From contig VCJN01002602.1 of NCBI GenBank assembly GCA_006384855.1, forward strand, positions 62,001-126,000: a DNA stretch of 64,000 bases, given 5' to 3'. Positions 1-64,000 of the stretch are shown in pieces; the stretch's first letter is position 1, and every line of letters starts with the position of its first letter. The DNA comes from Tetraselmis striata (taxonomy: Eukaryota; Chlorophyta; Chlorodendrophyceae; Chlorodendrales; Chlorodendraceae). The translations under genes and the position numbers were made by a program. The notes beneath the pieces are model-generated. The model ran no database searches and had not been told where the DNA came from. It saw only the letters and a list, made by a program, of their open reading frames with translations.

Positions 1-696
1 CCATATGCTCAGAAGCAGGCTGAAAGTGCTGAGCTCGCAGCACGTCCAGAACACCTTGGTCACCGTGCACACGCTTGACCTCATTAAGTCTCCGGAGGAA
101 GGCCAGCGAAAGCGAAACGCCTTGTCGATGGCTTCGGCGTGGTTCCGAGCTCTCGCGAGGTAGGGGGTGAAGTCATGAATGGCAGCAGGGACGTAAGGCA
201 GCAGCTCGTCGAGAGCCACGAAAAGTGCGGCCATGTGGGCGCCGAAACACGACATCCATAGATAGTCCTCCTGGGCCGGCAGACGCCGGTCATCTTGCTT
301 GAGGTACTCGTTCGTTAGATCGGTGCTCAGGGGGAAGGGCCCAGGCACCCGGCTGACCGCTCGAACGGCTTCGTAACCATACTCTCCTCTCTGCAGTAGC
401 TCTGGCACCGCGAGGTAGTCATCCTCGTCACTCACGGATTTTGCTCCGACACGGCCGCTCTGGGCTAGCTCTAGCAAGTCGGGGCGCTCTGCGGCTCCCC
501 CGCTGCCTATCGGCTGTCCCGCGATGCGCTGCCCGGAACCGGAGCCATGTGCCTCATCTCCATCAACAACGCGGTCACGAGCCGTAAGTTGGGCCATTGC
601 TATAGCAAGCTCTCGCAGTAATGTAGACTGGGCCTTCACGTCTGCGTGTAGCGACTCGAGCGTCGGCTCAACGACGGGTTGTTCTCCATCTGGCAT
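1..696 (-). pseudogene. Gag-like ORF of DIRS-type element, partial (copy 1)
   Basis: Read on the minus strand from an ATG at 696-694, this is a second copy of the Gag-like protein found at 14114-14993, and it runs off the window edge. The region that is frameshifted in the other copy (near 14480) is open here, so the reading frame continues through the conserved stretch with LALDELLPY-type residues. Both copies then share a shift in the AIDKAFRF region, so the last ~40 codons before the edge are in a second frame. The protein is presumed to be the structural (nucleocapsid) protein of a tyrosine-recombinase retroelement; the identification rests on its position next to DIRS-type genes and on the arginine/glycine-rich tail visible in the other copy, not on a recognised domain. 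Confidence 0.5.
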
Positions 697-996
697 GGTA
701 ACGCACGGGCGTGCGGATGAGAATATCACACTCGGGTGGTGAGCCGGGTGTGGTCTTGAACAACATGGGGTGACCTTGCTCGCAACAGGTTACGAGACAG
801 CTTTAACATCGCTGCGTGGAACGCAGCGAAAACTGGAAGATGGCAGGCTCAGCTGTTATGGCTGCTTTTATGTCTACTCGTGCTGCACCCAAAAAGGGCG
901 CAACGACAGGTGCTCAGTTCCCGTACCACTGAGCAACACTTGTAGCTGAAAAGCGGATAGGTCAAGGGAGGAAACCCCATAAACTAGTTTAGATCA
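1..996. repeat. Inverted copy of 13812-14811 (DIRS-type terminal region plus gag)
   Basis: The reverse complement of this stretch matches 13812-14811 almost throughout, with scattered substitutions. The outer end carries the sequence around ACTAGTTTATGGGG (975-990), which recurs at 13820 and 16766 and appears to be the terminal repeat of the element family. The left end is cut by the window. Confidence 0.85.
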
Positions 997-2950
997 TACC
1001 GGTACCGCGGCGTGGCGGCTTACTACCGGTAGTCGCTACATGTCGGCTACATGTTATGTAGATTTCACGAACTACAGCCACATGTACATGAATGAACATG
1101 TACTGATCAAACGACAGGCCAGCGGGGTGCCCCGGAGGGAAGGCGGTCGCCAGTACGGCCAGGAATGAAGAGGTCGCGCCGTCATTCCAAGAGCGCATGT
1201 CGGAGCATATCTCCGAGAGGAGTTGGAACCAAGCTTTGTCATGCCAGTAGTAGGGAACAATGACGACGGCTAGGGCACCGCTGGACTCCGGTTTGGAAAC
1301 AACATCGCCGATGAGGTTCCAGGGGTTTACACCAGTAGTTACGTTCGCAACGCCATGCAATAACGTCGGAGAGGCGCAGGACGTCGACGGCCTCGCACCG
1401 CGGGTCACGCCAGTGGGCGTTGTAGCGGGGTAGGAGGGCGTTTTCGGACGTCGCGAAGCGGTCGATGGTAGTGCATGCACCCCACTTAGCAGTGAGGGAG
1501 GCGAATCAACGAGGGTTGAATTGCCAGTCGTTGCAGTCAACCTCGCGACTGAGGCGGTCAGCCTAGATATTCGCCGCAAAACGGATGTAGCGCACGAATA
1601 GGGTAGTGCCGCGCGTGTCCATGAGGTACCATGTTTTGCGTATCTCAGCCACGAGGCGCGGGGAGCGAGAGGTGAGGTTGGCGAGGACGTCGACAACCGC
1701 TTATTGGTTACCCTCGTGGAAGCGGGTAGTGTGGCGTCACGGTTGCAGAGAATGGGGAGGAAGGACTCAATAGCCAAACGGACGGCGTTGAGCTCTTTCA
1801 AGGTAATGTGCGCAAAGCGATCATCGCCGTACCAAAAGCCCCGAGTCTCATGGTGTTCGTTCATAACGGCACCCCAACCGTAGGACGAACGACGTGCATG
1901 GAACCGGTTTCGACGGGGCGGTAGTGAGTGGGGCGGCGTCGTAGTGTTGGTTGGGCACGCCCACCCATCATTATTGCAGATCACGTTAGAGCTGGGGGGT
2001 GAGCTTGACGATTACGAGGCCGGACCAAGAGTCGCGAGCGAGTCTTGAGCACACCATGCAGCTCACGGAGGTAGACGAAGCGAACAGGGGCGATTTAATC
2101 GACATGAGGTAATCGGCAGTGAAAAGTCCTTCTCCCCAGGGGCGACTCCAACCGTGTAAAACCATCATGAATGTCCATATGCAACATGTAATCCCCATGG
2201 CGTGCCAGATTGCGTAAATGCGGAAGCGTCTCGAACGAAAGATCGTGCGTCTCGCAATAGCGTTTCCGGGGGTGAAGATCAATGATGAGCCTCCATTTGT
2301 TTGTTCCAAGCCTAGGAACCAAGAACAACCGAGACAACCATTTTGCGCAATAGCCTCGCTCCCATGCCCCAACGGCTAGAATAGAGCGAGCCAATTCACC
2401 GTTCATAAACTCCAGTTGGGCCGGAGTAGCATCCCCCATTGACACCCCCCGATGAAAAGAAGGTGGGGCAAGCCCGTCCAAGAAAGGAACGCGTACACCT
2501 CTACATATCCAGTTGATAAAATTGCGATTCGCACTAGCGGCTTGCCACTTGCCGAGCTTACGACGGAAGCGATGTCTCATAAAGGGGGAGTCGGGGGTAA
2601 TAGATGTATTGGCGCGATGGATATCGCGAGGGGGGCGAGCAGAGCGCCATGTCGCTCTGCTAGCCATGTTCGCGTCGGCGTCAGGGTCCACGGTGCGCGG
2701 CACATTAGAAGTGCCTCGGCGTGGGAGTAGCCATGTGCCACCGGGCGCTGGCTTGGCCACTGGCAGTGTACTTTCGAATAAGTACTAGATGACGAGCATG
2801 CATGCGCGCCGGCATGCGCCCCAATCGGAGCGCGTCGCGACACTACCTACGCCGAGTAGGGGCCAATATTACGTACGGATCGAGCCATGCCCACTCGGGG
2901 GGGCGCGGGGTAGCCATGGGTTACCGTTGGTCGACACTAGTCGAAAGGCT
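989..2950 (-). pseudogene. DIRS-type RT / RNase H / methyltransferase-like polyprotein, decayed
   Basis: Minus-strand reading frames give, in order, the RT fingers region (KWRLIIDL, then LSFETLPHLRNLARHGDYM near 2300-2200), the RNase H region (YGWGAVMNEHHETRGFWY, then HITLKELNAVRLAIESFLP near 1890-1770) and the C-terminal segment with an N-P-W motif followed by IGDVV and a VIVPYYW stretch (near 1340-1230), which in DIRS elements belongs to a Dam-like methyltransferase domain. The RT palm is missing: the sequence passes from the fingers straight to the RNase H lead-in, so no YxDD is present. At least three frameshifts or stops interrupt it. DIRS-group elements carry these domains in this order and use a tyrosine recombinase to integrate. 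This copy cannot make an active enzyme. Confidence 0.75.
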
Positions 2951-3997
2951 TGGACCTTCCACTGAATGGGGAAGCGCTGCGGCTTCGTCCTCTCCTCGCG
3001 TTGGGCGAGTAATCAGTAGATCGTTTGCGGGTAGTGTTTACCACGTCGCGAGCGGCGCGCGTCCATGAACCACAGAAACCCTAACGGGTTTTTCCTAGGG
3101 GCGGGAGGGGGGGGGGGCGAAAGGCTTCGCTCACCGCACATGGTACGATGGCGGAAGACCGCCCCCCTGCGCGGCAAAAATGCCGCGACTTTGCTGTGGT
3201 GCGCTCGATGGCGCGTGCCACAGCGAATGAGAACGACCGGTCGGTCCACCGTAGTGGTGGCAGGTGGTGGCCCTCACCGGCCCCCGCAATAATGTGCGCG
3301 CATACGCGCGCTACAGGCGCCGCATCATGGCTATCCCGTACATATAGAGAAACCACACAAACTAGTTGAAAACATTTCCTCCTCGATTGCCGCCTCTCCT
3401 AGGATTCTCTGATGGACCCCGAGTTGCCGCACAATGCGATAGTGAAGGACCTCGCCGGAATAGAGAGCGTTGAGACACTCCACGCTATGTACGACCTCTT
3501 CAACCATGATCGTAGTGCAGCGGAGCGGCTGCGAACCTACCGCGGCCCCAACACCGACATGGTCACGGCGCGCTTGCGCAGCACGGTGTTTAAACTCAGC
3601 GATATATATCGCGCGTACGGTATCTCATGTACCCGTACAAGGACCGCCTCCACCCCACCCCCGAATCGGTGAATAGGAGTTCACACGACATGAACGAGAA
3701 TCTCTAGACCACTGCCCATGGCCTTTTAGGGGTTAGGGGTGGGATATGGGCCGAGTCGTGTGGGACGATTTGGTGATGCACGGGTGAAGAATCTTGCGAT
3801 TCAGCCCGTGTCTCACCTCCGCCCGTGAACCGTATTTCCGCTAGTTTTAAAGATAATCACAGCTACCCGTTACCCCATCAGCTCCCGCGGTGTACCTACT
3901 ACAGGCAGGCGAATCGACCCATATTGGTCTCTATCGCTAGCATATGGGTTTAGGGCCTTCGGCAAGCGATCGCGTGTACGTAGATGGGTGGCGCGTC
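2951..3997. other. Intervening sequence without a recognised gene
   Basis: A short open frame at 3412-3672 (86 codons) has no recognisable domain. The stretch ends at the left LTR of the gypsy element. I see no convincing coding, RNA or repeat signal. Confidence 0.4.
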
Positions 3998-4524
3998 TGC
4001 GACAGTCTCGGGTGCCTCACGCAGGTCAAGCAGACAAGGCTGTCGTAAACACAAAGAAGGCAGCAGAGAGAGAAAGAAACAATGGTTACAACGTTGTCAC
4101 CACCCGCCGCTATTTATGCGTATGGCTAGCTCACAGCTAGCCACCACCAAGCGGCACGCGCACTGCTAAGCGCGTCACCGTGAAGAGTCGTGCCTCGAAG
4201 TGTCGAACAGGAGGTCGTCGCTTAGAGACCTCCGCACATGTAGTTGACACATCAGTTTATACACAAGTATACAACTGATGTTCCAGAGGCAGGCACATTA
4301 TACTTGTGCCCGCTACGGGTACGCACATGCGTATTATCCCGTAACTACTACTGAACAGTGTACCGGTACCAGTAGGACTCGTCTCATGATTCATCATCCA
4401 CCAGTACTCGTATTGTGGCGCGTGACACACGCGCGCACACATACGATACAGCAGGTATCGTACTCGTACATGAATGATGCTACGATCATACAGTACCCGT
4501 ACAGAGTATGCCATTATTGTCACA
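3998..4524 (-). repeat. 3' LTR of gypsy element
   Basis: Direct repeat of 10574-11100, starting TGCGACAG and ending GTCACA on the plus strand. No difference from the other copy was seen on reading. Confidence 0.92.
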
Positions 4525-4530
4525 CTACAT

Positions 4531-4542
4531 CTCTCCCCCCTT
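4531..4542 (-). promoter_or_regulatory. Polypurine tract
   Basis: On the coding strand this reads AAGGGGGGAGAG and ends six bases before the 3' LTR, the expected place for the plus-strand primer of reverse transcription. Confidence 0.7.
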
Positions 4543-4575
4543 GACAACAGTGTGAAATAGCATTCCACAGGCAGT

Positions 4576-6025
4576 TTAATTTGCAGTCGGCACACGTGCC
4601 GGGTATTTATGCATATGCTCCACAAATTCTGACTTTACAAAGTCCAACCATTTGGGAGTAGCCATAAAATCCTGCAATGCTATTGTCCTTTTAACATCAA
4701 ACAAACGATGCCAAACAGGGGCAATAGACTCATCCGCAAAGTGAACAAGAAACTGCAACTGAGTACCACGTAAACCGGGCATGGAACCGATCTTAACGCT
4801 GGTAATCTTGTCAATCTCATACTCATCATCAGAGTCGTCACCGGTACCAACAACAAGAGGTACTTGCGGGCGCAACGGCGCAGTGGGACAGGGTCTCAAG
4901 TTATTAACATGAAATACTGGGTGCAACTTAACACCAGCAGGTAATTTCAGTCGATAACTATGACCGCCAATTTTCTCTACAATAGAAAATGGGCCAAGCT
5001 GCTTGTCCATCAGCTTTTTGCAAGGCTGACCTTTGACCTTAAGCAGACGGGTATCCACAGATACTCTATCTCCAACATTGAAGATAGGAGGATTGCGTTG
5101 TTGCCTAACACTAGGTCGAACAGTCAATTCATCTTTATGGACAGCCAACACTGACCGAACCAACTCATGAATCTCCTTCATATCTTGGATACGTTGCTGA
5201 GCATCACGAGAGAATGCTATTGTTGGTCTCATACCAAACAATACATCCGGAGGCGTTTCAGGATTGAAACCATACATAACCTCAAATGGTGCATGCTCAA
5301 TGCCAAGTGCTTTGTTGGAATTATACGCAAATTCCATCAATGGTAACTGGTCTACCCAGTTTGAACCATCGAAACAACAAAACGCACGAGCCAACTCAGT
5401 GACTATGGCATTAATGCGTTCGGTCAAACCATCTGTTTCAGGATGTTGGCCACTAGACATGTTCAATTTAGTGCCAAGTCTCCGCCACAGAGTTTGCCAG
5501 AATGCAGACAGGAACCGTGGATCTCTATCAGAGACGATCACACGAGGTATTCCATGCAGCCTGAATACTTCCTTCAGAAATAATTCAGCTGCCTGTCCAC
5601 CAGTCACGTTGACTGTGGTTGGAATAAAATGTGCTTGCCGGGACAGATGGCAACACACAACCAACATAGTATTATAACCATTACTCTCAGGTAACTCGGT
5701 TATAAAATCCAAACCAACCGTATGCCATGGACGTGGCGGTACTGGTAAGGGCTGTGTTGGTGCAGGTGGCTGCGGACGTGCACGAACACGCCGGCACACC
5801 GAACATTGTTCACAATAGGTTTTCACGTCATGTCGTATGCGTGTCCACCAAAAACGGTCCAAGGCACGTGCCAAGGTGCTTGCATAAGCACGGTGACCAA
5901 CAGAATCATGTAGCTCATACAATATCTTATTGATGATGTCACGATTGGTTGGTATGCAAAGACGTCCATGTCTCCAAAAATAACCATCGTGCTCTACCAC
6001 ATGACCGGACTGCTTCCACCCCCCC
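4576..6025 (-). CDS. Gypsy integrase with chromodomain (end of pol)
   Basis: This is the C-terminal part of the pol polyprotein. It begins with the HHCC zinc domain (HDSVGH ... CEQCSVC), followed by the DDE catalytic core with the first Asp in VGLDFI, the second in VSDRDPRF and the Glu in TDGLTERIN. The GPFxI/V-type module (LGPFSIVEKIGGHSYRL) follows, then a C-terminal chromodomain-like region starting YEIDKITSVKI and ending near DFMATPKWLDF. Integrase inserts the cDNA; the chromodomain is known to steer chromoviruses to particular chromatin. The frame is the same as that of protease-RT, but it is entered through a 9-C run at 6019-6027 that compensates a shift at about 6305. It stops 52 bp before the 3' LTR. 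Confidence 0.9.
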
Positions 6026-9000
6026 CCATAAGGAGTAGAACGCGTCCTCTGCATATCCAGCCTTAATAAGGTGGAGAATATTGTCATCAAGGCTAAGTGA
6101 CGACGCACTTACAGCCGACAATACCGCAGTACATGGGCGATGTTCACTCACGAGTGATTCAGCCGCGTCCGGCACATCCCCGGTCCAATATAAGCCACCG
6201 AAACCAATCGGCTTAAAATCCGGTCTACGCGACAGCGGATCGGCTTCATTCCACTTGCCCTTTCGGTATGCAAGAGATATGGACCCAACAAACGGCTGCA
6301 AGTATAGCGCACTTGTCGCCGGTTCAACCTTTCTGCCGGTTGCCTGAGCAGATGACGCAGGGTGTCATGATCTGAGACAACAAGGAATCGACAGCACCCT
6401 TCAAGGTAACAACGCCAGTGCTTAATTGATTCACAGACAGCCAAAGCTTCCAAATCATAAGCACTGTAGGTATTACCACGCTCAGCTGCATTCAGCTTTC
6501 GCGCCCAGTAACTCACTGGTTGAGGACCTCCTCCTTGGTCCTGCAGTAGTACTGCAGCAAGCCCTACGTTGGACGCATCTGTCGCTACGGTGAACGTCGC
6601 ATCCGCCCCCATGGAAGGAATGGAAAGACACGGAGCGGAAATCAGTCGCAGACGAAGGGTCTCAAAGGCTTCCTGACACGCCGGTGACCAGTCAACATGA
6701 ACTGGTTTAGACTTACGCAATAAGTCAGTCGATGGTGCAGCTAAATCACTGAAATGATGAATAAATTTAGACTAGAAATTGCAGAATTGTACAAAACTTC
6801 TGATTTCACTCTGAGTTTTAGGGACAGGCCAATCCCTAACTGCAGCTACTTTGGCCTCTGAAACAGACAACTTACCATCAGCGACGGTATACCCCAAATA
6901 ATCGATAGATTGCATGCCAAAGAAACATTTCTTTAATTGCAACCTCAGATTATATTCATTCAGTTTCTCAAAAACTAAACGAAGGTGCTTTATGTGGTCA
7001 TCATATTTATCTGAATATATACATATATCATCCAGATACACCACCACAAAGTCACGCAAAAATGGTCTCAAGATGTCATTCATCATGCGCTGGAAAGTGG
7101 CTGGGGCATTGCACAAACCAAATGGCATTGCAGTCCACTCCCATAGACCATCAGGTGTCTGAAACGCTGTCTTGTGGATGTCCTCCTCTGCAATGGCAAC
7201 CTGCCAATAACCTGATGCTAAATCCAGATGGGTATAGCAACGGGCATTGCGGAGAGAATCCAACGTTTCATCAATTCGCGGCAAAGGATACATATCCTTT
7301 CGAGTGACCTCGTTCAGCCCACGAAAATCGACACACAACCGAAGGGATCCATCTGCCTTCTTAACAAAAAGAATAGGCGAACCAAACTCAGATTGACTAG
7401 GACGAACAAGTCCAGCGGCAATCGCATCTTTGAGTTGGCGATCCAATTCAGCACGTTCAGCGGGAGACAAACGATTAAGTCTTTGGCGTTTCATTCTGCC
7501 AGTTAACTCAATTTTGTGATCCCATGGCCGATGAACAGGCGGCCTGTTGACTGGACGCAAAATTTCAGGAAACTCGTCATACAACAAATGACGAATAGCA
7601 TCCTTTTGCTCTGGTGTCATAGCATTGTCTAAATGCAGGTCAGGATCATCCTTTATAACCGACATTTCAACGACATAGAATTCAGCCAAAGAATTATGCT
7701 TAGACGCACGAGCAGTTTTGCGCATCAACTTTTGTACCCTAGTGGAAGTAATCATGCTGCATGCAGGAGTACGACCCACTATTACAACAGGTACATGGGT
7801 TCCATCCATTAGAGTCATGATACGTTCCGTACCATACTTAATGGTAACTTGTGCTTCATCAAGCCAAGTTAAACCCAATACAATGTCGGAGACTTTGAGC
7901 TCACGCAGTATATAAAATACTCGATTCTCAAATACATGTCCTCCAACAGACAGAGACACAACAGTTGTATGGCAACATGAGACACGTTGACCATTAGCCA
8001 AACGGACAGGTGTTCTGGCTTTCAACTTTTGTATCTGCAAGTTGTTTCTGCGCACAAAGTCCTCAGATATAAAATCTAAAGATGCCGCATTATCAACCAG
8101 TGCATCCACAACGGCGTCATCGTTAATTGTCACATTAACTTTTAACAATGGCCTGGGGTCATCCCAACGAGTCAAAGAAGCAATCTGAGGCAAACTTTGC
8201 CTTTGCATACTCCAAAATGATGGATCAGTCACATTGACAGCATCACACTCATTTATAGACTCAGATGCACGTTCACCAATACCAACGCTAGAATCCGCAA
8301 CTTTTGCAGAGTCCACGTTAAAACTCACATTTGGACTTGTGACAGTTTTAGGTACAAAGTCATCAGGAAAAGCACAGTTAGCATCAACTAACCAAATGTT
8401 AACCCCATACTTTGGCGGTCTAACATCTTCCTGGACTGTGGCATTTTTATCAGACCACCTGGTGAACAAAGGTGTCTTTGCCGGGTATTGCTGCAATAGT
8501 TTCCAATGCTTTGTCAAAGCACTGAATCTATCAAATGCGGGCAATACAAACACTCCTACAGTATGTTCTTTAGCCCTACTGCGGCATTGCTCAAAATGCC
8601 TCGCAATAGACTCAGTCATATACCATGGAGGGTGAATAAACACACGTTCATTCGACAAGTCGCGCGATAATATCGAATCTTGTTCTGAACAGAACGGCAA
8701 GTTTCGATGGGTATTCAAACCCTCATTATCCGCACAGCCCTCCAGCGTAAACTGGAACATCTCATGTAAGGGATCGAAGACTCTATCGACCAGTCGCCAC
8801 TCGGCACTGACTGCAGTCTTTCTAGGCATACGACGCCTCAGAGCCTTTACGCGACGATGAGTCGAAACTTTCCGAGCACCCGTTACACAGGCTACTGGCA
8901 AAGTCGTACCAGACTCGCGTACACTATTCGAGTTCTCATCAGTAGGCGACTCAACATAGTCGTTACTACTCTCAGAGATGACGACATCGTCACTCGAACA

Positions 9001-9186
9001 TGTACTCGTCACAGGTATATCGTCATTCAGACGTGCATTAGACAATAATGCGGATACCTCAGGTGCCAATGACATATCGGCAACAGTAACTTCGCAGTCA
9101 TGCGACTCGACAGTTACTGGACAGCATGATGTAACACAAACATCACTTACATCCCTATCTACTGAGCTGTCAGCAGCAGAATAAGG
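6019..9186 (-). CDS. Gypsy pol: Dam-like domain, protease, reverse transcriptase, RNase H (interrupted)
   Basis: From the ATG at 9075 the protein runs 767 codons to an in-frame TAG at 6774-6772, then continues in the same frame through RNase H to about 6305. The N-terminal ~190 residues resemble phage/DIRS Dam-type N6-adenine methyltransferase domains: FQFTLEGCADNEG, then VFIHPPW in place of the usual NPPW/Y, then VGVFVLPAFDRF. A retroviral-type protease follows, with DNAAS in place of the usual DSGAS. The reverse transcriptase shows LCVDFRGLN, LDLASGYWQV, MPFGLCNAPATFQ and the YLDD active site (VVYLDDICIYS). RNase H begins FTVATDASNVGL. The part holding YRKGKWNEADPLSRRPDF is in another frame (6301 to about 6030), so two indels bracket it. 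The upstream frame is open to the Gag stop. Confidence 0.88.
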
Positions 9187-9192
9187 GCACCC

Positions 9193-9450
9193 CTATTTCG
9201 TCTTAGGGCAGTCTTTCAGAAGGTGAGCCTCACCACACTTAAAGCATGTTTTAGCAGCCAGATGCTTAGCATACTTCTCAGGCTCATGCATTTTGACATG
9301 ATTAAGATAATCTACTATCTTTCTGCCAGGTGTTGTGGTGTTATTACCCTTCTGCTTTCCGTCGCTGGACCTCTGCCTCTTGCCGTTGTTGGTGTGGCGT
9401 CCATTGGTTGCGACAGGTGGAGCATCATCTCCCCGGTTGCGCTTGCTCAT
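9193..9450 (-). CDS. Gag nucleocapsid fragment with zinc knuckle
   Basis: An 85-residue frame, rich in Asn, Lys and Arg, ends in a zinc knuckle CFKCGEAHLLKDC. That is CX2CX3HX4C, one residue shorter than the usual CX2CX4HX4C. Zinc knuckles bind the element RNA. The frame closes with TAG at 9195-9193. The next 40 codons in the same frame are open up to the pol ATG at 9075, so Gag and Pol may form one frame split by an amber codon. A GGTAAGT just upstream resembles a splice donor, so more of Gag could come from a spliced exon. The capsid part of Gag was not recognised. Confidence 0.65.
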   Translation of the reverse strand: MSKRNRGDDAPPVATNGRHTNNGKRQRSSDGKQKGNNTTTPGRKIVDYLNHVKMHEPEKYAKHLAAKTCFKCGEAHLLKDCPKTK

Positions 9451-9488
9451 GCAGCTTTGTGCCGAGGCGACTTACCGAACGTGCGCCA

Positions 9489-9911
9489 CTAAAAGACCAT
9501 AGCAAAGGTCGCCGAACAGCGTGTCGACTCGTCGACTCCGTCGTGCTTCTCCTCGGATAGCGAGCGAATGATACGCCGAGGTTCGCCGCACACTCGACGG
9601 TCATCGGCTCGTTGCTTATCTCCTGTCGAGATATCGCCGGTATGTCGACATATTCTTGACGCGTACTCAGCGGAAGTCACCGGCACTCCATCAGCACGTC
9701 CTGCTGTCATCTGTAGTAACAAACTTACCTGCATGCAAACTATAGATGCAAATGCAGGTGCAGATGCTACTATAGATGCAAATGCAGGTGCAAATGCTAC
9801 TATAGATGCAGATGCAGGTGCAGATGATACTATATATGCAGATGCATATGCAAATGCTGCTATAGATGATGCAAGCTTCTCGTTGAGGATCTTGTACTTG
9901 AGCCGAAACAT
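9489..9911 (-). CDS. Repeat-encoded ORF in gypsy gag region
   Basis: A 140-codon frame between the Nudix-like ORF and the zinc-knuckle ORF. Its first half is encoded by the 30-bp minisatellite at 9743-9862 and gives an Ala/Ser/Ile repeat (units like FASIVASAPA). The other strand is also open here. No domain was recognised. It may be part of Gag or a chance frame. Confidence 0.3.
   Translation of the reverse strand: MFRLKYKILNEKLASSIAAFAYASAYIVSSAPASASIVAFAPAFASIVASAPAFASIVCMQVSLLLQMTAGRADGVPVTSAEYASRICRHTGDISTGDKQRADDRRVCGEPRRIIRSLSEEKHDGVDESTRCSATFAMVF
9743..9862. repeat. Minisatellite, about 30-bp unit, four copies
   Basis: Repeats of the form tagatgcaaatgcaggtgca followed by gatgctacta, with substitutions between units. 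It is open in both orientations. Confidence 0.85.
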
Positions 9912-10050
9912 GAACGGCTATACGACGAGCTCCCAGGTCGCAGTCACAGCAGGTCGTTGATCAGCATGTGCAAGTCCGGCAGTAGTCGCAGACTTCAGTC
10001 CCACTGTACCGAGCTGCTCCGGCAGTCCAGTACAGCAGCTACTGGTGCAG

Positions 10051-10494
10051 CTAGGTGCGATATATGACTAGAGCGTGCGACCTTTCTGGCGTGCTCATTT
10101 CAGGCGTGCGCATTTCAGGCGTGCGCATCTCACTGACTATCTTTCTGGATGATAGCCTAGATGCATATAAGAAACATTTCATGCCATCTATGATGAGAAC
10201 GTCAAACAGTTCTAAGTCGTCCTCAGAGACAAGCAGACCAGTTTCCTCGCGGAGTTTCCGCACAGCCGTGCCGCGCACAGTAATGTCAGATGCTGTCGAC
10301 TTTCCGACTGGTATGAAAAGAGTCGATCTAGCATTTGGCTCAGTCGTTAAGATCACTTGACGTTCGACAGAGTGACATTTACCATAAGTGACCACTACGG
10401 CAGCACAAACCTCAGTAGTCGACAGGTCGACTGAACTTTCCTCGTTGAGCAGTTGCTCTCGGCTTTTGCCAGCAGAATTCATCGACTCAGACAT
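10051..10494 (-). CDS. Nudix-like ORF inside gypsy element
   Basis: The first ATG inside the element is at 10494-10492; an earlier ATG lies in the LTR. The 147-residue product has a core resembling a Nudix hydrolase: LFIPVGKSTAS, then AVRKLREETGLLV, then DDLELFDVLIIDGMKCFLY. The last part of the Nudix box (RxLxEExGL) is present with both metal-binding Glu residues, but the first Glu and the RE pair are replaced (Ile and Lys), so catalysis is doubtful. Nudix enzymes hydrolyse nucleoside diphosphate derivatives. The tail is a short repeat, PEMRT, from a 15-bp DNA repeat (10099-10135). It occupies the place of the first gene of the element; Gag function instead cannot be excluded. Confidence 0.45.
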   Translation of the reverse strand: MSESMNSAGKSREQLLNEESSVDLSTTEVCAAVVVTYGKCHSVERQVILTTEPNARSTLFIPVGKSTASDITVRGTAVRKLREETGLLVSEDDLELFDVLIIDGMKCFLYASRLSSRKIVSEMRTPEMRTPEMSTPERSHALVIYRT

Positions 10495-10573
10495 GTCGAA
10501 CTGCTCAGTCGAGGTATCGCAAGTTGAGCAGTGGAAGCTAGAATAAGGAGCGCAACAGTCGCTCCGAAACCAG

Positions 10574-11100
10574 TGCGACAGTCTCGGGTGCCTCACGCAG
10601 GTCAAGCAGACAAGGCTGTCGTAAACACAAAGAAGGCAGCAGAGAGAGAAAGAAACAATGGTTACAACGTTGTCACCACCCGCCGCTATTTATGCGTATG
10701 GCTAGCTCACAGCTAGCCACCACCAAGCGGCACGCGCACTGCTAAGCGCGTCACCGTGAAGAGTCGTGCCTCGAAGTGTCGAACAGGAGGTCGTCGCTTA
10801 GAGACCTCCGCACATGTAGTTGACACATCAGTTTATACACAAGTATACAACTGATGTTCCAGAGGCAGGCACATTATACTTGTGCCCGCTACGGGTACGC
10901 ACATGCGTATTATCCCGTAACTACTACTGAACAGTGTACCGGTACCAGTAGGACTCGTCTCATGATTCATCATCCACCAGTACTCGTATTGTGGCGCGTG
11001 ACACACGCGCGCACACATACGATACAGCAGGTATCGTACTCGTACATGAATGATGCTACGATCATACAGTACCCGTACAGAGTATGCCATTATTGTCACA
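10574..11100 (-). repeat. 5' LTR of gypsy element
   Basis: Matches 3998-4524 base for base as far as I could compare. It is followed by cgtc, which also precedes the left LTR. Confidence 0.92.
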
Positions 11101-12299
11101 CGTCGATCACTCATCTACGGATGGTGGTTGACCGGCCCCCCATTCAGCCCGTTTATCTAATCTCGGCTCAAAAATACGGGGAAAATGGGGCATCGCGCGC
11201 ACCGACCACCTCCGGGCCACTCATGGGATGTACCGCACCCCTAGGAGCTAGGCCATTGGATGGTACATGTGCGGCGGGCTAAACAATAAGCTGCGGGTGG
11301 CAGGAAATGCCTTTGCGGGAGGGGGTCGAGAGCGCGGAAAATCCGCGTCGATCGGCCCCATCGGGAGGGGATCGACCGAGATTGACCGCAAACTTTCCGC
11401 CAGCGGGTGTTAGCCCTGCGTAGGGCCTCTACTAGCGCTCATACTATCGATAAGTAGAGAGCTGCCTCAGCCGCTCCCGCGGTATGGGTTAGTTGAGGCC
11501 GGGAGTGTATTTCCGAAAACGCAAGTTCCAATATCGTATGGTTTCTTATAATCGGGGCGGGCAGATGGGGCACCGTCCCTGGAGCCCCCGACGTCTAGCT
11601 CAATTTTCTGCATGGCATCCCCATGAGATAGGCCATGGACCTATCCTATTTCTAGGGCAGGTGGTGCGGCCCGTTCGGCACGGGCATGTGGCCGTGAGCA
11701 TAACCTCCCTCCGTGAGCCGAACGGGCACTGCCCGTCCGCATGTGCGGCCGACATGAGGCCGTTTCCGCGCATTGCTACGCAGCACACGAGCAAAATATA
11801 CCGGGAAATAAGCGATAAGCATGATTCGCTACACTATTCCATAGTACTAAATAACGTACCGCGAAATTCACATTTCGCTATATCTCCGATGAGGCACTTG
11901 CTGGGTAGGTGCGCCGTGACGTTTGACCAAGGACGTTCATGTAGGCAAAGGCTTCTACCAAGGGATGCTTTCATATATACACCCTTATTGTGAAGCGCCG
12001 AACTGGTTTAACTTTATTCACTAGCTTCAAATAAGATGTACTGGCTCCAACCGGTTTGACAATGCTATATATGTTGGCGGCAACAACCCCCACAATCATA
12101 GTTGGCAGTTCGTACACATTGCCGCCATCATCCGTGTCACCCATAGCACGTAGCAGTTGCTCGTCCACGAGGATATTTTTGCAAAGTTTCGGGTATTCAA
12201 TTTGCACTCTCTCCACATGCAATTAATTTCTGTGGACATTTGGCCAGTGCGCTCGTCAAATGCGTAGGCGTGCTTAGATGCCCATCGGCAAGCTTGGCT
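11101..12299. other. Spacer between gypsy element and nuclease remnant
   Basis: No recognisable gene. Plus-strand frame 11493-11993 (166 codons) has no domain and looks like chance. Confidence 0.35.
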
Positions 12300-13131
12300 G
12301 TCTTTGTCCACTAATCCGACACCATCACCTCGGAGTTTAGGTTGTGCATATAGTCACCCAGCTTGTCGAAATCGAGGCCGCATTGCCGGATAGCGTCGAT
12401 GGCTTTCGCATGCCCAGCACTTGCGACCTTGGTGCCGAAGTCACAACCATCGCCACAGCCAAACGCAATAGGACCTCAAAGAATTTGAGCGGCGGCCAAT
12501 GATAGTGAGAAGCTGTCCCTCAGATTCACGAGTATGCGTCCAAGTTTCTTGGTCGCAGAATTCTGCCTAAAAGACAGCAACACATCTGCAATTGCTGAGC
12601 TCAAAATTGATGAGGTACACATGTGACACTGCCTCATCATGCACCACGACATCGCCATCAACCGCTGTGACGCCCTTCACGATGTCACGGGGTTTCGCGA
12701 GCCATGCAAGCTGAGACTCGGCCTCGTAAGGGGCAACCACGCCAGGCAGCCATGCTTGACGCATCTCGATTATCCCACCAACAACAACTCGCATGCCAAA
12801 CGACACAGTAGCCGCGACGGTGTTCTGTGGGATGTCGTTGATGTCGCAGTTGGCCATCGCGGCGTCGAGATTATGTAGCTTCGCCTCCGCCCGTCGCTGC
12901 TGCCTTTGCTCACTCGTATTGTCCTTAGCCTCCATAGTTGCACCATCGAACACAAACGCCGCCGCCAACGAGTTGTCTCGCCGGAAAGACGAAAGTCCTT
13001 GCCATCGGCGCATAGTCGCCATGCGCATAGTGCGCTTGAATCTGCACACCGAAGCGCGGCAACATACGGTGTAACGAGGTGTGTCCGTTGACCGCCAATA
13101 ATGTATGGCTGCGGCAATAATGCTCCCACAA
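12300..13131 (-). pseudogene. EXO1/FEN-type (XPG family) 5'-3' nuclease, decayed
   Basis: On the minus strand, pieces in different frames line up with the XPG/Rad2 nuclease fold. First comes LLAVNGHTSLHRMLPRF, matching the N-region AVDxxxxLHR. Then comes AAFVFDGATMEAKDN, matching PIFVFDG, with a following Arg-rich helix. Next are VVAPYEAESQLAWLA, matching the I-region VAPxEAExQLAYL, and VTAVDGDVVVHD, matching the TEDSDLLVFG site. A helix-hairpin segment with GCDFGTK and HAKAIDAI ends it. The family cuts flapped or nicked DNA during repair and replication. Several frameshifts and stops interrupt the gene, and no introns with good sites were found to rescue it. It lies between two retroelements; whether it was a host gene or element cargo is unclear. 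Confidence 0.6.
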
Positions 13132-13811
13132 GACAGCTTGCGAGCGGATACATGAGCTCCTTAATTTAGTTTATTAGGGACACCTATGGCGGGCGGTCTC
13201 TGCGGTCGCCGCGAGGACGTGCGGGCGGAGGCACTATGGTATGTGAAGTTGCACGCTTGCTGCTGACGCACATAAATCTGCTGGCGGGCGGCAGCTACCA
13301 GTACTGACGACGATACATGCGCACGCGTTGCGCCGGACCTCTGAATACGGGTACGAGAATACCCGCTCGGTTACATCCCTTGTCCGCTCGGTTGAGCGGG
13401 AGTCTCATACGCGAAAGGTCCGGGTATCGATTCTTGGCCGATGTATTTCAGCAATATTGTCCCGGCGTGTCCTGCTGGGTTTACCTAGTTGATGCATTCG
13501 TCCTTCGGGGTTCGAATAAGGCAATGGTCTACGGGCAATACCAGACCTACGACTGCAGTGGGCGGAAGAGGTCAAGTGTTGGGGCGGCTTCGGCCGATGT
13601 CCCGGGGAGAGCTTTAACCCTCTCGGTTTTGTTTATTCTGATTTATCGCGGAACGATAAGGCATGTCTACGGTATCACACCGGCGGACAGTCGTCATCAT
13701 TGCTCGTGTAGAATAATGATTTGTGCTGCAGAATACAATAACACCCGGGGCGGGGTATTATGGTATAGTAACCAGGGGTTACTCCTGACCTGACTGTACT
13801 ACGAGTGCCAA
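13132..13811. other. Spacer containing a dispersed repeat
   Basis: Holds the repeat at 13372-13600, which recurs inverted at 27084-27312. Otherwise nothing is recognised. Confidence 0.5.
13372..13600 (+). repeat. Dispersed repeat, inverted partner at 27084-27312
   Basis: About 230 bp, clearly similar to the reverse complement of 27084-27312 with scattered changes. Both copies can be read as a peptide containing LRGSN, AMVYG and QTYDCS in one frame, so it may be a decayed coding fragment. Confidence 0.75.
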
Positions 13812-14113
13812 CATGATCTAAACTAGTTTATGGGGTTTCCTCCTTTGACCTAACCGCTTTTCAGCTACAAGTGTTGCTCAGTCGTACGGGAACTAGGCAC
13901 CTGTCGTTGCGCCCTTTTTGGGTGCGGCACGAGTAGACATAAAAGCAGCCATAACAGCTAAGCCTGCCATCTTCCAGTTTTCGCTGCGTTACACGCGGCG
14001 ATGTTAAAACTGTCTCGTAACATGTTGCGAGCAAGGTCACCCCATGTTGTTCAAGACCACTCCCGGCTCACCACCCGTGTGTGATCTTCTCATCCGTACG
14101 TCCGCGCGTTACC

Positions 14114-14993
14114 ATGCCAGATGGAGAACAACCCGTCGTTGAGCCGACGCTCGAGTCGCTACACGCATTCGTGAAGGCCCAGTCTACATTGCTGCGCGAA
14201 CTTGCAACAACGTTGGCCCAGTTGACGGCTCGTGACCGCGTTGTTGATGGAGATGAGGCACATGGCTCCGGTTCCGGGCAGCGCATCGCGGGACAGCCGA
14301 TAGGCAGCGGGGGAGCCGCAGAGCGCCCCGACTTGCTAGAGCTAGCCCAGAGCGGCCGTGTCGGAGCAAAATCCGTGAGTGACGAGGATGACTACCTCGC
14401 GGTGCCAGAGCTACTGCAGAGAGGAGAGTATGGTTACGAGGCCGTTCGAGCGGTCAGCCGAGTGCCCGGACTCTTCTCCCTATAAGCACCGATCTAACGA
14501 ACGAGTACCTCAAGCAGGATGACCGGCGTCTGCCGGCCCAGGAGGACTATCTATGGATGTCGTGTTTCGGCGCCCACATGGCCGCGCTTTTCGTGGCTCT
14601 CGACGAGCTGCTGCCCTACGTCCCTGCTGCCATTCAGGACTTCACCCCCTACCTCGCGAGAGCTCGGAACCACGCCGAAGCCATCGACAAGGCGTTTCGC
14701 TTTCGCTGGCCTTCCTCCGGAGACTTAATGAGGTCAAGCGTGTGCACGGTGACCAAGGTGTTCTGGACGTGCTGCGAGCCCAACACTTTCAGCCTGCTTC
14801 TGAGCATCTGGGTTCCGCGATTTTCGGGGGCCTCATGAGGGACTACGAGCGTCGCGTCTTCGAGGCGACGGTCGCCAGCAACGCAAAAGCAACCGCTACT
14901 GCTCGGTACGTAGCGGCTGCGGCTGCACGCCGCGGGCGCGGACGAGGACGTGGTGGTGGACGCGGGCGTGGCCGCGAAGGTGAGCACGAGTGA
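14114..14993 (+). pseudogene. Gag-like protein of DIRS-type element (frameshifted)
   Basis: The ATG at 14114 opens a frame of 124 codons ending at 14485. Compared with copy 1, one extra base near 14478 causes the stop. The sequence then continues in the next frame (LPYVPAAIQDFTPYLARARN) and shifts again to a third frame (LDVLRAQHFQPASEHLG) that ends at 14993 with an RGRGRGRGGGRGRGRE tail, an RGG-like nucleic-acid-binding tail. No known domain was recognised in the body; the Gag assignment rests on position and on this basic tail. Confidence 0.5.
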
Positions 14994-15111
14994 CGGTGTG
15001 GGGCGCCTTTCGTCGGAGCTGGTGGAGCTTTGCGAGGCCACCTTTCGGTGACCGCCGCAAAGCGCACCCTAGGAGCTCAACGACGGGATGAGCGCCATGT
15101 GTCATGACTTG

Positions 15112-15117
15112 ACCCCC

Positions 15118-15147
<30 letters not shown>
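15112..15147. repeat. Poly-C run followed by (AC)n
   Basis: A run of about 22 C is followed by AC repeats. The same compound layout occurs at 25706, 38968 and 57171. Confidence 0.95.
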
Positions 15148-15148
<1 letters not shown>

Positions 15149-15699
15149 CTTACAGACTTCATTTAGACCTTCCTCGGTGCGGCGCTTCTTGCAGCTACAG
15201 CCGAGTGAGGCTCAACCATCCGCACACATGCACACGGCGGCTCAACCAACCGCCTCCCGTACCATCCCATCATGGCGTCCGTCGGTTGTCACACTGCGTG
15301 TTACAACTGATTCGCAACGACCGAGCTTCGCGCGTGTACGTTATGCGCGTGACAGGCGCTACGAGCGCGAAGGGCGCGCGGGGCGGCCCTCCTACCTGAA
15401 CCTAGCCCCGCAAACCCGTATTGGTGCTACTGCACACCCGTCCAGCAACTACCGGCCAGCCGCCGGGAACCTAACCGCTGCTGCCGAGTATTTTGCTAAC
15501 AATAATAGCTGCCCCCATGCCACTCTGTCGGTAAAACGACGCATTTACGTAATTGACGAGCCCGAAGCTGTCGCTCCCGGGGCTGCTTCATTTGATATCG
15601 ATTGCATGATGCTTTTGGCTCAGACAAGTTAGGGCAGCGGACACTCGACATGCTCTCCAGCTCCCTCACCGCTCAGACACTCTAGAATTACGCCGGCAG

Positions 15700-16684
15700 A
15701 CTGTCTCAGTTCGCGGAGTTCTGCCACGATTCCGAGAACATCAGCCCGCTGGGGGCGACCATTGCTAATGTCGTCCGGTACGTTGCATGGATTGGTGAGC
15801 GAGGGCACATTGGGGCTAAGTCGTTGCAGCCCTAAATGTCTGGATCAACACGTTCTTCGAGCTGCACAACCTCGACCCAATCGCCAAGGACAGCTTGCAC
15901 CTTACTGCAGCTCGGCGAGGGCTAGTGCTGCGGCAGCGTCGTTTGGAAGCCGCCCCTTTGCGATTCCCTCTGCATGCTGATGTAGCTTACAGCTTCGTCG
16001 AGAGGGCTGAGTTCATTGCGTCTGCTCCCACCACATAGTACCATTACAACTTCCGAGCCCTCGTGGCCTCGGTTGTCAACTTAATGTTCTTTGCCATGGG
16101 ACTTACTAGCATTCCTGCCGAGTGCGGGATGTGCATGTCGACGTCTACAACATTACCTTGCAGGTGTACCGCGAGAAAGGTCGCGCTGGCTGACGGGGTC
16201 CAGACGACTTGCGCGTGCTTCTCCGTCCTATATCGGAACACCCCCGAGTTGCACGTCTCATGCACCACTTCATCGACCTCGTACAGTCTGCCCCCCTAGT
16301 TTCTGTTGTCTTGGCAGAAACAAACTTCTGGCGGTCACCCCAAGCGAGCAGTCAAAAGCTTGGACCGCCGCTACAATGTCGGACTCGCTGTCTACAACCG
16401 TTCGTCTTGTCGGTGCTGCCCATCCCGCTGGCACTTCTTGGACCTCACACAGCCTTCACAATAGAGCAGGGTTTGCCGCCAACGCCATCGGAGTTCCATT
16501 GTCCCACATTCGCTACCAATGCGGCTGGGCCACTAACTCCGACGTCGTTCTGGACTACATCGGCCCCAACGGTCTTCCTTCACCTGGCGCGTGGTTCTTC
16601 TTTGGCCAGCATATCGCGCCCCTCCGCCACTTCCAAGTCCAACAGGACTCCGCAGCGGTGGCCTTCCCGGTGCCTCCTTCATGA
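15700..16684 (+). pseudogene. Tyrosine recombinase of DIRS-type element, broken
   Basis: Several frames together cover a tyrosine recombinase. The N-terminal part reads NVVRYVAWIGERGHIGAKSL and INTFFELHNLDPIAKDSLHL. The first catalytic-arginine region is near MFFAMGLTSIPAECG, and a strand reads VYNITLQVYRE. The C-terminal box is SHSLHNRAGFAANAIGV, where the HxxR arginine is displaced. It is followed by a helix reading IRYQCGWATNSDVVL and the tyrosine in DYIGP. Such enzymes integrate circular cDNA without target duplication. Stops at about 15836 and 16038 and several frame changes show that it is dead. Confidence 0.7.
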
Positions 16685-17208
16685 CCTGGCGCTACCCCTT
16701 CTCCGTCAATCCACCGCTCTCTCCGTTCGCTCATGACTGGCAAAACAAGACTCAACTTGAAATCTAAACTAGTTAATGGGGTTTCCTCCCTTGACCTAAC
16801 CGCTTTTCAGCTACAAGTGTTGCTCAGTCGTACGGGAACTAGGCACCTGTCGTTGCGCCCTTTTTGGGTGCAGCACGAGTAGACATAAAGCAGCCATAAC
16901 ATCTGAGCCTGCCATCTTCCAGTTTTCGCTGCGTTACACGCAGCGCCCTCCCTGAATCCGTTTTCCCCTCCACGCTTTTCACTTTACCTTCATATGCCAA
17001 TTTCGGCTCTTGACCGTGTAAAACAGCCTGCAAGACCTTTTTGGCAAACCCAGACTCAACTTGAAATGCATGTAATCCTTTCATAACTAATATTATGCAT
17101 TCGAGTCTAGTCTTGCCAAAAAGGATGCGGAGGCTGTTTTACACGGAAAAGCGCCATTGTATGGCTAGGAAGGTTCGGCGACACGGGAGGGAATGTCGGA
17201 GGAGGAGC

Positions 17209-19555
17209 CCGCAGGGCGGAGGCGTATAACGGGAGGGCGCTGCCGAAGGCAGCGAGCTGGAAGATGGCAGACGATATGCTGGTGGCTGTCCTAAGTAGCT
17301 CCCCGGCCGGGAGCGCGGGGCTCGCGGGCGATGGGGCAGCCCGTACCAAAACCCGCCGATGGTAAGCGCTTGAAACCACTACAGACCGTACGGGTCGCAC
17401 TAGGACAGCTTTAATCCGTTAGGAAACCCCATAAACACGTGTACATCATTTCAATCATGCATTCGAGTCTGGTTTTGCCAGTTTACACGCGGTTTGTTTA
17501 CGACTGCGAGCGTAGGCAGTCGGCAGGCGTGCCGACCAGACGATCGAAGTAAGGCGGAAGATGTCTTGAGTTGTAGAAAGGGCCTCGCGCCAAGAGGTCC
17601 TCGATCGAGGTGCAGGCGCATCAGACGCGGACGGGAGATGTTGACGCCGGCACGACATAGGCCGGACGTGTCGCGGAATTAAGGCGCCGCCGTCTCCCGA
17701 CGGCGCCCCATATATAGCATTGGCCGCGCGCCGTGGTGGCGTGCGGCACGAGCCGGAACTACAGGCTAGTAGAAGCAGGGGTAGAAGTGGCCAAGTTGGC
17801 GACGAGCGCCCAGCAAAGCAGCGGCACAGGCACCAGTAGGACGAGTATAGCTGCGCGCACGAGCGCGCGAGCGCGCCGTGTACATCCAGGTGAAGTACTG
17901 GTGCGCTGTACCCGACGCGATAGATGGTAACTTTGTACATGTTCGTACTGGCGATGCACGTTACGAGGGGTGGACACGCAACAACGCGCGATGACTGCGA
18001 TATAATGCTTTTGTCATCGCCAACGGTGGTTGTTTCTCCCCCTTGCGCAAAGATGAGCGGCGGGGGAAACGCACCACGCTGAGGGGTGCGGGAACGTGGA
18101 ACCCTGTGTGCTCGTGTCGTACCGGCTTTTAGGTGTGTCGGGGTAGGTTGTCGGCGACGTCGCAGAAGACTCGCCGACTCGGTAAGCTGTGGGTCTTTCT
18201 TCGCGGAGAGCGGTGAGGCCGCCGCTGATGCACCAGCGACAGCTGCTGGCCATCCCACAAAGCGCAGACTTAGGATGATGCCACGAGACGCAGAATTCGC
18301 GTTAGGTGGCGGAGCTGTCCCCCGGCGGGCAGCTCGTGTTGTCACAGATGCGTTGCCGTGACGTTGGAGGCGGGTTGGCAGGCGTAAAGGGCCTCGTAGC
18401 CCATGCCGGCCCGTAACGATGCCAATGATGTCGGGGCGAGGGTGACGACGAGGCGGCCGCTACTGCTGCACCAACGACGGCCGCGGAAGATCCAAACCCG
18501 GAGTTGGCAGGGGTAGTTAAATACGTACACCACGAGACGCCAGGCACGCCAAGTGGTAGAGCTCGTTCCCCCCGGCGGGCAGCTCCAGGTTGTCGTGGTC
18601 CCTGTGACGACGACGTTGCAGCAAGAGGCGTCGGAGACGCATCGGCACGAGCCGCACAAACGCCTTCCACTGCGACCACATCAAACGTTGTTGAAGCTTG
18701 ATTGGGGCGAGGGCAACGAGCCCTCTCAAAACACCGACGCATGAGCGGCGCCACTCCCGTAACAGACCAATTACGCGAGTAGTTCAGGAAAACCACAGCA
18801 TGTAACGACCGTTGATGCCACGACGCCCGGCTGCGAGGACACGCGGACCGGGTTGCAGTGTCTTGCGGGACAACAAGTGGCCGTCCCGACGACACGGACG
18901 TCTTCCTTCGTCCGCGCCGATTTATTGCGGTGGGCGTAGTTGTCATCGTTGACAACCCTGACAAGCAGCGGCCATGGTGCCGAGCGCGTCCACCTCACCT
19001 AAACCTCAAGAGTTGACTAGTGCGAGAGGGCGCTCCACTGCGAGAGCCCCGAAGGCATGTACCGCGACTCGACTTATTCGGGTGTCAAGGTTTAAACCCC
19101 CCCAACGGCGGGGACCCCCCAGCTCCAATTCCTTGCCGTGCGCATTGCTACCCGAAAACGTCCCAGCTGCAAAGCCAGGGCAAAAATCGGAAAACGACCT
19201 CGGACGCACGAGTAGGGAAAACCACAGTACCGAGGGGCCGTGTCGCTGCATGATGTTGTAACACATGTGCGCGGCACGACGACTCACTACAGGGTGGATG
19301 AACCTCGGTGCGGACTTGTTCAGCCTCAGTGACCCTCGCGCACACAAGTACGCGAAGCCGCTGCCGAAGGCAGCGAGCTGGAAGATGGCAGACGATCTGC
19401 TGGTGGCGGTCCTAAGTAGCTCCCCGGCCGGGAGCGCAGGGCTCGCGGGCGATGGGGCAGCCCGTACCAAAACCTGATGGTAACCGCTTGAAACCACTAC
19501 AGACCGTACGGGTCGCACTAGGACAGTCCGTTCGGAAACCCCATAAGCACGTTTT
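17209..19555 (+). mobile_element. 2.3-kb element without recognised gene, copy A
   Basis: The same 2.3-kb sequence occurs at 42340-44625 in the same orientation. In each copy a direct repeat of about 190 bp stands at both ends (here 17247-17440 and 19357-19550), running from CTGCCGAAGGCAGCGAGCTG through GACCGTACGGGTCGCACTAGG to AAACCCCATAA. The phrases ctggaagatggca and aaaccccataa also occur in the ends of the DIRS-type copies, so it may be a non-autonomous relative. The inside contains repeated blocks with cccccggcgggcagctc (18316, 18575) and no convincing frame. Confidence 0.65.
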
Positions 19556-19594
19556 ATATATCATACCGCCAGATCGCCCAGACGCAAGTAGTAC

Positions 19595-19788
19595 TCTTAT
19601 AGCCCTGGTGCAGGGCACGGGCGTGGGGCCCTGACGAGGGGCAGCCGAGTGGGAGGGGCAGGAGGATGCGGTGAGGTTAAAGGAAGTGTATAGCGCCCGC
19701 AGTGCCCGCGCCGCGATGTAGCGGCGCGCGGGCCTGGCGGGCGCCCATGATACTGCTGTCGCTGCGCTAGTACTACTGTACTATAACA
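19595..19788 (-). repeat. 3' LTR of the 1.5-kb element
   Basis: 194-bp direct repeat of 20899-21092. Confidence 0.85.
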
Positions 19789-20138
19789 GCCCCTCTCAAG
19801 CATAGGCCGGTCATACAGTTGACTAGTGCCCATGCTTGTCTAAGCAGCAGGGTGTGAGTAGGTTCAGGCAGGGCTTTGATGAGCCCATCCAATCGCGGCA
19901 CCATTGAGCATGCTGATAGCACCAGACTGAGAGCGCCGGTTGCTAGTGTCAGTTGCTCAGTCGGAGTCTGAGTAGACTACGAGGCGAGCCCCCCCCCCCC
20001 CCCCCCCCCGGTTCAGTGGCCCTGTAGGTGATGCCCAGGCCAGGGGTGCCTTTGAGATGGCAGAGCACGCATGAGGTGGCAGGGTCTTCTGCAGGGCAGA
20101 CTGAAACCTTCTGAGCACGCTGATAGCGAAGGCGAGGT

Positions 20139-20855
20139 CTAGTCCGGTGCACATCGTGACGAAGTTGACAGAGCCCAGGAAACCATCACCGTCCGATACG
20201 TTTCATGGTCCTCTCGGGGGAGCGGGGCCTTGTCGGTGGCGATGGCGTTGGCAAGATGGCGGCGAATGAAGGGATAGCGGCGGGCGCTGAGGTGACTGCG
20301 GCAGGTGCTGGCAGCGAGCGGGAAAGCGGCGGGCGCTAATATGGCGGCGGCAGGTACGGGCCCCGGCTGCGCGGGCGGCGGCGGCGGCGGAGGCACGGGC
20401 TCCGGCTGCGTGGGGGCGGCAGGCGGAGGAGGCACGGGCTCTGGCTGCTCGGGGGCGGCGGGCGGCAGAGGCACTGGCTCCGGCTGCGCCGTTTTGTGCT
20501 GAAGAGAGGGCCGGGGCAGGCCATGTGCCTGCAGAACCGCTCGGACGGCGGCCGTGGCAGCATCGTGCGCGATGTCTCGCATCAGCGCGAGTAGATGAGA
20601 CATCTGCTCGGCTGAGGCAACTTGCTGGATCTGCACGGCGTGCTGCGCCGCTGCAGAGCTGACTTGTCCCCAGGAGGCAGGGGATAGGGGGCCAAAACAT
20701 TGGCCGAGTGCGGGCCACTGGTCGGAGGATCCGCCGGCGCCTGGCGGCGGCGGGGCAGGCATGAGGTCGGACATACAAACGCTCACGGAGAAAGCGGGCG
20801 ACATGGCCAGGAGAGCGCGCGGTGCAGGCGGGCGCGGCGCATCGAGACGGAGCAC
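20139..20855 (-). CDS. Pro/Ala-rich ORF of the 1.5-kb element
   Basis: A 238-codon minus-strand frame fills the interior of the 1.5-kb element. A later ATG giving MSDLMPAPPPPG is an equally likely start. The middle part predicts a helical stretch (VQIQQVASAEQMSHLLALM), followed by three to four repeats of a PEPVPPPPAAP type. It has no protease, RT or zinc knuckle. A Gag-like role is a guess from its position in an LTR element. The opposite strand is also open over the Pro-rich part because of the GGC/GCC repeats. Confidence 0.45.
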   Translation of the reverse strand: MLRLDAPRPPAPRALLAMSPAFSVSVCMSDLMPAPPPPGAGGSSDQWPALGQCFGPLSPASWGQVSSAAAQHAVQIQQVASAEQMSHLLALMRDIAHDAATAAVRAVLQAHGLPRPSLQHKTAQPEPVPLPPAAPEQPEPVPPPPAAPTQPEPVPPPPPPPAQPGPVPAAAILAPAAFPLAASTCRSHLSARRYPFIRRHLANAIATDKAPLPREDHETYRTVMVSWALSTSSRCAPD

Positions 20856-20898
20856 ACAGCGGGAAGCGACGCTGTGAGGCTAGGAGGGCATAATAACC

Positions 20899-21092
20899 TC
20901 TTATAGCCCTGGTGCAGGGCACGGGCGTGGGCCCCTGACGAGGGGCAGCCGAGTGGGAGGGGCAGGAGGATGCGGTGAGGTTAAAGGAAGTGTAGAGCGC
21001 CCGCAGTGCCCGCGCCGCGATGTAGCGGCGCGCGCGCCTGGCGGGCGCCCAGGATACTGCTGTCGCTGCGCTAGTACTACTGTACTATAACA
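20899..21092 (-). repeat. 5' LTR of the 1.5-kb element
   Basis: 194-bp direct repeat of 19595-19788; agtac follows at 21093. Confidence 0.85.
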
Positions 21093-21327
21093 AGTACCAG
21101 TTCGTACAGGTCGACTCCGGAAACAGTTACCGGGAAAAGAGCGATTATATTACGTAGTGAAAACGGATCATTACGTAGCGGTACGAGCAATCCGTAGCGG
21201 TAGCCGTAGCGGTACGGCGCGCGCGCAATTCGCGTCATCGTTGTACTGTAGTAGTACGTCGCAGCGCGCGCGCTCGCGCGGCGGACCATTAGCAGTACCC
21301 GTATACCAGTAGCACCGCCGCCTGATA

Positions 21328-21371
21328 ATAACAGGGGTCATGAATGAACTCATGACCCCTGATAATAACAG
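21328..21371. repeat. Hairpin flanked by a direct repeat
   Basis: ggggtcatga and tcatgacccc form a 10-bp stem with a 6-base loop, and the phrase cctgataataacag stands on both sides. Confidence 0.8.
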
Positions 21372-23667
21372 CAATAAATCACTACAGCCGCCGCCTGATC
21401 GCGCCGCGGGCGACGACGACGCTCTGCTGACGATACAATCTCGAGCAGAGCGCTGTCTGAAAGATCACCACAACACTGTCTCCGTCACTACTCGCCTACA
21501 AGAAGCGTTAGCATAGCCCCCGGACCCCCGGACCCAAATCCTCGGCATCGCTCAATATCGCAAAAAGTACAGTATCAGATCGTCCGCAGTTGAAGAAGCA
21601 GCTGCGAGTCGAGTCCAGGCGACGGCGAAGTTCAGTCCGAGAAACCCCCGCTGCGTAGTGCAGGTAAGTCGTCGGCCCCCCTCTCTGCCTGCCGCCCGCG
21701 GCCCGCCACTCCCGAACTCCAGTGCCGGGGGTATCGAAACCCCACCGCGGCCGCCGGCCAATGACATCACAACAAATGTTACACTTCTGAGTCCGCCCGT
21801 CCAGGCGGCGACTGAGGAACACACTTTAGCGGATTTCTTTGAGGCCTTCGTCCGCTCGTATCGGCCGCCGCCGCCACCGCCGCCGCCGGCGGCGGCGCAT
21901 TCTCAGTACTCGATGACTGTTAGTAGGGTTCCGGGGCGCGCGGCTGCGTTTGGCTTGTGATGACCAACCAAATTTAGACAAGCATATATCTGAATCTCTG
22001 TGTTGAATGATTTACGTCTGAAGCCAAGCCAAGTGAGCCGCTGTGGGAGCCCGCGTGCCCAGTAATCTGCGAGGTCATCTAGACCGTGCCATTTCGGACG
22101 TGTTTTGTGTCGTCGCCCGTCTTGCAGATAGTTGGCCCTCCCCGGCTCCCATTCGCTTTCCTCGAAGCGCACAGGCTGTGATGCTATTAATACACGCATA
22201 GTTCATCCGCAGCTGCTACTACAGCGATGTGGAAACACTATCAAGCAAGTCTTTCGCTCCTATCTGAGCCTGTGCCGAGGAAAGCACCGCTAGATGCTTT
22301 ATGCCTCTGTACACCCCGGCCCCAGCTTCACTGAGATGCCTGCCCCTGCTGTTCGCCTGCAGACCTCGCCCAAGACTGTGACTTCCAGCATTTCACAAGC
22401 GTCCTTCAGCTGTCTGCAGTTACGCCTGCTGTAGTTTTGTAACAAAATACGCACAACTTTGCAAGGCTGCCGCCCTTTTGCTCCCACACACAGCTGTGTT
22501 TGTCAGCGTATCATCACATGCCTAGCCACGCACCCAAGATGCCATGCACGTGACTGGAAAGCAGCCACTAACATCAAAAGTAGCAGCAACAACTACCCCT
22601 GTGAGCAAGGAGTATGCCTGGTTCCAGCTGCAGCGGAGGATTGCCATTCTAGCCATACTTATATGTTTCTTTGTTGATTTTATGTGGTATGTTGCCGGTA
22701 TAGATGTCATTACATGCTATACGGGCTTGGATGTCATCTGCTGTCATTCACCCAGGCATAACAGCCTGAACCATCCTGAGGACTGCTTGGGGCCTTGCAA
22801 AGCAGTAGTGCAACACGTGTAGAATCATGCTAAGGCTAAGTGTCAAAGCACCCCTCCGCCTCAACAGTTTCCTGGAGGTTTGCAGGATGTTGCTATGCCT
22901 GCGTATGGATGAACCTAGGGGAACAAATATCATTCAATGCTACCTGTGTCTTGCATGATGCCATTGCTTCAAGAGTGACTCCTCCAAGCGGTAATAACAG
23001 TAGCGGCGATGGGTCACCTGGAAAACAGAGCGCAGACGCTCATGGAGTGTAATGGACAAAAACACCCTTTACAATGCAGCACTACTGCACTTGTCTTTGC
23101 GCGCTCCTGCTTGTCCTTCTAGCTTCTTGTGCCTCCCGACACCCCTCTTCCATGTAGCCAGCTCTGCGTTTATCATGATGCGGTACCTGGATCGGTGTGC
23201 ATACCCATACTGCCACACTTGGTTAGTGGTTGCTACACCCAGACTGTAGACGCGAACGCATCCAAGGTCGTAGCGCTGGCCCCCTCCCGCCGGTGGCGGA
23301 AGTGCTCAGGCCTTGTTCGGTGCTTGCTGTGATGATGTCGCTGAGTAGGTTTTAAGGGACAAAGTGCTTTTCTCGAAGTATGCTGTTCCGTAGTGAAAAT
23401 TTTTACCATATCCCGTACTTTCGCGGAAAACAAACGGGAAATGCAGTCGCAACCGCCCGCCGGAATATCACGGAATGTCACGAGCGATGTTGCCGGCTAC
23501 CAGAAACGACGATGAGTATTTGTCGACAGTAATTTGTCGACACTGCTCCGAAAAGGTGATGGCATTTCAGCCGTGATGGTCGAACCATCACAGTGCACGA
23601 TTATTCGTCAACTAGGCGCACGAAAGTGCGTGCTGGGTCACCGTCGCCGTTCCTGTGGCCCGCTTCG
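21372..23667. other. Spacer upstream of the amidohydrolase
   Basis: No gene recognised. A frame at 21658-21960 encodes a Pro run from a CCG repeat and is not convincing. 22.0-23.4 kb has many unrelated short frames and no repeat seen elsewhere in the window. Confidence 0.4.
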
Positions 23668-26321
23668 ATGGACAGCGTGGAGGAGAAGCTGAGAGCCGGC
23701 ACCGCCGGTCGCGTGCTGCTTCGAAACTGCCGCGTGCTGGACCCAGAGGCGGGTGCGCTCACCGTGCCCGTCGCTGTCGAGTTTGAAGGCGGCAAGGTGG
23801 GGACACAACCCTGCCGAGGCTGGGTGTCTGCTGGGACAGAGACACCACCAGAGTTTCCGGAAATCCAGTTGCCGGATTGCCCGGGAATCCAGTTGCTCGT
23901 TCCATCCTTGCCCCCCCAGTGTCGTCGCAGTTATGTCGAGCGTCTTTCTTATTCGAGGCGGCGTTCTTTTGTGAGGGTTTACGAGTGGCAGCTGACAATG
24001 TGCCGGTTTTGCTAGATGATGACGTGTGGTGTCCGCCCCCCCCCCCCCCCCCCCCCACCTACGAACCTCCTCTCGCTTGCTATCGCCCCCTCCTTTGATA
24101 TAGGTGACCCGTGTGGATCTTGATGGACAGTCTCCTCCTGTCAGCACTGGGTACGCCATCGACCTCAAGGGCGCAGTTATCTGCCCAGGTGCTGCTCCCG
24201 ACACGCCACAAAGGATGCCTTGCGTACAGGTACAGGGGGCTTGAAAACAGGGTGCTTCGGCTTTAGCTGGCGCCGAGGCTACACAATGCATTGGGTGAGC
24301 GTATGGGCGGAACGGTGGGATGCGCAGCGGCAGTTGGCGAGGCAATGAGGAACAGGTGGAGCGATCCGAAAGAACGAGGGTGGTCCCCCACGTGGGTTTG
24401 TATCAGCGGCTGTGGGGAGAATGTGTGATGTCTGGCCGCTGTAGAGAGGCTGTGATGAGCGCTTACGGGTCGCCTCCCTCCGCTCGCCCTCCCATCGCTA
24501 GCAGCTCTGCCTTACACAGCGCCATCACGTAGCTGACCTACTCACCGCCGTCGCCCCTCCACCATTCCCGCAGGCCTGTGCGATGCGCATGTACACGTCA
24601 CCGCCAACACCGCCAACCTGCCCAACCTGCTGGTCCAGCCAGAGTCGCTCGTGGCGGCAAAGTCTGTCGGCATCCTGCGCGGCATGCTCATGCGGGGCTT
24701 CACGACTGTTCGGGTGAGGCAGTGCTCAGAGGGCAGGAAAAGAGGGAGATGGGGGGGAGATGGGGGATCTCATGTCCAGCATCTATCCACTACGGAGATG
24801 CCCAGAATTGACACATCCAAACCTCCGGACTCGTTGCCGGCATGCCGGTGTCCGGTGTCTGATGTGGACATGTGCGTATGCGCGGGCAGGATTGCGGCGG
24901 CGCGGACTGGGGCCTGGCTGAGGCGGTGGAGGGCGGGGATGTGCTCGGCCCGCGCCTGCTGTTCACTGGACATGCCCTCAGGTACCTCTGGCTCCACTTC
25001 ACCCTGCTGCCTCATCCAATCCCCCCCCCCCCCCCCCCCCCTTCACCTCCCAACTTGGCCCCACCTTAAACACGCTTTGGGTTCGCTCCATGTACCGGTT
25101 TTTATCCCCCCGAGAAATGAGGAATGCTATCTGTTTGGGCCCCGCAAAACCCAACTATTTGTTGCAGGGTATTCAAAATTGAATCTGGAAATTTCTTACA
25201 ACGTTGTTCCTGCTTTGAAGCTGAACAGGCCGGCTGTCCTATGGCCCGCCGGCACGAACCCGCACAAGGTCCACTACTTAAAGGTTTGTCGCGTTCAGCC
25301 CTCTGAAGGCCAGATCCTCAGCTAGCCGACATGTCCCGTCTCCTTTGTATTTTCCTTTTAGATTTTTTCTTTGTATTTCCTTTTAGGTTTTTGTAAACCC
25401 CCCTTCGATTCCTACCCGTACCCTACTCGTCTCTGGCCGGGCTTTCCTCGTGCTTTATAGGGCCCCATGCAAACTCAGCCAGCCTCCCTCCTATCGATAG
25501 CTGCCCGCTGTCCTGGAGGTTGCACTTCGGACGCCCCCACGGGCGCCCACTCTCCTTCCGCCCCTTCCCCACCAGCAGAGCTGCGGCGCTCCGGCTGAGG
25601 CAGCCGAGGCGTCCCGCCGGCAGTGCTGCAGTTGCCGACGGGGTATTCAGTTGTAGAAAGCGCATTTCAACACGGGTCTGCTCCCCTACCGTGGAAGATG
25701 GTCCCCCCCCCCCCCCCCCCCCCCCGCGGCTCACACACACACACGCACACGCACACACACACACAACCTGACCTTCGCACGCCTGACCCTTCATCTCCCC
25801 CCACCCGCCGCCCACCGGCGCAGCCAGACAGGGGGCCACGGCGACATGCGCTCCAAGGGCGAGCCGTGCTTTGCATGCGGCGCCGCGCTGCGCGGCATAG
25901 GCCGCGTCTGTGATGGCGTCACGGAGGTGCGCAAGGCCGCACGGGACGAGATCCGCCAGGGGGCGCACTGCATCAAGGTACCCCCTCCCCTCCCCCCCCC
26001 CCCCCCCCCTTTCTTGACATTCGCATCAAGGGACCCCCTCCCCTCCCCCCCCCCCCCCCCCCCCACTTTCCTGACATCACTAGATAATCAACCAACGGCC
26101 AATCCGTGCACTCCCTGATCGGCGGATATCTCAGGGTGCATTGGTTGCGGGGATCACAGTGATATTGACGTCTATGCATGTGTGTGGTATGGAGGTGTCT
26201 GTGATGCGGAGGGGCGGGTGTGGGGGGGGGGGGGGGGGGGGGGGGGGATGTGATAGATGGCTGAGTACAGGAGTGCTTACCAGCTTGGATGCCATGATGC
26301 TCTTAAAAGCGGCTCCATCTG

Positions 26322-26358
<37 letters not shown>

Positions 26359-29300
26359 CAAGCACGCCGCTGGGCTAGGCTTCCATGGCGGTGAGCACAT
26401 GCTAGGGCCGTGTCCCGGTGCTGGTGCTCTAATTCTCGCACAATCCGGAGAGGTTGCTCACACATCGCGCAGTGCGGAGTGTCACCATGAGCACATCTGG
26501 TTTCAAGCCCCGGTGAATGTCGACGAGGCTTGAGGCGTCGGATGGTCCTTCATGCCGCACCGCTGAGGCTGACACATGCAGCTGCTCACGGCGGCCGCCA
26601 CCGGCCGCGAGTGCCCTTTTTGCCTCCCTGAGCGCGCACCTGGCTGTGCAGATCATGGCCTCCGGCGGGGTGTCCTCGCCCACGGACCGCCTCACCAACA
26701 CGCAGTTCTCCGTGGAGGAGCTGGAGGCCGTTGTGGAGGAGGCAGAAGCAGCCGGTGAGCCGTGGCCCAAATCAACAGTGGCGTTTGGGCGGCTGCGGGC
26801 GACCGTGTCATTCAACCGGGCAACCGGATCACGGAAACAATGATCCGATTAGATGCTTCCTATATATAATGAATTCTAAAATTCTAAAAATTATAATGAT
26901 TCCTATATACGTCGTTTTTCAGACGGGTGCTGACGCACCGATCAGAGCCGTTGTGAAAAGCCTCAAACTGGGCTTTGCTTGCAACCTATGAGAACAATTG
27001 CTATGGTTCCGCCATAGTTTCGTCTACATTTGACCTGCGGCAGGAAGGGCAGTCTCCTATTGCCGGCGGTAAAAAGTTCGCCCTGGGTCATCGGCCGAAG
27101 CCGCCCCAGCACTTGACCTCGTGCGCCAAACTGCAGTCATAGGTCTGGCATAGCCCATAGACCATTGCCTCATTCGAACCCCGAAGGGCTAATGCAGCAA
27201 CCGGGGAAACCCAGGGCACGCCGGGACGATATTGCCGAAAATACATCGGCCAGGAATTGATACCGGGACTTCTCTCGTACGAGACGACCGCTCAACCGAG
27301 CGGACAAGGAATGTGCCTTATGGTCTTATCACTGCGCCGGCAACCATATTGTCTTTCCAAATGATATAGTTTGTTCTCTCTTCGTACACCGGGGGGGAAG
27401 AGGGGGGGGGGGGGGGGGGGGGAGGGGGGTGGTCAACAACAATGATAGGTACCTGTATAGCAGACCCAAAGCGTTGGTGCGGGTGTATGCAAGGTCCGAC
27501 CCCGCAGCTGTGCCTGAGGAGTTGCTGCCGTGGAGCACAGGCATGACTACAAGTACCCGGATAACACAGCCTAACAACAGCTGCTCCCCCCCCCCACCCC
27601 TTCCCCACCCCACCCCCTCCCTCCCACTTCCTTCTCCCCGCTCGCGTGGCAGGAACCTACGTCTGCGCACACGCGTACATGCCCAAAGCCATTCTGCGCG
27701 CGCTCAAGGCGGGTGTGAGGTGAGGGCTGGCGACATGCTGCCGGAGCAGCATGCAGCTTCTCCTTGGTTGTAGTGGCTGTTAAGGGTCCGGGGAGAGCGG
27801 GGGGGGAAGGTGCAAACGTTATTGGCGATATTTCTTGCCGGCATTTCTTGCTTCAAGAAGAAACCGCCCCCGCACTCGATGGATAATGGTCAAATTCATT
27901 ATATCCATGCCACCCAGTACCACCATGTTTTGCACCCACGCTGCTCTGGGTTCCCTATGTATCTAAATATCTATATTTAACTATATATGTTTTTTCCATG
28001 CACGAATGAGAGCAAGCTTATTTATCTAAAGATATATATTAGAATGCAGCACAAATATGGACTAGCCTGAAATGTCATCTCGGTTATGCGAAAAAGTCGC
28101 GGACCAAAAAGCCCGCGGACCGATATGAACTCTCCGGTAGCAATGCGGGTGCCGATCCGACTAAAAGAACACCTGCATTTGCGCTAATTAAGGGGTGCTG
28201 GGGAATTGTTCTTCTAAATGATGAGACTTTGGCGGAGGCCGCGAGGGCTGGGGGGGGGGGGGGGGGGGGTATTACTAATAAATAATACGTTGCAGCCTGG
28301 AAAGGTGAGACTGTTGATATCATTGGCGCGTCCGTTCTATGACGCTGGCTATTTTGGCGGCTCATTGGGCGCAGCGCTCTCTCGACCAGGTGGGCATATG
28401 TAATGTCCAGTCGCTACTTCGAGCGTCCTCACCCGCCGCGCGATGCCGCAGTTGCTATTGCCCGCATGACGGCGCACCCGCCGCTGCCTGGCTGCCGACT
28501 ACTATCTATACACGAGTACATCGCATCGGTCCTTGCAGTCGGGTCGGCACCCGTGAATTTTCTGCTATAAAAATTAGAATATAGTAATCCTTCTTGTGCC
28601 GAAACTCCAGCCCCGAGAATCCGTGTTTTCACGGGCCATCGCCCAATGCCGATGACTCCTGGCTACGGCGTGTGTGTGCGCTGAGCCGCTGACTCGTCTG
28701 CGTGCCGCGCCAGGTCGATTGAGCACGGCAACTATCTCGACGAGGAGTGCGCCCGCGAGATGAAGGCGCGCGGCGCCTTTCTGGTATCGACCACTATCAC
28801 CTACGACGCGCTGCGGAAGGAGGGCGTCAAGTCGGGTGGGGCATGCATCGCCAGTGACTCACGACCTCACCCGGCGAGGGGCGCAGCCGGCGGCGGCACC
28901 GCACCGCTTTCGACTCCACTGAGCTTCGCCTGTGCCGCGCAGGGATGGCCTCGGAGCTGGTGGCCAAGGTGGGCGACCTCGTGGAGCGGGGCCTGGAGTC
29001 GATCGCGCTCGCGGACCAGGTCGGCGTGCCCATCTGCTACGGGTCCGACCTCCTGGGCGACATGCACTGCCATCAGCTGGGGGTAAGGCGACTAGGGCGG
29101 CCCATGTGTTATAGATAAAGAGCGCAACTAGCACCCGTCTGAGCATGGTGTGCGCATTGACGCTTTTAATTCGCTATATGCACGCATCATCCCGCTCACG
29201 GATTTTTAAATGAGCGCCGCCCACGCTGTGGGGGACCATGCACGCAGGAGATGGCGCTGCGGCACAAGGTGCAGGAGCCCGCCCAGATCTTGCGGGCCGC

Positions 29301-32300
29301 CACCGTCAACTGCGCCGACCTGTTTGGCATGCAGGGCCTCATTGGCAAGGTCCGCCCCACCTCGATCGGTCTCCCCTGGCACAACTTCCAAGGAATGAAT
29401 GAATACAGGATAGCTTCCACTGCTACGGATGCCGACGCATCTCCGATTAAAAAGAGCATTCGTTATGATTCAGCTATAGTTTCGTATTCGTTTGACCTCT
29501 GGCAGACATGGCAGGTGTTGGACCCAGGGTACCCCGGTACCCTGAATCCGCTTTTCTCTCTGTGAAATCCGCTTTCTTCTGGCTGCCGTACCTGTGCCTA
29601 ATTTGGACCTTATGGCAGCAGTACGGCACCAAAGCATGGCACCTAGGCATCTTTGCCAGTTGGCCTTCTTAGACGGAGAGGTGTCCGTCCTAATTGACAC
29701 CTAGCCGGCTGGTATAAATTGCAAGCCTCGGCTCCTTGTAATTCAGTCAACTGCTTTTCCAGAAATATTCCGACTCACCCTTTCTCTCTCGTGACAGTGC
29801 CACTCAGCCATCACCACGGCGACAGCGACTACCTATCGTCCATCGCTCACGGCTCATAGCAGCCCTTTGCCTTTCCAGCTCGCACCTTGCTTGCTGGCAC
29901 TCGACGTGATTCGACGCGTGCACGCCGACTCTCGCCGACTCTCCCCCCATCAGTGACAGTGCCACTCAGCCATCACTTCGACAATCCCCTCCGACAGGTT
30001 TTTGGGCCCTCTCCTTTGGTTCGACGTCTTGCCCTGTGCTCGACGCCTGCCAGAGGCTTCAACCTGCGTGTATCTCGACCCTCGACAACTTTCGACGGTC
30101 GACGGCGCCGTGCGACGAGTTTTCTTCCCACCCGCCCACCCCTACAGTTATACATCCTCAAGCACAAGTGCGCCATCCCTTCGCAAATGTCTACCAGCAT
30201 CAACACCGGCATGATGAACACCCCCCTGGCCAAATCTGGCTCGGCAGAGTGCGATCAAGACCGACCCTGGCCACGCCCCACCACCTCCTGACTTCCGCGA
30301 TGATACCAGTTCTGACGACGCCTTCAGCATGGACGGGGCGTCAGACGATGACTCCGAGGTCGTCCAGCATATCAAGCCAGCTGCGGTGAAGCCGACACTC
30401 GACCTCAAGAACGTCCCCGTCTGGGACAACGCCATCTCTACACGAGACAACGCTCAAGCCATCAAGATCGCTCTCGGCAGCGCTGGCTACTTGGACACCA
30501 CCAAGGGCAAAGGCACCCGTCAGGAGCAAATGATCCTTCTGGCCGCCCTACGCCACGCAACAGCCCATTATCCCATGGCACTGGCCATCGTCAACAGCAT
30601 CAGCATGGATTCCAGGAAGTGTGGATACACCGCATGGAAGGCTCTTCTTACTGAGCTCCAGGGCTCAGCCATGGAGGAGCGTAAGCGCTTGGAGGAAGAG
30701 ATCACAGCGGGCCAGCTCCCGAATGAGCCGGTTCAGGTGTATGTTCGTCGCTACCAGAACCTCTGGAATCTGCTGAACAAGGCACATGGCCAGTGGACCT
30801 TCGAGTACGTGGCTGCCAACTACCTCATCCCAGGCCTTCACCCAGACTACGATCATATCGTCGACACCACCACCTCGGCGGCCACTGTCAACGAGAAGCT
30901 GGCGACCATCATCAGCGCCGGACAGAACATGGAGGCGCGCAAGCGTCAGCGTCAGCAGCGCGTCCGCGCGTGCCCGCCAAACCTCATCAATTCCTACAGC
31001 CCCAGGGACCCGCAGCACACCACCGGGCCCAGCGTTGTCTGCAGACGGTGTGACCGTCCGGGCCATACCCAGCAGCAGTGTGTGGCCAGGCGCCATGCCA
31101 ATGGCCTGCGTATCCTGGATGACACCACGCCGACCAGCACCATGACCAACCCTCGCTATGACCGCCATCAGCGCGCGCCTGCGGAGCGTCGCGTCAACAC
31201 CAACTATGGCCACCACCCGCGCGACAACTACCGCCATCGGGCGCCGCCAGGCCAGCCTTTCTACAACGACAACCGCAACAATCAGGACAGGCCCCAGCGG
31301 CAGCAGCATTGGACAAACCAGGGCGGCAACGACGGCATGCAGCGTCGTCAGCAGCCGGTCGGCTTCGTCTCCCCGGCTGGACATCAGCACCCGGGTCATC
31401 AGCAGGCCAGCGACACCTTCACCCAGCGGCCGACGGGACACCGGGAGGCCTACCCGTTCGTGGGAGTGTCCCCATCAGCACAACACCACAGCAGCCTGCC
31501 TATCATGCTCACCTGCAACACTACCGCCCCAGGAGGGGTGGACACCGGAGCACAGGAGGGGGAGGGCGAGGACAGCGCGGAGGATGACTCACATGACCCC
31601 TGGCACGTCCCCTACTCCGACTCTTATGCCGACTTCGAGTCCCCGTTCTCACACTCATGGCATGTTCACCGCTCCCGCCCTCACCCCGACGCCTTCCCAA
31701 TCTTCGATACCCCCGACACCTCCCCCCGCTGGAACGTTTACTCCCATCCCTACTCCCTCGATCCCCCCATCCACCTATTCGACATCAACTGGCAACGTCC
31801 CCACCCCGTCCCCACCCCAGCCCAACCCCTATGCCTCACTTCACCCACATTCCCCGCCTCGGCGGCGTTGGCATCCCACATTCTTCATGCGGAGCAAGGC
31901 GCCCTGCGTGGCGACCCGCCACCAACACTACCGCTCCTCACCGCTGCGCCAATCCTCCCGCTGCCAACCTCTCTGGTCATCGACCATCTCTTTTCGCCAT
32001 GCCATGGCCCATCGGCATCTGAAGTAGAGGCTCTGGTAGAATACGGCTTCACCATCCACAAGATCACCGGCGCCGACCCGTCGCCCGAGGCTCGTACTAT
32101 GTGGACGCATCGCCTACATGTCATCAGCAACAAGTACCCGGACCGTTTGCCCCCTTCAGCATTTCAGGACTGTCATGCCAGGACCCCCATGGACGTCAAC
32201 AACATCACTATCGCGGAGCTGGAGACCCTGCGTCCGGTCACCCTCATCGTGTCAGGCCCACCGTGTCAACCATGGTCGCGCGCTGGCTCACGCCTTGGCT

Positions 32301-35300
32301 GGCAGGACCATCGCTCTCGGGCCTTTGCTTCCGTCATCAGTTTCATCCGTTTCTACCTGACTACACAGCCCACACCGGTGCGCTACATTGTGGAGAATGT
32401 TCCAGGCGCGCTGGACTTCCCTGAGATACTCTCCTCACTTGGCACCGGCAACATCATGCGTGCGACCGCCTGCGGCTCGGCGGCTCACCGCGACACCCTC
32501 CTGTGGACCAATATCGCTTCGCAAACCGACGTTCAGGACTACATCAACAACATCAACGCCATCGAGCTCACCGACCCCGGCCCCTGCGCGTGGGACCTCT
32601 GTATATCTGAATTCCCCCACTTTACTCCAGTGGTGACAACTGACTACTTTCCGAAGTTCGTCGCCCGCCCCGGCTCATACGCTTTTCGCATGCAAACCAA
32701 CGGTCAGCCGGGCACTGGCATGGTCTACGAACATGATGGCCCCTGGTCCTGGGCAGACAACGGCAGATGGTGCGAGCCCCCTGCAGCTCTACGCGCTCGC
32801 GCCATGGGCTTCACCTTGGATGATCTGCCCACATCTCACCTTTCTGAGGCGACACTGCGCAAACTTCTCGGCGGGGTCATCGATCTCAACGTCATGCGCA
32901 ACTACATCAAGGCTGTCTCGGGCGCCGCCCCTTCCCCAGCCGTCATCACTGTCTGCCACACGTCATACGGCACCCTCATCACCAGCGATGGCGAAGCATG
33001 GGTACTCATCGACTCGGGAGCATCCTCTCATGTCAATGCCCACCGCACCGACTACATCTACTACATGGACATTCCTGCGGCGGAGCAATTTCTGGTGGGC
33101 GGTTTCGGGCAACCGGCAGTCGGCATCGGCACCACGCTGGCGCCAACACTAGACATCACAGGCAGGCCACATACCATTGTGGCACGAGACTGTTACCATA
33201 CTCCTGACATCACCTCCAGTGTCGGTCTCACCAATATCAGCCGCCTCCTCAGCACCCATCAACTCAGCAAGCAGGGCTACTCTTTCTACTTCAGCCGCCT
33301 CCTCAACAGCATGATCACCCCAGATGGTGCAGTCATCCACCTTCAGCCCTACCCCGGCACCACAGGCCTGTACGGCATCAAGCTCCTTCCCATCCGCGAT
33401 CCGTCTCATGGGGTCATGGCACTGCCATCTCCAACGGCCTCGTACTCCCTGTGGCATCTTCGACTTGGTCATCGCTGCGCGCGCCACATGGAGCTCACCC
33501 AACAACATGCCATCGGCGTCCCGAAACTCGGATCTGCCCCGGAGGCCATATGCCCGGCGTGCATTCAGGCCAAATCCCACCAGCAGTCAGTCAACCGTCA
33601 GCCCTCCCCACGCGCGGAGGCACCATACATGCTCGTGGTCATCGACGACTGGAAGGGACCTTGTCCGTCGGTCACTGGCGCGCAGCATGTTTTCGGCGCG
33701 GTGGATTCCTACACTGGAGTAAAGGTAGCGATCACCATGCGCACCAAGGACGAGGCCGTCCGCGCCGTCCATCAACTTCATGCGGCGGTTCTCGGCATGG
33801 GTCACACCGTTCAACGCATACGTGCCGATCGCAGCGCGGTTTATACCGGCTCTCCGTTTCGTCAAGCATGTGCAGACCTCAACATCGCGCTGGAGTTTAC
33901 CGCATCCCACTCTCATTATCAGGCAGGCCTGGCGGAGCGCTCTTTCCGCACTATCGGTGAGTGTGCCCAAGCCATGCTTCTCCACGCCGGCCTCGACCGC
34001 ACCTTCTGGGACTGGGCGTATCTTCACGCCGTCTATCTCTGCAACCGCCAGTGGAGCTCGTCCGTCAACGCCATACCTTACACGCTGATGACCGGTCGCA
34101 AGCCCGACCTCGCCAACCTGCATGTTTTCGGCTGTGTGGTCTGGGTCAACATACCTGTGACTATGCGGGCAGCCAAGGGAAAAATGACACCTAAATCCTG
34201 GCCGGGCATCTACGTTGGCCACCATGAGGACTCCGCTGGCTACCGCATATACAACCCGGCTACCAGGCGCGAAACGGTTACACGCGATGTCATCTTTGAT
34301 GAGGTGACACGACCCTTCTCCAGCACACCGGCACTCTCTATGCCAGTCTTCCAGCTCCCCGACGATGACCACCTGATGGATGAGCCGCAACCCTTGGACC
34401 AGCAGGAGGGGCCCCACGCGCCACCTCCCATGCCGCCACCCATGCCGCCGTCAGCGGCGCTTGCCTCCGCGCAGGAGGGGCCCCCACCTCCGCAGCCAGA
34501 AGGGACGTATCTTCCGCGTCATCAGGAGGGGGACGCCACAGCACTGCCAACTCCTCACTCCAGTGGATCAGCGCACATATCTTCTCCTTATGTCGACCTT
34601 AGCGACTACCACCCCAAGCTGGTAGCATCCGCCATCGCGGAGGTTGTGCGCCCCTACCCGGCGCAGATGGCCGCCCTCGCCCTGCCAGCACCCATTGTCC
34701 GCGTGTCCAAGGCGCCGCGCAACTACAAGGAGGCCATCTCCAGCAATCACCCCGATGACTGGAAACAGTCCATGGACCGAGAGATCGCCTCTATCACCAA
34801 GATGGAGACTTTTGTTTGGATCAGCATTCCTGAGCTTCGCCGTGACAACCCATCAGCAATCATCATACAGACGGCGTGGGCCTTTGCGGAGAAACAAGAC
34901 AAGGATGGCAACCTCATCAAGCGCAAGGCCAGAGTGGTTGTCCGCGGCGATCAACTTACTGCCGGCGAGAACTATGATGACACTAAGACCTATGCCCCAG
35001 TCGTCAGCTTCATCGCCTTGCGCACCACTATTGCTCTCGCAGTTCAACTTGACTGGGAGCTGTACCAGTTCGACGTCACCTGTGCTTTCCTCAACGCTAA
35101 CCTCGATGAAGATGTCTACGTCTACCCCCCCCCCCGGCTACGGCCGCAAGGATCAGGCTTGGAAACTCATTAAGGCACTCTATGGCCTGCCGCAGGCACC
35201 CAAGGCATGGTTTCTGCGCTTTTCTTCTTTTCTCCGTGACTTCGGCTTCGTCAGCTCCGAGTGCGATCCAGGCGTATGGACGCTGCTCGCAGTCGATAAA

Positions 35301-37317
35301 TCGCTGCTGGCCATCCTATGCGTCTACGTCGATGACATCATGCTGGCTGCCTCCCCGTCGTCCGACATCCGGGAGCGTTTTCAGACTTCTCTCTTCTCTA
35401 CGTTTGATGCAACTACTGACGGCCTATGCACCTGGCTTCTTGGCATGGCCATTGATCGCAAGCCGGAAGGCGTGCTCCACCTCCATCAGGAGAAGTACAT
35501 CAACGACATCTTGACTACCTTCAACATGGCGGCATGCGCGCCTCGCCGCCTACCCTGCACACCGGATACCGATTTTCATGACCCTACAGGCACGCCCCTC
35601 GACACCAAACTCTTTCCCTATCCCAATCTTGTTGGTAGCCTTATCTGGCTGGCTGTGGCATCACGCCCGGACATTGCGTTCGTGGTCGGCCGCCTGTGCG
35701 CCTACATGGCGTCCCCCACCGAGCGTCACTGGCAGATCGCCGTATCAGTGCTGCGCTACCTCAAGGGCACCCCCAACCATGGCCTCATTTTCCGGAAGCA
35801 ACTGGACAACGAGGCACCTGACTTCCTCTTTTTTGTGGACGCTGACTGGGCAACCTTCGTGCCCAAACGCCGCTCCACTACCGGCTATCTTGCCCTGGTG
35901 CATGGCACCCCAGTCGCCTACCGCGCGCAAGTTCAGAAGAGCGTGGCCCTGTCTACTGCCGAGGCGGAGTTTGTGGCGCTCTGCATGGCATGCAAATGTC
36001 TGGCGTTTATTCGCGTTCTTCTGCGCCAGCTCCACCACCCCACCACTGACCCAGTGCGGGTATGCGAGGACAATCAAGCGTGCATCGTTCAGGTGAAACA
36101 TGGTATGATTACAAGCGCGCAACGCCACATTGACCTCAAGTTTCAGTATGCAGCCCAACTCTGCCAAGATGGCGTCATCGACATGCACTACACGCCTACC
36201 GCAGACCAGCTCGCCGATTTCTTCACTAAGGCGCTGCCGCTGACTACCTTTCTTCGTTTCCGCGCTTTCCTGATGGGGTCATCCGAGGAGCCCCGTGTTG
36301 CGCCTCTGCCGCCATCAGTCTTGCGCCCGCGGGATTCCACAGGATGAGGAGGGGTGTTGGACCCAGGGTACCCCGGTACCCTGAATCCGCTTTTCTCTCT
36401 GTGAAATCCGCTTTCTTCTGGCTGCCGTACCTGTGCCTAATTTGGACCTTATGGCAGCAGTACGGCACCAAAGCATGGCACCTAGGCATCTTTGCCAGTT
36501 GGCCTTCTTAGACGGAGAGGTGTCCGTCCTAATTGACACCTAGCCGGCTGGTATAAATTGCTAGCCTCGGCTCCTTGTAATTCAGTCAACTGCTTTTCCA
36601 GAAATATTCCGACTCACCCTTTCTCTCTCGTGACAGTGCCACTCAGCCATCACCACGGCGACAGCGACTACCTATCGTCCATCGCTCACGGCTCATAGCA
36701 GCCCTTTGCCTTTCCAGCTCGCACCTTGCTTGCTGGCACTCGACGTGATTCGACGCGTGCACGCCGACTCTCGCCGACTCTCCCCCCATCAGTGACAGTG
36801 CCACTCAGCCATCACTTCGACAATCCCCTCCGACAGCAGGTTTGTATTCGCAGTATTCGTATACCCAGTAGTTTACCCTGCATTGAAAAACGCGGATGAA
36901 TTTGGCCCTAATTGTCCCGGTGAATATCTTCGAGCCAGCTCTTCGCCGCATAAACTAGAGTTTTGTATCACCGCACGCGCACAAACCCCGAGCAAAAAAC
37001 CGAGCTTTAAGCTGTGCGCCACGCATTACGAGGACTTGATTTTTCCTATCCTGGGGAAACTCTATAATCGCTCTTACCGCGTCGGCACCTGTAGCCTTAA
37101 TAACAAACTTGGTGTTTTTTTCTCGCTGAGGGACCGCCCGCATTGCTCCGCCGGGCAGGTGTCTCGAGGTCACTACGCCGACATGCTGGTGCTCAGCTTC
37201 AATCCGCTCGAGGAGTTTTCCAAGCTTGCGGACGCGGACAACATCTCGATGGTGTTCAAGCAGGGCCGCCTGGTGAAGGGTTCCTTTGACGAGGCGGACA
37301 TTGAGCTTCTTGGGTGA
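23668..37317 (+). CDS. Metal-dependent amidohydrolase (imidazolonepropionase/Xaa-Pro dipeptidase-like), 11 exons
   Basis: Exons read from the sequence: 23668-23796, 24104-24188, 24574-24713, 24890-24981, 25824-25977, 26652-26754, 27653-27719, 28714-28835, 28943-29082, 29248-29349 and 37159-37317. All introns are GT-AG and all phases fit; the product is 430 residues, normal for the family. Metal-site motifs appear in order: CDAHVHV (HxH), the Lys in HCIKIMASGG, the His in CAHAYM, the His in SIEHGNYLD and the Asp in YGSDLLGD. The C-terminal sheet reads SRGHYADMLVLSFNPLEEF. Members hydrolyse cyclic amide or dipeptide bonds; the substrate cannot be told from sequence. No targeting signal is obvious. 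The last intron (29350-37158) holds the copia element; its donor GTCCGC is weak. Confidence 0.9.
26222..26247. repeat. Poly-G run in intron 5
   Basis: About 26 G in a row. Introns of this gene also hold poly-C at 24037, 25021, 25706, 25989 and 26047, and poly-G at 27407 and 28250. Confidence 0.95.
26322..26355. repeat. (CT)n microsatellite in intron 5
   Basis: About 16 CT units. Confidence 0.95.
26925..27062 (+). repeat. Dispersed short repeat, copy 1
   Basis: Starts near gggtgctgacgcacc and ends with atttgacctgcggcaggaag. Related copies are at 29405-29515 (degenerate), 37490-37609 (inverted) and 37823-37955. No terminal features or internal promoter boxes were identified. Confidence 0.65.
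27084..27312 (-). repeat. Dispersed repeat, inverted partner of 13372-13600
   Basis: Reverse complement matches 13372-13600. It lies in intron 6 of the amidohydrolase. Confidence 0.75.
29516..29996 (+). repeat. 5' LTR of copia element
   Basis: 481 bp, one mismatch with 36355-36835. Confidence 0.97.
29711..29720 (+). promoter_or_regulatory. TATA-like box in copia 5' LTR
   Basis: ggtataaatt in the middle of the LTR is the likely core promoter; it is also present at 36550-36559. The transcription start was not determined. Confidence 0.55.
30329..36347 (+). CDS. Copia Gag-methyltransferase-Pol polyprotein (one frameshift)
   Basis: The frame from ATG 30329 runs to 35173, and the rest continues in another frame to 36347. 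The switch is an 11-C run at 35125-35135 where ten C would keep the frame. An earlier ATG (30187) plus an indel near 30245 may give a longer Gag. Domains by residue: Gag about 30-230; zinc knuckle CRRCDRPGHTQQQC 238-251; Gln/Pro-rich linker; C5-cytosine methyltransferase about 549-865; protease with DSGAS at 895; HHCC-DDE integrase with D1106, D1167 and E1203 (DX35E); RT with AFLNANLDEDVYVYPPP and YVDD (35324-35335); RNase H with VDADW, STAEAEF and CEDNQ. All catalytic motifs are present, so one base separates this copy from an intact polyprotein. Confidence 0.93.
31973..32923 (+). other. C5-cytosine DNA methyltransferase domain in copia polyprotein
   Basis: Residues about 549-865 of the polyprotein. 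Motif I region: LVIDHLFSPCHGPSASEVEAL. Motif II acidic residue: GADPSPEART. Motif IV: IVSGPPCQPWSRAG, with the catalytic Cys at residue 646. Motif VI: YIVENVPGA, with ENV at 689-691. Motif VIII-like: CGSAAHRDTLLWTNI. Motifs IX-X: LRARAMGFTLDDLP and then LRKLLGGVIDLNVM. The order and spacing match C5 methyltransferases; the HRxxxLWTN form resembles the DNMT3-like group. The domain is in one uninterrupted frame with Gag upstream and protease downstream, so it would be made as part of the polyprotein. Captured methyltransferases are published for retrotransposons of dinoflagellates and charophytes; this copy lies outside those lineages if the host is a chlorophyte. Confidence 0.9.
36341..36354 (+). 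promoter_or_regulatory. Polypurine tract of copia element
   Basis: aggatgaggagggg, all purine but one base, ends exactly at the 3' LTR. Confidence 0.8.
36355..36835 (+). repeat. 3' LTR of copia element
   Basis: 481 bp, followed by the gcagg duplication. Confidence 0.97.
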
Positions 37318-38440
37318 GATGAGGGGCGGGGGCTGCACCATACCCCCGGGCTCCTCTGTCTAACCCCCCACCTTGCGGCTGCTAACATGCCTCAGCGCCC
37401 GGAGATAAGGTGTTAGGCCGGGGTCCCAAGTATAAACTGCCCGCTGCTGTTACGGCTGCCGGCGCGGTGACAAGAACACCACAAACAGGAACCCGCCCTG
37501 CCTGTCAGAAGTCAAATGTAGGCGAAACGACAGCGGAATCATAGCGAAGACACTAATGGGTTGCAGGCAAGCCCAATCTGAGGCTCTTAATTCCGCGCCG
37601 GCACCCGTTGATGATCAACAAGCCAGAATACATCCAGCAGAATATACCATAAGTACCATGAGCAGAATATACCATAAGCTGGATCGGGTGTGCGCCAGCT
37701 CTCTGGGAGGCCGCCCACACGCTGCTGCTGCGCGCGCAAGTGTGGCTCATTTGATGACGGCGCCGGGGCTTCTTCGCATCCCCAACTGCTAGCCGACTCC
37801 TGCCGGTACCGGTCTCTTTTATGGGTGCCGGCGCACCTATGAAAAACCTCATCACATGCCTCAGTTTCGGCTTGCATGCAACCCATAGGAACATTTGCTA
37901 TAGGTCCGTCTAATGCATTTGACTTCTGACAGGCAGGGCAGACTCTTTATCTGCGCAGCCCTTACAGCTGCGCCGGCACCCGTAGCCATTCCTTCGTTAT
38001 CGGCTGCCGCAGTCCCGAGACCATGTAAGGATTACATACGCAAGTTTATGAATGAATAAACGGTCAACTGAGGCAAGGCGGCTTGGCATTTTACCCAACT
38101 GGGATGCGGTGACGCCCTCAAGCCACCAACAGCTCCATGCAAGTTTCCTCTCTCTCTCCCCCTCTCTCAATTGAGGTAGAGCGCAACGTTGACGATTGCG
38201 GACGTGCATGAGGAGCGCAGAGCGTGGCGACGGGGCAGGCCACGGCATTTCAACTGCATGGGAATTAAAACAACGAGTAATGTCCCCGGGGGGAGGGGGG
38301 GGGGGGGGGGGGGGGTCTTATTGCAGGGAGTGGTGCACCCCTGGCACCGCGGGCCCCAGGCATGCATGCCTCGTGACATCTGGAGAAAAGCGCTCGGGCG
38401 GCGCGACACAATGAGCTCCGCCGCCCCTTGGAGGCGCCCC
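37318..38440. other. Convergent intergenic spacer with short inverted repeats
   Basis: Lies between the stops of the amidohydrolase (+) and the Kazal-like gene (-). It holds two copies of the dispersed repeat in inverse orientation (37490-37609 and 37823-37955), a small duplication of gcagaatataccataag (37638-37680) and a poly-G run at 38297. No gene is seen. Confidence 0.6.
38024..38036. terminator. Two-sided poly(A) signal candidate
   Basis: tgtaaggattaca gives TGTAA on both strands. It is about 0.7 kb past the amidohydrolase stop and 0.4 kb past the Kazal-like gene stop, so it could end both transcripts. TGTAA is the usual chlorophyte signal. Confidence 0.4.
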
Positions 38441-38983
38441 TCAGATGAAGTCGTCGTCGCCCAGCTCTTTGCACAGCGCCTCCACCGCCTCGTCGAAGAT
38501 GCGGTTGGCCTGGCGCGCGCGGCACGCCGGCGTGCCGTGCTCCAGCGCCGCCTGGCACTCGGGCATCATGTGCGGCACCGTCGCGGCGGTCGCGGCGCAC
38601 GTCTCGTCCGGCATGCACAGCACGTGCACCATGCCGCCGTCACGCGGCAGAAAGTCGACGCACTTGTGGATGACCGCCAGGCAGCCCACGTAGCCGGCGG
38701 TCTTGCCGACCTGCGGAGGGGCGGCAGGGACAACAGAGGGCGGGATGGGCCTGTCAGGCGCCAGCGCAGCGCCCCTGACGCACCCTCCGGCATCGCAACG
38801 TCCCATCCTGATCTGAATTCCGAAAGGCAGCGTCCACGGGGAATTCTAAAACGCGAAGAAATTATGAAGTAAAAATGGAGGAAACAACCAATAACAGCAA
38901 CACTCCTGCATTTGTAACACATGGCGTTCTGCTTGCCTGCAATTTGGCGTGCTTTTCACGGGTGATCCCCCCCCCCCCCCCCC

Positions 38984-39018
<35 letters not shown>

Positions 39019-40570
39019 GCGCGTTGTTCACCAGGTACTGCCACAGATCAGATACCGAGACAGGGTATTCATTTCAATACAAACATGACAGCGCCGCAAA
39101 TGGCCACAGATACAGCGTTTAAATGACTTGTCACATATGAAATATTGTGCATACTATGATAATGGGCAGATTCTTCTCCCAGACGAATTTCCATCCCAGA
39201 AAAACACGTTGTTGTGGGCGTAAATGATGATATGCAACATGTGGGCGGGGCCGCGCCTACTATTTGGTGGTTGAGGTGGGGATGTCCGCAACAGCATTTG
39301 CAGGGGGCAGAGGGGGGGGGGGGGGGGGGCAGCATGCGAGCACCTGCGTCGCGCCCTCCGGCCCCTCCAGGCACAGGTCGTGCAAGAAGACGTTCTCGGT
39401 GGTGGCGCCCTCGTACAGCCAGCACGGCGCCGTGTGGGTGTGGCCCGCCTCGATCGCCTCGCACTCGCTGCACGCCACACGCTTCCCCGTCGCCATGCTG
39501 CACTGCGGCTCCAAGACAGTCGCGTTGCACGCGCAGCCGCGCGGCCCGCAGCTCTCGCCCTCGTACAGGTACCTCGCGTACAGGTCGCCCTTCAGCTGGT
39601 CGCACGTCACATACTCGTCGCCCTCCATCTTGAGGCACTCCGCGCACGCCTCGCTCTTGGCCTTGATTACGCCTGTGCTATTCATGCACACCGGCTCGGA
39701 GGAGCCCTCCAGGCTGCGGTTGCACGTGCAGCGCCGCCGCCACGAGTAGTAGCGCAGGAAGATACAGTCCACCTGCGGGGACAGTAAAAACCGCGGAAAG
39801 AAGGAAGGGCGGGAGAGGACGGGGGGGGGGGGGGGGGGGGGGTTGCATTTAGGCAACACAATTTTAAATGAGCACAACCATCACCGTTCGCCTGCTGCGT
39901 CCTACAATCCCAGCTAGGCCCATGCTTTGATGTCCTATATACCACATCCCGCCCGACAGTGCATGCCCCCGGCTGCGAGCCGATGGCCACCCGGGTGTGC
40001 CGCCCCCTGTTCGCCTTTTTGCTGCGGCACATGCGCATTTTGTCGCGCGAGCTCGCCAGCCCGCTGCCGTCCGGCAGGCCGGCATGGACAGCTGAGTGGG
40101 CCGGACCGGGAGCGCAGGAAATGAAGAGTGCGTGCGCGGCGGCGGAGGCGGCTTAGATGCACGGCTCCGGTTGGGTGTGAGCCCGCCAGTGGCGTGTACT
40201 ATATACGTGGATGAAATGTGGCGGAAACGCGATTTTTCCGACCCAGATTCAGATTGCTCGCGCTGAGCCGACGCGGCATGCCTCGCGCGAGGGAGGGAGG
40301 GAGTGGGGCACAGTGGTAAGCGCAGGTAGGCTGGCTCTGGTGCCGAGGAGAGGGGGCAGGGCGGGGGGAACGCACCGTGTCGACAGGGTAGCCGCCGCAG
40401 GACTGCACGCAGTTGTCGTTGGAGCCGACGTAGATGCCGCTGGTGGTGGAGCACTGAGGAGAGAAGATGCGGCTGCACCCGCAATCACCCGACTCGTCCG
40501 GCTGCCCCGCCGCTGAGACAAGCACGAGCAGCACGCCCGCCACCACAGCCGGCGTCCTAAGCGCCGCCAT
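38441..40570 (-). CDS. Secreted cysteine-rich protein with Kazal-like domains, 4 exons
   Basis: Exons on the minus strand: 40570 to about 40372, 40091-39958, 39772-39344 and 38710-38441, giving about 340 residues. The start ATG (GCTGACCATGG) opens a signal peptide, MAALRTPAVVAGVLLVLVSA. Three Cys-rich units follow. The first runs from CGCSRIFSPQC to DNCVQSCGG. The second runs from CTCNRSLEGSSEPVC to SEACAEC. The third runs from CGPRGCACNATVLEPQC to CSEC. The C-x-C...PVC...C pattern is that of Kazal-type protease inhibitors. The last exon adds a different Cys-containing region (GCLAVIHKCVDFLPRDGG) and an acidic tail. The exon 1 donor is uncertain (GTTCCC fits the phase; GTGCGT does not). Inhibitor activity is inferred. 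Confidence 0.7.
38968..39016. repeat. Poly-C run plus (AC)n
   Basis: Fifteen C followed by about sixteen AC units, inside the last intron of the Kazal-like gene. Confidence 0.95.
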
Positions 40571-40639
40571 GGTCAGCGGCCGGCGGCTAGGCTGGGCTGC
40601 GTACGCTGCACGCCACGGCCAGTGGTGAAACGCCACCGC

Positions 40640-42339
40640 TCCAGGTCCCGTTGCTGGGCGCGGCTGCTACCCCTTTAAATGACGCCAAGGGCGGCAAGTT
40701 AATTTTATGGAACTGTAGTTTATCGATATAAACAGCTGACGGTTGCTGTGCTCGAGGATGCTCCGCGCCACTAGCCACTAGTCGTCGGTCGTAGCCGGCG
40801 GGAAGGCGGCGCACCAGCAGCCGCGGGCGGAAGCGCCTCCTCACTACTCTGGGCCGAACCTACAGCCCAACAACAGTGCAAGATCTTTTGTCAATGTTCC
40901 GTGTGTATGGTCTGTATGGTGATGCTGGCTGAATAAGCCCGGGAGTCAGCGGCCCGAGGGTCCCCAGCAGCAGGCTGCTGCGTGCTGCGACGCTTTACGG
41001 ATTATGCCCTCGTACAGGTAGTGGTACGACCAACCGTTAAAGCGAGTACAGGTAGGTAGTTGTATCGCACCCAGCCGTCGGGCACACAAACGACTCGGCT
41101 CCGCAGACCCGATACCTTGAGTGACGCGTGAATTCACCTGCGCCCAAGCTGTGTCGCCGGCTGCTCTCTGCACCTGCCCTCTGTCTACTGATTTCCGCTG
41201 ATGGAGGCCGGCCTCTCGTACACGGTGGAGTGCTGGGTCCTCTGCTAAACGTGGGCGGTAGTGTCTTTTCGTCAGATAGCGACAAATGACGCGCCGTGCT
41301 GCAGTCGAGTTCATCCTTTTTTGCGAGTTCTTTTCATCCCATGATCCCATCACTGACTAATCCCTACCGATCAGCGACTAATCCTTGTACCATCCCCGAG
41401 CCGCCCCGCCGCGGCCGCCGGGACGATCGGACGCCACGCGGCGGTCAATCATCGTATCCTCGTACTTGTAGGGTACCACCAGGAGCACTCCTGGTACCAG
41501 TACATGTAAGTTTTTTTTTAACATAAGGGCTTTCACAAAAGTAGCGACTACATGTAAGTTGTTCGTGAATAGATGTACTTCAAACATGCGATCAAGTATG
41601 TTTTTGCGAATAAAGGGTGCAGAGGCATTTTTACACAAAAGAGGCGCTCCATTTTATGGCTTGGAATAGGCATTTACAATTGGAATGTTATGTTTTAGGT
41701 CCCCCCCCCCCCCCCCTCAACTTTACCCCCCCTCCCCTCAACTATCTTTTATTAGGTCTGACATTACTTAGTAGAGCATGCCCTCAGCTACATAAGAACT
41801 CCCTCTGGCATGACTTTTCTGAACTCTTTCAATGCATGGATGTGTGCAGGTAGGCGCAGGAGGGTGTTCCCTGCGATATGCAAGCATAAACCGGAGAGGG
41901 GGTGTGGGGCACGTTTTGGAACCATCCGCAAATTACAGTCAGCATCAACGCAACCCAACCATATGGTGGCCCTGTCCACCCCTCCATGTAATGCTATGCT
42001 GCAGCTGACCTGTTGTATGTCGCCGCTTTATAGTACGGTATCGTTTGCATGGATGACATAGATACCGTTAGTTGCCACCGCACGCAGTGCGGCGGTCAGA
42101 GACCTAGCTCAGGCCACCAGCCGCCCAACACTGCTTAAGTACTGAATGCAAGTTTCGACCCCAAATTAAAGATCCTCCCCCCCCCCCCCCCCCCCCCGGT
42201 TTCTCCGGGAATCCGGTACCTAAAGCACAACATTTCATCGTAACTTCCTTATGGCATTATATCAATGGCTTGGATTTTATGGCCAAGGTTCAGCGAAAAA
42301 GGGGGGGGGGGGGGGGGGGAGGGGGAGGAGGAGCATGCA
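40640..42339. other. Spacer without recognised gene
   Basis: Contains the palindrome accaggagcactcctggt (41470-41490), poly-C at 41700 and 42177, and poly-G at 42301. No coding frame is convincing. Confidence 0.5.
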
Positions 42340-44625
42340 AGGCGGAAACGGAAAACGAGAGGGCGCTGCCGAAAGCAACGAGCTGGAAGATGGCAAGCTG
42401 TCCTAAGTAGCACCCCGGCCGGGAGCGTAGGGCTCGCGGGCGATGGGGCAGCCCGTGCTGAAACCCGATGGTACCGGTAGCTAACCGGTTAAAACCACCG
42501 ACATACCGTACGGGTCGCACTAGGACAGTTAAATTGTTGAGTAACCCCATAAACATGGTTAGATCGTTTCAAACATGCATCGAGTCTAGTTTTGCAAGGC
42601 ATACACGCGGTCCGTTTACGACTGCGAGCGTGGGCAGTCGGCAGGCGTGCCGACCAGACGAAGGCGGAAGATGTCTTAAGTTGTAGAAGGGTCTCGCGCC
42701 GAGAAGTTTGGGAACCTCGATTGAGTCGCATGCGCAGAACGGACGCAGATGGGAGATGTGGACGGCGCGAACGTCGGCCCGAAATAGGTCGGACTTGTCG
42801 CTACATCAAAGCGCCTTCCCTCAACTGCGCCATGCATGCAGCAATTGCCGCGCCCCGTGACGGCGCGCGACATGAACCGCCGGAACTGTAGGCCAGCGGG
42901 AGCGGGCAGGTTGGCGATGAGTGCCCAGCATAGCGGCACAGGTAGGGCGAGTACGAGCGAGCTGCGCGCGCGGGCGCGAGAGCACGCCGTGTACGTTTGT
43001 CAGGTGAATTATGGTACGCAATACGCGACGCGACGGTAACCTCGCACATGTACCGGGAGCGTACGTCACGAGGGGTGGACACGTGACCCCGCACGACAAC
43101 GGTCGTGTGGTGCCGCTGCCATCACCAGCGGTGGTCGTCTCGCCGCCTCACACGAGGGCCAGCAACTCAAACACATAGCGCATCGGGGCGCGCCACATGG
43201 GGCCCAGTGTGGCCGTGCCGTTCGGGTTCTAATGTATGTGAGTTGGGGGTGGATGCCGGCGACGTCGCATGAGACTAGCCGACTCGGTAAGTTGTCGGCA
43301 CGGGTCTCGCATCATAGAGTTTGGCGAGGCGGCCGCCGTTGTTGCACCAGCGACGGCTGCCAACCACCCCACACGTCGCATACCTACGATGACGCCACGA
43401 AACGCATACGTCGCGTTAAGTAGTGGAGGAGCTGTCCCCCGGCGGGCAGCTCGTGTCGTCAAAGGTGGGATGTCGTGTCGTCGGGAACGGGTTGGCCGGC
43501 GTAGAGGCTATGACACTCTACGCCGGCCCGTAACGATGCCATCCGTTGTGTCGGGACGAGGGTGATGACGAGACGGCCGCCGCTGATGATGCACCAGCGA
43601 CGGCCGCCGAGGTTCCAAACCCGAAGTTGGATAAGGGTAGTTACGGTTACCACGATCGAGACATCGAGCACGCCAAGCGGTGATAGAGCTGCCCCCCGGC
43701 GGGCAGATGCAGGTTGTCGTGGTCCTTGTGACGACGACGTTGCAGTAGGAGGCGTCGGAGACGCGCCGGACCAAATCGCGCAGACGCCTCCCAGTGCGAC
43801 CACAACAAACGTTGCTGCGGCACGGTTTGGGCGAGGGCAACGAGCCCTCTCAAAACACAAGCGCATGAGCGGCGCCACCCCCGTAACGGACCAATTACGC
43901 GGTAGTTTCGAAAAACCACAACGTGTGACGACCGTCGATGCCACGACGCCCTGCTGCGAGGACACGCGGACCGGGTTGAAGTGTCTTGTAGGACGGCAAG
44001 CGGCCGTCCCGACGACACGGATGTCCTCCTCCGTCCGCGCCGATTTGTTGCGGTAGGCGTAGTTGTCGTTGACAACCGTGATGAGCGCCGGCCATGGTAC
44101 CGAGCGCGTCCACCTCACCTACCCTCAGGAGTTGAATATTGCGAGAGGGTGCTCCACCACGGGAGCCCATGAAGGCCCGTACTGCGACTCGGCTTCGGGT
44201 GTTGAGGTTTAAACCCCCCATCGGGGAACCCCCAGCTCCAATTCCGTACCGTGCGCATCGCTACCCGAAAACGCCCATGTTGCAAAGCCATCGCAAAAAC
44301 GGAAACGACTTCGGGCGCACGAGTGGGGAAAACCACATCACCGAGGGGCGGTCTGTCGTTGCCGATGATGTAACGCATGTGCGTGGCACGGTGACTCACT
44401 ACCAGAAAAAGTAACCTCGGTGCGGACTTGACCAGACAGCCTCTGCGACCCTCGCGCGCACAAGTACGCGAAGCCGCTGCCGAAGGCAGCGACCTGCAAG
44501 ATGATGGCAATCGACTTGTTGGTGGCTGTCCTAAGTAGCACCCCGACGGGGAGCGCCGGGCTCGCGGGCGATGGGGCGCCCGAACTAAAATCCGATGGTA
44601 CCGGTAACGTATCCGGTTGTGCACC
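42340..44625 (+). mobile_element. 2.3-kb element without recognised gene, copy B
   Basis: Same layout as 17209-19555, with terminal direct repeats at about 42358-42550 and 44472-44610. The copies differ by many substitutions and short indels, so this is an older family. A block with cccccggcgggcag occurs at 43436 and 43694 as in copy A. Confidence 0.65.
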
Positions 44626-44639
44626 GATTTCTACGATTG

Positions 44640-45152
44640 CTATCTGGTAGACAATGACATATGTACGGGCCCCATGTCCAACTGCGAGCTCCATCTAACT
44701 AAAACGATCGCGGTGGAAGTACAGGCCGTTACAGCCAATGGGCCCGTACTGGGCCCGCCGGGTTCTCAAGCGCTCGCTATAATATAGGATTATTCGATTG
44801 GCCAGTTTCAAGTGATGACGACAATGATATGGGTGGCTGGCGCGGCCGACCCCAACAAGCGCGCAAGTCTGCATCATAGCTGATCTTTTTGTACATGCTG
44901 CTCTGTAGCCGGCCGTATATGTTATAAACGAGAAATTATAAACGTTCCACGAGTGTATATTATACACGACCACTATTTATGTATACGACAAGTCGTATGT
45001 GTGTACACGAGTATTTATACATACGCTCCCAGAAAAATGTAGTATATGATATATGTTGATGTATTTGGGTGTGAAAATTTTCTTATACATATCAGAATAT
45101 AATATTTAACATAATATTATGATACGAAATATGTAATATAGAATGATAATAT
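44640..45152. other. AT-rich spacer
   Basis: Low-complexity AT-rich DNA, with many tatac/gtata phrases from 44930. No gene is seen. Confidence 0.5.
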
Positions 45153-45531
45153 TATTAGAGACCTCTAGCACTTTTCTGGGATTAGGATTAGGATGGCGGG
45201 AAATCGGCGCCGTGATGAGGAAATCAGCGCTATGAGGACCCGCGGAACGTACCATATTGATTACTAATCATTGCTGACGCCATCGATGGGTACAGACGCG
45301 CGCCCATCGCGCGCCCGCGCCGGGCAGCGAGCTAGGCGACATTGCGTACAGTGGATCGCGCAGCGCTCGCCAGATTCACTTCTGTTCGTCACGCCAACAG
45401 CCTTGGTGCAACAGCATATCCCCGTCTGGCTTGCGTGATCGCGCCACCTGCGCCTTCCAAGATGGGTTATGCACGCGTTGGCACCCTAGGCCAGCGATCT
45501 TTCTCCCCTTGCGCCACTGGTGTACGCCACT

Positions 45532-46528
45532 ATGCACGCTGCGCGACTGGATAAGCGAGAGACACAGGCTGCCGGAGGAGACATGCAAACAGAGGTGGAT
45601 TTTCAGGAGCTTCGTGGCGAAGGGGACGTGGGATCGGCTGCGTTTCGCAAGCGCTTCAGGTTCCGACCTGACCAGCTCGCTAGGCTAATCGAGGCACTGA
45701 AGATACCACCAACGATGAAGACAAGGAATCGGGAGCGGTTCACTGCGTACACAGGCATGCGCCTTCTTTTGCGTAGGCTAAGCTCGGCGCAAACCTTGGA
45801 TGACATGGCCCGCGAGTTCAACATGAGCCCAAAGCGAATTAGCAACATCTGCACACATATGGTCAAGTGGCACAACACGGAGTGGGGTCACATTTTGTAC
45901 CGGCGCCTGCCATGTGACTACTATAAGCTTCGGAGGTATGCGCGCGCCATAGCAGCCAAGGCAGGCTGTAACTTCACATCTATCATCGGCTTCATCGATT
46001 GCACAATTCGTGGCGTAGCCCGCCCCACGCGCTGGCAGCGGGCACTGTATAGCGGCCACAAGCATTATCATGCCCTGAAGTACCAGGGCGTTATGCTACC
46101 TGATGGGATCATGAGGAGTCTATTTAGACCTCTCTATGGTGCCATGTATGACTCCAAGATCCTCAGAAAGTCAAGGATCGAGCGCTACCTGGCCCGTCTA
46201 TATCGCCGCGCGGTGTCCGATAATGGTCACCAGAAGACCTGGGCGCTTGTATGGTGATCCTGCTTACTCTTTGTACACACATATTCAATGTGGATTTCAA
46301 CGTCATGAGCGGCGCGGTGGGTCTATTCAAGACTGGTACAGCACCGCTATGAATGCCCCCCGGGCGTCCGTGGAATGGGGATTTGGTATTGTCAAGACGA
46401 CGTTCCCGTGGCTGGCCAGGAAAGATGCACAGAGGGTCCCGGTAACTCCAGTAGGCTTGTACAACAATGCAGGTGTAATGCTGGTGAACTGCATTCCTCG
46501 TTTTTTCATCTGCCCCCGCCCACGCTAG
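45532..46528 (+). pseudogene. Harbinger transposase (DDE_Tnp_4 type), one frameshift
   Basis: From the ATG at 45532 the frame is open to 46257, and the end of the protein is in the next frame to 46528. A single extra T near 46243 explains it. The N-terminal part has a helix-turn-helix-like segment (LDDMAREFNMSPKRISNI). The catalytic triad is visible: Asp in GFIDCTIRGVARP, Asp in LYGDPAYSL and Glu in ASVEWGFGIVK, with the usual SGHKHYHALKYQ between. The length, about 330 residues, is typical. Apart from the shift nothing is missing, so the inactivation is recent or the shift is a sequence error. Confidence 0.85.
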
Positions 46529-47109
46529 AGGAACACCTCATGGGCAGCATGTAATTCATTCTGCATGATTTTCACTTATTATGTTTCCTGTGCCTCTGCT
46601 CACAATATTGCCAGCCGCATGCATGATGTTGATGCGGGCCGCAGTGGCGTCCGCGCCCAGCAACAAAGTGCATTACATCATCGAGCAGGGTGTGATGATT
46701 ACAGTGGCAAGAGTGCTGCCACATTCTACTCCGCTCCATATCTACTGGTTTGGATGACGTTGTTGCTGCTGGAACATTTCAAACATTTTTTGCATCATGT
46801 TGGTTTGCTGGTTAAGCTACTGCATCTGCATCTCAACCTGCTTACGTGACGTTTCTGCTTCAATGTGACGCACCTTCAGCTCTTTGTCCCGCAGCTTGTC
46901 TCAGTCAAGTTAGTTAGTCAAGCAACACATTCACGCTTGTCAAGTTAGCGCCAAAGCCAAGCGGGGAGCCCAGGCCAGCGGCGCCAGCCCCAAGGCCGCC
47001 CAACGGAGCCGCGCCTAGCAGCAGCCAAACTCCAACTACTTATGACAACCAGTGAGCGATCAACGCGGTGTAACGGCGTCACCATAAAGTTAGACAAGAG
47101 TAGTGCAAC

Positions 47110-47764
47110 CTATTCTTTCAGTGGCAGTGTGGCACATACTTTTTGCAGCTTTTTGCCCCGCCTAGCAGACTCCTTTCTGTGACGCTCTGCCTTGTGCCGC
47201 GCATCCTTCTTTGTCCGCATAGCTTCATTGGTCTCGCTGCATTTCTCGAAGTACGTATGTGCCAGATCATGCAGGTCCTTGTCTTTGCCGAACAGTTTGA
47301 AATACTCCATGTACTCTACCTGCGCACGGCTGGGATTGGCGTGTGACAAGGCTGTCTCTCGCGCTGTAGGTGTAGTGTAGCTGTCGTCTCGCGCCTTGCC
47401 TGGGCCGTAGATGTCCATAAGCTTCCCCAGCCTCTTCCTTGCGGTGTCGCCCTGGGGCTTGCCCTTGTGCGGGACGCTCTTCCGGGCCAGCATCTTCCCG
47501 AAGCGAGCCGCCACTTTTATATAGCCCAGTACCCTTGCGCTTTTTTATATACTCGGGCTGGCCCACGAAAAGGGCAGCATCCAGCAACACCTTATGTGCC
47601 TCCGCTGTCCTCGCGATGATGAAACGCTTGCTCGAGTCGTCGCCGCCCCCCTCTGCAGGGTCCTCGCCCTCGCATTTCTCGTTGTCGCTCGCTGGCGCGC
47701 CGCCAGCCTCCGCTGCGTCGGCTGTCGGCGGGGCGCTGCCGCCACCAACTACTCCGGTGTCCAT
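47110..47764 (-). pseudogene. Harbinger second ORF (Myb/SANT-like accessory protein)
   Basis: Two minus-strand frames, 47764 to about 47520 and 47514-47110, together give one protein. It has an acidic N-terminus (EGEDPAEGGGDDSSKR), a helical region (AHKVLLDAALFVGQPEYIKK), a basic region (ARKRLGKLMDIYG) and a Lys/Arg-rich C-terminal helix (TKKDARHKAERHRKESARRG). Harbinger elements carry a Myb/SANT-type protein that helps the transposase enter the nucleus and bind the ends. The assignment is by position and general composition; the domain itself is not clear-cut. Confidence 0.5.
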
Positions 47765-48752
47765 CGCGCCTGGCTACCGGGGCGCAAGACCTGGGGTCAT
47801 TACGCGGCAGGTTGGGACTCAGTCAACAACCTGCATTCGTCGTAGTGCCCCGTGTGCGTGGCAAGATGCGCGGGTGCTGCGCGGGCGGCACCGTTGCTGG
47901 TTGGTGGTGGCGGTGTGCGGTACTCGCATTGTGTTTGGAGATCACACAGCCCGCGCCGGGGCCCGATGTAGGCGCGCAACGCCGCATCTCACTATCCTAA
48001 ACCACTATCCTAGCTAGGACTCGCGATGTGTCCCAAACCCGTTTCTGGGACACGCGAACTGGGACGGTATTTTACCACGCGATGACGTCAGAATTTCACG
48101 TGCCGGTACGTTTTCGGTACGTTCATGTAAGAAAATCGTCCTAATCCTAATCCTAATCCTAGAGTTCGACGTAGCACATGCTAGAGGTCTCTAATATAAT
48201 AATGATAATGCCATAACAATAGAAGAAAATAAGGATAAAGGGGGGGAGGGGATTCCGCTCGTACTTGTGGTACTTAAGGCTTCAAAATAACAGGGACATG
48301 GGTACAAATCCTGAGTGCCGGTACTACGGATTCAAAAAAACTCTGTCTAAAAATGGGCTGGAGCCTATCGCCCTATTACTTCGTCACGCTCACCCAAGTA
48401 TTCATCACTCACCTCCGGAAACCCGAGCCCGAGGCCCCCTCATCGTCTATACCCATTCGTATGTTTTTTGGAAGAGTGTATTTTCAGTAACGGAACGCGC
48501 TATACTATACCGAATATGAGCCGTCACGATGAAGCGCGGCCAGGAATGCGCAGCATGTGGACATAATATAGTTACTATCCTACTCCCTCCGCCGCCTGGG
48601 CGGGCCCGACGACCGTCCTCGGCCCTCGGAATCGCGGGCCCTTCCTCCGCCTCCACCCCCGGCTGGGGATGGGGGCGGGGATCGTGCACGGGTGGCGCCT
48701 TGGTTGCCTTGGCCCCGCCCGTGCTGCCACTGCCGCGGAGGAGCAGTGTGAG

Positions 48753-49435
48753 CTGGACACCGGCGTCTTACATCGTTGCTGGTCCGGTCAAGTCCATGTT
48801 CGCTGTTCTTTGAGCACCCTCTCCCTTCCTGTCCTGTCGGCGCCTCCACATTACATTCGGCCTAGTGCCGCTATTGGAATGGCCCGGGATGTTGTGCTGG
48901 GAAGGGAGTACAACGTTCGGCGGAAGGGGACGCGACCGAGCTGGCGGCGGATCTGGCGTTGGGCGGAACAACGTGCGCTGGACACCGGCGTCTTACGTCG
49001 TTGCTGGTCCGGTCAAGTCCATGTTCGCTGTTCTTTGAGCACCCTCTCCCTTCCTGTCCTGTCGGCGCCTCCACATTACATTCGGCCTAGTGCCGCTATT
49101 GGAGTGGCCCGGGATGTTGTGCTGGGAAGGGAGTTCTACGTTCGGCGGAAGGGGACGCGACCGAGCTGGCGGCGGATCTGGCGGTGGGCGGAACAGCGCG
49201 CGCTGGACACTGGCGTCTTACGTCGTTGCTATCCCGGTCGGCTCTACATTCCCTACTCGTTGAGCACTTTCTCCCTTCCTGTCCTGTCGGCGCCTCCACA
49301 TTACATTCGGCCTAGTGCCGCTATTGGAGTGGCCCGGGATGTTGTGCTGGGGAAGGCGTTCTACGTTTGGCGGAAAAGGACGCGACCGAGCTGGCGGCGC
49401 ATCTGGCGTTGGGTGGCCTGCGTCTGTTGCACGCC
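48753..49435 (+). repeat. 225-bp tandem repeat, three units
   Basis: Units start at 48753, 48978 and 49203 (ctggacac), exactly 225 bp apart, so the plus frame stays open for 302 codons (48669-49577). The third unit diverges and leads into the palindrome. The repeat peptide (LSAPPHYIRPSAAIGVARD) matches no family I know. Confidence 0.9.
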
Positions 49436-50455
49436 CGTGGCGCCCCGTTCTGGGTTGGACCCCCCCACTTCCGCTCCTTGCTGCGAGACCCCAACTTCAA
49501 AGCTCCTTTCCTGTCGGCGCCTTCACATTACGTTCGGCCTAGTGCCGCTATTGGAGTGGCCCGGGATTGTGTGCTGAGGAGAGCGTCCCTACTGCGTGGA
49601 GCGGCGGCTGGCTGGTGGCGATGCCTATTCGGAGGCTACCATGGCGGTTCCTGCCTCTGTTGGCCCGTAGCTGGATTTCCTTCTGGATTTCCTTCTGGAT
49701 TTCTGTGTGGATTTCTTGAATGTTGCATCTAGCTCATGTAATCACATAATATAGTTACTATATATGTATATGATTACATGAGCTAGACGCAACATTCAAG
49801 AAATCCACACAGAAATCCAGAAGGAAATCCAGAAGGAAATCCAGCTACGGGCCAACAGAGGCAGGAACCGCCATGGTAGCCTCCGACCAGGCATCGCCAC
49901 CAGCCAGCCGCCGCTCCACGCAGTAGGGACGCCCTCCCCAGCACACAATCCCGGGCCACTCCAATAGCGGCACTAGGCCGAATGTAATGTGAAGGCGCCG
50001 ACAGGAAAGGAGCTTCGAAGTTGAGGTCTCGCAGCAAGGAGCGGAAGTGGGGGGGTCCAACCCAGAACGAGGCGCCACGGGCGTGCAACAGACGCAGGCC
50101 ACCCAACGCCAGATGCGCCGCCAGCTCGGTCGCGTCCTTTCCCGCCAAACGTAGAACGCCTTCCCCAGCACAACATCCCGGGCCACTCCAATAGCGGCAC
50201 TAGGCCGAATGTAATGTGGAGGCGCCGACAGGACAGGAAGGGAGAAAGTGCTCAACGAGTAGGGAATGCAGAGCCGACCGGGCCAGCAACGACGTAAGAC
50301 GCCGGTGTCCAGCGCGCGTTGTTCCGCCCAGCGCCAGATCCGCCGCCAGCTCGGTCGCGTCCCCTTCCGCCGAACGTAGAACTCCCTTCCCAACGCAACA
50401 TCCCGGGCCACTCCAATAGCGGCACTAGGCCGAATGTAATGTGGAGGCGCCGACA
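49060..50455. repeat. Large palindrome with about 680-bp arms
   Basis: 49060-49738 and 49774-50455 are near-perfect reverse complements, separated by about 35 bp of AT-rich DNA (around 49756). The inner ends are agctcatgtaatca and tgattacatgagct. The arms carry part of the 225-bp repeats. Confidence 0.93.
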
Positions 50456-51855
50456 TACTATATATGTATGGATATTACAAATAGATATAGATGTGCATAT
50501 ATTCCACCTACCTGTATATTCCGAGGTACGCCATTATCGCATTAATTGTCCGACTACTAGGGGCGGCGAACTCGAGGAAAGATGACGATGTATGCCCACA
50601 GGGCGGCAATAAGTTTGGCGACGACATGTGGCGTGCAGCCCACGCACGGATTAAGACCCAAGCACCCATTTACTACTTTTGACGCCTGTATTACATACTT
50701 GTATATATATATATATATATATATATATACGTTCCGGACTACAGTGTATCATATGCTACACACAAGCGGGAACGTATATCACATATATGATATATATACA
50801 AAGGCGCTCAATGTAGGGAATCCTATAGGTATATGCTAAGGACGACGATTTCCACAATGCATGTTCATCATCGTATACTGATGTTTATCATCATGTGATT
50901 CACTCCATGAGCATTTCTGAAGTTCACTCTGAAGCTCTGCTGCCATTCACGTTCGATATTTTGCATAACATACAGTCAACCAACCACACGCTGCGATCCA
51001 ATCGCCTCTGCGCCATCCACATAAGAAGCAATCGTTTCTTGGATGCTATATATTCATGGTGATACACTGACACCTGGGGAAGCTCCCATGTCATCCATAA
51101 TCGTTTTTTTGGCCCAAAACTGAATGATTCCAGTTTCCATGTACATTTCTCACATTATCACCAGAGGGAGCCCTAGAATATGTGGTAATAGCTTGTTTCA
51201 ACCCTATGGCCATACAATCACGCACAAATGGCCAATCTCGCAGCCTTTGCAAGGAAAAAAACAGTGTGCGGATATGAATTTCCCATTTGCAAGGCAGTCA
51301 ATGTGCATTTCGTGTATGAATGCGCTAGCAGCATACATTAGGCAGCGTTGCATGTTATGGCTCATTATTACTTATTACCAGCGGCTTCTAGTCTTGCGGT
51401 CAATATTTCTGTCAATAATATGCAGTACACATTATTCACACTGCACATTATTCACACTGCGAGTATTTTAGATTCGTCTGCCTCTGGAACGATGGTATCT
51501 GTGTCCAGGCACTTCCCCCGGCCATTTGCCTCACCAAGCACGCGATATATGAGCATGCTGCCGCTGAATGACATGGTCACGTTGCCCCCCCCCTCCCCCC
51601 CCCCCCCCCCCCCATTTAGATGTAGAATACACGCGCAACTCGTGACTTCTATTATGCAGCCTGGTGCTCAGCGTAGCAGGAGGTCCAGCAAACATCAGGT
51701 ACTGGGAAACGTGAGTGGAGGGAGGGGGAGGGTACGTGCAGTAGTGTGTCCTGTGCAGTCATTGCCACAGGTACGGTGGGGCGCAGTCCCGCATCAATGA
51801 TGGCGACTATTAGCTGCTGCTTCGTTGCAGTGCCCTGCCCACGATAAACATGTAA
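50456..51855. other. AT-rich spacer with (TA)n
   Basis: (TA)n at 50702-50729 and poly-C at 51584-51613. No gene is recognised. Confidence 0.5.
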
Positions 51856-51860
51856 TTACA
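51856..51860 (-). terminator. TGTAA poly(A) signal of the DoxX-like gene
   Basis: TGTAA on the minus strand about 145 nt after the stop codon. Confidence 0.5.
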
Positions 51861-52005
51861 TTGACTCCTATGGTGTCCTGCGTCTCCAGGGGACTGCGCC
51901 ACGATGCACACAGCGCAGCGCCACATGCAGATCATGGCGAATGGGTCATGCGACATAAGATAGAGTCGGCCATCACATGGCTGCATTTGAAGTTAGAGCG
52001 GCGCC

Positions 52006-52827
52006 TCAGCTGTGCGGCCCAGTCGCGATTCCCCACAGCACGCTGAGCAGGAAGATCTGCAGCACACCGCGCGCGAAATGGCCAGCGGGTGGGATCACCG
52101 GCAGCTCCTGGTCCTCCGGCACTGGCCCCGGAGCGTTGTGCGTAAACATGTAGATGTTGGCTGGCGTGACGGCCCAGGTGAGCGCAAACAGGCCGGCGGC
52201 AGATGCGCCCTCCAGCCAGCCCGGCACCGCGTCAAGCGGCAGCGCGCCCAGCAGCAGGCCGGCGCCCCCCAGCACCTCCGCGACGCCGGTCCAGCGCACG
52301 TGGAAGGACGGCGAGCCCGGGAGGTAGTAGATGCCCCAGGCGCCGCGGTGGGGGTACATGTCCAGGAAGCCCTGCTCGACGGTGAAGTGCGCGACGCCGG
52401 CGGCGAGGAAGGTCACGCCCAGCAGCGGCCACGTGGACTCGGAAAAGGCGAAAAAGCCGGGCAGGCTACGCGCGATGGCGGGGGCCACGAGGCTGCAGCT
52501 CGCGGCGGTGCCGACGCCGAGGCCGGCGAAGATGCCTGCCACGATGGCGGCTTGAGAGGTATCCGGCATCGAGCTCACCGCTGCGCCCTTATACCCAGGT
52601 GCCGACCATGGCGTGGGATCCGAGCCGCCCTGGTCGCCCTGTGCTGCGCCACGTGCCAGCAGGCCCAGGCTGCGCCCGGGACGCTGCTGCCGCAAGATGC
52701 GGCTCGGCGAACCGAGGGGGCGGCTCCGAATGTCGATGATGGAGGGAGGGCATCGGGCTGCGCTTCCCGCAGAGAGGCGGGCAGCACCGCAGGGGAGCGG
52801 CTGTGCCCAGCAGGACGTCGACGCCAT
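52006..52827 (-). CDS. DoxX-like membrane protein, probably plastid-targeted
   Basis: A single exon of 273 residues. The first ~85 residues are rich in Ser, Arg and Ala with few acidic residues, like a chloroplast transit peptide. Four hydrophobic segments follow: around AIVAGIFAGLGVGTAA, LLGVTFLAAGVAHF, VLGGAGLLLGALPL and AAGLFALTWAV. The TPANIYMFTHNAPG motif and the final GHFARGVLQIFLLSVLW segment are typical of small DoxX-family proteins of cyanobacteria and plastids. The function of this family is not known; an integral membrane role in the plastid is inferred. The TGTAA signal follows at normal distance. No frame damage. Confidence 0.85.
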   Translation of the reverse strand: MASTSCWAQPLPCGAARLSAGSAARCPPSIIDIRSRPLGSPSRILRQQRPGRSLGLLARGAAQGDQGGSDPTPWSAPGYKGAAVSSMPDTSQAAIVAGIFAGLGVGTAASCSLVAPAIARSLPGFFAFSESTWPLLGVTFLAAGVAHFTVEQGFLDMYPHRGAWGIYYLPGSPSFHVRWTGVAEVLGGAGLLLGALPLDAVPGWLEGASAAGLFALTWAVTPANIYMFTHNAPGPVPEDQELPVIPPAGHFARGVLQIFLLSVLWGIATGPHS

Positions 52828-53894
52828 CGCAGAATCGAAGAGCGGTGCAGCGCGTAACTGTTTGAATTGGAGTCGGGGGTTGCGTACGCTGGCTGCAGGG
52901 GCAGGCGGATAGTTGTGGCGGGTTGCTGCTATGCCTCAGTAAAATCGAACAGGGGAAGATGCGCGGAGATCTCTGTCGTCGCTCAACCTCTGCCTGTGAA
53001 CTGCGCCACTAGCACTGCCAGGCGTCCAGAGGTCGAACGAACCGCTGTGCATGAGGTCACTCATTTCGCGCGCTGCGTTTCCCATCATACATGAGCGATC
53101 GCCGTGCGTCGTGCTGCTGCTGCTGTCGTCGCCGAGTCGAGCAGCGCAGTGTGCCAAAACAAATGCGGAGCTGGTACAGGGTACGTACGTACGGTTTGCA
53201 GGGCGGCGTGTTGGCTGCGCGCGCGGAATATAATGCATTCGTGTGATGAATTCGCGGACGAAGGAATATTAGCAACACCGCCCTCGTCATAACGCAGGTA
53301 CCCGTACCCGTACGTCATAGGTACGTCGTAGGTACGTCGTAGGCGCAGCTGGTAGCCCACCGCACTTCCGCGCCCGGCATCGAAAAAATGGGATTCTCTA
53401 AATACAGTACATCAATAGCGACTAATCCTTTTAAATATACAAAAGAAACATTATTTTAAAAACAGCGTCTCGACGCGTAGCGGCAGAAAGGTGCAAGAGA
53501 TCAATTGACATAGCCACTCAAGCGGCATCCTAGCAGTGCCGCGGATGCCATCAGACAGTAATCGGTGCGCTGTAAACCTACTGTAAGAGTGTAAGACTCG
53601 TTTTGATGACAATCATGTACACAGGGACAGTGTCCAGAGAGCAACTACATGGTTTGCAGATAGCTATGTGCACATGTTGTTTGCTCGGGTAGGTGTCCAG
53701 GCGCTACATGAAGAGCTATCTCAGCATCTGCATATGTGCTCATTAATCGCATGTCATTAAATGTGCCGGTAACCTACCCGTATGTGGTATCATGGAGCAC
53801 CTCTAGTAAAAAGCGACTGCTTGACAAGGTCTGATGGCATCGCATCATGGCATCTATGCTTGTCACGGTGAAGTTACTGGTGCGCATGTAGCAA
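52828..53894. other. Spacer between DoxX-like gene and glycosyltransferase
   Basis: Contains repeats of ggtacgtcgta (53319-53345) and no convincing gene. Confidence 0.5.
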
Positions 53895-53899
53895 TTACA
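53895..53899 (-). terminator. TGTAA poly(A) signal of the glycosyltransferase
   Basis: TGTAA on the minus strand about 70 nt after the stop. Confidence 0.5.
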
Positions 53900-53969
53900 G
53901 TATAGACTGGCCTCACGCATGGCGGAACAAACCAGACACGGATGAGGCCCTCTTTGCCACGGCCCCGGG

Positions 53970-55430
53970 CTACGTGGCAGGGCAGCTCTGTATCAGCGTC
54001 CCGCGCGCCTTGTGGATGGCGTGCATTGGCTCGTCCACCCCGATCCACGGCAGGACGTCGTGCAGCGCGTGCCGCAGCGGTGCACCGCCGCCGCCCAGCT
54101 TGATCGCCCGCCGCAGCGCCGCCCACGCTGGCAGCATGCGCCCCTTCTCGCGCCCCTTGAAGTGTAGCACGCGCGCCGACGCGCTCATGGCGCACCCCAC
54201 ATGCGGCGTCCAGTTGTACTCTGTCGCGGGCAGCAGCAGCACTGCGGGCGGCGGGCCTGTCAGTGGCCTGAAAACAATAAACAGAAAAGCTGGCAAGGGA
54301 AACTGGAGCTGCACAGGGAATTATCAAGGAAGGTATAGGGGAATATACCGTGACCATGCCTTGGGTTCGCGGTATATTATTATCCTTTTTGGACCCCCCC
54401 CCCCCCCCCCCCCCCCCCCGCCCCCGAACATCGAGGCCAGTGGCGCTAGATATACTGTAGGAATTGAATAGGTAGGGTCAACCAAGCGGAGAGAGGGGAA
54501 GGGGTGTGTGGAGGGGGAGGTCGGCTCACCATGATAGCCGCCTATGGTACCGCGCTGCGGCGCCATTCGCTGAAAATCCCACCAGCGATCCCCGCCGCGC
54601 GCCATCCACCGCCACACCGCCTCCTGGTCGCCCAGCATGCGCTTGGGGTCACGCCCCCACGTGAGGCCGTCGAACACCTGGACCACCTCGCGCAGCAGCG
54701 CCGCCCCGCGCGCCGCCGCCCCGCTGCGCACCAGGACCAGACCTAGGCCACAAGGCGCCACCAGGGCTTGATCACGAGGCGAAGCTTCGGCAAATGAAAG
54801 GGGCGTATGGCGTGGAGGGAAGGGGGCGGCGGGAGGGGGGGCGGGGGCACCGGTGTTGATGGGCTGAAACCCAGTAGACCGAAAAGTCAGCGCCACGTCG
54901 AAGCTCGGCCCTCGCTCAAGCGTCTGCTCGACGCTTCCCACGAACAGCAGGTCCGCATCCATCAGCACCACGTGCCGGCTGTGCCGCGCCGTCGCCTCCT
55001 CCGCCAGGAAGCGCTCGTAGGCGTGCAGTCGGTCGTACGCAAAGGTGGCCGGCCCCGCGAAGACGTCTTCGCCGTACGCGCACTCCTCCAGCCGGCCGCG
55101 CGTCGCCTTGCGCAGGCTTTCAAACACGCCCGCCTCGTTGCTGAGCACGGCCACGCAGCCGGAGGGGTGGAAATGCAGCGCGGAGGCCAGTGCCGCCTCC
55201 GCCATCGCCTTGAAGGGGCGCAGCTGCGCGTGGTCGGCCCCGGTCAGCGCCACCACGAACACCGTGCTGCACGCCTGCCCGCCACCCCCCGACCCAAGTG
55301 TCAAGTCCCCGACCTCTCCTCCAAGCGTGCCATCTGCCAGACATGGTAGCAGCAGTAGTGGCAGCAGGGGCAGCAGCCGCAGGATGGGCTCCGCCGGCCC
55401 GCCACGACGCCCCGGCCCGGCTCGCGCCAT
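53970..55430 (-). CDS. Nucleotide-sugar glycosyltransferase, type II membrane or secreted, 3 exons
   Basis: Exons 55430-54851, 54742-54530 and 54256-53970 with GT-AG introns give 359 residues in phase. The start at 55430 has a good context (gccATGGC); a longer frame from 55583 is less likely. A hydrophobic segment (ILRLLPLLPLLLLPCL) at residues about 15-32 suggests a signal anchor, so it would act in the ER or Golgi. The core shows FVVALTGADHAQL, the catalytic DxD in HVVLMDADLLFVGS, and the acceptor-side INTGLVLVRSG spanning exons 1-2, then LGDQEAVWRWM. This pattern is that of GT77/nucleotide-diphospho-sugar transferases. Sugar and acceptor are unknown. Intron 2 holds a 26-C run (54395-54420). 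Confidence 0.85.
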
Positions 55431-56490
55431 GGCAGGCCCACCGCCGATACGAAGGCGGACGCCCCAACGGCACGCGGCTGGTGAGGGCACGCAGAAGTGG
55501 GATGTCCGCGCGAGATGGTACGTTTTAAAAAGGGTTGCCACGCGAGAAGCAGCGGGCGCTGAGCTGGAATTCTCGCGTGGCACGTCTGGCCCCGTGCCGC
55601 CGCCCGGTCACTCCCTGCCTCGTGTTCTGGATCGTCTAGCGTGTCGTCGCGGTTGTGTGCGTGCTCTGACCGCGCCCCTCCATGCCATGGCCCCCGCCGC
55701 CAGCAGCGCAAACCCCCGCCGGCCTTGGAATGAAGTATCCTTATTTATAGTACAGGGTATACACGCACTACAATAACGCCAAAACACCCCTAATAACCCG
55801 TGGCGGACGAGGACCGCGGACGCATAGTACCAGGGGAGGACCCCTGGTACCTGTATGGTAGCGATTTACATATATCATGATTACGTACTGGTATGCAAAT
55901 TAGAATATGTATGTTAGTATAAATCTATTATTCCCGATTGGGTGAATGATGTAGCGGCGAAATACCCGTACACGATAGCAGGTGATACAAAGGGTCTGCT
56001 ATGTGGGTCAACATATCTAACGAAACTTTGCGACAATAAATAAATATATATATATATATTCTTTATAATTAACAATGTAATTATAATGTAATATTTACAT
56101 ATAATATTAATGCCTGTATCATTGCTCTGTATACAATCCAAATGTATGCTGTTGGTAACCGTACAACGACGGTTGGCGTACTCCCGCAGCAACAGGTACC
56201 TGGCATTCAGACTTAAATTGAGACCGGCAGACAGGAATAGTGCCATAGCGACCCCTGGGTGGAAGGATTTGACGGGTCGATTGTATTGCAGGAGCCGTGA
56301 CGCATTATATGCGGAGAACGGCACCGCGACAAGATGGCACCGACACGATGTCGTGCGGTGAGTGAGTGTGAAAATGCTGAGAAGATTCCGCACCAAGATT
56401 ATGTATGCATGAGTGGGGAGGGGGGGGGGGGGGCTGCACCAAGCACCGCGTGATTGGTGTTGCCGGTTGCATGCGCAGGCATGCGCTGCG
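55431..56490. other. Divergent-side spacer
   Basis: Holds a strong hairpin (taccagggg and cccctggta, 55831-55852) and AT-rich DNA near 56040. A minus-strand frame at 55914-56396 (160 codons) has no domain. Confidence 0.45.
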
Positions 56491-56495
56491 TTACA
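56491..56495 (-). terminator. TGTAA poly(A) signal of the ubiquitin-like gene
   Basis: TGTAA on the minus strand about 75 nt after the stop. Confidence 0.5.
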
Positions 56496-56568
56496 TGCAG
56501 GAACACTGGCGCTGCGACGCAGAAATTGCAGCCAGGGATACGAGCGCAGGCGCGCCGCCGGCAGGAGC

Positions 56569-57179
56569 TCAGGGCAGCGGATTGGCCGGGCCGGTGGTGG
56601 GCCAGGGGTTGGTGCGGCGGAAGTTCTCCGGCAGCCAGGTGTGGTACGGGTCGTAGTCCTGACTGCGGTCCATCAGGCACTGCGACTTGGCAAAATCCTG
56701 GTACTTCATGCCGGTTGACGCGTCCTTCTTCTGCGGGAAGGTGGCGCCGCACACATCGCGGGCAAAGGGGTGCCATTAGGTGCTGAGACACCGACAGGCA
56801 TAGACAATGAGCGGCGCAGTGCACATTATGGCGCGGTGCCGTTCCCTTGCGTGCCTGTACATTACTGTACCATTTAATTAGGGTCGCGGGCGGTCGGAAA
56901 CAAACTGCTTTGCCGCAACCAGTGGGACAATCCGTGTGGTACTCGTGTTGTGTTCTTTTATATTTTGATACTCTGTAGTTGTAATCTCTTCCCGGGGGGG
57001 GGGGGGGGGGGGGGTTCAAAAACGACAATATTCCGCAAACTCAAAGCATGGTTATGGGTGCGTGAGGTATGCGAGTAGTAGTCCAGTGACTGGTTTAGGG
57101 GAAGCTGAGGTAATACTATCCACCGTAACCACACTTTTGGGTTACTGAATGGTTCATTGTATTCTAATCACCCCCCCCC

Positions 57180-57224
<45 letters not shown>

Positions 57225-59151
57225 GGCGGGGGGAGAGTATTTGGAAATATATCAGAATAACCCACGAATGCAGCACGGAATCTCTGACTTGATGATGCCC
57301 CACAATTCATTACTTTTGTAAGCTGCATACCTACCCAATTGCTATGCGGATACTTGTGCCATTCTGTGTAATGCACCACGAAGTCACGCCTTGGGTTCGC
57401 AGGATGATGTCGTTTCAATCCCCCCCCCCCCCCCCGCCCTCCCCACGGGGCAAAGAGAGAAAACTATATTCATCTTGAAATATATCAGAATATACCACGG
57501 ATACAGCACGGATCTCCCACCTCATTACTGCAAAACAATTCATTATTGTTCTGACCTGCAAACCCAAGTGAATGTAATGGTGATGTGCCGTGCAGTCTGG
57601 TGCCATTGGCCCGACCACAGCAATCAAGGAAGGCAGCCCTTCCGCCCCAGGCAGGCCACAAATCCACTGACTTCAATGGTGCATTACCGCGCGTGAGGGT
57701 TGCGCGCACCGGCATGACGGGCTGCTTGTGCTTCAGGCTGAACAGCAGCGTTTCGCCCTGCTGCACATCCTCGGGCTCCTCCGACGGCGTGACCTGGATG
57801 TGCAGGTGCCCGTCGAAGCCCTCCAGGAACAGCATCTGCTCCACCTGGAAGCCCTGCGCCGCGCTGATGATGTCCCGCGTCTCCCGCACCGTGTGCGTCT
57901 TCTCGATACCTAGGTTCTTTATGGTGGAGCCCTCCGTGCGCCTCACCTGGCCCGCCGGTACATCCAGAGGCGTCAGCCCGCATCCGCCGCGGCTTCTGCG
58001 GACATTATCACCCCCCCCCTTGTGAATCGTGAATAATCGTCAGACTAGGAGCCATGGTGCTGGGTGCTATGTATAATCGCCGTCCTCGTCTAATTGCGTT
58101 CCTACTAAGTGCAGTATACGTGTATTGGGCGGCATTGTCATATATTTTGCAACAAAGAAGAGGGGAGGGGAGGGGAGGCCCGCAGCGCATGGGTGCCTCA
58201 CCACGACTTCGGCGGACTCAGCCCAGGCGGCCACCACCTGCAGGCTGACCATGATGTCCATCACCTCGTCAATGGTCGTGGCTTCCTCCACGCGCTCCAT
58301 GATCATGTCGCTCCTGCCCGCCGGGCACTTGATGAAGATGGTCATTGGCTCCGCTAGCCGCTGCTCCAGGTACAGCAGCACCTGGTCAATGGGCACAGCC
58401 AAGCCGTTGGGAATCACGCCAGGCCTGTCCAGCATCGCCGGATACTGATCCCGGCAAGATCCTCCCGCGGAATGATCCCCCACATGCCCGCCTCACCTCC
58501 TCCTGCAGGCTGTACTCTAGAACGGTGTACTCGCCGATGGGCACGTTGTCATTGAGCTCCTGGCCGGCAAAGCGGATGACCTGCAACTGCGCCGGGATCT
58601 CTAACCGCAGCAGGCGCGCACACAAGGTGAGCAGAGCGGACGCGCAGGGCCAAGGGTACGGCGCTGGCGGGTCGTCAACAGCATCCCAGGGTTGTGCGCG
58701 TACCCTCCACCTTCGCCAGCTCATCCTTGAGCTCCCGGATGAGGACCTCCCCTGAGATGTCCTGGTGCAACGGAGCCAATGCAGCGGAGATACATCACTG
58801 GCGGCATGCGCCCACTCAGCATGTGGCACGCTGCACTGTGCTTACCCGCGTATCAGTCAGCCCAGAATTACCTCTCATGCCACCATGCTATACTGGAGTG
58901 GAGGCGACAAACAGAGACCTTCATGAACAGACTTTTAAGCCAGGGGGCACTGAATTAAGATGGGCGAAGGCCATGAATGTACCCTGTTCGTTGTACATAT
59001 GAACCCCTCCCACGTTAAACTAGAAGCAGACGTTAGGTCTGGCTTACACCCGCATGTAGACCCGCAGCTGCGGAGCGGCTGCCAGGGTGGGGGCGGGCGG
59101 GCGCACCAGCGCATGGAACATCCCCGACGGCCCCTTGACGCATATCTTCAT
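56569..59151 (-). CDS. Protein with two ubiquitin-like domains, 6 exons
   Basis: Exons 59151-59050, 58761-58704, 58600-58497, 58444-58202, 57946-57710 and 56730-56569 join in phase to 301 residues. Domain 1 (about 29-88) reads LRVYMRDISGEV, LIRELKDELAKVEEIPAQ, then VIRFAGQELNDN, the ubiquitin strand-helix-strand order. Domain 2 (about 122-190) starts MTIFIKCPAGRSDM, with helix TIDEVMDIM and the strand STIKNLGIEKTHTV that mirrors the ubiquitin TLSDYNIQKESTLHL region. There is no C-terminal GG, so it is not a processed modifier. The tail (DYDPYHTWLPENFRRTNPW) is not recognised. An upstream frame (59527-59294) might add an N-terminal exon. The exon 5 donor is a choice between GTGCGC and GTAATG; only the first keeps phase. 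Confidence 0.7.
57171..57600. repeat. Duplicated segment in intron 5 of the ubiquitin-like gene
   Basis: aaatatatcagaataNacca with its downstream ~80 bp occurs at 57244 and 57478, each led by a poly-C run. The first copy also has (AC)n and (AG)n. Confidence 0.7.
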
Positions 59152-60689
59152 TTCGGAGCGCCCGACACGACGCTCGCGCTCCTGGCCCGGACCCTCGCGA
59201 CCCTAGCCCCTTCCGCGCCAAAGTCTCCCAGCCGTCGACGCCGTGTATCTTGCGCCGCAGGGGCGTGAGCCGGTGAGGACCGGACTCTACTGCTCACGGC
59301 TCCCCCGCATGCGGCGGTGGCCGCGGCGGATGTAACGCAGTGTAACACTCGTCGGCCGGCGCAGGCACTGGCGCGTCTACGCGGGAATATCCCCAGCTAT
59401 TTGCAAAAGCGGATGTTTTGGCCAAGTCAAGCGGAGCTGCAGCGGCTTCAATGGCTGCCAGAGCGATTGCAAACGTTCTGAGATGCGGCAGTGGACTGCT
59501 GAAGGTGGCGAGGCAGTAGCGGGGCATTTCGCGCGGCGTTCCGCATCATCAGTAGTGTACAAAAATAGCGACGCGACCGAACCCGGTAGTCGCTAGTACT
59601 GGTGTGATTTACATTAAAAGGCCGTATCACATTAAAAAAAAACAACACAGCAAGCCGCGTAAGAGCGGCCCGCATCCCGCAGGAGGCGGGATTGATGAGT
59701 GAGGCCTATATGACACGGGACATGCTCTACCGGTAGACCGCTCTACCGCCGTAATTTCTACACGCACAGCGCACCACGTCGCAAAAAGCAAATGGCGATT
59801 CACCATGTAGTATTCGTGCACGGTTTAGAGTCCGCCGGCCCACGCGTGCACATGTGTGCGAGGGTGATCCACGGACGTGCTGTGCAGCTTCGGCAGCGGA
59901 ATTCGGACGAATTTGCGGCGTATGATGAGGCAACGAGCACGCTCTCTATCTAGCAACCACCAAGCATAGGACCCCCAGGAAATCTCTTGCGAGTAAGGCC
60001 TCCTGGTGAGCGACCGAGTGGTGCACCGAGCTCCTCGCGATGAGAGGGCACCTCGATCGATCCGCGGCCAAGAATGCGACACCGCGCACAGTCCGGCGCA
60101 CCCCCTTGCTCACCTCACCCATTGTGCCAAAGACCATGCATGTGTACTCCCACATATCCATGATGTCGTCTCGAAGAGGGCTCTTCTGTCTTGGCTCCGT
60201 GTTGTGCCACGCCGCATCTCGCACTACCAACCCCCGTTGTATGTCGCCCAACAGGGAGCGCTCAAACCGATTCACAGCCGTGGCACGGGGCAAGGCATTG
60301 TAATTGATCCCGTGCCGCATAGTCATGAACTCCGGCAGCGTGGGCTTCAGCAAGCTCGGGGATCATAGCCCCTCCCGATCAAGACGTTGAACTAACGCCG
60401 GGAGGGAGAGCTATGCGTCCGGAATCATGTCCTCGAGTTTATTCTTGGGTACGGTGTTGCCGAGAGTAGGAATTGTCTAATGGAACAAGTCACCCACCTC
60501 CTGGCGTATAGCGATACTCAGACCGTGAACACAATGATCGCACAAGGCGTCTGCGACAGCGTCGTGCTATAAACGCTAACGAGCGTCCCCAAGTGCCGCG
60601 GGAAGTTCATGAGCGCGTCGCCTTAGAGGTCGACAGTGACGGGGTTGTGCTCTCTCGAGGGCAGAATTATCTGGCTCCTAACCATTAGG
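59152..60689. other. Spacer, possibly the decayed end of a retroelement
   Basis: A minus-strand frame at 59946-60353 (135 codons) has no recognised domain. It may be the 3' part of the non-LTR element that follows, but nothing proves it. Confidence 0.35.
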
Positions 60690-61720
60690 GCTAGACATTG
60701 GCTAGGCAGAAAAAATGCCGGGCAGCGACCTCCCGCAGCTCAGCATGCGGAGCCATGACCGTAGTCCGCGCGGTGGGGATGACCGCCGTTCACATGCCCG
60801 ACGCCGCGTCGAGCTGGCCGAACAAGATCCGTTCCCTACATGTGACAGGGAGAGTTCCCACCTCATTCCGAAGCCGAGAGTTGTTGATCTGGTCTAGAAA
60901 TGCCGTCATCTCCTTTTGCTAGTTCGACGCAGTCTCCGCCTCCCGCTCCATCAAGTTGGCATCCGCATCGCTGATGTGGCCAGCAGTAGCCGCATGGAGG
61001 CGTCCCCACGCCTCGCGCAGCGCCGCGGCGTAGGTGATTCCACGAGCATCGTTGAAGAATTGGCCATATCGACGGGCGGAAGAAATTGCGTTGAAGCTGC
61101 CCCAGCCAAGTAAGGACTCAAGCTGTGGGTCAAAGAATATAAACCAGGGGTGGGGGTGTTGGTCTCGGAGTTCTTAGTGAGGAAACTCGGGAGGATGTCG
61201 TTCATGCAGCCGATGATGAAGGCGGCATCACGAACGGTATCCATGCGGCGGATGCCAACGCCCTTCAACTGCGTGGGGAGGTGAAGTCTGCTGCGCGCGC
61301 TGGCCACTGCATCCTCGCTCAAAGTAACCGCCTCTACTGCCGTGGGACAATGGTCGTGTAAAAGCTCCGCCATGAAAGGTGACCACCGGATTGGTGTCGG
61401 TGACTTTCGTGGAGGGACCAAAAGAGACCCCTAACACCCGCTTGACCGCCGTGAGGACGGTGGCATCCACCGCCTCCGCGAAGGCTCCCACCTCGGACGG
61501 GAGGCATTTGCGGAGCCAATACCCCGCCATGTGATGCATGCAATGCTTGAGCAGGGCCCATGCGTGGTGATGCAGGGCGTGGGTGTACCGACGGTTGGGT
61601 TTGGCAGATAGGAGATTGCTCAGGTTGTCGTCCGACCACCTCCTCTTGTAGCGATGGCGGTACTGGTAGCGATGAATGCATACGGGTAGTTCCAGGCTAT
61701 TTCAAAGAGAGGTAGGCAAG
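60690..61720 (-). pseudogene. Non-LTR-type reverse transcriptase, C-terminal part
   Basis: The minus strand reads through the thumb and connection region of a reverse transcriptase found in algal, oomycete and fungal mobile elements. First comes HALHHHAWALLKHCMHHM, then YWLRKCLPSEVGAFAEAVDA, then LPTQLKGVGIRRMDTVRDAAFIGC (last part with a small shift). Near 60820 there is ILFGQLDAASGM followed by AVIPTA, which matches the region after the RT that reads GAWLSALPT in relatives. The RT palm itself is not in this copy. Frameshifts near 61380 and a stop near 60810 show decay. Confidence 0.6.
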
Positions 61721-62140
61721 GGAAATTAGCCGAAATGTGCGCACGCCTAGTTACACGAAAAGGGCGGGGGACTTGCGGCAAAAACCCACAAAAAGAGGGA
61801 GGAAGGGCGGGTTGTGCGGGCAGGAGGCAAGCACAAAACTAAGAGTGGTCCCATGCAGCGGACTATGATGGTTTTACAGGACTCGACGGGTACTAGGGTG
61901 ATCGATGTTTTCGACGACGTCGGCACGCAAAGTGCCGTGCTTCAGCGTTTTCGTGCTAATCACCAAGACTACCCGGCGGGCGTGCATTGCTTTGTGGCAG
62001 CCACGTCAAAAAATATTTGGCGTGGCGCTGAGGCCGCAGGCAGCCGGTTGCTGACACCCGCATACCCCAAGTTAAAGGGAGGGAAAAGAAACCCCAACAA
62101 CACAGCTCTCACCACTTCAAAGGGAGGTAGGCAAGGGTAA

Positions 62141-63263
62141 TTAGCCACCTCGGTCTTCATGACTGCGGAGGGGGCGGGGCGCGGCGCCCGACGGACCCGG
62201 GGCGCTGCCGAGAAGGCTGCCAAGGACCACTGTGGGAAAGAGCCAACCGAAGAAAAGTGCGGAGTCACGGGTAGTAATCGTAGTTGGGTCGACGTAGTCG
62301 TTGATTGCCGCAGAATTGCGGGCCAATCCGCCCCAGTGGCGGATTTTGTCCAAGGGCACGCAATCTGCGCCCAACGCCGCGCCCTTCCGTAAGGAGTGCG
62401 AGGTCCAAACGAAACCTCCGGAGGGGGGTGGGGGGCTGAATTGATGCGGCCGACGGCCCGCTTAAGCCAATCGCCGAGGTTAGCGGCGTTCCACGTAAGG
62501 GGTGGTGTAGCACCGTCGCCAAGGAGCGCCCATAATCGGTCGGGTTTCTTTGTCACAGGAAGGTGCCCCAAACGCTGCGTCGCGGTAGATGACAAAGCGG
62601 CGCAGAAGGGTTGTCCAAGTGGGCATGCGGTGGCAAGGATTTGAAGTAGGGGCTTGAACCCGTCTCGACGCTTGTGAAGTCCCACCCTCTCGCGGTTTGA
62701 CGAAGAGGGTGATGTTGTGGGCGTCGACGGCCATGTCTCGGAGTCGGCAGGATACGTTGGGCTCACCACGGGAGTAAAACATAAACGCCGAACACACGGC
62801 TGCACCGTCGCGAAGGATGCTGCCATAGTCGGTCGTGGTCGTGGGAAGGGCAGCAAGGTCGTCGAGGAGGTCACTGATGACGTCGCACGGCATGGCGGCG
62901 CGCCGAAGCTCCTCGATGGTCTTGAGCTGACGGATTTGAAGCAATTCGTGTCGATGATGGCTGGATTGGTAGCCGGGGTATCGTCCCGACCGGTGTGACG
63001 AAGGAAGGTGTTGATGGCGGAGAGGTAGAGTTGTATGGATCCGGCGCCGATGGTGCCGCGCTCCGCAAATCCATGCGAGATAGCGGACGCACGTGGTGCA
63101 GTCTAGAGGGGAGATGCCTCCTCGTCGATGCAAAACTCGACGAAGAGGCGTCTCTTGCCCTCGTAGTTCGAGCAGGTGCTGCCGTGAGCAATCTAGTGAG
63201 GAGGTCGAGCACCTTGGCGCCCCAGTCGTCCGTGCTGTACATAATTCCGATGCTGCCTCGCAT
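62141..63263 (-). pseudogene. Tyrosine recombinase (DIRS/Crypton-like), broken
   Basis: Three minus-strand frames give one recombinase. The N-terminal SAM-like part reads VRYLAWI. The first catalytic Arg region reads AFMFYSRGEPNVSCRLRDM, with strand HNITLFVKPREG. The C-terminal box is SHSLRKGAALGADCVPLDKI, with the HxxR motif intact, then RHWGGLARNSAAINDY with the nucleophile Tyr, and then LFFGWL. It is clearly related to the recombinase at 15700-16684 (same DAHNITLFV/DVYNITLQV strand and the same FFG end). Frame changes near 62870 and 62480 inactivate it. It lies next to, and in the same direction as, the RT fragment at 61.7 kb, but they may come from different elements. Confidence 0.7.
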
Positions 63264-64000
63264 GAGCTTGCTCTAGAAGGCCTTAGCCTCGGCGTTTGCG
63301 ATGAAGTACGGAGGAGTCTTCGTGTTGCGACGGACGTGCCGAAACGCGCCGTACACGCCGTTGCAGGGTTTGACGATATGGCGCTCGCCGGGTGGTAACG
63401 ACGGGGTCAAGAGTAACACAAAGGTGATGCCATGAAGGCATTGCAGCCGCTGATCTCGTAACGTGCGTCGCGCGAGTACCTAGCACCCCCCCCCCCTCCC
63501 CCCCAGCCCGCCCGCCCGCCCGCTCAGGCCGCCCACGAGAGGCCGCTGTGTGAGTGACGGGCAAAGAGGGTTAGCGCGGCAGGACGAGATGGGCGCGCCA
63601 TAATAAAGGGGAGGTCCGTGTAGACTCGTGATGTAAAAGGACAGAGTGAAGCCGGCGGAGGGGGCCACTCAATCGCGGGTTGAGGGAGGACGACGACCCG
63701 GACAGGTGGGTCAGTGGTGGGGCAGTTCCGTCATGCCGACGACTCCAATGCTGCGTTGCTTGGAAGGCACGCCCAAAAGGGTGTCCTTGGAACGCAGCTG
63801 CCCCGGCACGGCACGACGGAGCACCCCATCATTCGGCCATCGAGGCCTCGGCCTTCGCTTTGCCCTTACCAACATCCTTGGTGCCGTCGTTAGTGAAAGT
63901 GGCGCGTGGCGCCGCACGTTCTTGAAGTTGTCGCGGCTGCCGCCGCCGCCGTCCCGGTCGCGGTCGTTGCACCGGGGGTCACCAACAAAGTGCTGAGGGG
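63264..64000. other. Spacer at window end
   Basis: No gene recognised. A C/G-rich low-complexity stretch lies at 63485-63525. A plus-strand frame at 63646-63996 has no domain. Confidence 0.4.

Follow-up and report, generated by a model that had tools for sequence, protein, structure and literature searches.

A predicted DNMT3-type cytosine methyltransferase within a Ty1/copia polyprotein of the green alga Tetraselmis striata

Hosts use DNA methylation against retrotransposons. Does a retrotransposon of Tetraselmis striata itself encode a DNA methyltransferase, and is that enzyme maintained? The question is raised by a 64,000-nucleotide stretch of assembly GCA_006384855.1 (contig VCJN01002602.1, positions 62,001 to 126,000, forward strand), here called the window, in which a preliminary description had placed a C5-cytosine methyltransferase (MTase) inside a Ty1/copia polyprotein.

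The element and its reading frames

The window element is a Ty1/copia LTR retrotransposon, with an RVT_2-type reverse transcriptase (RT) and the domain order protease-integrase-RT in the Pfam scan. Its features, in window coordinates, are as follows.

29511..29515, no strand: left target-site duplication, 5 bp, GCAGG (sequence; second copy at 36836-36840)
29516..29996, +: 5' LTR, 481 bp, ends TG...CA (480/481 bases identical to the 3' LTR)
30329..35173, +: open frame gag-MTase-protease-integrase-RT (N part), 1614 aa (ORF and Pfam)
31040..31081, +: Gag CCHC zinc knuckle (sequence; Pfam zf-CCHC weak, E = 0.29)
31973..32923, +: predicted DNMT3-type C5-cytosine methyltransferase domain (Pfam PF00145, E = 3.2e-10; relatives' profile against DNMT3A, 7.8e-15; tree)
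31991..32008, +: motif I region FSPCHG, atypical (alignment with relatives)
32258..32269, +: motif IV PPCQ with catalytic Cys (sequence; Cys in 25/25 equal-length copies)
32393..32401, +: motif VI ENV (sequence; in 24/25 equal-length copies)
32477..32512, +: motif VIII, DNMT3-type, SAAHRDTLLWTN (sequence, alignment, tree set)
33005..33031, +: aspartic protease motif LIDSGASSH (sequence; Pol_BBD weak, E = 0.12)
33386..33577, +: gag_pre-integrs (Pfam E = 7.4e-8, residues 1020-1083)
33620..33913, +: integrase core, rve (Pfam E = 1e-6, residues 1098-1195; 29.4 bits, below the cut-off of 32.6)
34091..34312, +: retroviral SH3-like domain, SH3_retrovirus (Pfam E = 2.4e-22, residues 1255-1328)
34862..35137, +: RVT_2 reverse transcriptase, N part, in the ORF frame (Pfam E = 1.9e-18, residues 1512-1603)
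34644..36347, +: overlapping frame that encodes the C part of the RT (RVT_2 E = 7.2e-20, profile 100-242; YVDD at 35325-35336)
36355..36835, +: 3' LTR, 481 bp (LTR comparison)
36836..36840, no strand: right target-site duplication, GCAGG (sequence)

The insertion is young, its LTRs differing at 1 of 481 sites. The Gag knuckle is intact (C-x2-C-x3-GH-x4-C) and lies upstream of the MTase in the same frame, and the MTase sits in frame between Gag and protease. A single frame from Gag to RT had been proposed, which holds for Gag, protease and integrase but not for the RT: RVT_2 is split between the ORF (profile positions 15-103) and the overlapping frame (100-242), indicating that the RT of this copy is frame-disrupted. 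The overlapping frame also contains what we take, from its motifs, to be the RNase H region; Pfam listed no RNase H in the window element. The 5' end of Gag, read by eye, is out of frame relative to the homologous protein P0002. Because the frame is disrupted in both Gag and RT, the window copy is probably non-autonomous. Other copies in the T. striata genome have longer open frames.

The methyltransferase and its relatives

The central claim of the preliminary description, a C5-MTase within a copia polyprotein, is borne out by the in-frame position, the 481-bp LTRs, the 5-bp target duplication and a significant Pfam DNA_methylase match to the domain alone (40.4 bits, cut-off 22); the whole protein matches at residues 621-696 (E = 2.8e-9). 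The motifs had been placed accurately: PPCQ at residues 644-647 (Cys 646), ENV at 689-691, motif VIII at 717-728 and LLGG at 846-849. The Pfam alignment is limited to positions 45-116 of the 324-position profile; the complete domain, from motif I to motif X, is visible once aligned with relatives. The NCBIfam dcm profile gave E = 3.7e-9, yet its 36.7 bits fall below its own cut-off of 100.65. Genomic DNA_methylase matches include exon-like ones. A single structure model of the domain had a mean pLDDT of only 62.

Motif VIII, the PDB profile search and the tree together lead us to assign the window MTase to the DNMT3 type. In alignments, motif VIII has the form S-x3-R-x4-W-x-N in place of Y-G-x-P-Q. 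In the PDB profile search, DNMT3A (7.8e-15) scored ahead of a DNMT2-type tRNA MTase (7.1e-10), the best enzyme type after DNMT3A/3B/3C, and of HaeIII (2.8e-9) and HhaI (1.9e-7); DNMT1 was absent from the 47 matches at E up to 0.001. A tree unites 13 element MTases in a clade (99/99) that falls on the side of DNMT3, split from seven Dcm-type rows (100/99), and groups the copia MTases in a subclade (97/97), although its DNMT3 side consists of DNMT3A pieces and two phage rows only and the tree leaves out DNMT1/2/5/6. On motif VIII and the tree we reject a Dcm enzyme or bacterial contamination.

Motif I of C5-MTases is usually F-x-G-x-G. The corresponding loop reads FSPCHG in the window's family (A), LCAGATFG in family C and LCCGGTLS in family G, so that SAM binding by family A is not assured. 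We considered calling motif I lost, and softened this since the C-x-G of the loop is kept in the alignment with relatives.

The domain is far from unique to this copy. The preliminary description had allowed that other full-length copies might lack it; instead, 20 of 128 rows of the domain search cover its full length at 97-100% identity (the window row among them), and 18 of these have no stop. The nearest proteins, up to 99% identical, are T. striata gene models (jgi/Tetstr1 TSEL_...). Four further T. striata copia families, C (L040), D (L064), F (L062) and G (L063), carry an MTase before the protease, and the protease-integrase-RT order with RVT_2 was also read in all four. A related MTase precedes the protease in a metagenomic copia on an ENA contig (P0016); ENA contigs are also the source of P0017-P0019, P0043 and P0058. 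In a T. striata LINE (L061), RT and a PCIF1_WW domain precede the MTase. Among the EukProt proteins, P0020 is of Gypsy type. The pol and MTase trees are largely concordant, and the copia MTase families are probably an old, diversified set.

Not every related element carries an intact enzyme. Subfamily B, derived and truncated, lacks ENV and the second half of the MTase yet has multiplied, and L065, a copia without an MTase, is abundant, its 1561-aa frame occurring in about 45 of 150 scored RVT_2 rows; spread thus does not require the MTase in cis. The pol tree is unrooted, and no copia outgroup turned up; in this tree L065 lies between (A,G) and (P0016,F,C,D), the latter group supported at 91/93. 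Protein searches that could have revealed a cellular DNMT3 in T. striata yielded mostly element proteins, along with weak Dcm-like rows (in one search, the best 8000 candidates were scored). A search of viral_contigs for the MTase gave at least 36 loci, by reading mostly phage-like MTases; no retroelement was recognised by eye, without an RT scan, among the matches listed, and viral_contigs yielded no MTase-less copia. L070-L074, from the same source, have a DNMT3-like motif VIII.

Selection and competing explanations

The MTase of the window's family is under purifying selection, like the protease-integrase. Across 55 pairs of the 11 copies (window included) aligned across all three regions, pooled pN/pS was 0.194 for the MTase, 0.212 for protease-integrase and 0.558 for the Gag-side stretch. 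For the MTase, 20 stop-free copies (190 pairs) gave 0.283 and 14 copies of family C (91 pairs) gave 0.290. The domain had been described as under recent selection or very young; each holds, and the "or" becomes "both". Over residues 1-206, pN/pS was 0.296 in family A (22 copies) versus 0.719 in subfamily B (20 copies). Key parts of the enzyme are kept in many copies and several sister families, which suggests that the element benefits from its MTase.

We asked whether the element bears traces of its own methylation. CpG observed/expected is 0.89 in the element versus 0.99 for the window outside it, and among element copies the per-site frequency of segregating C>T changes is only 1.17-fold higher at CpG than at other positions. 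This slight depletion and small excess leave no clear scar of strong CG self-methylation, and we set CpG decay aside as proof because its signal is weak.

We lean towards a reading in which a young copia insertion represents a diversified, probably old copia set with a DNMT3-type MTase between Gag and protease, the enzyme methylating new cDNA or insertion-site DNA. The MTase would be made as part of Gag-Pol and enter the virus-like particle together with RT and integrase. There or later it would methylate freshly synthesised cDNA of the element, or the DNA into which the element inserts. The incoming copy would thereby pass as already-marked DNA, which would shape its treatment by the host.

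A domain kept for a non-catalytic role, such as nucleic acid binding or SAM-free chaperoning of the polyprotein, would fit the altered motif I of family A and the weak CpG decay. We think this unlikely, given that the catalytic Cys and the motif VIII Arg are present in 25/25 equal-length copies; that Cys, Glu-Asn and Arg are invariant in alignment A1, whose nine other rows are only 26-40% identical to the window row; and that the same segment is less constrained in the subfamily from which ENV is missing. A DNMT2-like enzyme acting on RNA (genomic RNA or primer tRNA) instead of cDNA appears improbable: the better score of DNMT3A and the DNMT3 form of motif VIII count against it, although the DNMT2-type tRNA MTase ranks next in the PDB search, and RNA methylation was raised for the Symbiodinium LINE in the passages of de Mendoza and colleagues on that element (PMC5890265).

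The near-identical LTRs would also suit a neutral passenger, a piece of a host gene captured recently and awaiting loss. However, the MTase pN/pS is far below 1, and related domains in five copia families and a metagenomic copia, with largely concordant trees, argue for long retention, so we reject this explanation in the main as very improbable. A chimera or misassembly we give practically no credence and reject; nothing was found in its favour, the 11 copies aligning across Gag side, MTase and protease-integrase lie on different contigs, and the same architecture recurs in T. striata EukProt gene models (P0001, 31 members).

Beyond cDNA or insertion-site methylation by the copia enzyme, a wider proposal can be entertained tentatively. 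Retroelements may house a DNMT3 lineage of their own (the 13 MTases come from copia, LINE-type and Gypsy-type elements), which in green algae might be the principal DNMT3-type enzyme; it would mark element cDNA and possibly also host DNA, and the LINE would contribute a PCIF1-like domain beside it. One transcriptome survey of green algae reportedly found no cellular DNMT3. In either case, a silencing-type enzyme is carried by the targets themselves, a LINE and at least five copia families within one alga. The same genome has a built-in comparison: copia families whose MTase is intact stand beside a derived subfamily in which it is broken and a family that has none, so that long-read methylation calls could directly test what the element gains by methylating DNA.

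Comparison with known systems

Eukaryotic DNMT3A and DNMT3B share the motif IV, VI and VIII pattern with the window MTase and are its top PDB profile matches, but the window enzyme has an altered motif I, is part of a polyprotein and, in the Pfam scan of the element, showed no PWWP or ADD match. Like other DNMT-bearing retrotransposons, the window element has the DNMT in its own ORF, repeated across copies and under purifying selection.

The closest parallels are in the sections of the 2018 paper on retrotransposon DNMTs (PMC5890265). KnitGypsy-Dnmt3 of Klebsormidium nitens, intronless and under purifying selection (Ka/Ks < 0.2), likewise combines a DNMT3-related MTase with Pol in a single ORF, in an LTR-class element. 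As described there, it is a charophyte Gypsy with DIRS-like repeat structure, whereas the window element is a chlorophyte Ty1/copia with simple LTRs and a 5-bp target duplication; in place of the Gypsy domain order with RVT_1, the latter has RVT_2 and integrase before RT. Symbiodinium also has retrotransposon DNMTs within one alga, there in hundreds of copies (SymbioDIRS-Dnmt3, SymbioLINE-Dnmt), but the carriers are DIRS or LINE elements, and Symbiodinium copia is stated in those sections to be DNMT-free (PMC5890265). SymbioLINE encodes its DNMT in an ORF that precedes the RT ORF, whereas in the T. striata LINE it follows RT and PCIF1_WW. In yeast, SymbioDIRS DNMTs alone among the retrotransposon DNMTs carried out de novo CG methylation; SymbioLINE and KnitGypsy gave none, an outcome that the authors called inconclusive (PMC5890265).

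According to one sentence of a 2025 paper in Mol Biol Evol (PMC12344493), LTR Copia and DIRS elements house some DNMT3 members. The source given there is the 2018 paper, which in the sections concerned describes Gypsy and not copia, and Tetraselmis is absent from the main text of PMC12344493; the Copia mention may therefore be a slip. As had been anticipated, the chlorophyte copia carrier is a case apart from Symbiodinium (LINE, DIRS) and Klebsormidium (Gypsy) as these are described in PMC5890265. The known DNMT carriers are LINE, DIRS and Gypsy elements; a chlorophyte Ty1/copia carrier is a new variant and extends the known cases to Ty1/copia and to core chlorophytes.

The methyltransferase domain and its element

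The window, part of contig C2099 in a 224-Mb genome assembly of Tetraselmis striata, a species that NCBI places in Chlorophyta, core chlorophytes, Chlorodendrophyceae, holds a Ty1/copia element whose LTRs (481 bp each, TG start, CA end) differ at 1 site and are flanked on both sides by GCAGG. Its nearest database proteins are jgi/Tetstr1 TSEL_... entries, with identity up to 99%. The preliminary description read C5-cytosine methyltransferase (MTase) motifs within this polyprotein, an observation that is correct and wider in extent than the sequence alone could show.

Features in the window
29516-36835: Ty1/copia element, LTR pair with flanking GCAGG
30329-35173: open reading frame with Gag (CCHC knuckle), MTase, protease, gag_pre-integrs, integrase, SH3 and the first part of RVT_2
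31973-32923: MTase domain (residues 549-865), near certainly the DNMT3-type MTase domain of copia elements

Gag, MTase, protease and integrase do share one frame, as had been claimed, whereas only the first part of RT does; the rest lies beyond this reading frame in an overlapping one, together with what its motifs suggest is RNase H. The window copy is thus frame-disrupted in RT. By eye, its 5′ Gag frame diverges from the comparison protein P0002; the longest open frame among sister copies is 2162 aa.

Residues 549-865 match Pfam DNA_methylase significantly (E=3.2e-10). A single-sequence PDB search returned HaeIII (9.8e-5), a DNMT2-type tRNA MTase and DNMT3B, and a profile built from ten related sequences ranked DNMT3A first (7.8e-15), followed by DNMT3C and 3B, with the DNMT2 type (7.1e-10), HaeIII (2.8e-9) and HhaI (1.9e-7) lower; DNMT1 was absent among the 47 profile matches at E up to 0.001. 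Motifs I to X occur in order in an alignment with relatives. Motif VIII (S-A-A-H-R-D-T-L-L-W-T-N) resembles that of DNMT3A (S-A-A-H-R-A-R-Y-F-W-G-N), unlike the Y-G-x-P-Q of the Dcm type, and the atypical motif I (FSPCHG) of family A, the window element's own family, retains the C-x-G of relatives. A structure model from a 13-row alignment (mean pLDDT 62, pTM 0.64), in which strands and helices alternate, is compatible with a class-I MTase fold. MTases with a DNMT3-like motif VIII also occur on IMG/VR contigs (L070-L074; SAQNRKRLYWTN).

Copies, constraint and a truncated subfamily

The domain recurs in other full-length copies. Searching with it yielded at least 128 stretches, a lower bound in which a single frame-broken copy may give several rows; at least 20, window included, are full length at 97-100% identity, 18 of these 20 without a stop. 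Among 30 fetched loci (L009-L038), 25 are of equal length and retain the catalytic Cys (25/25), ENV (24/25) and the motif VIII Arg (25/25).

By Nei-Gojobori counts, pN/pS in 11 copies aligned over all three parts (window included; 55 pairs) was 0.194 for the MTase, 0.212 for protease-integrase and 0.558 for the Gag-side stretch. For the MTase it was 0.283 (median 0.23) in 20 stop-free equal-length copies (190 pairs; the stop-bearing L023, L028, L031, L036 and L037 excluded) and 0.290 in family C, a further copia family (14 copies, 91 pairs).

At least 39 further rows of the search, counted by hand, match only from residue 1 or 3 to 205-207, at 59-72% identity, and belong to a derived subfamily, B. 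In L039, the one read at length, the front part of the MTase is fused to sequence downstream of integrase, so that protease, integrase and the second part of the MTase are missing. ENV is replaced in 20/20 further fetched rows (L106-L125), with the catalytic Cys missing from 12 of them and retained by 8. ENV is likewise lost from 13/13 EukProt proteins, grouped by hand, that cover the motif and stop matching at residue 204 or 219. The MTase of B would appear to be dead, and the subfamily is probably a pol-deleted copia derivative (the deletion as read in L039) mobilised in trans. Over residues 1-206, pN/pS was 0.719 in 20 copies of B versus 0.296 in 22 A copies stop-free there; constraint on B is much weaker than on A, and the low A value is therefore not inherent to the sequence itself.

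Related elements and the history of the domain

Elements compared
L040 (family C), 2299-aa frame: CCHC, MTase, protease, integrase, RVT_2
L064 (family D), L062 (family F), L063 with L060 (family G): copia, MTase immediately upstream of protease
P0016 (metagenomic), 2106 aa, on a 139.6-kb ENA contig: copia, MTase between CCHC and protease
L061 (G000:C2687:12000-21999), one 3106-aa open stretch: LINE with RVT_1, PCIF1_WW, DNA_methylase, RNase_H
P0020: Gypsy-type, with RVT_1, Integrase_H2C2, rve

A zinc-knuckle-like motif is visible by eye on the Gag side in F and G; the D stretch begins downstream of that position. The family-C MTase as query listed 131 stretches, sorted by hand: 17 span the full length at 91% identity or above, two of them carrying a stop. 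The near-full-length ones include 23 F-like stretches at 46-47% and 20 G-like stretches at 32-36%. In the LINE L061, a single frame places PCIF1_WW and a DNMT between RT and RNase H. Proteins P0017-P0019 (PCIF1_WW, DNA_methylase) and P0058 (DNA_methylase, RNase_H) look, from their domains, like fragments of such LINEs. The MTase is absent from L065, a copia with a 1561-aa frame; at least some 45 of 150 scored RVT_2 rows have that frame length, L065 being the one read. The listed RVT_2 matches cluster on some contigs, with at least 7 on C1776, 6 on C805, and 5 on each of C440 and C1303, for example; these could be nests or regions resembling centromeres.

Several Dcm-type MTase ORFs, each roughly 325 aa long, occur on separate contigs (L001-L006, L008; L001, L002 and L008 read), beside an opposite-strand ORF that is reminiscent of DNA-virus or Polinton-like elements. 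At L007 (G000:C2385:454794-458405), a Dcm-type MTase adjoins a transposase-like ORF and one resembling a large RNA polymerase subunit, possibly an endogenous giant-virus region.

In a 23-row MTase tree, the 13 element MTases form a single clade (99/99) on the DNMT3 side, and 7 Dcm-type rows split off at 100/99. The DNMT3 side is represented only by DNMT3A pieces and two phage proteins, which leaves room for a cellular algal DNMT3 inside the element clade. That clade contains a LINE-type clade (89/94) and a copia clade (97/97), the latter with subclades (A,G), supported at 90/89, and (F,(C,D)), supported at 100/99. An 8-row pol tree recovers both subclades at 100/99, with L065 between the two and P0016 joining F, C and D (91/93). 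L065 aside, the trees are compatible, the pattern expected if pol and MTase had travelled together. On these outgroup-free trees, the copia MTases could reflect either one gain with loss or two gains.

Proposed role and known systems

The position of the MTase and the selection on it suggest a protein made together with Gag-Pol and borne in the particle alongside RT and integrase. Its simplest use would be to methylate new element cDNA. Subfamily B and MTase-less copia exist, so the enzyme is not required in cis for spread; it may work in trans, or aid only against certain host responses. Methylation scars amount to no more than a hint: the CpG observed/expected ratio is 0.89 for the element against 0.99 for the remainder of the window; in 22 copies, segregating C>T changes per site reach 0.075 at CpG compared with 0.064 at other positions, a ratio of 1.17, and those common to at least two copies are 0.029 versus 0.011.

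Iyer and colleagues reportedly linked DNMTs to RT in 2011. The open-licence literature, as far as accessible, yielded no description of a copia element with a DNMT in Tetraselmis or any other chlorophyte, apart from a single sentence on 'LTR Copia and DIRS' in a 2025 paper (PMC12344493) citing the 2018 work of de Mendoza and colleagues; 'LTR Copia' in its section 5 stands against Gypsy in that source. According to Hoguin and colleagues (PMC9998398), DNMT3 was not identifiable in any MMETSP green alga. Ty3/Gypsy and DIRS elements appear as carriers of Dcm-type sequences in a 2019 opinion paper (PMC6338049). De Mendoza and colleagues (PMC5890265) report Symbiodinium copia without DNMT, and DNMTs under purifying selection in Symbiodinium LINE and DIRS and Klebsormidium Gypsy elements; in their yeast test, CG methylation came from SymbioDIRS DNMTs, and none from those of SymbioLINE and KnitGypsy, the negative result being termed inconclusive.
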